From positions 1 to 36,298 of the IMG/VR virus record IMGVR_UViG_3300025707_000018: a stretch of DNA of 36,298 bases; one strand, written 5' to 3'. The notes under the pieces were generated by a model, which saw only the letters and a list, made by a program, of their open reading frames with translations, did no database searches and had not been told where the DNA came from. Below, piece by piece: positions 1 through 36,298 of this stretch. This stretch comes from a virus. Positions within the stretch are counted from its first letter, which is position 1. Each line of letters opens with the position of its first letter. A program made the translations under genes and the position numbers.

Positions 1-15
1 AAATAACAATAACGG

Positions 16-33
16 CGGGAGCTTCGGCTCCCG
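16..33 (+). other. Very stable hairpin with UUCG tetraloop
   Basis: A perfect 7-bp stem (CGGGAGC at 16-22 with GCTCCCG at 27-33) encloses the loop TTCG, giving the extra-stable C(UUCG)G tetraloop in RNA. No T run follows on either strand, so it is not a standard intrinsic terminator. It may be the processed 3' end of an upstream transcript or a stabilising 5' structure for the gene at 54, whose Shine-Dalgarno sequence starts a few bases later. Confidence 0.7.
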
Positions 34-53
34 TCACAACGAAAGGAAATACA

Positions 54-287
54 ATGAATGAAATAATAATAATGGCTTTGATACTTAGTGTACTAATGAA
101 TATAGTACAGGCCATAAGTGCGGAATATAGCAATGGTTACAATAAAGGTATGAAGTATGCTAAGGACTGGGACGAGAGGGTTGAAGTCTTGGAAAATAGA
201 GTTCATGAGATTGTTGAAAGTCACTGCGTAACTAACGACGACGTCCAGAGAATAAGAAATGATGTCTATTCTGAATTTATCAGATAG
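54..287 (+). CDS. Small membrane-anchored hypothetical protein
   Basis: A 77-aa protein with an N-terminal hydrophobic segment (about residues 4-23) followed by a charged helical region (about 40-65) that could form a coiled coil, so probably one membrane span with a soluble tail. The start has a good ribosome site, ACGAAAGGAAATACA before ATG, nearly identical to the one at 1144. It is followed by a strong terminator and is likely a single-gene early transcript. I do not recognise a family. An early host-takeover or superinfection-exclusion role is possible by position only. Confidence 0.7.
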   Translation: MNEIIIMALILSVLMNIVQAISAEYSNGYNKGMKYAKDWDERVEVLENRVHEIVESHCVTNDDVQRIRNDVYSEFIR

Positions 288-296
288 TAACCAAAG

Positions 297-330
297 ATAC
301 CCTGGGAGTAAAATCCTGGGGTATTTTTTT
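297..330 (+). terminator. Intrinsic terminator after the gene at 54-287
   Basis: An 11-position stem pairs 297-307 with 314-324, with two G-T wobbles and a 6-base loop, and runs straight into a T tract at 324-330. It lies 9 bases beyond the stop codon, as expected for a rho-independent terminator on the plus strand. Confidence 0.85.
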
Positions 331-390
331 GTATATAATAATAAAAAAAAGCAATGAGCTGTATCGCGAGATAAATAGTGACTGCCTTTA

Positions 391-421
391 GAGCTAGACT
401 ATAAGTGACTTAGTCTAGCTC
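391..421. repeat. Perfect 11-bp inverted repeat
   Basis: GAGCTAGACTA (391-401) is perfectly complementary to 411-421 across a 9-base loop. There is no adjacent T run. It contains the word GCTAGAC, which recurs with a G variant at 966, 984 and 1031, so it may be a protein-binding palindrome or an RNA hairpin. It lies in the gap between two converging genes. Confidence 0.7.
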
Positions 422-441
422 TAACCCCCGACGATACCCAT

Positions 442-468
442 TATACCGGCTAAATTATAGCCGGTATA
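442..468. repeat. Perfect 11-bp inverted repeat
   Basis: TATACCGGCTA (442-452) pairs perfectly with 458-468 across a 5-base AATTA loop. It is the second of three consecutive hairpins between 391 and 501 and has no T tract. It could be a protein-binding site or a transcript-processing hairpin. Confidence 0.7.
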
Positions 469-474
469 GAGGAA

Positions 475-507
475 CCCCGCTAACGTCCTAAGAAAGCGGG
501 GCTTTTG
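475..507 (+). terminator. Probable intrinsic terminator between converging genes
   Basis: A GC-rich 7-bp stem (CCCCGCT 475-481 with AGCGGGG 495-501) is followed by CTTTTG on the plus strand, a short T tract. On the minus strand it follows the stop of the gene at 513-869 by about a dozen bases but is trailed by TTCCTC, so it may work weakly in both directions. Confidence 0.6.
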
Positions 508-512
508 TTATA

Positions 513-869
513 TTATACCTTCCTAGACTCAAAATTGTCCTTTAATTGGGGCAATGTTTCAGTCTCTTCTATTTCGCCGGTTTCGGCATTTTTAAGGGGC
601 TTTGTAAAAACCATTTCGCCCTCGTGTTTACGAATTAGAGAATTTAACTCTTTCTCTCTTGATGAATCTTGAATTAATTCTAAGATTCTTTCGCCATCTT
701 TTGCGACGGCTTTGTCGTTGCTTTGTGCCAACTTCGACGCGTTAGCAACAACGCGTCCTTCATTTGTTGCAGGAACTGAAACGGAGACATTAAAGTCCTT
801 CATTTCTTGGGCAGTTATACCTTTGGCTTTTAGTAATTCTGCTAATCCCTGCGTTATTTTGTTACTCAT
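513..869 (-). CDS. Isolated minus-strand hypothetical protein
   Basis: A 118-aa charged, helix-rich protein starting at the ATG at 869. The frame extends upstream to a GTG at 902 (129 aa), but that codon has no ribosome-binding site. There is no signal peptide or membrane span. The N-terminal part reads like a small helical domain (SNKITQGLAELLKAKGITAQ) and the C-terminal third is acidic. It is the only minus-strand gene in the early half, divergent from the cluster at 1144 and flanked by hairpins, as is common for phage regulators. No helix-turn-helix or other domain is recognised, so a regulatory role is inference only. Confidence 0.65.
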   Translation of the reverse strand: MSNKITQGLAELLKAKGITAQEMKDFNVSVSVPATNEGRVVANASKLAQSNDKAVAKDGERILELIQDSSREKELNSLIRKHEGEMVFTKPLKNAETGEIEETETLPQLKDNFESRKV

Positions 870-978
870 ACCTATAAAATAGTCATTTCTAACATAAGGC
901 ACAAGGATTATTTTGTCTTTTATAATCTTTTTTTCTTTTTATATCCTGTGAGAATCCACCTGTAAGCTGGACTATAGC

Positions 979-1006
979 TGAAAGCTAGACTTTCGCCTAG
1001 CTTTCA
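979..1006. repeat. Perfect 10-bp inverted repeat in divergent promoter region
   Basis: TGAAAGCTAG (979-988) pairs perfectly with 997-1006 around an 8-base loop. It lies between the minus-strand gene at 513 and the plus-strand promoter near 1058. Its arm and loop contain GCTAGAC, the same word as in the hairpin at 391-421. It could be an operator or an RNA hairpin. Confidence 0.65.
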
Positions 1007-1057
1007 ATCCTCCCCGACAAAATAGTTTAGGCTGGACAAAATAAACCCGAACGTCGC

Positions 1058-1086
1058 TTGTTATTGTCGTCAAAAAGTTGTATATT
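1058..1086 (+). promoter_or_regulatory. Candidate sigma70-type promoter for the early cluster
   Basis: TTGTTA (1058-1063), a 17-base spacer and TATATT (1081-1086), with TG directly before the -10 hexamer. It lies 57 bases upstream of the ATG at 1144 and fits as the promoter of the early gene cluster. Its -10 matches the one proposed at 7635-7640. It was found by eye only. Confidence 0.45.
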
Positions 1087-1143
1087 TTGCTATGCAAATA
1101 ATTACATCTACAACGCATTTCAAAAACGACGAAAGGAAATAAT

Positions 1144-1560
1144 ATGTCGGAAACAATGAAAAAGACGATTACTGATAAATGTCCTTGTTGCAGTCAATTA
1201 TGGACACGAGAAATCGACGTCCCGAAGCCAAAGGTAGGAATTGAGGTTTATGCAATAGAAGACAATAAAGGAAGGGTAGACGTTACCATAGAGCTTGTCC
1301 GTCCTAGGTATCAAGACAAAGCAGGAGACGTAGACGTATTCGAAAGCATGTCTAAAGCAGAGTCAGACGTAGTAATTGCCCTTTACGCTAACAAGTATTT
1401 AAAGGACAATACAATATTAAGAGTCGATAGCAACTATATGGACAAATATGAGACACACAGCCGAAGACACGTTCTAGAAACGTCAAACGTAGAAAAAGGA
1501 CTTAAAAGTCTACGCAAGGCAAAGAGACAATCAAGACGTAACAGACAGATTGACAGGTAA
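1144..1560 (+). CDS. Early hypothetical protein with an N-terminal CxxC pair
   Basis: A 138-aa protein. The N-terminus has Cys-Pro-Cys-Cys (about residues 13-16), a possible half metal site. The C-terminal 25 residues are very basic (KAKRQSRRNRQIDR), suggesting nucleic-acid binding. The start has a strong ribosome site in the shared leader ACGAAAGGAAATAAT. It is the first gene of a run of six tightly packed genes and shares the TAATG stop-start overlap with the next. The family is not recognised. An early DNA- or RNA-binding protein is a reasonable guess. Confidence 0.7.
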   Translation: MSETMKKTITDKCPCCSQLWTREIDVPKPKVGIEVYAIEDNKGRVDVTIELVRPRYQDKAGDVDVFESMSKAESDVVIALYANKYLKDNTILRVDSNYMDKYETHSRRHVLETSNVEKGLKSLRKAKRQSRRNRQIDR

Positions 1561-1664
1561 TGTCTAACCCCACAAAACAGACAAAAGATTTGATTAAGAC
1601 TTTGTATATAAACAATAAGCTAGACTCTATGATGTCTAGGAAAGAGAGCAGACATAATGTGTAA
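1560..1664 (+). CDS. 34-aa basic microprotein
   Basis: The ATG at 1560 overlaps the stop of the preceding gene (TAATG), and its end overlaps the next start at 1657. The product, about 34 residues, is rich in Lys and Arg and has no recognised domain. It is supported only by tight translational coupling on both sides, the usual arrangement in this cluster. Confidence 0.5.
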   Translation: MSNPTKQTKDLIKTLYINNKLDSMMSRKESRHNV

Positions 1665-1827
1665 AAAATGTAACGATAATAAAAGCGTAGCATATTTAAA
1701 CTACGTTAAAAATATAGTCAATTCTCAATTAGAAGACTATAATAACGGGTTAACAATAGACAAAAAGTCTTTAATTAATTTATTTATTAAAGCCGGTAAT
1801 GTCTTAAAGGGAAAGGAAGACAAATGA
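1657..1827 (+). CDS. 56-aa hypothetical protein with CKKC at the N-terminus
   Basis: It starts with Met-Cys-Lys-Lys-Cys, a possible metal-binding knuckle, followed by a helical segment rich in Asn and Lys. It overlaps the end of the preceding microgene by 8 bases and shares an ATGA junction with the gene at 1824. The function is unknown. Coding status rests on frame continuity and perfect coupling with neighbours. Confidence 0.6.
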   Translation: MCKKCNDNKSVAYLNYVKNIVNSQLEDYNNGLTIDKKSLINLFIKAGNVLKGKEDK

Positions 1828-2021
1828 TAAAAAGAGACGAAAATGGTAAGATTATAATAAGAGGTAAGAGAGTAAATTATAATCTCGGTATTAACTTAGA
1901 GACTAGAACTCTTCTTAAGAACTTAATAACGTGGTGTGAGTGTGTAGACACTTGCGACAGGTTATATAATCTAGTCATAATGATTGAACGTAAACTAGAA
2001 GAAGAAAAGGAAGAAAAATGA
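1824..2021 (+). CDS. 65-aa hypothetical early protein
   Basis: Begins with an ATGA overlap with the upstream stop. A GGAAAGGAAG ribosome site lies within the end of the previous gene. The N-terminus is basic, a central segment contains WCECVDTC, and the C-terminus is acidic and Lys/Glu-rich. No family is recognised. It ends in another ATGA overlap with the gene at 2018. Confidence 0.65.
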   Translation: MIKRDENGKIIIRGKRVNYNLGINLETRTLLKNLITWCECVDTCDRLYNLVIMIERKLEEEKEEK

Positions 2022-2239
2022 TAGATGAACAGATAAAAGAACGTAGACGTATAGTCAATGAATTAGGACGTATTAAAAGAGCGATATTAAATGTAAGAGT
2101 AGACGCAAATATATTAGTCGCCGATTTAGAGATTAATAAGACGGAATGCGTAGAGATGGCTAACCTAATGACAAACGGATATGAATCATTAAACGACGGG
2201 TTAGAATGCTTACACCTTATAACGAGAGATAGACTATAA
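2018..2239 (+). CDS. 73-aa hypothetical early protein
   Basis: A predicted all-helical protein with a basic N-terminus and an acidic central part. It starts in an ATGA overlap preceded by the purine-rich ribosome site AGGAAGAAAA. No motif or membrane segment is seen. The position suggests it is co-translated with its neighbours as one of a set of host-takeover genes. Confidence 0.65.
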   Translation: MIDEQIKERRRIVNELGRIKRAILNVRVDANILVADLEINKTECVEMANLMTNGYESLNDGLECLHLITRDRL

Positions 2240-2240
2240 A

Positions 2241-2456
2241 ATGATAGTAATGAAGAAAGATAATAAGGGACGACAAATTACGTTGTCCCTTTCTGAGCAA
2301 AGAAAGTTAGATTATAACAGACGTGCTTGGTTTTTAAGACGCAAGTATAAGAACTTGACAAGAGATTTATTTAACGTATGGCAACACAATACGAGAAGTT
2401 TTAACAATCAGTCTACTAGGATATTAACACTAGCTAGACGAGTAGGGACGAATTAA
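2241..2456 (+). CDS. 71-aa basic hypothetical early protein
   Basis: An Arg/Lys-rich protein (for example LDYNRRAWFLRRKYKNLTRD), so probably a nucleic-acid binder, without a recognised fold. The ATG lies one base after the preceding stop; an alternative start three codons later is possible. It is the last gene before a 137-base structured gap. Confidence 0.6.
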   Translation: MIVMKKDNKGRQITLSLSEQRKLDYNRRAWFLRRKYKNLTRDLFNVWQHNTRSFNNQSTRILTLARRVGTN

Positions 2457-2460
2457 TAGT

Positions 2461-2558
2461 GACAAGGCATAATTATTATCTAGGCTTTGTCGAGAGCATA
2501 GAGACGGAATCCTTTCTCGTCGATTATGACCTTGTCACGAAGACTTGTCGAAAGACAA
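2461..2558 (+). ncRNA. Structured leader upstream of the amidotransferase gene
   Basis: The 137-base gap between 2456 and 2594 holds three consecutive hairpins. The first pairs GACAAGGC (2461-2468) with 2484-2491, with one wobble. The second is an imperfect stem at about 2501-2518. The third pairs TTGTC (2545-2549) with GACAA (2554-2558) around a GAAA tetraloop. No open reading frame fits. It could be a cis-regulatory leader or a processing region. I looked for the glutamine riboswitch consensus because of the downstream genes and did not find it. Confidence 0.45.
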
Positions 2559-2593
2559 TTAATGTAACGATAACCAAAATAGGAGATTAGACT

Positions 2594-3622
2594 ATGTGTG
2601 GAATATATGGAATAGCGAAATCACCGACACCTTATACTACGAAGCAATTAAATATTGTCAAAAAGGTATTAAGGGAAATTGCAATAGATAGCGAGACTAG
2701 AGGTAGTCAATCGTCAGGAATTGCAAGAGTCGGTAGTTCGACTAGGATTCACAAGTCACTATTGCCGTCTAGTAAATTTGTAGACACTTTGGAATATAAC
2801 GAGTCTGTTAAGTCATTAAAAGACGATTCATTTATATTGCTAGGACATACGCGTTTTGCTACACAAGGAGCAATAGTCAAATCAAATGCACACCCTTTCA
2901 GAGTAGGCGACGTCGTCGGTGCTCATAATGGCTGTGTTTACAATGTCAAAGAAATGGAGACTCAATTAGACAAACAATGTCCGGTAGACTCTCAATTGAT
3001 ATTTAAAGCAATTAACGACAACGACAACATACAAGAAGCAGTCAAAGATTTTGACTCAGACTTTGCGTTGTCTTTTGTCAAAGCAAATCCAATGGTATTA
3101 TATCTATGTAGAGAAAGTAATAGACCTTTACACGTGGCATACATTCCGTCAATGAAGACGTTATTTTATGCTAGTGAATCGGAATTTATTGAGGACGCAT
3201 TGACAATGAATAACATTGAAGCAGACGTATTTAGTTTAAATAAAAATACACTTTACACGTTTGACGTTAGTAAGTTTACTGACGAGAAAATGAATGTAGT
3301 CAAAGAATCATTTAAATACGATTCTAGAGTATATCAATATCAGATTAACAAGTACCCAACACAAGTTCAGACGAATGCCTGGAGTCTTACAGACGACGAA
3401 TGGGAACCTATAGTTCCCCAGTCTATGATAGATAACGAGACATTACATCTATCACAAGTCTACGGAGGTAGACCGGAGGAGTGGTTTTGGGACGAAACAC
3501 AGCAAGAGTGGTATTTTCTAGATAATGTCTCAGGCGAAATAAAGTCTGAAGAACAGATATCTGAAGAACAATACTACGACAGCTTAAAATGGGAAGAGGA
3601 AGCTAATGCCACAGACAGATAG
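2594..3622 (+). CDS. Class II glutamine amidotransferase (Ntn-hydrolase)
   Basis: A 342-aa protein with a clear GATase-II domain. The nucleophile Cys2 follows the initiator Met (MCGIYGIA). RGSQSSGIA (36-44), GHTRFATQGA (84-93), NAHPF (98-102) and AHNG (110-113) match the glutamine-binding and oxyanion motifs of the GlmS/PurF/YafJ-type domain. Such domains hydrolyse glutamine and channel ammonia to a partner. There is no phosphosugar-isomerase or phosphoribosyltransferase domain, so it is not GlmS or PurF. The last 100 residues are acidic and Trp-rich with no known fold. The 17-base overlap with the amidoligase gene makes that enzyme the obvious ammonia acceptor. The family is sure; the substrate is unknown. 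Confidence 0.9.
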   Translation: MCGIYGIAKSPTPYTTKQLNIVKKVLREIAIDSETRGSQSSGIARVGSSTRIHKSLLPSSKFVDTLEYNESVKSLKDDSFILLGHTRFATQGAIVKSNAHPFRVGDVVGAHNGCVYNVKEMETQLDKQCPVDSQLIFKAINDNDNIQEAVKDFDSDFALSFVKANPMVLYLCRESNRPLHVAYIPSMKTLFYASESEFIEDALTMNNIEADVFSLNKNTLYTFDVSKFTDEKMNVVKESFKYDSRVYQYQINKYPTQVQTNAWSLTDDEWEPIVPQSMIDNETLHLSQVYGGRPEEWFWDETQQEWYFLDNVSGEIKSEEQISEEQYYDSLKWEEEANATDR

Positions 3623-5342
3623 AGCTATTAACGAAGCGATAGAGTCTGAAATTGAGTGTTGTGCAGATTGTAGCACAGACATAACTACAGACGAACCGGT
3701 TTATAATGCCGATAACGACGAAATATGTCAGAGTTGCGACGAGGATTACACAATGTGTAGAGAATGCGACGAAACAACCCATGTAGACAATATCTATTGG
3801 GTTAATTCAGACCCTTATTGCGACGATTGTTATAGTGAGAACATATCTACTTGTTATGAATGTGGACATGAAGACACTCATGACAATTTTGTCTACGACG
3901 AAAATGAAGGAGAATATTATTGCGAAGATTGTTATCAACCATCTGACGATTATCCTTCATGGGACGTATATTCTAACGAATACGTTAAAACTGCAGAGTC
4001 TTTTACTAGTCCTCGAAAAGACTACTACTCTAGAGACACATTTAAATTGATACCTTCTAAAAGATATATGGGAATTGAGATAGAGACTAATTTCCATGAA
4101 TATGTAGATGAAGGTAATTTGAGATTTGAATTAGATATGTCTATAGCACAAAGTAGATTAGAAGATAAATGTAATATAGACCATACTATATTAGGAAGCA
4201 ACAACCCTGAAGACAATAGGCATTTAGGTAGACTACATATTCCTGGAGACGGCTCCGTAAGAAGAGGAGAGCATGAGTATGGGACAGAAGTAGTTATGCA
4301 ACCTAGACGAGGCGATATCCTTCATAAGGACGTTCAGACGATATGTGATGTATTGAAGCATGCGAATGGTGCCTACGTAAGTAGACATTGTGGTATGCAT
4401 TTACATATAGACTGCAGAGATTATGACTGGTATCATTTTTCTGTCTTAACTTTACTAGTTAAGTTGATAGAGCCTCACGTCTATATGTGGGTTCCTCCTT
4501 CTAGATTAAATGGTAGGTGGTGTAAGCCTGTCAGTCAGTCGCTTAACGACTTCTCTTATATTACAAGTAGAGATGCATTCGTCGATTTTTGGTATGACAA
4601 TGGTTCTTTTACTAACGACAAATATAACGACAAGCGTTATCATGGATTTAATCTCCATTCTCATTTTCAGGCTAATCAAGGTATAGAGATAAGATACCAC
4701 GCAGGGACATTGAACCCCGAAAAAATGCGACACTGGTCTATATTTTGGTCTAATGTCGTAGACACTGCTTATGAAATAGGGCAGAGTATGCGTGACGAGT
4801 TTGCATACGACCCAAACCTTAATCAGTCTAGAATGTTTAAATCGTTGTATAATAGAGCGATTGACAAAAAGGTAAGAGAGATGGAATCTAATAATACCTA
4901 TGCTAGAGATTCTGTGTCGATTAAGGGTTATATGACAGATAGTGAGAAAATGCGACGTTATCTTAGATTGCCAAAAAGAGATAAACCTTATCTATTGCAA
5001 CCTATGTTGAATCATGTGAGAACAAGACCACAACAAGCAGTAATGTCTATTAGTAATATATTTGACACTTTCAACATACCTGACGAAACTGCAGAATTTA
5101 TGAAGTCTCGTATGGTTGAGATAAACGCAGATAAAGAACATATAGACAAGTGTTTTGACAATAGAACAAGCATAGTAGAGTTTGACAAAAAGACAATGTC
5201 ATTCAAATACGTAGATAGCTTAGGTAGTCAGTTTCCTTTAATAGACTATCCATTAATATCTAGCACATATTATGCAAGTGAACTTGGAAGTCTATTTGAC
5301 GTTCATGGTAGAAACAGGGAATTACTCCAGTATACCTTGTAG
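3606..5342 (+). CDS. Amidoligase with N-terminal zinc ribbons
   Basis: A 578-aa protein. Residues about 18-115 carry a series of CxxC pairs forming several zinc-ribbon or LIM-like knuckles. The rest matches the phage amidoligase family (glutamine-synthetase-like fold): GIEIETNF near 155-162, a DGS-containing strand followed by GTEVV, the HCGMHLHID motif near 260-268, and EIRYHAGTLN near 361-370, which supply Glu, His and Arg residues for metal and ATP binding. Members are predicted to form amide bonds between an amine or ammonia and a carboxylate, and some pair with GATase-II enzymes, as here. The substrate could be a peptide, cell-wall component or metabolite. The zinc ribbons may select a protein target. 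Ends just before a strong terminator. Confidence 0.85.
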   Translation: MPQTDRAINEAIESEIECCADCSTDITTDEPVYNADNDEICQSCDEDYTMCRECDETTHVDNIYWVNSDPYCDDCYSENISTCYECGHEDTHDNFVYDENEGEYYCEDCYQPSDDYPSWDVYSNEYVKTAESFTSPRKDYYSRDTFKLIPSKRYMGIEIETNFHEYVDEGNLRFELDMSIAQSRLEDKCNIDHTILGSNNPEDNRHLGRLHIPGDGSVRRGEHEYGTEVVMQPRRGDILHKDVQTICDVLKHANGAYVSRHCGMHLHIDCRDYDWYHFSVLTLLVKLIEPHVYMWVPPSRLNGRWCKPVSQSLNDFSYITSRDAFVDFWYDNGSFTNDKYNDKRYHGFNLHSHFQANQGIEIRYHAGTLNPEKMRHWSIFWSNVVDTAYEIGQSMRDEFAYDPNLNQSRMFKSLYNRAIDKKVREMESNNTYARDSVSIKGYMTDSEKMRRYLRLPKRDKPYLLQPMLNHVRTRPQQAVMSISNIFDTFNIPDETAEFMKSRMVEINADKEHIDKCFDNRTSIVEFDKKTMSFKYVDSLGSQFPLIDYPLISSTYYASELGSLFDVHGRNRELLQYTL

Positions 5343-5353
5343 CATAAAAAGAG

Positions 5354-5402
5354 AATAGCAGGTAGAATCGACATTTTTATCGGTTTTGTCTGCTATTTTT
5401 TG
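5354..5402 (+). terminator. Strong intrinsic terminator after the amidoligase
   Basis: A long stem pairs 5354-5371 with 5380-5397, 18 positions with several G-T wobbles, capped by an A/T-rich loop. It merges into a T run at 5396-5401. It starts 12 bases past the stop codon and closes the amidotransferase-amidoligase operon. Confidence 0.85.
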
Positions 5403-5533
5403 GATTTATTTTTATAATATTATTATAGTAGCTCAATGACAGCTCGACTAGAAAGGACAAAATAATTGACAAATGACAATAAAAAGCTTGGATTTTATGT
5501 ATATAATATGTATTATCTTAAGAATATGAAACT

Positions 5534-5651
5534 AGTGGTGGATAAATATAAACAATTAAAAACTATTATAAGGATAGTTGCGGGTATTGAACCCCGCCTT
5601 TCCCTAATATTTAATTGCGAATATAATCGGTTGGCAAACCTATCCACCACT
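5534..5651 (+). ncRNA. Candidate structured RNA, tRNA-like multi-branch fold
   Basis: An 11-bp perfect closing stem (AGTGGTGGATA 5534-5544 with TATCCACCACT 5641-5651) encloses several hairpins: AACTAT/ATAGTT (5561-5566/5574-5579, 7-base loop), GCGGG/CCCGC (5580-5584/5593-5597), a weak AT stem (about 5608-5625), and GGTT-GGCA-AACC (5629-5640) stacked directly on the closing stem. The GC-rich island is unlike its AT-rich surroundings. The 3' side contains TATCCACCA, recalling a tRNA end, and the minus strand reads GGTTCAAT in a T-arm-like hairpin, but no canonical tRNA fits on either strand. It lies in the 325 bases between the amidoligase and the gene at 5668, 16 bases before that ATG. A 69-codon TTG-started frame (5466-5675) crosses it; I think that frame is non-coding. 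Confidence 0.5.
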
Positions 5652-5667
5652 TTAACCGGAGAAAATA

Positions 5668-5997
5668 ATGAATAAGAAATATAAAGTAAGAGTAAGCATT
5701 CCAGTAGAATATGACATTTCAGATTTAATGACTAGTTTTGAGACTACTGTAGATGTAGAGGCAGAGAATAATGAAGACGCAGTAAATTACGCAATAAGAG
5801 AATTTAATGAAAACTACGATTTAGATTCTATATATGACGAAATATACGACGAAGTTAAGAGTAACTTACTAGTGTGGCTAGACGGAGATTATAACTGCGA
5901 CACTTATGACGACGACTACTACTTTGCAGAAGAACAACAACCTAGACCTTTTCCAGGAATGGAAGGCAAGGGAATAGACGGAGGCAGTAATGAGTAA
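5668..5997 (+). CDS. Acidic hypothetical protein
   Basis: A 109-aa, strongly acidic protein (runs of Asp, Glu and Tyr in residues 50-90). The N-terminal 35 residues look like a beta-strand pair (YKVRVSIPVEYDI), and the segment around EAENNEDAVNYAIREF resembles a small alpha/beta fold common in phage proteins of unknown function. The ribosome site CCGGAG lies 7 bases before the ATG. Acidity could mean a DNA mimic, but nothing specific supports that. It begins a nine-gene coupled cluster. Confidence 0.65.
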   Translation: MNKKYKVRVSIPVEYDISDLMTSFETTVDVEAENNEDAVNYAIREFNENYDLDSIYDEIYDEVKSNLLVWLDGDYNCDTYDDDYYFAEEQQPRPFPGMEGKGIDGGSNE

Positions 5998-6187
5998 GAA
6001 AATAACATCAGGATACTTAAGAAATAACGCAGAGCTAAGTGGAGTCTTTGTAATGTTAGACGGAGTAGAGTATCAAGTAAATACAAGCGAGTTAGACTTA
6101 AGTCATATTATAGAAGATATAAGTATGGCAGGAGACGACAATGATATGTCGGAGTATCTTTATAAAATGGAGGTGAGTAATGAGTAA
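5990..6187 (+). CDS. 65-aa hypothetical protein
   Basis: A small acidic protein with a short beta-rich segment (FVMLDGVEYQVNTSELDLS). It overlaps the upstream gene by 8 bases at a junction reading AGTAATGAGTAA, and the same junction recurs at its own 3' end. Both upstream proteins therefore end Ser-Asn-Glu and both downstream ones begin Met-Ser-Lys, which may reflect an old duplication of the junction. The family is not recognised. Confidence 0.65.
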   Translation: MSKKITSGYLRNNAELSGVFVMLDGVEYQVNTSELDLSHIIEDISMAGDDNDMSEYLYKMEVSNE

Positions 6188-6506
6188 AGAAGCAATAAGA
6201 TTACAGAGACAAGTAGTAAATGCGACATCAAAACTACATAGTCTAGGATTTAGAATAAAATGCACATACATACCAGGTGCAGGTTGGGCGTCGGAGCTAG
6301 TTGATAACAACACTGGAGAAAACCACGAACTAGACGAACATAGTAAACCTAAATTTCAAGACGACTACCAAGCTAAGTTAGACGCAGAGCAAGAGAAGAA
6401 TAACGACTATGCTCTAGACAATATGACTTGCGACGATGAAATGGTAATTGATGATGTTGGTCAGATGTATGACCCGACAGAAAGACTAAAAATGGAGGAA
6501 GAATGA
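6180..6506 (+). CDS. 108-aa hypothetical protein
   Basis: Basic N-terminal half, very acidic C-terminal half. A strong ribosome site GGAGGTG lies 4 bases before the ATG, inside the previous gene. The motif IPGAGWASELVDNNTGE suggests a small beta domain, but I cannot assign it. It shares an ATGA junction with the next small gene. Confidence 0.6.
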   Translation: MSKEAIRLQRQVVNATSKLHSLGFRIKCTYIPGAGWASELVDNNTGENHELDEHSKPKFQDDYQAKLDAEQEKNNDYALDNMTCDDEMVIDDVGQMYDPTERLKMEEE

Positions 6507-6670
6507 GAACAATAGTAAAATGGAAAGTAGATAATGCTATTACGCATTTAGACGGACTATTAGATTTAATAGAAAAAGATGAATCGGGAATAAAGCCTAC
6601 GACTATGAAATGGTTGGCAGGTGAAATTAGAATGACAATAGAAATCCTAGGAGGAAAAGAAGATGAATAA
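6503..6670 (+). CDS. 55-aa hypothetical protein before GroES
   Basis: A predicted helical microprotein (LDGLLDLIEKDESGIKPTTM). Its start overlaps the previous stop (ATGA) and its end overlaps the GroES start by 8 bases. The GroES ribosome site GGAGG lies within its last codons, so the two are probably coupled. The function is unknown. Confidence 0.6.
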   Translation: MRTIVKWKVDNAITHLDGLLDLIEKDESGIKPTTMKWLAGEIRMTIEILGGKEDE

Positions 6671-6935
6671 AATAAAACCATTAGATAATAGATTACTAGT
6701 ACAAGCAGACGCAGTAAAAGAGAAGACGGATAGCGGTATCTTAGTTTCTTCTGAAACTCAAAAGAAACCAAATAAGGGAGTAGTCCTTGAAGTGGGACCG
6801 AAAGTTGAGACTCTTAAGTCTGGCGACTATATTACATATCCAGATTATGCAGGTACTATTATATATACCGACGGAGAAGAATACTTGATAATGAGAGAAG
6901 CTGAAGTCTTAGCTATACTAGAGGATTCTAAATGA
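6663..6935 (+). CDS. groES: GroES-like co-chaperonin (Cpn10)
   Basis: A 90-aa protein matching the Cpn10 family in length and order of motifs. It opens with the beta-strand KIKPLDNRLLVQ. The mobile loop is EKTDSGILVSSETQKKP, with the Ile-Leu-Val tripeptide that docks on GroEL. GVVLEVGPKVETLKSGDYITY and a C-terminal strand complete the fold. GroES caps the host GroEL chamber and helps fold large proteins. T4 gp31 is the known phage precedent, needed for capsid folding. No GroEL gene is present, so it must work with host GroEL. A strong ribosome site, CTAGGAGGAAAAGAAG, precedes the ATG. Confidence 0.9.
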   Translation: MNKIKPLDNRLLVQADAVKEKTDSGILVSSETQKKPNKGVVLEVGPKVETLKSGDYITYPDYAGTIIYTDGEEYLIMREAEVLAILEDSK

Positions 6936-7021
6936 GTGTCGTAATAGTAATTCTAGTATTTTTATTATTAGTCTACGCAAAATTCATCTTAGAAGAGATT
7001 GATAGAGAAGGAGACAAATAA
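6932..7021 (+). CDS. 29-aa single-span membrane microprotein
   Basis: An ATGA overlap with the GroES stop starts a 29-residue product with a hydrophobic segment (VVIVILVFLLLVYAKFIL) and a short charged tail. It ends in a TAATG overlap with the next gene. Very short, but the exact coupling on both sides and the coherent transmembrane pattern support it. Confidence 0.55.
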   Translation: MSVVIVILVFLLLVYAKFILEEIDREGDK

Positions 7022-7194
7022 TGATTGAACATGAAGAAGGAAGTATAGAAATCAAAGATAAAGACGATTGTGTTTGGATGTCAACTTGTTGTGGTGGTAA
7101 CGCAATGACAGAAGTTGCAGAAGACGGCGACATAGGAATTGCTATATGTAGCGAATGTCGTGATTGGGCAGACTTTGAATTGGAGGAAGAATGA
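7021..7194 (+). CDS. 57-aa zinc-ribbon-like protein
   Basis: Two cysteine pairs, STCCGG near residue 23 and AICSECRDW near 42-50, are spaced as in small zinc ribbons. The flanks are acidic. It starts at a TAATG overlap with a strong GGAGA ribosome site and ends in an ATGA overlap. It could bind RNA polymerase or DNA, but no family is recognised. Confidence 0.6.
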   Translation: MIEHEEGSIEIKDKDDCVWMSTCCGGNAMTEVAEDGDIGIAICSECRDWADFELEEE

Positions 7195-7346
7195 CAAAAC
7201 TGAATAAAGGTGCAGTGCCTAGACTCACGCAAGAGATATATTTTAAGTGTAGCTCGAACGGGTCTAAAAAAATAAACAGACAATTAACTTTAAAAAGCTT
7301 TGATAAAAAGCTTGGAGAGTTAATGCAATTAACGGAGATTAAATGA
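7191..7346 (+). CDS. 51-aa basic hypothetical protein
   Basis: Starts at an ATGA junction behind the ribosome site TTGGAGGAAGA and ends at an ATGA junction with the gene at 7343. It is Lys-rich with no recognised domain. The tight coupling supports translation. Confidence 0.55.
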   Translation: MTKLNKGAVPRLTQEIYFKCSSNGSKKINRQLTLKSFDKKLGELMQLTEIK

Positions 7347-7594
7347 AGAAAATAGACAACAGAACTACTGGCGACAAGCTTATAGATAGCCTTAAAGTAG
7401 AGGTAGAAGTAATGAGTTTTAGTCAACAACAGCTAACTTTATATATAGGACAAGTACAAGAATTAGTCAAAAAACTAGCTTATGACTTAGATAGATATAA
7501 AGAGGGTTATAGTATTTTGTCGGAATATTTTGACTCTATACCCGACGATTCAAAACAAGATGTTGATAGTAAACTAATGGAACTTAATTTATAA
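7343..7594 (+). CDS. 83-aa helical hypothetical protein
   Basis: A predicted coiled-coil or helical protein (residues about 10-60 are amphipathic: FSQQQLTLYIGQVQELVKKL), like small phage proteins of unknown role. It is last in the cluster that starts at 5668. The promoter at 7611 follows directly. Confidence 0.65.
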   Translation: MKKIDNRTTGDKLIDSLKVEVEVMSFSQQQLTLYIGQVQELVKKLAYDLDRYKEGYSILSEYFDSIPDDSKQDVDSKLMELNL

Positions 7595-7610
7595 AGTTAT
7601 AAAGTTTATG

Positions 7611-7640
7611 TTGACTCAAATAAAATTTAATATGTATATT
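7611..7640 (+). promoter_or_regulatory. Candidate sigma70 promoter for the recombination operon
   Basis: TTGACT (7611-7616), an 18-base spacer and TATATT (7635-7640), with TG directly before the -10. It lies in the 51-base gap before the RHH gene. The block GTTGACTNAAATAAAA is repeated upstream of the gene at 11070. Confidence 0.65.
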
Positions 7641-7645
7641 GCTTT

Positions 7646-7825
7646 ATGAAAAATAGATATCAAACTTCTTTTGTTGTAGATAAAAAACTTTGGATAAAGT
7701 TTAAATCTAGAACCCTAAAAGAAGGTGTATCAATTAAAGATAAATTACATAGTCTAATGCTAGACTACGTCAATTCCAAGGAGACAAAAAGTGCCCGCCG
7801 TTGGTTTCAAATACCCAAATGGTAA
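7646..7825 (+). CDS. Small ribbon-helix-helix DNA-binding protein
   Basis: A 59-aa product not obvious from size alone. Residues 7-42 follow the Arc/CopG-type RHH pattern: a polar beta strand (TSFVVDK), a first helix (KLWIKFKSRTLKEG), a turn (VSI) and a second helix (KDKLHSLMLDYV). RHH proteins dimerise and bind operators through the strand. It is the first gene after the promoter at 7611 and overlaps the nuclease start by 35 bases in another frame, so it may repress its own operon. The last 15 residues are translated from the overlap. Confidence 0.65.
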   Translation: MKNRYQTSFVVDKKLWIKFKSRTLKEGVSIKDKLHSLMLDYVNSKETKSARRWFQIPKW

Positions 7826-8672
7826 CACAGTCTCTTTTGACGATGTAAGAGAAGGTAATGTAGATATCCTAGAAATGGGAATGTCGTTACCGACTTTAAT
7901 TGAAATGTCGAAAGAAAGAGACCCTAATAGAAAGCCATCAACTACTGAGCTTCTAACTGGAACTTGTGAATCCTATTTAAAAAGGACTAAGGACTACTTT
8001 GTAGACCCACAAGATAGAGCATTCTCCTTAGCAGGAACTATGCACCATTCTAGACTAGAAAAACACGAAGACGATAGACATCTACTAGAACAGAAATTAG
8101 AAGAGTTTAATATAACTGGAATAGCAGACTTGTATGACAAGAAAACTAAGATGTTATTAGACTATAAAAATACCGGTTCTTATAAATGTGCTCAATTATT
8201 AGGGATGACATACAATCTAACACCAGACCCGTCTGGAGCTAAATACAAATCGAGTGGTAAATGGGGAAGAAAAGGTTCTCCTAAAATGGTTAAACAATGG
8301 TACCGCGACGAAGGTTTAGCAGAATACGGAGACTGGGGTTGGCAATTAAACTGGTATAGATATCTCTTGACAAAATCAGGATACGAAGTCGATAACATGT
8401 ACATACAAGTTACACTTAGAGACGGAGGTCTAGCAGTGTCTAGAGATAGAGGATTAGATAAGCATATTTATTTAATCGAAGTACCAAAATATGACGATGA
8501 GGTATTAGAAAATAGGTTTTTAACAGCTAGAGATGAATTAACTAAAGCTCTAGAGACTGGAAACTTGCCTCAGAAATGTAGTAGTGAACAAACATGGAAT
8601 GGAAGAAAATGTCAATCTTATTGTGACGTAAGAAATCTATGTCCATATAATAATGGGAGTGTAAATGGGTAA
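7791..8672 (+). CDS. Cas4/RecB-like PD-(D/E)XK exonuclease with Fe-S cysteines
   Basis: A 293-aa protein starting at GTG behind a strong site (CAAGGAGACAAAAA). It shows GTMHHSRLE near residue 83, ITGIADLYD (about 107-115), LLDYKN with the Asp-x-Lys catalytic pair (about 123-128) and a QLNWYRYL motif, the order of the RecB-nuclease/Cas4 family. A Cys near 58 and three C-terminal cysteines (C274, C278, C284) match the four-cysteine iron-sulfur staple of Cas4 and AddB. The predicted role is 5'-3' resection of double-stranded DNA to give the single strands used by the annealing protein encoded next. There are no CRISPR features nearby, so this is a recombination nuclease. Confidence 0.8.
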   Translation: MPAVGFKYPNGNTVSFDDVREGNVDILEMGMSLPTLIEMSKERDPNRKPSTTELLTGTCESYLKRTKDYFVDPQDRAFSLAGTMHHSRLEKHEDDRHLLEQKLEEFNITGIADLYDKKTKMLLDYKNTGSYKCAQLLGMTYNLTPDPSGAKYKSSGKWGRKGSPKMVKQWYRDEGLAEYGDWGWQLNWYRYLLTKSGYEVDNMYIQVTLRDGGLAVSRDRGLDKHIYLIEVPKYDDEVLENRFLTARDELTKALETGNLPQKCSSEQTWNGRKCQSYCDVRNLCPYNNGSVNG

Positions 8673-9315
8673 AATGAGTGAGTTAGACTTAGTGAAACAA
8701 GATATTCAACAAATATCTGACGACATAGAGTCTAGTAGACCAGAAATCTATGAAGAAAGTTCTTTGATTTCAAAACACCAAAATGTCTCAGAAGCACCTA
8801 CTCCTCAAGACGTAGTTAAAAGTAGAAATGGTTTTGATTACGTAGACGAAGGATATATGCGTTGGAGATTAAACCAACATTATCCTGTCTGGTCTTGGGA
8901 AGTAATAAAGTACGAGACACTTGGAGACAAGGCTATAGTAGTACATGGACGTCTAAAGATTATGGACGAAGGTATACCACGTAGTTTTGACTCAGTAGCA
9001 GCACATAGAATAGCACAAGCTAGAAGTGGAGCTGGATACGTGGACTTAGGTAATGACCTAAAAGCCGCAAATTCAGATGCATTTAAAGTTGCAGTTAACA
9101 GACTATGTAATGTTGCAGATGACGTGTACAGGAAACAATACGTTGATAAGACTCTTAGTCAAAATCAGTATGACGCATTGCTACTAGTCATGTCACAGCT
9201 AGATGTACAGGAAGCAGAAAAAGTCGAGATTGCTTTATCATCTGGTAAAATAAACACAGACAATTACGACAAAGTAATGTCTAAACTCAAAATAGAGGAG
9301 TCTAAAGATGAGTAA
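8665..9315 (+). CDS. Rad52-like single-strand annealing protein
   Basis: A 216-aa protein. Residues about 60-165 fit the Rad52/Rad22-type annealing fold: WSWEVIKYETLGDKAIVVHG, a strand with SVAAHRI, then DLGNDLKAANSDAFKVAVNR, the helix that in Rad52 reads as an alternating Ala/Lys stretch. The first 45 residues are acidic and probably disordered. Such proteins anneal complementary single strands in phage recombination. It lies between the exonuclease and the SSB-like gene, overlapping both by 8 bases, the classic exonuclease-annealase-SSB set. Assigned from pattern and context, so the exact subfamily (Rad52, Erf or other) is uncertain. Confidence 0.65.
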   Translation: MGKMSELDLVKQDIQQISDDIESSRPEIYEESSLISKHQNVSEAPTPQDVVKSRNGFDYVDEGYMRWRLNQHYPVWSWEVIKYETLGDKAIVVHGRLKIMDEGIPRSFDSVAAHRIAQARSGAGYVDLGNDLKAANSDAFKVAVNRLCNVADDVYRKQYVDKTLSQNQYDALLLVMSQLDVQEAEKVEIALSSGKINTDNYDKVMSKLKIEESKDE

Positions 9316-9868
9316 TGTATCAGATGTCTTAAATGACATAGATAACAATGTAGCTTATTATAATCCTTCTGACGATACTAGTGGCAAGAAATATGCTACT
9401 ATAGAAGAAGGAACATATGAAGCTACTGTCAGTAAACTAACTATCAAAAAAGATATTATTGTAAAGAACCAATATATCAGCGATATCTTTGAAGCTAGTT
9501 ATAAGCTTGACGACAAAAGATACCCAGATTTAAAGGGTAGGGAAATTAAGTCTAAAGGATACTTTAGGTTTAAAACTCCAGATAAAGACAAACATCCTAA
9601 GCTAGAGGATAATCAAGGTAACAATAAAGGTTACATGATTTTCTCCGAGGCTTGTGGATTTGAGATGAAAAAAGACGACCAAGGAAGATATCTTCTTCCT
9701 ATGGTGATGGAATCTGATATCTCAGGTAACGCAGTTACTATCAAGGTTGTTCACGATAAATGGACCGACCAATCTGGAGAGACAAGAGTAACACCAATTG
9801 CTATCAACGTATTCAAATCAAACAGGGTAGTTGAAAAGCCATTGACGGAAGACGAATTGCCATTCTAA
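9308..9868 (+). CDS. SSB-like single-stranded DNA-binding protein
   Basis: A 186-aa protein ending in acidic residues then DELPF (182-186), the C-terminal tip by which bacterial SSB recruits repair proteins (the E. coli tip is DDIPF). The body has beta-strand-rich segments (GTYEATVSKLTIKKD, IFEASYKLDD, GNAVTIKVVHDKW) consistent with an OB fold, though I see no diagnostic OB motif. Phage ssDNA-binding proteins often keep this tip with a divergent core. Coupled with the annealing protein upstream and the gene at 9868 (TAATG overlap). Confidence 0.7.
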   Translation: MSNVSDVLNDIDNNVAYYNPSDDTSGKKYATIEEGTYEATVSKLTIKKDIIVKNQYISDIFEASYKLDDKRYPDLKGREIKSKGYFRFKTPDKDKHPKLEDNQGNNKGYMIFSEACGFEMKKDDQGRYLLPMVMESDISGNAVTIKVVHDKWTDQSGETRVTPIAINVFKSNRVVEKPLTEDELPF

Positions 9869-10101
9869 TGGACTATACTATAACATTAGACGAAAAGCAA
9901 TTAATGTCACTGATTGAGATGATTGAGCAGCATAGATGCGAAGGAGAAGAAGAATGCTTTTCCAGTGTTCGAACTTCTATAAAAGCTCAATTCCAGTCTC
10001 AGTTTATCAAACATGAAGAAGAGGTAATTTTAGTAGCAGATGATATAATAGACTCTGCTAAGAAAACTCTTGGTCCTGGATTTTGTGACAATTGTGATTA
10101 A
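9868..10101 (+). CDS. 77-aa hypothetical protein with a cysteine tail
   Basis: Helical, Glu-rich, with C-terminal FCDNCD that could bind metal. The ATG overlaps the SSB stop (TAATG) and the stop overlaps the next start in the same way. It is probably an accessory replication or recombination factor by position only. Confidence 0.6.
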   Translation: MDYTITLDEKQLMSLIEMIEQHRCEGEEECFSSVRTSIKAQFQSQFIKHEEEVILVADDIIDSAKKTLGPGFCDNCD

Positions 10102-10355
10102 TGGATATTTCTAACTGGAATAGCATTATGAATTCGTTCCAAGAACTCTTGGGATATGACAAGGGAATAACAGAGGTCCTTGTCACTAAACGTCTTAGTA
10201 AGCTAGGACGTAAGTCAATAGTAGATATAAGTGGGCGAGAGGAAAAGTATCTCGTCCACATACTACGTAAAAGATATAGGGAGATATTAAATGACAAAAA
10301 AAGAAGTGATGATAAGAGAAAAAATACAGAAGACGGGAGTAACGTCAACCAATGA
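10101..10355 (+). CDS. 84-aa basic hypothetical protein
   Basis: A TAATG-coupled gene. Residues about 25-65 are basic and helical (TKRLSKLGRKSIVDIS), which could be a small DNA-binding domain; the C-terminus is highly charged. It overlaps the following gene by 65 bases, unusually long for this genome, so one of the two may start later. Confidence 0.55.
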   Translation: MDISNWNSIMNSFQELLGYDKGITEVLVTKRLSKLGRKSIVDISGREEKYLVHILRKRYREILNDKKRSDDKRKNTEDGSNVNQ

Positions 10356-10524
10356 ATGCTTTGTTAGATATAGAGCATTCCCTTCAGTTACAAAAAAAGT
10401 AGTTAGCCAAATGATTAAAGAAGGATACAATATAAGTATTGTAGATGACCATATAGATTTGTCCTTTTTTTGGTTAGATTGCAATAAAAATATGATTTTT
10501 TCTCAAAAAAGAGCATTAAACTAA
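10291..10524 (+). CDS. 77-aa hypothetical protein
   Basis: Starts inside the previous gene behind the ribosome site AGGGAGATATTAA. It contains basic helices, a hydrophobic stretch (ISIVDDHIDLSFFWLD) and no recognised motif. A helix-turn-helix in residues 15-50 (KKVVSQMIKEGYNISIVDD) is conceivable but not convincing. It precedes the structured gap at 10542. Confidence 0.55.
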   Translation: MTKKEVMIREKIQKTGVTSTNECFVRYRAFPSVTKKVVSQMIKEGYNISIVDDHIDLSFFWLDCNKNMIFSQKRALN

Positions 10525-10541
10525 AATAACAAATGAGGTTA

Positions 10542-10611
10542 CCCCTCTATGGACATTTGGCAGGTTAGACGACACTTATGTCGCAAATGTAATTATAATC
10601 GATTAGAGGGG
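10542..10611 (+). ncRNA. Candidate structured RNA leader with nested perfect stems
   Basis: Three nested perfect helices: CCCCTCTA (10542-10549) with 10604-10611; ACATTTG (10553-10559) with 10584-10590; and CGACA (10570-10574) with TGTCG (10579-10583) around a CTTA loop. The last two abut on the 3' side and are separated by a 10-base bulge (10560-10569) on the 5' side. The hexamer AGGTTA occurs both just before the element and within the bulge. It fills the 107-base gap before the gene at 10632 and ends 20 bases before its ATG, so it may be a riboswitch-like leader. No known class was recognised. Confidence 0.55.
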
Positions 10612-10631
10612 CATTCTCGTAAGGAAAAAAA

Positions 10632-11033
10632 ATGAAAAGACCAATTTTATACGAAAAAAGATTCAAACAATCAATAATATTTGACGGATTACAAGATGGG
10701 CTTGTTTCTCCTACAGATATTGACTTTTGCTTTGAAGTAGGTAATAAATTCTTATTAATAGGAGACTGTAAAAAAGATGACGCACCATTTCCTACTGGGC
10801 AAAGACTAGTTATAGAAAGGATTGTCGATAACTGGAGAGCTACAAAGAAAGTATCTCTAGGGGTTATAGCTACTCACAGCACAAGTACAGAGCAATCTAT
10901 AATGTTGGCTAATACTGTAGTTACTAAGGTGTATTACAACGGAGAGTGGAAAGAGACATTTATGGTTTTTGACGAATTCGTTAAAAGGACTGCAGAAAGA
11001 TTTGATATAGAAAAATTAAAGCATTTGAAATAA
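10632..11033 (+). CDS. Putative PD-(D/E)XK-type nuclease
   Basis: A 133-aa protein. PTDIDFCFEVGNKFLLIGDC is followed by KK, giving the strand pair of a restriction-endonuclease-like core: acidic residues in the first strand (DID), then Asp-x-Lys. A helix with QRLVIERIVDNW follows, as in small phage nucleases. The order is right but the canonical Glu-x-Lys is Asp-Cys-Lys, so catalysis is not certain. It sits between the structured leader and the Hjc-like gene. The ATG has the ribosome site GTAAGGAA. Confidence 0.5.
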   Translation: MKRPILYEKRFKQSIIFDGLQDGLVSPTDIDFCFEVGNKFLLIGDCKKDDAPFPTGQRLVIERIVDNWRATKKVSLGVIATHSTSTEQSIMLANTVVTKVYYNGEWKETFMVFDEFVKRTAERFDIEKLKHLK

Positions 11034-11034
11034 G

Positions 11035-11064
11035 TTGACTGAAATAAAAACAAATTTGTAAATT
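11035..11064 (+). promoter_or_regulatory. Candidate sigma70 promoter before the resolvase gene
   Basis: TTGACT (11035-11040), an 18-base spacer, TG, then TAAATT (11059-11064). A better -10 match, TATAAT at 11064-11069, lies too far (23 bases) from this -35. If the first pair is used, the 5' leader is very short or absent, since the ATG is at 11070. The sequence block matches the promoter at 7611. Confidence 0.5.
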
Positions 11065-11069
11065 ATAAT

Positions 11070-11408
11070 ATGGCATGTAAATCAAAAGCAAAAGGTAATC
11101 GATTCGAGAAGGAGTGCGTAGACATCGCACAATCCCATGGCTTCAATGCAAAGAGAGCTTGGGGTAGTGACGGAAGAAGTTTAGGTGAATCTCCAGAAGT
11201 CGATTTAATTGTAGACTATCTACTAGATGAAGAAACCTCAAGAAAAATGAAGGTTCAATGTAAAGTAAGAAAATCTATAGCCAGTTACCTTTTACCACCA
11301 GACGATTGCGATATTACCCTTATCAAACAAGATAGAGGGGAAATATATGCAACTATTCGATACAAAGATTTGTTAGAATTAATTCAGCTTACTTTTCAGT
11401 TAAGTTAA
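11070..11408 (+). CDS. Hjc-like Holliday junction resolvase / nuclease
   Basis: A 112-aa protein with the archaeal Hjc-type PD-(D/E)XK order: KGNRFEKECV, whose conserved Glu lies in the first helix, GFNAKRAWGSDGRS, then EVDLIV with the catalytic Asp and KVQCKVRKS supplying Gln-x-x-Lys in place of Glu-x-Lys. Members resolve four-way junctions; similar small nucleases occur in many phages. The usual Hjc length is about 110-140. No ribosome site is visible because the promoter abuts the ATG, so translation may be leaderless. It follows the exonuclease-annealase-SSB set and would complete a recombination module. Confidence 0.65.
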   Translation: MACKSKAKGNRFEKECVDIAQSHGFNAKRAWGSDGRSLGESPEVDLIVDYLLDEETSRKMKVQCKVRKSIASYLLPPDDCDITLIKQDRGEIYATIRYKDLLELIQLTFQLS

Positions 11409-11430
11409 ATAAAAATACAGGGAGAATAAA

Positions 11431-11790
11431 ATGAGAAGTGTCTTTACTTATAAGCCACAAGAAGAGTGGCAACGCGAAAAAAGTGAGTTTATGTCTTACT
11501 ATCTATACTTAAAACAAGTAGACCCGGAGGGGTACGAAGATTGGTTCGATAAGGATATAGTAGACCTATATATAATGGGAAAGAAAAATCCTTATTTTTT
11601 TGCACAGAGAGCTAAACCTAGTAATGAGAATGTATCTATGGTCAGAGTTCCTACTAGATGTCCAATATGTCAAAAAGCTTGGGCAATAGAAATGCAAGAC
11701 AGTAATAAATTTGAGCCAGGATATTTAGACCAGTCTGTATACAAGACAATACCTATGGTGAAAGGAGTGTGTCATAAATGCAAGGACTAG
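11431..11790 (+). CDS. Zinc-ribbon hypothetical protein before DnaB
   Basis: A 119-aa protein. The N-terminal half is helical and aromatic (EWQREKSEFMSYYLYLKQVD). The C-terminal half has CPIC (about residue 77) and a final CHKC pair, making a likely four-Cys zinc ribbon. Ribosome site GGGAGAA. Its last 13 bases overlap the helicase gene, so it could be a helicase loader or primase-like accessory, but no such domain is recognisable. Confidence 0.6.
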   Translation: MRSVFTYKPQEEWQREKSEFMSYYLYLKQVDPEGYEDWFDKDIVDLYIMGKKNPYFFAQRAKPSNENVSMVRVPTRCPICQKAWAIEMQDSNKFEPGYLDQSVYKTIPMVKGVCHKCKD

Positions 11791-13091
11791 GAATATTCAA
11801 CGAAGAATCAGAAAGAGCTGTACTAGGTTCAATATTAAAAGATGAAAAATGTTTAGATGTAGTAAAAGACTATATAATAGATAAAGACGCTTTTTATATA
11901 GAAAAACATCAAACGATATGGAATGCTATAATAGATTTAAAATCTGAAAACATACCTATAGACATGGTTAATATATCTAGCAAAGTAAAAGGTATTACTT
12001 ATTACATTACTGGACTAGTAGAGTCTGTGCCTTCTACGGCAAATGTAGAGTCTTATGCAAAACAACTACATTCAGATTGGTTAAGAAGAAAACTTATAAG
12101 ACAGTCTCAAGAGATTGCTAATAAAGCATCTGACGATACAAATGATATAAGTAGTCTTTTAGTTAACGTGCATGACACGGCAAGCTCTTTACTTAATCTA
12201 GAGCCGGGACAAAAATTTGACTTAGACGCTTTGTTATCTATGACTAAAGATTCTTTGTTTAGCAAGAGAAGTTTAACCACCACAGGATTTGAGCCTATTG
12301 ATAATATTATATCAGGTATGACAAAGGGAGAAATAACTATATTTGCAGGTAGACCTGGTAATGCCAAGACTACTACCGTTGCTAACATTGCTAGGAATTT
12401 AGTCTTAGCTGGAAAGAAAGTAGTTATGTTCAACAGAGAGATGCCTAATACCGAAATGATGAAGAAGTTTATTGCTATGGAATCAGAAGGAATAACTTAT
12501 CACATGTTAAGACATAATGCAGTTACTAGTAAATCAGAGATTGAGAAAAGTTTAAATATTATTAAAGAAAGATATACCGACAAATTATTTATGTTTGACA
12601 ATATTAGTAATTTAGAAGGAACTTTTAGAGAGATACGACGTATAAAGCCGGATGTGGTTATTGATGACCATATAGGACTTATAGAATATCCTACTAATGA
12701 CATGAGAGACTTAAGATTAAAAATCGGCGACACTTCAAGAAAGTATAAGTGGTTATGCAAGTCAGAAGAAATGTCTGTAATATTAGTCTCTCAACTTAAT
12801 CGTAATATAGAATATAGAACAGAACGTATTCCTAAGCTTAGTGACCTTGCAGAGTCTGGTAATCTAGAACAAGATGCAGAGATTGTAGCATTCACGCACT
12901 ATCCTTGGACTGTTAATTTTGAGAATGCAAAGAATGGTAAATATGGATTAGATATTGTTGTGGCTAAAAATAGATATGGCTCTACTGGAAAGGCAACCGT
13001 TGGATTTTCTCCAGATACTTGTACTTTGTATGATACTGTGGAAGAAGCAGAGGCAAGTGTCGCCAAGGTTATGCCTGACGTTCCATTTTAA
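11778..13091 (+). CDS. dnaB: DnaB-type replicative DNA helicase
   Basis: A 437-aa protein of normal DnaB length. The N-terminal domain opens with EESERAVLGSILKDE, the usual DnaB start. The RecA-like domain has Walker A GRPGNAKTT (about 192-200, with Ala in place of the usual Gly before Lys), Walker B VVIDDHIGLI (about 293-302), VILVSQLNR (motif H3) and the DLAESGNLEQDAE segment typical of DnaB. It unwinds DNA 5'-3' ahead of the fork. No primase or polymerase is seen in the window, so the phage probably borrows host enzymes or encodes them elsewhere. Its stop overlaps the stop of the opposing late operon. Confidence 0.9.
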   Translation: MQGLGIFNEESERAVLGSILKDEKCLDVVKDYIIDKDAFYIEKHQTIWNAIIDLKSENIPIDMVNISSKVKGITYYITGLVESVPSTANVESYAKQLHSDWLRRKLIRQSQEIANKASDDTNDISSLLVNVHDTASSLLNLEPGQKFDLDALLSMTKDSLFSKRSLTTTGFEPIDNIISGMTKGEITIFAGRPGNAKTTTVANIARNLVLAGKKVVMFNREMPNTEMMKKFIAMESEGITYHMLRHNAVTSKSEIEKSLNIIKERYTDKLFMFDNISNLEGTFREIRRIKPDVVIDDHIGLIEYPTNDMRDLRLKIGDTSRKYKWLCKSEEMSVILVSQLNRNIEYRTERIPKLSDLAESGNLEQDAEIVAFTHYPWTVNFENAKNGKYGLDIVVAKNRYGSTGKATVGFSPDTCTLYDTVEEAEASVAKVMPDVPF

Positions 13092-14020
13092 CGTAATTCT
13101 TTTAAATAGGATATTAATTCTTTTATCCTATTTGGGTCGTTTAAAAATTCCTTTTGTTTGTATGATGTATTTTTTCCAGGAACAAACTCTAAGTTTTCTA
13201 AAAATTTTATAGGAATTCCCTCTCTAAATCTGTATATACCTTTATGTGTAATTTCTTCTGGATTTTTTGCAGCCATTTCAGCAAGTTCTTCAATGTCTAA
13301 AAGAGATGGATATTTATTTTGACCAACGGCACCCCTTATAACCTGACCAACATCACGCATAATTTTAGTTTCATTTCGTCTCAAATCATAGTCAGCCATA
13401 TTAGCATTATATTCAAATGGAGAATCTACCATCTTACTCTTTACCTTGTCGTAGGCCTTAACAAGTTGTGCACTAGCAAGTTCATTTTTTTTCATTATAT
13501 ATTCATAAGGAACTTGAAATTGAGATACAGTTCCAGGCAATTCTTTGCTTCCTGTAAGAGAATATCCGGAAGCATACCTTTCTGCATAATTGGGAAATAA
13601 TGTAGAATAAAGAACTCCAGGATAATTATCTTTATCTTTATTAAATATTTTTTTACCCCCACCAACACGCTTGCCTTTTTCAACTAATTTTTGCATAGCA
13701 GTAGTTGTGGGTAAAACATTTTCATCGCCTCTGAAAAGAGAAACTGAGCCTTTTTTAATCTTCGGATTTAATAATCCTGCAGCCAAACCAATACCTTTAA
13801 TACCTTTACCTAAGCCTAAAGTAGCTGCATCAAAAGCAATATTTTGAACAGGGTTTTTAACATAATCAGATAAAATATCAACTCCTAAACCTAGTCCTTT
13901 TGATATTCCACCTATTAAAGCTTCAGGTCCAGTCTTAAACAAAAAATTATCAGCACCTTTTAAAACGTCCGACAATGTTTTTTGTTTATTTTTTGTTTCT
14001 ATATTTTCTTTATTAATCAA
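13088..14020 (-). CDS. Late protein with possible ADP-ribosyltransferase-like domain
   Basis: A 310-aa protein, last in the late array, starting at TTG (14020) and overlapping the upstream gene by 8 bases. Residues 1-90 contain DVLKG (18-22) and Gly-rich hydrophobic stretches like those of ejection proteins. The C-terminal part shows SLFRG (94-98), then VLYST (136-140) with AERYA (146-150), then a GTVSQFQVP strand (163-171). That order (Arg-Gly, Tyr-x-Ser-Thr plus Ala-x-x-Tyr-Ala, then a Val-Pro strand) resembles ADP-ribosyltransferase folds, but I cannot place the Glu-x-Glu catalytic pair. If right, it would be a virion-injected ART, as T4 Alt is. A purely structural protein remains possible. 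Confidence 0.45.
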   Translation of the reverse strand: MINKENIETKNKQKTLSDVLKGADNFLFKTGPEALIGGISKGLGLGVDILSDYVKNPVQNIAFDAATLGLGKGIKGIGLAAGLLNPKIKKGSVSLFRGDENVLPTTTAMQKLVEKGKRVGGGKKIFNKDKDNYPGVLYSTLFPNYAERYASGYSLTGSKELPGTVSQFQVPYEYIMKKNELASAQLVKAYDKVKSKMVDSPFEYNANMADYDLRRNETKIMRDVGQVIRGAVGQNKYPSLLDIEELAEMAAKNPEEITHKGIYRFREGIPIKFLENLEFVPGKNTSYKQKEFLNDPNRIKELISYLKELR

Positions 14021-14684
14021 AAGGACCCTTGCTAAGAGTTTTAGATATTGATTCTAAAATCTTCATTATGTCGCTTTGAGCTCTATAGGTTGGCATTCCA
14101 GGACCAGCTAAACCTTGTTTCTTTGTTATAGCTGGAAGAAAATCTCTTCCTCTTTTAGATATGTCGTATATCGTACCTGTCAAACTTCTGTCTTGGTTGT
14201 ATAGCAGTTTAGCTATTTGAGACTCATTCGATTTAATTGAATTTTCAAGCAATTGTTTTTTAGATAATCCTTTAGCAGTACTCTTTCCAACAGAAACTCT
14301 TTTAACTAAACCTAAAGCTTCTCTTTCAAAAGCTGGCATATTTAAAGATTTCTGACTTCCTTTTAAAACGTCCTGCATGGTTACTGCGTTCGGATTCTTT
14401 CCTGTTATATAAGATGTATCAATAGGTTTTCTAGCGACTAAGTCGTCAGCTTGCTTAGCTCCTCTACCCATCAATTCGTCAAAGATTCTCATAAGGGTCT
14501 TACCACTTCTTTTTGCTGCAGTTCCAGCAAGCTTAAGCTTCTTTCCTGGGTCTACTAAACCCATAAGTATTTGTTCTAGTTGTTCCATTTCCTCTGGAGA
14601 TACTCTTCCAGAAGAATCAAATTCTGCACTCTTTTCTCCGAAATAGTCCATTAATGTTTTATTGTTCATGTCTTCACTTTTCAT
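14013..14684 (-). CDS. Late hypothetical protein, probable internal virion protein
   Basis: A 223-aa basic, helical protein with ribosome site GAGG nine bases before the ATG. It shares the motif TMQDVLKG (102-109) with the following protein. An Arg/Lys-rich middle (KLAGTAAKRSGKTLMRIFDE) suggests DNA or membrane association. Between the giant protein and the ART-like gene, it probably belongs to the ejected set. No family is known to me. Confidence 0.6.
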   Translation of the reverse strand: MKSEDMNNKTLMDYFGEKSAEFDSSGRVSPEEMEQLEQILMGLVDPGKKLKLAGTAAKRSGKTLMRIFDELMGRGAKQADDLVARKPIDTSYITGKNPNAVTMQDVLKGSQKSLNMPAFEREALGLVKRVSVGKSTAKGLSKKQLLENSIKSNESQIAKLLYNQDRSLTGTIYDISKRGRDFLPAITKKQGLAGPGMPTYRAQSDIMKILESISKTLSKGPFD

Positions 14685-14688
14685 AGTC

Positions 14689-17600
14689 TTAGTCCTCTAA
14701 GTATTGTGTTATGTCGAAGTCTTTATCTTCGTAATATTCTCTGTTTTTATTCACTTCTTTTACAAATTTTTTATTTAAGGATTTTGAATTAAAAGGATTC
14801 CTTAATGAATTTTCATACGGATTAATTGCAAGAGCTGGGATATCTTTTACGTATTGAGACTTATTCCAGTCTGAAGCTAACTTAGCAGCTGCTTCTGCAT
14901 TGTCTTCATACTTAGCTGTTCCTGGGCCAGTGCCAAGAAGAATTATTCTTTGTATCTCTTGGAATACATAACCTCTTCTGGTTTCCGCATTGTCTCTATA
15001 TAGTTTAGGTGGTGGCTTGCCTTCTCCTCCCAAAAATTCAGGAAGGTCTCCTTTATATGCATACCAAGATAGTGATGCATTTATCATACTTCCAAAAGTA
15101 GGTCCTAATTTTATCATATTTTTTCTAGTCTGTATATTTAAATCATGTTCATTGGTAGCAAAGTTCAATATACTATTTAGTGCTACAGTTCCTATTCTTT
15201 CAGCGTCATCAAGAAGTACGGGTTTAACTAAAAAAGATATAGCATTGAAAGGTTCATTGTTATCCACTATATCTCCATAGGCACCTAAAACTCCTCCGGC
15301 AGCCATTGCAGAAGCAATTTCTTTTCCTGTTCCCAATTGAACGTATTTAGTTCTTTCTTCCTCGCTATTAAACCTCAAGTCTCCTGACATATATTTTAAT
15401 AAATCTGCTCTAGCTTTTAAAGATATAGAGCCACCAATAGCACCACTAGCTGCTAAATAAAGAGGAGATAATATATTTCCATTAGCCATTTCATCTTGAA
15501 CTATTTTAAGAGCATATTTAGATTGTCTTATAGGGAATCTTTTAAACAGCGTAAAAGGTTTAAAATAAGAATCATTTAAAGCTAATGCATCTTTATCAAA
15601 GTTTCTTCCTTGTTGAGAGTCACTGGCATATGATTCCATACCTCTTAAAATCTTTTTTTTCATTTGAGCTTCTCCAGCATTTGCGGGATTATAAGTTCTA
15701 TCTATAATAGATTTCTTATATTTCAAAGCTTCATCTGCATCTATTCCAAATGTGTTTTTTAATTTATTCTTAGCATAAGCTTTTCTATTTATTAAAGGCA
15801 TTGTAGCAGTAACTTCTAAATTTTGAGCCAGCCCCATCTTTCCATCATACATCATCACTAGCTTTCTAATATAATCTTCAGCAGCAGCTCCAGCTTGCAT
15901 TTTATTAAATAAATTAATTGCCATAAATGGTTTTGCTGCAAAATCTTTTGCCATTGTATACCAATCTTTTAATCCCATTTCACCTTTAAAAGTTTTTATA
16001 AAAGCTTGAGTAGGGTCTGAAAATTTTATTAACCTAGCTTGACCAATCTGTAAAGCTCTACTACCTCCTAAAATTTCATCAAACAAAGAAAGAGCTGTAA
16101 CTCCGGATTGTTTTACCATGTCTCTAACCTGAGGGTTAAATACGTAATTAGTTAATCCTCTTACAACAGAACCTACTCCCAACTGAGGTATTGTAGATAT
16201 AAAAGCCTGAGTCATGTTTGGTATGGTAGCTGTACCTAAAGATATTTTACTTAACATTTCAAATTCCGAAGCAGCATAAAGTCCGTTTGATAATAATCCT
16301 TGTCTAGTAAGAGCATCTTCACCAGTTATAGATTCTTTTACCAACCTAACAGCATCTCTTTCCTTAAATATAAACTCAGGTACATCAGCACTTCCTGTTT
16401 TTTTGTTTAAAGAATTTTTTCCTAACCTTCTTCCTATAGCAGCACCAATTCCAGACATCTCTGCTCCTTCCGGTATTCTAGAAATTAATTTATCTAAAAA
16501 TGCTCCGTCTGGCATAAATGTTTTTGATAGTTCAATACGTTTTGTAGAACCATTTATATAGTCTGTAAAAAGAGTTAATAAGTTTTTGTCTAACATCTTA
16601 GACTTAGACTCAACAAGTCCAGCTACAATATCTATAGTTCCAGCAGAACCCACTACTTTTCTAGATTTTTCAAGAGGAGCGTATACTTTAAATCCATCTG
16701 TATATATATTAGCATTTACAGCAGCCCAAACATCATACTCAGGTACGTCTGATAAAACAGAACCTTTTCTATCTAAAATCCTTCTTGTTTCAGTAAAAAT
16801 TTCTCCAACAGCTTTTTTATTAGGGTCATTAGACTTGACTAATTTAGTAACAAAGTCTTCTACGCTTTTCTTTATTTTTGTTTTTGTTGCTTCGTCTGCA
16901 TTCCTAAGAGCAACTTCGGGGTCTAGGGATAAGTCTCCTCTAGTAAGTTTCGATATTTTTTCGTTCAAGGAAAGTGTTTCAGTATAAATAGTATCTCTTA
17001 TAGGTTTACTTATAACAAAAGGCATGTACCATTCTTTTCTTCCAGCAACCTTTATCTTTGCTTTTATAGCATCGTCGTAAGTCTCATCCATTATGGTTTT
17101 TATCTGCTCTACTGTTTTTATTCTTCTTTGTAAGAAAGAAACTTCTTTATCTGTTAGGTTTCCTTTTTTAATCATTTTAGTAGCATTAGATTTCATTGTA
17201 ATTAGGTGCTTAGGATTTGCATCTAACAATCTATATTCATCAAAACCGGAAGGTATTGTTTTTCCATTACTAAGTTCTACTTTATTTCCAACAATCCAAT
17301 TTTCCATATTCTGATTTCTGAATGGATTATATCCTGTCATGAATCTAGGAAGAACTTTTCTCATACTAAGTACAGCTGTATCCATACCAATTGCTTTTTG
17401 TAAATCTGTTATTCTTGTAGTAGCAGCAGTAACAATATTTCTATCTAACTTAGAAAGAAGTCTAACAGCTGTCCTAGCTGCAGGACTTTTTAAATCACTT
17501 CCTAAACTACCAACTAATGTTTTTCCAAAGTTTACAATAATAGATTCTCCTGCTACTCCAGTTATATCATCTATTACAGAACCAAATTCATCTCTTATAA

Positions 17601-19407
17601 AATTTTCATGATTTTTAATAAACTGTATGTCTCCAAACTGTTCTGTTACTAATCTAAGTTCAACGTCGGTCATATCTTTTATCTTAGGAGGTTCTTTTAA
17701 GTTGCTCCATTTTTCAATATTATATTCATTAGCTGTATTTTCTATAGCTCTTATATAATCTCCTTCTTCTAATCCATTTTTACCGGCATTAGAGTCGGCT
17801 CTAAGTTGTCTTAAAGCTCTTCTTCTTTCTAATGTTAAAGCAAAATAACCTCTGTTTTTATCTTTTAAATTTTTAGCTAATGTAGGTTGTGAGGTATAAT
17901 TCTTTAAAAACAATTCTGAGTTTACTTCATCTAAAGCGTATGTATTTCTTCCAATCTTTACATTAAACTTAGCTCCAGTTTCTGTAACTTCCAGGCTCTT
18001 TCTATCTATCTTTGCATCAAGGCTTGTAGGAATAGGTTCCGGTGCTCTAGTTTCTACAGTTATCTTACCTTTCTTTCCTCCTGTTTTTACAGGTGAGCCA
18101 ACTATTTCTACGTTAGCATAAGGTCCACTTGCCATACCAGCAGGTAATCTTTTTTTATTTAAATCTTTTATCGATAAAGAAACCTGTTCTGTTATTTTAG
18201 GGTCTCCTTTTCTTCCTGTCAACCTAATTAAAGGCTCTGATACTCTTTTGAACACATCTGAACCTTGTCTTAAATATCTTTGGAGCTCAACAGATTCGGG
18301 TATAATTTCTGATATTTCATCCCAATTTAAACCTCTTAGTATTTTTCCATCAACCTCTGTTAAAGGTATACTTTTACCTTTTTTATAAGAAGCTCTTAAA
18401 GAGTTAAATGTACTTCTAGGTAATCCAGCTGCAGATGCAATACCTGCTGCTAGAACAAAATTTTGCATAAAAGGACTATTTTGTTCTGCATCAAAATCTC
18501 TTTCATATATAAGTCCAGATGAAGCCATTATTGCTCCAATTTCTCCAGCAATTCCAGATTCAATTCCTCTAGATTTTCCTTTAGCTCTACCGCTTAGTAG
18601 AATTCCTTTATTAGCCGTGCCAGCGTATTTAGCAGTACCAAAACCAGCTCCTCCTATAACACCAACTCCATAACCTCTCAAGTAATCTAGTGGGTCAGAC
18701 TGTTTTCCAATGTCAGACATTATTGCTAAATATCTTTTATTTTTATCTTTAATCTTTTGATACTTAGATATATCAAATTCAGAATTTATTACAGCATCTC
18801 TCATTTCAGCTGCTCCTGTATAAAATCCTTCCTGTGCTCCAAATGCACCCGCTTCTGTAAAAGCTATTCTAGAAACATTGTCTACAAATTCTTTTTTAGA
18901 ACCCTTTGACATAAACCCTTTTTTTATCATTGTATTTGCTATAAATTCAGTTGCTTTTCTTCCACCCGCAATTTGTGCTACTTTACCAGCACCAGCACCC
19001 AATCCTAATGTTGCAATATTTGAAGGGGTAGGTAAAAGAAAAGACGATGCCGCTACGCCTATATCATACATAATACCTCTATCAACAACATCTCTATTTG
19101 GAACTCCAAATCTTTTGTTACCTGTTAATATTTCTTTAGCAATACCATCTATGCTGTTGTTATATCCTTCTTTTAAAACGTCAGGTAAGTACTTATCCCA
19201 AAACTCTCCTATGCGTTCATCTTTAGATTTTGAAGCAAGGTCTATAGGGGTTAAATCATCTATAGATTTATATGTATCTACTTCCGTAGGAGTCGGGGAA
19301 ACTCCAGCTGAAAAGTTAAGTGATAAAGTATCAGGTATGGTTACTTCCTGTTTTTTAGGAAGTCCTAACCCAGCTGAAAAATCTGGTTTTTTGTCTTGTT
19401 CTGACAT
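14689..19407 (-). CDS. Giant internal virion / DNA-ejection-type protein
   Basis: A 1572-aa protein, by far the longest here. Long helical regions alternate with Gly/Ala-rich hydrophobic segments (for example NIATLGLGAGAGKVAQIAGG and GIAGEIGAIMASSGLIYERD), as in podovirus internal core proteins that form a channel across the cell envelope during ejection (T7 gp16-type role; sequence similarity not claimed). No transglycosylase motif is visible in it; that activity may be supplied by the gene at 21832. PDVLKE occurs at 75-80. The C-terminal 350 residues are Lys-rich helices that resemble the large polyvalent-protein-associated domains found in marine phages. Preceded by four smaller genes typical of ejection operons. 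Confidence 0.7.
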   Translation of the reverse strand: MSEQDKKPDFSAGLGLPKKQEVTIPDTLSLNFSAGVSPTPTEVDTYKSIDDLTPIDLASKSKDERIGEFWDKYLPDVLKEGYNNSIDGIAKEILTGNKRFGVPNRDVVDRGIMYDIGVAASSFLLPTPSNIATLGLGAGAGKVAQIAGGRKATEFIANTMIKKGFMSKGSKKEFVDNVSRIAFTEAGAFGAQEGFYTGAAEMRDAVINSEFDISKYQKIKDKNKRYLAIMSDIGKQSDPLDYLRGYGVGVIGGAGFGTAKYAGTANKGILLSGRAKGKSRGIESGIAGEIGAIMASSGLIYERDFDAEQNSPFMQNFVLAAGIASAAGLPRSTFNSLRASYKKGKSIPLTEVDGKILRGLNWDEISEIIPESVELQRYLRQGSDVFKRVSEPLIRLTGRKGDPKITEQVSLSIKDLNKKRLPAGMASGPYANVEIVGSPVKTGGKKGKITVETRAPEPIPTSLDAKIDRKSLEVTETGAKFNVKIGRNTYALDEVNSELFLKNYTSQPTLAKNLKDKNRGYFALTLERRRALRQLRADSNAGKNGLEEGDYIRAIENTANEYNIEKWSNLKEPPKIKDMTDVELRLVTEQFGDIQFIKNHENFIRDEFGSVIDDITGVAGESIIVNFGKTLVGSLGSDLKSPAARTAVRLLSKLDRNIVTAATTRITDLQKAIGMDTAVLSMRKVLPRFMTGYNPFRNQNMENWIVGNKVELSNGKTIPSGFDEYRLLDANPKHLITMKSNATKMIKKGNLTDKEVSFLQRRIKTVEQIKTIMDETYDDAIKAKIKVAGRKEWYMPFVISKPIRDTIYTETLSLNEKISKLTRGDLSLDPEVALRNADEATKTKIKKSVEDFVTKLVKSNDPNKKAVGEIFTETRRILDRKGSVLSDVPEYDVWAAVNANIYTDGFKVYAPLEKSRKVVGSAGTIDIVAGLVESKSKMLDKNLLTLFTDYINGSTKRIELSKTFMPDGAFLDKLISRIPEGAEMSGIGAAIGRRLGKNSLNKKTGSADVPEFIFKERDAVRLVKESITGEDALTRQGLLSNGLYAASEFEMLSKISLGTATIPNMTQAFISTIPQLGVGSVVRGLTNYVFNPQVRDMVKQSGVTALSLFDEILGGSRALQIGQARLIKFSDPTQAFIKTFKGEMGLKDWYTMAKDFAAKPFMAINLFNKMQAGAAAEDYIRKLVMMYDGKMGLAQNLEVTATMPLINRKAYAKNKLKNTFGIDADEALKYKKSIIDRTYNPANAGEAQMKKKILRGMESYASDSQQGRNFDKDALALNDSYFKPFTLFKRFPIRQSKYALKIVQDEMANGNILSPLYLAASGAIGGSISLKARADLLKYMSGDLRFNSEEERTKYVQLGTGKEIASAMAAGGVLGAYGDIVDNNEPFNAISFLVKPVLLDDAERIGTVALNSILNFATNEHDLNIQTRKNMIKLGPTFGSMINASLSWYAYKGDLPEFLGGEGKPPPKLYRDNAETRRGYVFQEIQRIILLGTGPGTAKYEDNAEAAAKLASDWNKSQYVKDIPALAINPYENSLRNPFNSKSLNKKFVKEVNKNREYYEDKDFDITQYLED

Positions 19408-19408
19408 A

Positions 19409-20506
19409 TTATATGCCTAGTAAATTATAGTTAGCTGTTGTTATAAATTCTTGGTATTCAGGGCCAATGTATTCTAAAAATTGCTCTGACATATATTTTA
19501 TATTTTTATCTTTATTTAAGGCTTCGGCTAATTTTTCTCTAGATAATTTAGATAGCTCAGGGTTTGATTCAATAATTAACCCTCCAATAGTATTAACAAT
19601 CTCTTGTTTTCTATAAGGACCAACTTGTTGAAAGAATGTTTGCTCTCCTGGTTCTCTAAGTAGTATAGTAGATTTTATCTGTCTTAATGCTTCTTTTGCA
19701 TTTTCAGTAGAAACTTTTTTAAAGTCTACAGACGCTTTCTCATATCTACTCTCATCATAACTGTATGAACCTGCTGGTTGTAAGTTTATAAATGTTTCTA
19801 AGTTGTCTGAAGTAGGAGCGTTAACTCTCTCATAATCTCCCATAACTTTGTAAAGAGATTTCATACTAGAATTAATTGTAGATGCAGTTAATCCTCCTAT
19901 TTCTTTATCATCAAATCCTAACTCATCGGATAAGCCATTCTTTTTATACATATTCATCATTTTTTCAAAATCTGAATAAGGTTGCAATCCATTTTTTACT
20001 CTTCTAAGTGTTCTAGCAATTGCATTTTTATGCTCTGATATAGGTTGTGATATATCTGCTGTAATAGCAAGGTCAGAAGATATTTCTTTCAATGCACCTC
20101 TACCTTTATTTATAACATCCATCCAACCCTTAGAGTCTTTATATAAATCTTTATTGGTTTCTCCCACCATTCTATCTCGTCTTATGTCATATATAGAAGA
20201 ACCATCATCTCTTATTCCAAGAAGTGCTTCTGCATTATTATAACCTTGCATGGTTCCTTTTTCTATTTCAGTTCTTATATCTACAAAGTAATCTTTGTTA
20301 AAACTTGATTCCATTTTAACACTATTTTCTTGTTGTTTAACAAGAAGGTCTTTAGCATCTTTATTTTTATTATATTTAATCAACTCACTTTGTCTTTTAT
20401 TTTTTGCGTTTTCTGTAGTAATATCTTTTAAAGTATCCATAGCTTTCTCAAGAGCTGTTTGTCCTAAAGATTTTGATAATGTTGGGTTTATAACTGTTCT
20501 AGCCAT
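19409..20506 (-). CDS. Internal virion-type structural protein
   Basis: A 365-aa helical, charged protein. The frame extends upstream to a TTG at 20533, but the ATG at 20506 (starting MARTVINPTL) is preferred: it overlaps the previous gene by only 8 bases, as others do here. No catalytic motif is seen. It contains Lys-rich coiled-coil-like stretches. One base separates it from the start of the giant protein gene, so the two are co-expressed and probably assemble together. Confidence 0.6.
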   Translation of the reverse strand: MARTVINPTLSKSLGQTALEKAMDTLKDITTENAKNKRQSELIKYNKNKDAKDLLVKQQENSVKMESSFNKDYFVDIRTEIEKGTMQGYNNAEALLGIRDDGSSIYDIRRDRMVGETNKDLYKDSKGWMDVINKGRGALKEISSDLAITADISQPISEHKNAIARTLRRVKNGLQPYSDFEKMMNMYKKNGLSDELGFDDKEIGGLTASTINSSMKSLYKVMGDYERVNAPTSDNLETFINLQPAGSYSYDESRYEKASVDFKKVSTENAKEALRQIKSTILLREPGEQTFFQQVGPYRKQEIVNTIGGLIIESNPELSKLSREKLAEALNKDKNIKYMSEQFLEYIGPEYQEFITTANYNLLGI

Positions 20507-21164
20507 TTTGTGCGTAATCTCCATATAAGTCAATTAATTGTTGATAGTCTTGCCCTATTAAACCTTGGGCAGCAGCATTAAAACTCATTCTATCTCCCAT
20601 CCCTAATCTAGAATTAAAAGATTCTATGTCTTGTGCTGTAACAAGCCTTCCTTGATTCCCACCCGTTGGGTCTGCTTGAGTAATTTGTAATGCTCTTGTT
20701 GTTGAATCTCCTAAGAAAGATGTAAACATACCTTGTAATGCACCATACTGACTACCTAACTGTTCTTGAGTAGCAGTTCTTTTTTGAGAAGTTTGTCTTG
20801 CTAAGTCTCCATATGATTCACTTCCAGCTTGTCTTGCCATGCTCATCAATCTATCTTGAGCTCCACCAGTAAGACCGCTAGGCTTTCCAGCTTGTTGTAT
20901 TTTCTGAAGCTCAGACTGTAATCCAGTTCTTTGTCTTCCCGCTTGGAATCCAAACTGTTGTTCAATGCCTCCCATTAAAGAAGACTCCAATCCTTTTAAG
21001 GACTGTATACCTTCTTGATACCCTTCTATGTCAAAAGGAGAAAAGAATTGTCCATACTCTCCACCAGAACCATAGCCAAATCTTTGACCAGGGTCTTTAA
21101 GAGCGTCCATAGAAAGACCTCTTTCTTCTAATAATTGTTCTAATGTTTTATATTCTATAGCCAT
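20499..21164 (-). CDS. Gln/Gly-rich internal virion-type protein
   Basis: A 221-aa protein rich in Gln, Gly and Ser (GGIEQQFGFQAGRQRTGLQS), without membrane spans. Similar low-complexity Gln/Gly proteins sit in the internal core or adaptor position of short-tailed phages. Its start overlaps the previous stop in a TAATG junction. The function is inferred from position only. Confidence 0.6.
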   Translation of the reverse strand: MAIEYKTLEQLLEERGLSMDALKDPGQRFGYGSGGEYGQFFSPFDIEGYQEGIQSLKGLESSLMGGIEQQFGFQAGRQRTGLQSELQKIQQAGKPSGLTGGAQDRLMSMARQAGSESYGDLARQTSQKRTATQEQLGSQYGALQGMFTSFLGDSTTRALQITQADPTGGNQGRLVTAQDIESFNSRLGMGDRMSFNAAAQGLIGQDYQQLIDLYGDYAQNG

Positions 21165-21832
21165 TATTCTTCTATCCCTATATTGTATAAACTTCTATCT
21201 CCTAAACCATAATTATTGCTTCTAAATGTATTAAAACTATCATTGTTAAAAATATTTCTAGTAGCATCAACTACTGGAGCTTTATCAGTCTCTTTAGCTT
21301 GATTTCTTAAAAAATCCATAAACGAAGTTCCCTCAGAAACAGTTCCAGCTAATTCTGCTGCTTGATATCCTCCATATAAACTAGTAGCTGTTGAAACTAA
21401 ATCATTAAAGAAAGAACCTTTTAATGCTTGCGATACAATATCTCTAGTCCCTTGTATAGATGAAAGTAAGTCTTTTCCTGCTTGGTCTGCAAATAGTCTA
21501 TCTTCAAATCCTGGAGCCGCCTTATTTATATCAAAAGTAAATTTAGGTTTTTTTCTAGCTCTTCTAGCACCAAATCCTAAGATAGCTAAAGGAACTGCTG
21601 CTCCCGGAATAATACTACCTAAAGTTTGTAAAGTATCAATCTTTGCTCCCTTCTCTCCATAGTCTTGAATGTCTAGTCCTACATCATCTGCTGCTTCTTG
21701 ATATGCCCTACTTCCTTCTTTTATAGATTTCTCTGATTCAAAGATAGAGCTACCTAACATTCCTAGTGTTTCTTTTTGACCTAGCTGTTGGTCTGCTCTT
21801 AATCCAGCTAATATTTGTGATAATGTTGCCAT
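21164..21832 (-). CDS. Late hypothetical protein
   Basis: A 222-aa protein. Residues about 69-89 are hydrophobic (TLGSIIPGAAVPLAILGFGA), followed by a basic patch RRARKKPK, suggesting one membrane-interacting helix. The start shares TAATG with the stop of the transglycosylase-like gene. It is probably part of the ejection machinery. The family is not recognised. Confidence 0.6.
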   Translation of the reverse strand: MATLSQILAGLRADQQLGQKETLGMLGSSIFESEKSIKEGSRAYQEAADDVGLDIQDYGEKGAKIDTLQTLGSIIPGAAVPLAILGFGARRARKKPKFTFDINKAAPGFEDRLFADQAGKDLLSSIQGTRDIVSQALKGSFFNDLVSTATSLYGGYQAAELAGTVSEGTSFMDFLRNQAKETDKAPVVDATRNIFNNDSFNTFRSNNYGLGDRSLYNIGIEE

Positions 21833-22320
21833 TATATTTTTCCTTTTGTTAATAATAAAAAATGTTCTACACTACCAGCACCTTCAACAGTGTTGTAGTG
21901 TTGTTTCCAATACTTTGCTAATCCTTCGGGACCAGGCTCGATAGCTTCTGGTACACGCCAGTACTTAATCCTACAGTGCAAAACACCAGCAGCAATATTA
22001 GTACGAAGAATCCAATCCCAATTATCAGGCTGAGGGTCAATAAAGTGATAAGGGTCAATTCCAAGAATATCTGCAGCCCTTTGCATAAGTTCAGGCCTAG
22101 CCGATATAAAGTTCTTGCAATTGTCGACAGCTGTTTCAGGTTCCACTTGCCAGAAACTTCTAGCAGGACCAGCTCCAATTTGTTCAATGTATTCGTACTT
22201 GCTCTCCACAAGTCCAGTTGCATAGACAATATCCAAAGCCTCAGCTTTCGCATACTTTTCTCCTAACTGAACGCATACATCTTTAATAAGATTTTTAATC
22301 TGAGTACTATCTACGCTCAT
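21832..22320 (-). CDS. Lysozyme/transglycosylase-like virion protein
   Basis: A 162-aa product starting at 22320, where AAAGGAGAACCA gives a strong ribosome site; the frame runs up to an ATG at 22380 that would add a hydrophobic leader but lacks a ribosome site. The motif VYATGLVESKYEYIEQIG has a Glu in the place of the catalytic Glu of the lysozyme-like fold, followed by GPARSFWQVEP, close to the G-x-AR-x-x-WQ-x-E motif of phage transglycosylase-like proteins. It would cut peptidoglycan locally during infection. It may also serve in lysis, since no other endolysin is visible. It has its own candidate promoter at 22387-22413. Confidence 0.65.
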   Translation of the reverse strand: MSVDSTQIKNLIKDVCVQLGEKYAKAEALDIVYATGLVESKYEYIEQIGAGPARSFWQVEPETAVDNCKNFISARPELMQRAADILGIDPYHFIDPQPDNWDWILRTNIAAGVLHCRIKYWRVPEAIEPGPEGLAKYWKQHYNTVEGAGSVEHFLLLTKGKI

Positions 22321-22386
22321 TGGTTCTCCTTTTATTGTAAGTAAAAACATTACAAATATGATTTGTATGTACCTCACCATAAGAAA

Positions 22387-22413
22387 ATAATAAATTATTA
22401 GTCTTTATGTCAA
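22387..22413 (-). promoter_or_regulatory. Candidate internal late promoter with consensus -35
   Basis: On the minus strand, TTGACA (22413-22408) matches the -35 consensus exactly. A -10 of TATTAT is 15 bases further on (22392-22387), and TATTTT at an 18-base spacing is an alternative. It sits in the 104-base gap between the methyltransferase stop and the start at 22320, one of the few gaps in the late array. Confidence 0.6.
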
Positions 22414-22424
22414 GTATTTTATCT

Positions 22425-23069
22425 CTATAAATCATTATTATCTATTATTAATTGTGGTGCGTAATAAATATTACCTTCACCTTTTAAATACCAATCTATT
22501 CTAGCTTTATCTGGTATTTCAAGCTCTACTTGTTGGTATGTAATTCTTTCAGTCCTATCGAACTGCTCTAACTCGTGTCTCTTATGATATTTCTGCTCTC
22601 CTGAATATTGACTTTCTTCAGATAAGAAGTTACTATACCAAGTTAATATAGTACCTACTTTACAATGTTGTATAATACGACTTGGAAAATGTCTTTTATT
22701 TAACATATCTCCAAAACCATCATAAAATACTCCATCATACTTTTTATCTGTAGGTATATCATCGTACCAGTCACCTTTAACTGGTATTACATTAGGCTTA
22801 TCTTTAGCCCACTCTACTAAATTAGCATATATTCCATCATTAATTTCAACTATAGTATGAGATTCAATATCGTGCTCTTGTATTAATCCAGCACTAATAC
22901 CCATACCAAATCCAAATTCTAATATATGTCCACCATTAGCACACACCATATCAGCGTGTTTCTGCATTATAGGTGTTTCCCAAGTTGACATTACATCCCA
23001 ACCTAGTTTCTCATCTATAATACAATCATCTTTAATTGTATATGTTGCAGTTGCAGCATAACCCTTCAT
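22425..23069 (-). CDS. Guanidinoacetate/arginine-methyltransferase-like SAM enzyme
   Basis: A 214-aa protein of the class I SAM methyltransferase fold, closest in pattern to the guanidinoacetate methyltransferase / arginine N-methyltransferase 2 family. VMSTWETPIM (26-35) matches the VMERWETPYM signature of GAMT, ILEFGFGMGISA (49-60) is the SAM-binding loop, HTIVEIND (71-78) contains the acidic residue for the ribose, VIPVKGDW and YDGVFYDGFG are the post-I and catalytic strands, and the C-terminus (YYAPQLII) matches the GAMT end. It probably methylates a guanidino group, either a small molecule or an arginine in a protein. It overlaps the previous gene at ATGA and lies next to the fibre. Confidence 0.75.
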   Translation of the reverse strand: MKGYAATATYTIKDDCIIDEKLGWDVMSTWETPIMQKHADMVCANGGHILEFGFGMGISAGLIQEHDIESHTIVEINDGIYANLVEWAKDKPNVIPVKGDWYDDIPTDKKYDGVFYDGFGDMLNKRHFPSRIIQHCKVGTILTWYSNFLSEESQYSGEQKYHKRHELEQFDRTERITYQQVELEIPDKARIDWYLKGEGNIYYAPQLIIDNNDL

Positions 23070-23422
23070 CTACCTCCACCTCCACCTTCTTCGTGTTGTC
23101 CACCTATACAATGGCTCATATGAAAAGGTGCAGTGCCTATATTCAAAGCATCTGCTGCTGGTATAGCTGTTCCACCACTAGATTGTAATGGATTATTAGA
23201 ACCTCCATAGTTATCCATAGTGTCTGCTGCACCACCTACACTTTCAAAAGAATAAACCTTGCTATCTCCTGAAACTCCAGTACATAGTCCTTTTAGACTA
23301 ATATTTGTCATTTGATTTCCACCTACCGTATGGTCGGTATCTTCTAATCCACACGCTTCTGATAAAGCTGCACCATTATAAGCCAATCCTACATTAGTAT
23401 TACCTACTACTGGTAATGCCAT
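23066..23422 (-). CDS. Glycine-rich fibre-accessory protein
   Basis: A 118-aa protein rich in Gly, Ala and Asn, beta-like and without charged helices, ending in EEGGGGGR. The codons for this end (GGAGGTGGAGGTAGATGA) also form the ribosome site of the methyltransferase, which starts in the ATGA overlap. It sits between the 82-aa fibre-linked gene and the methyltransferase. A small tail-fibre tip or adhesin is likely from context, but no family is recognised. Confidence 0.6.
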   Translation of the reverse strand: MALPVVGNTNVGLAYNGAALSEACGLEDTDHTVGGNQMTNISLKGLCTGVSGDSKVYSFESVGGAADTMDNYGGSNNPLQSSGGTAIPAADALNIGTAPFHMSHCIGGQHEEGGGGGR

Positions 23423-23424
23423 AC

Positions 23425-23673
23425 TTAACCCTTAATCTTTTTATATTCTACAATGTCTGCTTTTAATTCAACTACTCTTGCTTCTGCATTTACTAAGTCT
23501 GCTTCTGCTTGTGTAATTGCATCATCAACTGGTTTTGAATCTGTCCAATCTACTACTGTTACATCTTTACCTGCTGCATCTTTCATTACTCTTGTATGTT
23601 TGATTTCAACTTGTTTAGGTGCATCACCTACTGGTGGTGCTTCTACTATTTTTTCTGCTATTACTTTAGCCAT
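23425..23673 (-). CDS. 82-aa fibre-linked coiled-coil protein
   Basis: Basic N-terminus ([20 protein letters not shown]) and a C-terminal heptad-like helix (residues about 50-80: [20 protein letters not shown]). It overlaps the fibre stop by 8 bases, which suggests a fibre chaperone or assembly partner. The function is unknown. Confidence 0.6.
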
Positions 23674-26600
23674 TTAACTTGTCCTTTAATTCGTTTATTT
23701 GTTCTTGTTGTTCTTGTATTGCTTTTATTAATACCGAAGATAGTTTTGCATAATCTACTACTTTATGAGTTTCATCTGATTTTAGGTCATTAACCTCTTT
23801 TACTACTTCAGGGATAATCTTTTCTACTTCTTGTGCAATTACACCAATGTCGTGTACACCTTTTCTTTTTTCTTTCCAGTCAAATTCTACTGCTCTCATT
23901 TTCATTACATCAGATAAACCATAAGGTGTATCTTTAATATTCTTTTTAAGTTTTCTATCAGAACCAACCGATGTTGAATAAGCAATAACATCTGCATCTG
24001 CATGAAAATCTCCATCAGTTTCAAATCTAAATTCTTCAGTACCATTAACATATACACCCATATTTGATGATGACTTTAATCCTTTAGCATAAGGGAAGTT
24101 GTCAGTTTGAGTTCCATCTACATTTTGAAAAGCACTTGCTTCAAAACCAACACCCCAACCATCATTATAAGTATCTACATCTGCATTAAATCCAATCTGA
24201 ACATTTCTAACTGTAATTTGTGGATATTGCCAAGTTGATGCTAATTCTCCAATATAGACACAATGATTAGAGCCATCATGTCCGAATCTAACTGTAAAAT
24301 CTCTTGTTTGATTTGCAGATAATATCAATGCTTCCTCATTAATCCATTCATTGCTTCCTGCTGTTTGATAAGCATATCCTGCTAGATAACAAGTAAAAGA
24401 TTCGTCTGTTGTATAATCATATACATCTACCCAAAAAGATAACATATCTGCTGGACCACCACCTGTTGGAAGTGTTATTTTAATAGCACCTGTATGAGTA
24501 CTAGTACTTGTTCTATATGTTCCACCATTGGGGTGTATAACTGTACCACCCTTACTTGCATCGCTATGTTCTGCAAATAATCCACCACCACCACCAATTC
24601 TAATATTACCTGCTACATCTAATTTTTCTGCAGGCGATGTAGTTCCTATACCGACTCTTTGAGAAGAATCAATATCTACTGCTCTCGTACCACTGGTGAA
24701 AAATGCAATAGTGTTATCATTTTCTGCATAAAAGTTTAATGTATTTCCAGCACTTTGTAAGAAAAATTGTCTTGTTCCACTATCATATACAGATAAATAT
24801 GGACTACCAGTTCCTTCTAATCTTAACACTTCATCAGTTGCTCCAGAACTTATGTGAAGTTTTGTACCAGGTGATGCAGTTCCTATACCGACTCGTTGAG
24901 AACTATCTATCCTCATAGCTTCAGCATTACCTGAATACCATACATGACCACTTGTTCCTGAAGCAGCACCATACAGCATAAATCCACCTGCATAAGCATT
25001 ATCTTTTGGTCCAACATAACAATTATTATTTGAATGTAATCCAAGTAATCCTATATCATCTCCATCAGCATCTTCGCCCATAAAGAATGTATTATTAGAA
25101 ATCATTACATTTCCAGCTACATGAAGTTTCTGTGCAGGTGCTGTAGTTCCTATACCGACATTACCTGAACTATCTACTCTTACTCTTTCAGTTAAAGTTT
25201 GATTATCTGCACTTGCTGTTGCTACTTGATTAATTGTAAAATTATTTGAAGTATCTGCAGTTAAAACTATACCCTTAACACCTCTTGTTCTAAATGTATT
25301 TGCATTTGTTCCTGCTTCACTATATAAAGCCAAAAATGGATAACCTTGTGAAGAATTACAACCTAATGTTGAGCCATATCCACTTTGATTTACATGCCCA
25401 AAATTAAAAGCATTTCCATTTACTCTTGCATTTATTTTTGCCCCACCTTGTCCTGCTGTGCTACCCATTTGTAAAGTAGAAGATATAGTAGAAGCCCCAG
25501 TTAATGCTAATGTGCTTCCATCAAAAGTAAGATTAGATTCTGTATCTATATTATTTGTTCCACCATAAGTCAATACACCATTAGCTGTTGTGCCATCTAT
25601 AGTGATTCCACCTAAGCTATCAAAAATATCTTGTGCTATAAATCGTTTAGGTGCTTCACTTGCATCTGCATCAAATAATATCATAAAGTCTGAAGCATTT
25701 AAAGTTGCAGTTGATAAAGCAGACTTATTTAGATTGATTGCTAATTGTCCTGTGCCTGATACATTTAAACTTGTTGAAGCAATATCTGTATTGATTGTTA
25801 CTGTATCTGTTGCACCTACTATTGTTGCAATACCAGTACCACCTGCAATATCTAAGGTATTTCCCTGTGCAATACTTTCTGGTGTTCCACTATCTCCAGT
25901 TACATTAAATGTAGTTAACTGATTTGTATTTGTATCTGTATAATTTCCAGCATGAATATTAGTACCACCTTGGTCTGCAGTCCAATCTAAATGCTCAGCT
26001 GCTACAACTCCATTTAGAGAATTGTGAGTTAATAATGCTTCTATTTCTGAAAAAGCTTTTCTTTTACTGGTTGTGCCATCTAATACAATAAATTCATCGG
26101 TAGCAACCATAGTTTCAGTCATATCGTCTAATCCTGAACCGTCAAAAGCTATGTCATTTGCATTAGCAGTAATACCAGTACCACCAATAACATTTACAGT
26201 AGTTCCAGTTTTGGTTAATCCTGTACCAGATGTATCAAATTTTGTAGCTAACTGTGTTTGAATATTTGAAGTTACTCCATCTAAATAATCAAACTCTGTA
26301 TTAGTTACACCAGTTGCGTGTAAGGTATCTAAATAATTTAATTCTGTAACACTTCCTGTATATCCATCTAATACATTAAGTTCTGCAGGAGTAGATGAAA
26401 TTTGAGTTGTAGTAACTGCTGCTAATAAAGGAATATACCCACTTGCATCTAACAAATATTGTGTGTTGTCATCGTTTGTGGGGTCAACAATAGATAATAT
26501 TGTTTCATTTACATCGGCAGTAGCTCCTTCAAATTTTATTGCATTTGCAGCTTCCATTGTTACCGTATCTACTGTTGTTGTTGTTCCTGCTACGGTTAAA

Positions 26601-27547
26601 TTAGGAACTAATAATTCTCCTGTACTTGGATTATATCGTAAAGCACCAGTATCATCTAATAATGTATTTGATTCATCATGAAAAACTACTGGAAAATTTG
26701 TATTTGCTGAGTTATTTTGTACTATTACTTTTCCTACAGTTAAATCTTCAGCTGTACCTGTTACATTCGTCATCACACCACTAGCTGGTGTACCTAGTGC
26801 TGGATTTGTTAAAGTAGGACTTGTTAAAGTTTTGTTTGTTAAAGTTTGAGTTTCTGTTAATTGTACAATATTACTATTAGTAATAGATGTAATTTTAGTT
26901 GCATTCCCCACAGTTAAGTTTGCAGCTGTTCCTGTTACATTCGTCATTACCCCACTAGCAGGAGTTCCCAATGCTGGAGTTGTTAATGTAGGAGCTGTTA
27001 AGGTTTTATTAGTAAGTGTTTGAGTTTCTGCTAATTGTACAATATTGCTATTGGTGATAGATGTAATTTTGGTAGCATTACCTGAGGTTAAATTTGCTGC
27101 CGTGCCAGTTACGTTAGTCATAACACCACTTGCTGGTGTTCCTAATGCAGGTGTAGTTAAGGTAGGTGCTGTTAAAGTTTTGTTTGTAAGAGTTTGTGTG
27201 CCTGTAAGAGTAGCTACTGTAGAGTCTATATTTAGAGTTATATTACCACCAGAACCACCACCACTTAAACCTGTGCCAGCTGTAATACCAGTTACGTCAC
27301 CTTCAGAAGATGAACTACCAGCTACTATTAAGTTTGTTACATCTCCAGTAGTTTGTGTTGCTTTTGCAGAGCTTGCAAGTTCAGTAAATTTTTGTTCGTA
27401 TACAACACCATTTCTTTTTTCTTGTTTTACAAGTACTCCATCTTCTAGAAATGATACTGTTTCACCTTCTCTAATATTAGTTTTAGATGGTCTTACTCTA
27501 AAGAAAGAGTCAATGCTGTTGACATTATGGTTGCCGGATTTTGGCAT
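23666..27547 (-). CDS. Tail fibre/spike with S74 intramolecular chaperone domain
   Basis: A 1293-aa protein. The N-terminal 75 residues are a likely virion-attachment part, followed by beta-rich Thr/Asn/Gly repeats, including 2.7 tandem copies of a 58-aa unit (residues about 117-273). A large receptor-binding region follows. Two copies of an [11 protein letters not shown] unit and one close variant, typical of fibres ending in S74 domains, lie in residues about 825-990. The C-terminal about 98 residues form the autocatalytic chaperone: SDRKLKKNI with Ser1196 as expected cleavage residue, [31 protein letters not shown], and a final coiled coil. This domain trimerises and clips itself off. Starts in a TAATG overlap with the nozzle-like gene. 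Confidence 0.85.
26729..27199 (-). repeat. Tandem 174-bp repeat inside the fibre gene
   Basis: Two full copies (27026-27199 and 26852-27025) and a partial third (26729-26851) of a 174-bp unit encode [20 protein letters not shown] plus 38 further residues. The copies are diverged at DNA level but nearly identical in protein sequence, as expected under purifying selection for a beta-structured shaft. Unit number could vary by recombination. Confidence 0.8.
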
Positions 27548-30078
27548 TATGAAGGTCTCTTATTAGTTTGTCTGTAATCAATATTTATATCATTTATATC
27601 TATTTTACCATCAGAGGTAACTTTTAGTGATATAGATTCACAGTTTTGATTTACTGTAAATGCTTTAATTTGATAGTTGGCATTATTAACCGCCTGTCCT
27701 GTTAGTGCTGTATAGCTAGTGCTTCCATCTAAAGCGTAAGCTAATGTTAGTGTTGTATTTGCTGCTGCATCTCTTGCTGCAACGTAAACCTTTCTAATTT
27801 TTTTTACTAATCCTGGATTGCCAAAATCTATATCTTTAGTAATTAACTCTACGCTTTCAGTTCCATAATCGTTGGTTAGTGAATGAATTTTATCATCTGA
27901 ATGTTTAAAGAAATATACACCATCAAATGATTCTACAAAGTTAGACACATCTGCACTACCTACGCACGCTCTTGTGGTCCAACCTTGAGTTGCAAAATCA
28001 AAACAAAAAACTTTATCTTCTGTATCTACACCACTATTTGATGTCATTGCAGAGTCTTGTAAAACGTATAATTGTTTATATTTTGGCTCGTAAGATATAG
28101 AAGGTTTTAATAAAACATCACTTAGCTCTTGTCCTGCTTGCCAAAGATTGTCATCTAAAGAAGCTGTTAGTTCTTTTGGCATACTCTGTCCATCAAATAG
28201 ATATACTCCATTTCTGTTTACCCAAGATATTCCAAAAGGTGTTTTAGCTACAGAGTTTTGAAAAATACATCCCATACCATCATACTCTGCTTCTAAGTAC
28301 CAACCAGCATCTGAAGTAGATGATACATTAATAACATATAATTTTTTTTGTTTAAAAGCTAACAACCTATTACCTAAGCTATGTAAGGCTGTAATAGAGT
28401 CGCCGTCACTAATACCAATGTCTAGATAATAACTATCAGGAAATGTTGCAAATCTATTAACTGGACTATAATATATTCTATCGTCAAGTACTTCTCCATT
28501 CTTTTTAACGTTTCCAATCCAAGCCCTTCTAGCACATACCGTAGCAGCTTTAAATCCTCCAGATGTACCTATTGCTGCTCTAGTTCCCACATCAATACTT
28601 TCTTCGTCTTGAGAATATCCGTTAATACTTTCGTAAGTATCCAAAGAAGGATTTACTACATCTAGTCCTGTAACGTCAGCAAAGTCTGTATCAGAAGGGT
28701 GTGTGAATGCATTAAAATCTTCAAATAGATTTGTTCTAACTCCTCTTTGATAATCTACGTCTAAAAATAGTATCCATCTACCGTTACCGTCTTTTTTTCT
28801 AGTATAAACTCTTACACCTTTTTCATTTTTATACCCACTAAATCCAGTGTCTTTTATTCTAAATCCTACGTTAGTAAAATATGCACCAGTTGTTATTGGG
28901 AATAAAGTTGTTTTAGGTGTTTGAGGTAATGTTTCATTGTCTTGTAAGTCTACTATACTGTGACAAAATTCGTAAGAACCTGCTTCCCAACCACCACCAG
29001 TAACACTTATACTTGTTGTTAAGGTTGTTTGAACTTTTGCTCCAGTAGCATGCTCTAAAGCACCGGTTCCAAATACATCTCTATCTACAAGAAGTTGTAG
29101 TACGTCTAAAGTTCCTGAACCATTCATGGTATTTGTACTTCTTACTCTCATAGCTTCACCGTTAATATGTATAATTTCTCCTACAAGATTCGCTATTCCT
29201 CCAGTTGATATACCACTACTTCCTCCATAGTTTAAAGAAACAGATGACATATCATTTGCATCTGTTAGTTTTAAATGAATTAATTTATCTGTTAATTTTA
29301 TGTCAGCAGTAGGGTCTGGATTTGAATCATTTGGATTGGGCGTTACTTTAAGAAAGTTATCAGAGTCAGTATTTTCAATAATATCAAAAAATGATTGAGA
29401 ATCTAAAGTTGGGTCTGTCTGTAATTTTATACTAAACTCTCCAGCTCCAGGGTCAGTAAAACTTGTTCCTTTTGTTATAGCCTCAAATTTAGTAGATAAT
29501 TTTTCTATTTGCATAGTAGTGTCTAACCAACCACTAATATCAGTTCCAAATCTATCTGTTTCATTTACATATACTAAACGTCTTGGCTCTTCATGTGAAT
29601 CTGGAACTTCATCTACTACGCTTTCATCCGATACAAATAAAGTACCATCAACGTAATAGTATACTGGTAATACTCCGTTTTCAGTTTGCATGTCAATAAT
29701 AGCATCGTTAGAATCTTCTGTTAAAGTAAGAGTGCTAGTATTACCAAATTCTCTGGCGTATGTTAAAATCTTTGTACTTGTTCCTGAGCCATTATTTTCT
29801 GGGAATGCGAATACTTGAACTGCAGTTCCCAAGGTTTCACTGTTGTCTGTATTATATTGACTGTTAAACATAAAGGCACCATACCCCGCAACTGTTTGTG
29901 TGTCAGGTACATTGGCTGATGATTTAGCACTTGAGACAGAAGAAGACAATATTAAACCCGGATTATGTAAGTTTACATTATTTGCTTTTGATACTTGGTT
30001 AGGTAAAATATCCCTAGGAGAGGACTTAGTGTTAAGCCCCTTACTAAAGTCATTGAGCTGTAAAGATTTTCTTGGCAT
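27547..30078 (-). CDS. Tail nozzle / tail tubular-type structural protein
   Basis: An 843-aa, beta-rich protein beginning with [20 protein letters not shown], the F-x-x-GLNT opening typical of podophage nozzle or stabilisation proteins. The central region ([20 protein letters not shown] and [16 protein letters not shown]) has propeller-like strand repeats. No enzymatic motif is seen. It would form the end of the short tail through which DNA passes. The next gene downstream is the fibre, which fits. Both gene boundaries are TAATG overlaps. Assigned from motif and context. Confidence 0.65.
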
Positions 30079-30449
30079 TATGCAGACCTTTTGACTTTTT
30101 CAAAACTACGCATTCCTCCAAGACCTAAAAGTCCCATTAATACCGTAGTCAAAGTAGTCATATCAAATTCAGGTAATACAATATTGTATCCCGCTGCAGT
30201 TAATCCAAAAGCCATCATAGGTTGCAATACAAAGTGATAACACAATGCAAAAGCACAAACCCATCCTACAAAAGGTCTCCACCCACTTTTAAATAGACTA
30301 GAAGAACCTGCTTCTATCTTGTTAACTTCTATTTGAGCCTTATTAATCTCCATGATTAAGTTTGCTTTCTCTTCTTTATCTAAAGTAAACTTGTCTACAT
30401 GACCAGCTACTTTGTCAATAATACTTGCTACTACATTTAACTTAGGCAT
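30078..30449 (-). CDS. Holin of the 3TM type
   Basis: A 123-aa protein starting at the ATG at 30449; the frame could extend to a TTG at 30464. A Lys/Glu-rich helix (residues about 15-45) is followed by two hydrophobic segments (FVGWVCAFALCYHFVLQPMM and TTLTTVLMGLLGLGGMR) and possibly a weak third. SGWRPFVGW matches the 3TM-type phage holin family. It would open the inner membrane so that the endolysin can act. It lies next to the basic protein at 30472. Confidence 0.7.
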   Translation of the reverse strand: MPKLNVVASIIDKVAGHVDKFTLDKEEKANLIMEINKAQIEVNKIEAGSSSLFKSGWRPFVGWVCAFALCYHFVLQPMMAFGLTAAGYNIVLPEFDMTTLTTVLMGLLGLGGMRSFEKVKRSA

Positions 30450-30471
30450 ATTCCACACCCGCAATCACATA

Positions 30472-30777
30472 TTATCTGCATTTCCATCTCCTTCTCGCCT
30501 GCCTTATTCTAGAATTAGGATTGTTTCTAGTTTTAGCAGAGCTTCGTTTTAGTTGTCCTAAAGACCTTGCACAATAAGACTTTCTTCTTTTAGCTGCTTT
30601 GCTACCTTTTTTTACTTTACCAGTAACAGCAGTCTTTAATTTACTTCCAGGGTTTGCTTTCCTATAAGCTCTAACTCCCTTAGCAGTCATTCCTGCTCCA
30701 GACTTAGTCTTTCTATAATTAGCTCCCTTTCCTTTTGTAGTTTTAGGTATAGCTTTTTTTCTTTTTCTTGCAGCCAC
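30472..30777 (-). CDS. Small very basic late protein (DUF6321-like)
   Basis: A 101-aa protein with about a third Lys/Arg, starting at GTG in a TAGTG overlap. The core GVRAYRKANPGSKLKTAVTG, followed by KRRKSYCARS and a terminal RRRWKC, is a conserved phage signature (the family known as DUF6321, of unknown function). Its charge suggests binding DNA or RNA, perhaps packaged with the genome. Two conserved Cys lie near 69 and 100. Family assignment is from memory of the motif. Confidence 0.6.
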   Translation of the reverse strand: MAARKRKKAIPKTTKGKGANYRKTKSGAGMTAKGVRAYRKANPGSKLKTAVTGKVKKGSKAAKRRKSYCARSLGQLKRSSAKTRNNPNSRIRQARRRWKCR

Positions 30778-31886
30778 TAATATATTAACCAGTTAAGTCC
30801 AACCTTAGACTCATAAGATTCCACGTCATACATTGACAAGAATCTTCCTTCTAAAAATACTCCAAACTTATTAGTTAGTTTCCAACCATATACTAGTCCT
30901 AAGTCATAATCCATTCCATTGTCAGCTAGTTCATAGTTAAATGAATAGTCTGACATACCTTTGGTAATTGGATAAGTAGTAACCCATATATGTAACCAAT
31001 TCTTAGGCGTGTACTTATAATAGTCTGCACCTAAAGATAAACTTAGTTCATTTTGATACCCTAAGTCTTTAGCAAATTTTTCATTATAATCTTGCACTAA
31101 ATCAGAATATACTACTCTATAAAATTCTTCATCAGTTATTGCTACTACATTCCCCTCAGCATCAGTCCAACACCAATCCCAGTATTCATAACCAAATTGA
31201 GTAAAATGTTGTTTCCACTCATCTTTATAAGGACCATCTGCATATCCTGCTTCGTCCCAAGCTAGTAACCAAAATGGAATAACTCCATCAGGGTCAATAC
31301 CTAGTTCTTCCCAATATAAATCTATTGGTCTAAAATCTAAGTATGCTGGGTGGCTTCTTCCTGCAACCCCTAAAGATAAAGCTAAATTACCTAAGTTCTT
31401 TTTATATCGCATATCTAATGCTGCAAATTCAACTCCTTCTAACCCTCTTGAATCGTAATTTGCTTTTAGTAAAAAGTTATTTCCTAAGTATCTGAGCATA
31501 TACTGCTCATTAACAAACTCTTCTTCAAACTCTTTGTGGTCTGAATATTGAATTACATATTCCCAACCAGTAACAATATTACCAATAGCAGCACTTTCGT
31601 TTATAGGATTTTCACTTCCTGAAAACCAAACTTCTGGCTTGTTCTCATATCCGTATCTGGCGAGTTTACGAATACCAAAGGTCATAACAGAATGGTCATC
31701 TCTTTCATCTATTATTTCTTGTAATTGCCCACCTGACACTTGGTATTGTAATTCTTTAGTTATTGGACTACTAAAACTATATGCACCATAAATAGTACTA
31801 AACTTGAAAAAGTCTTGTCCTATTAAAGTCCCCATTAATAATACACTACATAGTAATTGTTTATACCATCTTGCTAAATATATCAT
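30777..31886 (-). CDS. Secreted outer-membrane beta-barrel-like protein
   Basis: A 369-aa protein. Residues 1-23 form a signal peptide (basic start, LLCSVLLMGTLIG core) with likely cleavage before QDFF. The rest has alternating polar and aromatic residues and ends in aromatic LNWLIY, like outer-membrane barrels, with strands such as LALSLGVAGR and LSLSLGADYY. It is host-like rather than virion-like, so it may be made late and inserted in the outer membrane, for example for superinfection exclusion or release. The signal peptide is clear; the barrel is inference. It overlaps the thioredoxin-like gene by 4 bases, so the two are probably linked. Confidence 0.6.
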   Translation of the reverse strand: MIYLARWYKQLLCSVLLMGTLIGQDFFKFSTIYGAYSFSSPITKELQYQVSGGQLQEIIDERDDHSVMTFGIRKLARYGYENKPEVWFSGSENPINESAAIGNIVTGWEYVIQYSDHKEFEEEFVNEQYMLRYLGNNFLLKANYDSRGLEGVEFAALDMRYKKNLGNLALSLGVAGRSHPAYLDFRPIDLYWEELGIDPDGVIPFWLLAWDEAGYADGPYKDEWKQHFTQFGYEYWDWCWTDAEGNVVAITDEEFYRVVYSDLVQDYNEKFAKDLGYQNELSLSLGADYYKYTPKNWLHIWVTTYPITKGMSDYSFNYELADNGMDYDLGLVYGWKLTNKFGVFLEGRFLSMYDVESYESKVGLNWLIY

Positions 31887-32287
31887 CTAAACTTCCTTAG
31901 TTGTATTTCATCAATTTCATTATTGATTTTTCTTAATATTGTATCTTTGTCTAACTGAAAAGATAATCCTGCTTCAAATCTGCGAATTTCTTTTCCATAT
32001 TCAAACATAATAATTGTCGGTACTGACTTTACATTCCATTCATCTCTAATTGCAGCACCAAACTCTGGGTTGTCTATACTTGCATTAAATATAGCACAAT
32101 TCTTTAATTTACTTAAATCTATATTAGCAGAAAAATTCCAATCTGCATTCACTTGAACTACAACACATTCATCCTGACTTAACAGTTGAACTTGTTGTAA
32201 ACTTCTAATGTTATCCTGTGATACCAATGATGATGGTAACAAAGCTAAGCCAAGCCAACACCATAGTAATATAATATATCTGTTCAT
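31883..32287 (-). CDS. Secreted thioredoxin-like protein lacking CxxC
   Basis: A 134-aa protein. Residues 1-23 are a signal peptide (LLWCWLGLALLPSSLVS), with QDN after the likely cleavage site. The remainder follows the thioredoxin pattern: VVVQVNADW (42-50), IDNPEF, IRDEWNVKSVPTIIMF with the cis-Pro at 90, and GKEIRRFEAG. At the place of WC-x-x-C it reads WNFSA, so the catalytic cysteines are absent; C41 and C64 are elsewhere. It therefore cannot be a normal disulfide reductase and may act as a binding or chaperone module in the periplasm. Paired with the OMP-like gene by ATGA overlap. Confidence 0.65.
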   Translation of the reverse strand: MNRYIILLWCWLGLALLPSSLVSQDNIRSLQQVQLLSQDECVVVQVNADWNFSANIDLSKLKNCAIFNASIDNPEFGAAIRDEWNVKSVPTIIMFEYGKEIRRFEAGLSFQLDKDTILRKINNEIDEIQLRKFR

Positions 32288-32293
32288 CGTTCA

Positions 32294-32566
32294 TCAATCT
32301 TTCTTATTTAATATATATGTTTCAATACTTTTAATATCTTCTTTGATTTCTTCAACATCTTCTTGTGTGTCTAATACTGCATCTCTAATCATTTGGTCTT
32401 TTAAATCATATTCAGTTCGTGATACTGAGGGTGCAGGTAATTCTTTAGCTAGCTGTATATCAGCTTGTAGAGTAAACCACATACCAATAATCATTGCAAG
32501 CGTTACTACACCGCTTACTATAGTTTCTAAACTTAATGTTAGTTTAGTCTGTTTATTTACTTCCAC
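32294..32566 (-). CDS. Membrane protein with coiled coil, possible lysis accessory
   Basis: A 90-aa protein starting at GTG. It has one hydrophobic span (residues about 14-34, VSGVVTLAMIIGMWFTLQAD) and then an acidic coiled-coil helix (about 50-85). This layout fits an inner-membrane spanin-like or holin-accessory protein; no family is confirmed. It overlaps the basic microprotein gene by 14 bases and is separated by 6 bases from the thioredoxin-like gene. Confidence 0.55.
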   Translation of the reverse strand: MEVNKQTKLTLSLETIVSGVVTLAMIIGMWFTLQADIQLAKELPAPSVSRTEYDLKDQMIRDAVLDTQEDVEEIKEDIKSIETYILNKKD

Positions 32567-32687
32567 TTTTCTTGCCTTTCTTTTTTGAATTAAATATTAT
32601 GTCCCAACGCTTCGCATATTCTTTTTGAGATATACCTATATTCCTAGGCTTATCTCCTTTTCCTGCTCCGTTGGGACCTCTATACAT
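32553..32687 (-). CDS. 44-aa basic conserved-type phage microprotein
   Basis: Starts at an ATG in a TAATG overlap with the adaptor-like gene. NGAGKGDKPRNIGISQKEYA then KRWDIIF resembles short phage proteins of the form G-x-GKGD-x-PR...W-x-x-IF seen near tail genes. The C-terminus is a Lys-rich tail. The function is unknown. The motif and the exact coupling make it a likely real gene. Confidence 0.6.
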   Translation of the reverse strand: MYRGPNGAGKGDKPRNIGISQKEYAKRWDIIFNSKKKGKKSGSK

Positions 32688-33136
32688 TATCGTAAATCAG
32701 AAGGAGCTACTTGTCTAGTTCCTCCCACCTTATCTGTTTTTTTCATTCCATACCTTCTAACACATTCTTTATAGTTAGCCATGCATTGTTGAGCAGAAGC
32801 CATTTTAATCTGTGCCAAAGTAGGTTCTGTTGCAGAAGCTGCCGCATCCATTAAAGCTTTTGCTTTTACGTAATCAATTAAACCCGGTTGTAAAGAATTG
32901 TCTATATCTATTGTTCCGGTAATACTTGTAAGTTTATCTGGTTCTGCATAATAAGATATTACTAATCCATCAGTAATGGTGTTACCAGAGCCTATTTGTA
33001 CTGGTTTTAATTTGCCCTCTGTGGTTTCGTTAGTACTTCCATCTCCTTCAGATGTAGCTATAGCGATTCTATCGCCCTCTATCCACCAAACAAAACTATC
33101 ATTAGGGTCTTTGTATGAACTACTTACAGCTGCCAT
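32687..33136 (-). CDS. Head-tail adaptor-type structural protein
   Basis: A 149-aa protein starting at 33136, where GGAGATATA precedes ATG; the frame extends 15 bases further upstream. Beta strands in residues 1-90 (DSFVWWIEGDRIAIATSEG) are followed by a helix (GLIDYVKAKALMDAA) and a Lys/Arg-rich end, MANYKECVRRYGMKKTDK. This beta-plus-helix layout and position next to the 113-aa gene suit a connector or tail protein. The family is not certain. Confidence 0.55.
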   Translation of the reverse strand: MAAVSSSYKDPNDSFVWWIEGDRIAIATSEGDGSTNETTEGKLKPVQIGSGNTITDGLVISYYAEPDKLTSITGTIDIDNSLQPGLIDYVKAKALMDAAASATEPTLAQIKMASAQQCMANYKECVRRYGMKKTDKVGGTRQVAPSDLR

Positions 33137-33477
33137 TATATCTCCGTCCAAGTAGTATTAGAAGACGTACTACTTTCATTATAAAACTGTTTTATTTCTC
33201 CATTAGACAGTCTAGGTATTTTGATGTATTCTCCACTTGAATTTAAAATAGTGCATCTAAAAACCTTGTTAACTGTTATTGCTTCATCGTCATCTAAGGC
33301 ATACCATAGTTGATTGTGTTTTAAATCTGTTTTGGCATTTTCTATTTGATTTGGATATCTACCCATATCAATCAATGCTTCATTAATTAAGTTTATTACA
33401 TAGTTCTCTGATACTCCAGGTACTGCCTGTAATACTCTACTATATATTTCTTTACCAGTAAATTCTATTGCTGCCAT
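33136..33477 (-). CDS. Connector/adaptor-type structural protein
   Basis: A 113-aa protein. The helical start (IEFTGKEIYSRVLQAVPGVS) and ENYVINLINEALIDMGRYP segment resemble the compact alpha-helical head-tail connector proteins of podophages and siphophages, followed by a beta-rich second half. It is coupled by TAATG to the next gene and 8 bases after the previous one. Role inferred from size, order and pattern. Confidence 0.55.
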   Translation of the reverse strand: MAAIEFTGKEIYSRVLQAVPGVSENYVINLINEALIDMGRYPNQIENAKTDLKHNQLWYALDDDEAITVNKVFRCTILNSSGEYIKIPRLSNGEIKQFYNESSTSSNTTWTEI

Positions 33478-33485
33478 ATTATCTC

Positions 33486-33974
33486 CTATGCCACGTCATC
33501 TAGTACTGCATATATTAGCACTTTAATGTCATTATCTGCTGCTATCGCTGTAAAATTAGCTGTATCTTCTGCTGCATTGAATTTTCCACACCAAGCTTCA
33601 CCTGCGTCTAAACATAGATTTCCTGCTGCATCTGCTGCTACTACTCCATGAGTAAAATTAAAAAATAGTTTTTCCGTTGTAGCCGTTGTTCCGTCTGCTC
33701 TAAATCCAGAATGTTTTATTATTATAAATTCAACATTATCATTAGCATGTGTTCTTGTAGGCGTTGTATCTCCTGCAGTGCCTTGTAGATAACCTATATC
33801 TGCTACTAATAACACTTCGCTACTAGCATCTATATCTTGAGCATAAGAAATCCACTTACAGTTATCTCCCGCACCATCGTTTAAATTATATACTATTGAA
33901 CCACTAACAGATGCTTTCATGTCATCAGGTAAAACTGATGCAGAAATATTTACCGTTGTTTTATTTGCTGCCAT
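33486..33974 (-). CDS. Beta-rich structural protein (hypothetical)
   Basis: A 162-aa protein rich in Ala, Thr and Asp with predicted strands and no membrane segment. Two Cys in the C-terminal half (LCLDAGEAWC) and one near 39. It resembles decoration or small fibre proteins of marine phages in composition, but no motif is diagnostic. TAATG overlap with the 414-aa gene. Confidence 0.55.
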   Translation of the reverse strand: MAANKTTVNISASVLPDDMKASVSGSIVYNLNDGAGDNCKWISYAQDIDASSEVLLVADIGYLQGTAGDTTPTRTHANDNVEFIIIKHSGFRADGTTATTEKLFFNFTHGVVAADAAGNLCLDAGEAWCGKFNAAEDTANFTAIAADNDIKVLIYAVLDDVA

Positions 33975-35218
33975 TACTTACCTCCTTGTAGTAATTGTAT
34001 TTGTTCTTTGTATTGAGCGTCAATCATTTGATATTGTTTAGAATACCATTCATATTTAACGCTATCTTTTTGTAAATTTTGTGTATATTCTTGTATTTCT
34101 TTTTGAACCTCCGCTTGATACTCTTGAAGGTCTGCAGAATATTTAGTTATTAATGCAGTATTATCTTGTACCTGAGCTTGCATGTTCTGAACTGCATTCT
34201 GTAAAGATAAAGCTTGGTCTGCTGCTTTGTTAGCTATGTCGGTTGATGTAGCTTGCTGTGAGTCTGATTGAGCTTTTTGAGAAGCTATTTGAGCAGAAGT
34301 AATTGCTCTTTGTAAGTTAGAATTATGTTTTGCTAACTCATCTTGAAGCTCTGCTTGATATCTAACATTTTCTTTGTTAAAGACCGCTACTTCTTTTTGT
34401 ATATTTGCTTGATACTGTGTAACTTCGTTATTAAGTCTTCCAAGTTGTATTTGAGCTAATTCTGTATCTTCTTCTACTTCTAGAAAAGTAGAAAATGTTG
34501 AAACATCTACATTTAAATCCGGTGCAGTAAAAGTAGGAACGCTTCCTGTGGGGTCTACCTCTTCAATAGAATCTACTAAAATATTTGCTACATCAGTAAC
34601 GCTAGCATCTGCATTTGTTGCGTCCGTATAAGATATAGTTCCTAAAGCCGGAGAAGATGGAGATACTGCTACTATATTTAAATTTGATAAAGAAGAGTGT
34701 ACGTCATTTAAAAGTCTTTGTAAGGAATTTCTAGATGCATATAAAACTACTGCTTCTTCTGCTTCGTCAGGAAAATTGCTTATAACAGACTCAGTATAAG
34801 CTACTGTTATGCTAGTATCTATAGCTATAAGCCTACTATCGTTCGAGCTGTCAGATGCAGGAAATGTGTTAAGCTCATTATTAAATATAATATATGCAGG
34901 GTCGCTTGAAGATGCAGCTTCCATATAATTTGTATCTGCAACTCTTCCCATCATTGAAGGAGGTAAAAGCCGACAAGGCATACGTGTACCACTGTTATTT
35001 TCATCTTTTCTTAGTACAGATATAATTTTTTTACCTTCAACATCAATAGCAGCAGTAAAATCATCTTTACCTGCTATTCTAACTAGCATATCAATAGGTA
35101 ATATATTTAATACAGTACGTGAACCTGAAGTTAGCCAATCATTAACACTAGCTTGTTTTGCTGAAGTGTCAGCGTCAAAACTGGTTAAATCTTTTATTCT
35201 TGTTGCAAAATTAGCCAT
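33974..35218 (-). CDS. Structural protein with long C-terminal coiled coil
   Basis: A 414-aa protein. Residues 1-180 are mixed alpha/beta (NDWLTSGSRTVLNILPIDML and LLPPSMMGRVADTNYMEAAS). Residues about 245-410 are a Gln/Ala/Glu-rich coiled coil (AQIQLGRLNNEVTQYQANIQ), like a trimeric stalk or tape-like helix. It is probably a tail or head-tail component by position between basic microproteins and the beta-rich protein. The family is not recognised. Confidence 0.6.
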   Translation of the reverse strand: MANFATRIKDLTSFDADTSAKQASVNDWLTSGSRTVLNILPIDMLVRIAGKDDFTAAIDVEGKKIISVLRKDENNSGTRMPCRLLPPSMMGRVADTNYMEAASSSDPAYIIFNNELNTFPASDSSNDSRLIAIDTSITVAYTESVISNFPDEAEEAVVLYASRNSLQRLLNDVHSSLSNLNIVAVSPSSPALGTISYTDATNADASVTDVANILVDSIEEVDPTGSVPTFTAPDLNVDVSTFSTFLEVEEDTELAQIQLGRLNNEVTQYQANIQKEVAVFNKENVRYQAELQDELAKHNSNLQRAITSAQIASQKAQSDSQQATSTDIANKAADQALSLQNAVQNMQAQVQDNTALITKYSADLQEYQAEVQKEIQEYTQNLQKDSVKYEWYSKQYQMIDAQYKEQIQLLQGGK

Positions 35219-35355
35219 TATCTTCCTTGTCCTCTATATGGTTTTACATAATTTTTTGTACTCATTTTATTTCCCATTTTGGTATTCTTACTCATACCTT
35301 GCCTAGTCTTCTTCTTACCGTTAGTTCTTCTAACTTGTTGTCCAACACCTCTCAC
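35218..35355 (-). CDS. 45-aa strongly basic microprotein
   Basis: Starts at GTG, where the stop of the previous gene (TAG) overlaps it (TAGTG), and ends in a TAATG overlap with the 414-aa gene. About a third of residues are Lys/Arg (GVGQQVRRTNGKKKTRQG). No ribosome site is obvious apart from the AAGAAG run. A shorter ATG-started version (25 aa) cannot be ruled out. It may bind DNA. Confidence 0.45.
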   Translation of the reverse strand: MRGVGQQVRRTNGKKKTRQGMSKNTKMGNKMSTKNYVKPYRGQGR

Positions 35356-35480
35356 TACTTCTTCTTCTTTTTCTTCTTACCGTAACTTACTATATTCTTT
35401 CCAGCTTTTTTAGCTGCACCGACTGCTTTTTTTATCCCTGCTTCGGTATAGGGGTACATTTTTCCATTTACATTTGGCAT
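35355..35480 (-). CDS. 41-aa microprotein with poly-lysine tail
   Basis: MPNVNGKMYPYTEAGIKKAV begins a short protein that ends in seven lysines. Starts at an ATG in a TAATG overlap with the zinc-ribbon gene. Short MPxVNGKxYPYT proteins occur in marine phages, as far as I recall. The tail suggests binding DNA or another acidic surface in the virion. Confidence 0.55.
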   Translation of the reverse strand: MPNVNGKMYPYTEAGIKKAVGAAKKAGKNIVSYGKKKKKKK

Positions 35481-35725
35481 TACATTATCCTCGTTGCTGG
35501 TCCCTTTGCAGAAGTCTTTTCAGCTCCTTCTTTGAGCTTCTTCATTCCTTCTTCGTGAGACAATGTTCTTATTTCCATTTGGTCTTTTCTAATAGCTGTT
35601 GCATAAGGATTATTTTCCCTAACAACAAAGTTAGTGTTCCATTTGGGTTCTGTAGCTCTTTTACCACAAGAGGTACAGTTAAACATTCCATCTGGATTAG
35701 GTTTATCGCAGTGTTGACAATTCAT
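35480..35725 (-). CDS. 81-aa zinc-ribbon protein
   Basis: The N-terminus has two CxxC pairs (NCQHC at 2-6 and FNCTSC at 15-20), a compact zinc ribbon. The C-terminal half is basic and helical (HEEGMKKLKEGAEKTSAKGP). It is translated just after the 64-aa gene and coupled to the basic microprotein. The ribbon is clear; the role is unknown. Confidence 0.65.
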   Translation of the reverse strand: MNCQHCDKPNPDGMFNCTSCGKRATEPKWNTNFVVRENNPYATAIRKDQMEIRTLSHEEGMKKLKEGAEKTSAKGPATRIM

Positions 35726-35728
35726 CTA

Positions 35729-35923
35729 TTAAGTATATAAAATTATATAAGCTACTCTTGAACGGTCAAGCTTTACAGTTGAAATATCTATAATTGCTTG
35801 ACTCGTACTATCGAGTGCATTTACTGCTGCTTTAATATCTGCTGCTAAAGAGCCAGATACTGTATCAGCTGAATCGCCTATGTCGTTAATAACTATTTTT
35901 ACGTTTGCTCCGTAATTCGCCAT
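35729..35923 (-). CDS. 64-aa late hypothetical protein
   Basis: A small alpha/beta protein (VKIVINDIGDSADTVSGSLA and AIIDISTVKLDRSRVAYIIL) with ribosome site GGAGATTAAG. No family is recognised. It follows the truncated gene at the window edge after a hairpin at 35963-35984 and begins the visible run of coupled small late genes. Confidence 0.6.
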   Translation of the reverse strand: MANYGANVKIVINDIGDSADTVSGSLAADIKAAVNALDSTSQAIIDISTVKLDRSRVAYIILYT

Positions 35924-35962
35924 CTTAATCTCCTATTAGTTTTAAAATTCTTTATAGGTTTC

Positions 35963-35984
35963 GGAGTGGGAATAAACCCACTCC
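35963..35984 (-). terminator. Perfect 8-bp hairpin, possible late attenuator
   Basis: GGAGTGGG (35963-35970) pairs perfectly with CCCACTCC (35977-35984) around a 6-base loop. On the minus strand the next bases are GAAACCTATAAAG, so there is no T tract. It lies in the gap between the truncated gene and the gene at 35923. It may be an RNA-processing or leaky termination point after a highly expressed gene. Confidence 0.5.
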
Positions 35985-36005
35985 ATAGTACCTAATAACT
36001 ATTTA

Positions 36006-36298
36006 TTACTGGTCAGCGAATACAATGGCAGTATTTGTAGCGGAAACAACTGTTCCGTTTAAATACCATTTTGTACCATCGCAAACGAATTTAACTATAG
36101 TACCACTCTCAGGTGTTAAAACACTAACTTTTGAGTTACTGTCTCCATCTGAGTATACTACTGCAGTTAATTCACCGTCAACATCACTGTGTGCTAAGCC
36201 ACCTACAAAGTAGTTTGCATTTGCACCAGTGTCAAATTGCCAGTCTTGAGCGTCTGCTGCTGCACCGCCATACCAGAACTCGTAACTTAATCCAAGTT
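36006..36298 (-). CDS. C-terminal part of a structural protein (cut by window edge)
   Basis: The frame is open from the right edge to a double stop (TAATAA at 36008-36003), giving the last 96 residues. The segment is beta-rich with many Gly, Asn and Asp, ending GTKWYLNGTVVSATNTAIVF plus ADQ. The final part resembles the C-terminus of small head-decoration or fibre-like proteins of marine phages (CDGTKWY is a common signature there). The hairpin after it and the strong double stop suit an abundant virion protein. The start is missing. Confidence 0.6.
   Translation of the reverse strand, partial: LGLSYEFWYGGAAADAQDWQFDTGANANYFVGGLAHSDVDGELTAVVYSDGDSNSKVSVLTPESGTIVKFVCDGTKWYLNGTVVSATNTAIVFADQ

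What the first reader, a model, noticed from the sequence alone, without database searches (positions are those of the whole stretch)
30777..31886. Late-expressed outer-membrane-like protein paired with the thioredoxin-like gene
A signal peptide and a barrel-like pattern ending in aromatic residues are atypical for virion genes. Overlapping by 4 bases with a second secreted protein suggests an envelope-remodelling pair, for example superinfection exclusion, receptor masking or aid to release. Both proteins have Gln-Asp at the probable cleavage point, a feature frequent in Bacteroidota-like hosts.
Basis: partly seen in the sequence, partly recalled or inferred. Interest (0 to 1): 0.5.

Follow-up and report, generated by a model that had tools for sequence, protein, structure and literature searches.

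The report
Phage outer-membrane barrel with dead thioredoxin
An uncultured marine phage group carries a gene for a barrel-shaped protein that probably inserts into the outer membrane of the infected bacterium; it is tied to a small inactive thioredoxin and an inner-membrane coiled-coil protein next to the lysis genes, so it may help open the cell at the end of infection.

Summary
The ORF is real (30777-31886, minus, 369 aa). It overlaps the upstream gene by 4 nt and belongs to a marine-phage family under strong purifying selection: 74 distinct proteins in 209 loci, median dN/dS 0.09. AlphaFold (mean pLDDT 60) plus structure comparison gives a transmembrane beta-barrel (Z 14-15 to Tsx, NanC, KdgM and autotransporter barrels). 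A signal peptide and a C-terminal Tyr/Phe are present in 69 of 69 distinct members. The barrel is therefore well supported; no named family, isolate phage or bacterial relative was found.

The partner has a thioredoxin fold but no CxxC (0 of 103 distinct proteins), so it is probably not a redox enzyme. The real unit is a trio: coiled-coil inner-membrane protein, pseudo-thioredoxin, barrel (order kept in 54 of 55 contexts). The first two form a wider core pair; 45 of 64 further loci carry that pair without the barrel. A holin or endolysin lies within 2.5 kb downstream in 57 of 68 barrel contexts.

Best guess: an envelope-spanning late module acting on the outer membrane at lysis (0.4). Surface exclusion and a nutrient pore remain open. 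A Bacteroidota host is contradicted by Shine-Dalgarno use (56-67% of genes versus 5-7% in three flavobacterial phages).

The parts
30777..31886 (-). Outer-membrane beta-barrel protein ('OMP', 369 aa; signal peptide about 1-23, Gln24 first mature residue, C-terminal Tyr)
   Evidence: ORF and translation; AF2 model and fold matches; family alignment A1, 44 sequences; dN/dS
31883..32287 (-). Secreted pseudo-thioredoxin ('TRX', 134 aa): thioredoxin fold, cis-Pro motif SVPT kept, CxxC replaced (ADWN), two invariant Cys (41, 64), C-terminal tail LRKFR of a kind found almost only when an OMP follows
32294..32566 (-). Single-TM, N-in/C-out coiled-coil protein ('TM', 90 aa), GTG start; i-spanin-like topology
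   Evidence: directly upstream of TRX in 54 of 55 contexts
30472..30777 (-). Basic DUF6321 protein (101 aa, GTG start overlapping the OMP stop by 1 nt); variable insert between OMP and holin
   Evidence: Pfam PF19846 E 1.2e-11
30078..30464 (-). Holin, GTA_holin_3TM family
   Evidence: Pfam PF11351 E 7.2e-16, PHROG 3427 'holin' E 2.5e-26
31892..31898 (-). Shine-Dalgarno-like AAGGAAG inside the 3' end of TRX, in front of the OMP start (translational coupling)
   Evidence: SD in the last 25 nt of TRX in 58 of 60 OMP-linked versus 12 of 43 OMP-less
21832..22380 (-). Probable lysozyme-like endolysin (likely true start at MSVDS, behind an in-frame SD); not adjacent in the window, but follows the holin in some relatives
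   Evidence: PHROG 3108 (unknown function) E 1.4e-22; lys homologue after the holin in L182, L151, L163; no PDB sequence match, so the enzyme name is my reading of the sequence

Best explanation
A phage-encoded outer-membrane beta-barrel made late in infection and translated together with a periplasmic, redox-dead thioredoxin and an inner-membrane coiled-coil protein. Proposed mechanism: the TM protein sits in the inner membrane with its coiled coil in the periplasm; the pseudo-thioredoxin is exported and held by its disulfide; the barrel is delivered to the outer membrane. Together they span the envelope, and after the holin and endolysin have acted they help open the outer membrane or release progeny: a spanin-like job done without a lipoprotein. 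The barrel is an add-on in one subgroup that carries the core TM-TRX pair. Shown by computation: the ORF, the family, the barrel and thioredoxin folds, the missing CxxC, trio order, overlap and ribosome-binding site, lysis-gene neighbourhood. Inferred: export, outer-membrane insertion, the disulfide, complex formation, late timing, the lysis role. Barrel identity alone about 0.85; the lysis/egress role is the figure given below.
For: Barrel: mean pLDDT 60 model with 14 long antiparallel strands; 66 PDB chains at E<=1e-3, top NanC 4.3e-7; VIA Z 14.9 to EstA (3.6 A, 194 aligned) and Tsx (3.0 A, 185), 14.7 NanC, 14.2 KdgM, 8.5 or more for all 50 rows listed. Thioredoxin fold: VIA Z about 12-13. 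Unit: TM-TRX-OMP order in 54 of 55; distance-matrix correlation OMP-TRX 0.78, OMP-TM 0.63, TRX-TM 0.66, versus 0.12-0.26 with the holin (n=40). Lysis neighbourhood: holin or endolysin within 2.5 kb downstream in 57 of 68 distinct OMP contexts, including two unrelated endolysins (lys family after holin in L182, L151, L163; a protein with its HNEGGY motif 444-470 nt after the OMP in L175, L078, the L175 one matching PDB 2ikb at E 5e-15). Most telling relative: L289 has M15 endolysin (PF08291 E 2e-21), 2-TM protein, TM, TRX, then a protein with lipobox and C-terminal TM, i.e. u-spanin architecture, where the window has the OMP. No lipobox protein found in four OMP-bearing records, and only four short candidate ORFs near the cassette in 58 contexts (three of them related 32-aa ORFs at the TM-TRX junction of L066, L077, L074).
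Against: The OMP is absent from 45 of 64 TM-TRX loci with room and from 15 of 15 OMP-less records searched whole (control, 6 of 6 OMP-bearing records hit), and four of those records show no credible lipoprotein either: so either TM-TRX works without an OM partner, or this is not the OM-opening device. The holin is not co-inherited with the trio (r 0.12-0.26). A holin is found near only 9 of 37 OMP-less pairs. No barrel is known to me to act as a lysis effector. The model is of moderate confidence, with residues 19-96 below pLDDT 50. The higher trio correlation may only reflect tight linkage.
Confidence: 0.4

Rival explanations
1. Surface modification: the barrel is placed in the outer membrane to exclude superinfecting phages, mask the receptor, or keep released progeny from sticking to debris; the pseudo-thioredoxin is its periplasmic chaperone or lock.
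For: Barrel fold; accessory, patchy distribution; other phage-encoded outer-membrane proteins exist among BFVD matches, e.g. Aeromonas phage phiAS5 E1A206, E 3e-4; PA-2 porin and T5 Llp as precedents (recalled, no call).
Against: Sits in the structural/lysis block rather than among early genes. The long loops are more conserved than the short turns (79-94: 0.39 bits, 181-219: 0.64, 243-276: 0.74, 306-325: 0.55, versus 1.0-1.8 for four short turns; two other short turns and 353-354 are low too, 0.08-0.34), unlike fast-evolving surface loops, though the strand map comes from a weak model and which side the loops face is unsettled. No PADLOC match.
Confidence: 0.28
2. Uptake pore: a 12-14-strand substrate channel (Tsx/NanC/KdgM-like) that brings nucleosides or oligosaccharides into the infected cell, with TRX as a periplasmic binding partner.
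For: Tsx, NanC and KdgM, all narrow substrate channels, are among the best structural matches; conserved long loops fit a specific ligand.
Against: EstA, NalP and other autotransporter barrels score about equally; rows within Z 1 are tied. No sequence relation to any porin family. Late position and coupling to the TM-TRX pair are unexplained.
Confidence: 0.2
3. Structural or virion-associated beta-rich protein, not a membrane barrel; the N-terminal hydrophobic stretch is incidental.
For: Lies among structural genes; mean pLDDT only 60; single-sequence alternation only slightly above shuffles.
Against: 69 of 69 have the signal-like segment with Gln and a C-terminal Tyr/Phe; the listed top PDB matches are membrane barrels; no PHROG structural family.
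Confidence: 0.07

Closest known systems
Narrow 12-stranded channels Tsx, NanC, KdgM (structures 1tlw, 2wjq, 4fqe)
   Same: Barrel fold, Z 14.2-14.9 over 152-185 residues; signal peptide; C-terminal aromatic
   Different: 5-10% identity, no Pfam or NCBIfam porin match; strand number not settled; coupled to a thioredoxin-fold gene in a phage
Two-component spanins (Rz/Rz1) and unimolecular spanins of Gram-negative phages
   Same: Inner-membrane protein with N-in TM and periplasmic coiled coil; envelope-spanning set near holin/endolysin; L289 has a u-spanin-like gene in the OMP's place
   Different: No lipoprotein; a soluble thioredoxin-fold protein and a beta-barrel instead. Spanin definitions from PMC6139136 (abstract and passages)
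Thioredoxin family PF00085 / TIGR01068
   Same: Fold and cis-Pro region
   Different: No CxxC in 103 of 103; P0002 scores below the curated cut-offs (15 v 23.5; 18.7 v 96.8 bits)
Phage-encoded outer-membrane proteins (BFVD entries such as Aeromonas phage phiAS5 E1A206; A0A516LKJ4, unnamed)
   Same: Phage gene, predicted barrel; A0A516LKJ4 matches with E 1.1e-17 at 22% identity
   Different: Others match at E 1.7e-5 or weaker; their neighbourhoods were not examined; no relative of the OMP in 50,697 INPHARED records

Membership tests
Outer-membrane beta-barrel proteins (fold class) | Closed transmembrane antiparallel barrel | tested here: met
   AF2 model and barrel matches Z up to 14.9; moderate confidence, strand count and closure not settled
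Outer-membrane beta-barrel proteins (fold class) | Sec signal peptide and C-terminal aromatic residue | tested here: met
   69 of 69 distinct members for each, by pattern; no signal-peptide predictor was available
Outer-membrane beta-barrel proteins (fold class) | Located in the outer membrane | not testable with these tools
   needs fractionation
A named porin/channel family (Pfam or NCBIfam) | Score above the curated cut-off of a porin or OMP model | tested here: not met
   no porin/OMP family among 44 members (Pfam) or for P0001 and one distant member (NCBIfam)
Tsx / NanC / KdgM structural families | Best structural match clearly above unrelated barrels | tested here: inconclusive
   EstA, Tsx, NanC, KdgM within Z 1
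Thioredoxin (redox enzyme) | CxxC active site | tested here: not met
   0 of 103 distinct partner proteins
Thioredoxin (redox enzyme) | Thioredoxin fold with cis-Pro | tested here: met
   Z about 12-13; V89 P90 T91 invariant
Two-component spanin | i-spanin: N-terminal TM, periplasmic helical/coiled-coil domain | tested here: inconclusive
   hydrophobicity, charge and heptads read from the TM sequences; length variants differ by a 7-residue gap in the coiled coil; no topology or coiled-coil predictor was run
Two-component spanin | o-spanin outer-membrane lipoprotein | tested here: not met
   no lipobox ORF in G001, G002, G004, G008 and only four short candidates near the cassette in 58 contexts; simple pattern scan
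Two-component spanin | Needed for outer-membrane disruption in lysis | not testable with these tools
   needs complementation of a spanin-null laboratory phage
Superinfection-exclusion protein | Blocks a second infection of the expressing cell | not testable with these tools
   no host in culture; no PADLOC match
Phage of a Bacteroidota host | Genes lack Shine-Dalgarno sites | tested here: not met
   SD before 14 of 25 genes in the window and 22 of 38, 35 of 52, 19 of 33, 17 of 27 in four relatives, versus 2 of 30, 2 of 36, 2 of 39 in three flavobacterial phages; L289's record is near random (5 of 26, random 0.148)
Phage of a Bacteroidota host | Gln directly after signal-peptidase I cleavage | tested here: met
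   69 of 69 and 63 of 63; but high Gln values also occur outside Bacteroidota (PMC5837995, passages: Ignavibacterium album 77%)

The most novel reading that the evidence does not exclude
TM plus pseudo-thioredoxin, with the barrel as outer-membrane component where present, form a lipoprotein-free, envelope-spanning lysis machine: a third kind of spanin in which a redox-dead thioredoxin bridges a short inner-membrane coiled coil to the outer membrane, and a beta-barrel replaces the lipid anchor.
Probability: 0.25. Interest if true: 0.75.

Novelty: new variant of a known kind. Interest (0 to 1): 0.48.

Why it matters
How phages of abundant, uncultured marine bacteria get through the outer membrane is largely unknown, and spanins were not found in 91 of 677 phages surveyed (PMC6139136, passage). 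If the trio or the core pair opens the outer membrane, it would offer a new answer for phages without recognisable spanins; if the barrel instead alters the surface or uptake of the infected cell, it is still a defined, testable way in which these phages remodel their hosts.

Tried and rejected
Cellular donor: pattern scans of genome contigs with A1 (18 stretches, none confirmed) and A2 (111, none confirmed) found no bacterial relative; this shows only that no close relative carries those peptides.

Isolate relatives: none for the OMP in INPHARED with P0001 (E<=1); a distant member at E<=10 gave two unrelated matches, E 3 and 5. TM: none. TRX: only partial matches, at most 56% of the query in the rows listed, to thioredoxin genes and others. 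The BFVD match A0A516LKJ4 had no name in the table and I did not obtain its sequence.

Redox pairing of TRX with the OMP: rejected, no CxxC in TRX and no invariant Cys in the OMP. 'OMP and TRX are an inseparable pair': rejected. The TRX C-terminal tail ([LIM][RK][RK][FLW]...) is in 60 of 60 OMP-followed and 1 of 43 other TRX; tempting as a docking tail, but it also carries the OMP's ribosome-binding site (SD 58 of 60 versus 12 of 43), so it cannot be read as an interaction by itself. In that tree the OMP label needs 3 changes on 103 rows (shuffled mean 33.1); few columns, L289 on a very long branch. Strand topology: long conserved loops versus short turns suggests N and C termini in the periplasm, but residues 19-96 are poorly modelled, so not claimed. 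VIA rows for named families were not used for membership. In one search my script chose wrong ORFs after the holin in L182 and L151 (overlapping genes); one search also missed overlapping lys hits; both were replaced. One search dropped loci without a complete OMP end and contexts with too little flank (55 of 74 kept upstream, 59 of 74 downstream); one search kept 68 OMP and 37 OMP-less contexts with 2.5 kb downstream; one search set aside 11 of 75 loci as too short. Holin detection was by similarity to the window's holin plus motifs, so OMP-less counts may be too low. The SD list (29 of 40, random 0.107) used a looser motif set and hand-picked genes; one search is the fair comparison. Literature: ten searches of the held library listed no paper whose title or abstract describes this trio; I read passages only of PMC5837995, PMC6139136 (also its abstract), PMC3556154 and PMC5648845; PMC10653852 I saw in the search listing only.

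Full report
What is there. The ORF at 30777-31886 (minus) encodes 369 aa, starts inside the stop of a 134-aa gene (31883-32287, 4-nt overlap), and its own stop overlaps the GTG start of a basic DUF6321 gene by 1 nt; a GTA-type holin follows at 30078-30464 and a 90-aa single-TM gene precedes the pair at 32294-32566. All are in the minus-strand block of structural genes, opposite the plus-strand replication genes (DnaB 11778-13091, exonuclease 7791-8672). Late expression is inferred from this. The window is a 36.3-kb phage record; the same cassette, at 100% identity, is in a 56.9-kb contig with terminase, portal and capsid genes.

Family. IMG/VR holds at least 127 stretches encoding an OMP relative and at least 116 encoding a TRX relative (the best 80 of each fetched). 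After merging the searches, 209 loci with a complete OMP end give 74 distinct OMPs, 63-100% identical to the window's in the 80 rows of the single-protein search. Median pairwise dN/dS: OMP 0.09, TRX 0.15, TM 0.14, holin 0.11. No relative in two bacterial genome scans or, for the OMP, in isolate phages.

OMP fold. With 44 aligned sequences AlphaFold2 gave mean pLDDT 60, pTM 0.53, long antiparallel strands from residue 68 on, and residues 19-96 below 50. Foldseek's top PDB match is NanC (E 4.3e-7; 66 chains at 1e-3 or better); VIA-align gives Z 14.9 (EstA 3.6 A/194 aligned; Tsx 3.0 A/185), 14.7 NanC, 14.2 KdgM, 13-14 for NalP, AaaA and EspP barrels. This fixes the fold class, not a function. 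BFVD gives one strong relative (A0A516LKJ4, E 1.1e-17, 22% identity, unnamed) and weaker barrels of other phages. Signal-like start with Gln: 69 of 69; C-terminal Tyr/Phe: 69 of 69, versus 0 of 21 other minus-strand genes. Single-sequence alternation is only modestly above shuffles.

Partner. The 134-aa protein has a thioredoxin fold (VIA Z about 12-13; profile match to thioredoxins E 1.3e-4) but no CxxC: 0 of 103 distinct proteins; 102 of 103 have exactly two mature Cys (L289 has none), at positions 41 and 64 in the window protein, i.e. at the starts of two predicted strands. I infer a structural disulfide and a binding rather than redox role.

Unit. TM-TRX-OMP order holds in 54 of 55 distinct contexts with more than 800 nt upstream; the exception, L214, has TM elsewhere on its contig. 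Distances between OMP, TRX and TM correlate (0.63-0.78), those with the holin hardly (0.12-0.26; n=40), which may reflect linkage. The TM family is wider: at least 576 stretches. Of 75 fetched loci, 64 have room; all 64 have TRX, 19 have the OMP and 45 do not. Fifteen OMP-less records searched whole have no OMP, with 6 of 6 OMP-bearing controls hit. So TM-TRX is the core and the OMP an add-on of one subgroup. TRX proteins followed by an OMP carry a tail (60 of 60 versus 1 of 43) that contains the OMP's ribosome-binding site (58 of 60 versus 12 of 43).

Neighbourhood. A holin or endolysin lies within 2.5 kb downstream in 57 of 68 OMP contexts and 9 of 37 OMP-less ones. Two unrelated endolysins occur next to it: the lys family after the holin (L182, L151, L163) and an HNEGGY-motif protein 444-470 nt after the OMP (L175, L078); the L175 one matches PDB 2ikb (E 5.2e-15; a GH108-type enzyme by my recollection). 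In L289 the order is M15 endolysin (PF08291 E 2.1e-21), 2-TM protein, TM, TRX, then a 143-aa protein with a lipobox and a C-terminal TM, the architecture of a unimolecular spanin (definition from PMC6139136). No lipobox protein was found in G001, G002, G004 and G008; near the cassette in 58 contexts there were four short candidate ORFs, three of them related 32-aa ORFs at the TM-TRX junction. Against a simple spanin reading, OMP-less relatives G011, G012, G014 and G015 show no credible lipoprotein either.

Host. The Gln fits the Bacteroidetes Q-rule (PMC5837995, passages), but Shine-Dalgarno sites precede 14 of 25 genes of the window, 22 of 38, 35 of 52, 19 of 33 and 17 of 27 in four relatives, against 2 of 30, 2 of 36 and 2 of 39 in three flavobacterial phages, which are at their random level; a Roseobacter and a Pelagibacter phage gave 17 of 39 and 11 of 30. 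L289's record is near random (5 of 26 versus 0.148) and may infect an SD-less host. The host of the window phage is thus probably not a typical Bacteroidota; the same paper reports high Gln values in some other bacteria.

Mechanism. Best supported: an envelope-spanning late module at the outer membrane, most likely for lysis or release (0.4). Steps shown: genes, folds, overlap and ribosome-binding site, neighbourhood. Steps inferred: export, insertion, complex, timing, effect. Rivals: surface exclusion/masking (0.28), uptake pore (0.2), structural protein (0.07). The anatomy is firm; the function is open.

Noticed in passing
   Followed up: partly
L289: 552-2462: Compact lysis cassette in an SD-poor phage record: M15 endolysin, 2-TM protein, TM, pseudo-thioredoxin, lipobox plus C-terminal-TM protein (u-spanin architecture).
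   Followed up: partly
window 6663-6935: A GroES-like co-chaperonin gene (PHROG 3188, E 2.9e-22) among the replication genes.
   Followed up: no
G001 (L220-L222) versus window 22425-27547: In the 56.9-kb contig the region after the methyltransferase gene leads into a different 1535-aa fibre-like gene and about 10 kb of further structural-looking genes, whereas the window goes straight to the 1293-aa fibre; a structural-module variant or an assembly join.
   Followed up: no
L075 and L239 (IMGVR_UViG_3300020477_000033): Both ends of this 53.6-kb contig carry an OMP region (complete at one end, cut at the other), so the genome is probably circularly permuted or terminally redundant, about 51 kb.
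   Followed up: no
window 32294-32566 and A3: Length variants of the TM protein differ by a 7-residue gap in the coiled coil, i.e. one heptad.
   Followed up: partly
L085: A TRX of the OMP-linked type with its tail but no OMP behind it (holin about 500 nt on): a possible recent OMP loss.
   Followed up: no
L243 (Roseobacter phage CRP-810) 45677-46432: Nearest isolate by capsid (31% identity) also carries an annotated 'OmpA family protein' near a lysozyme gene, and a GH108-plus-holin pair elsewhere.
   Followed up: no
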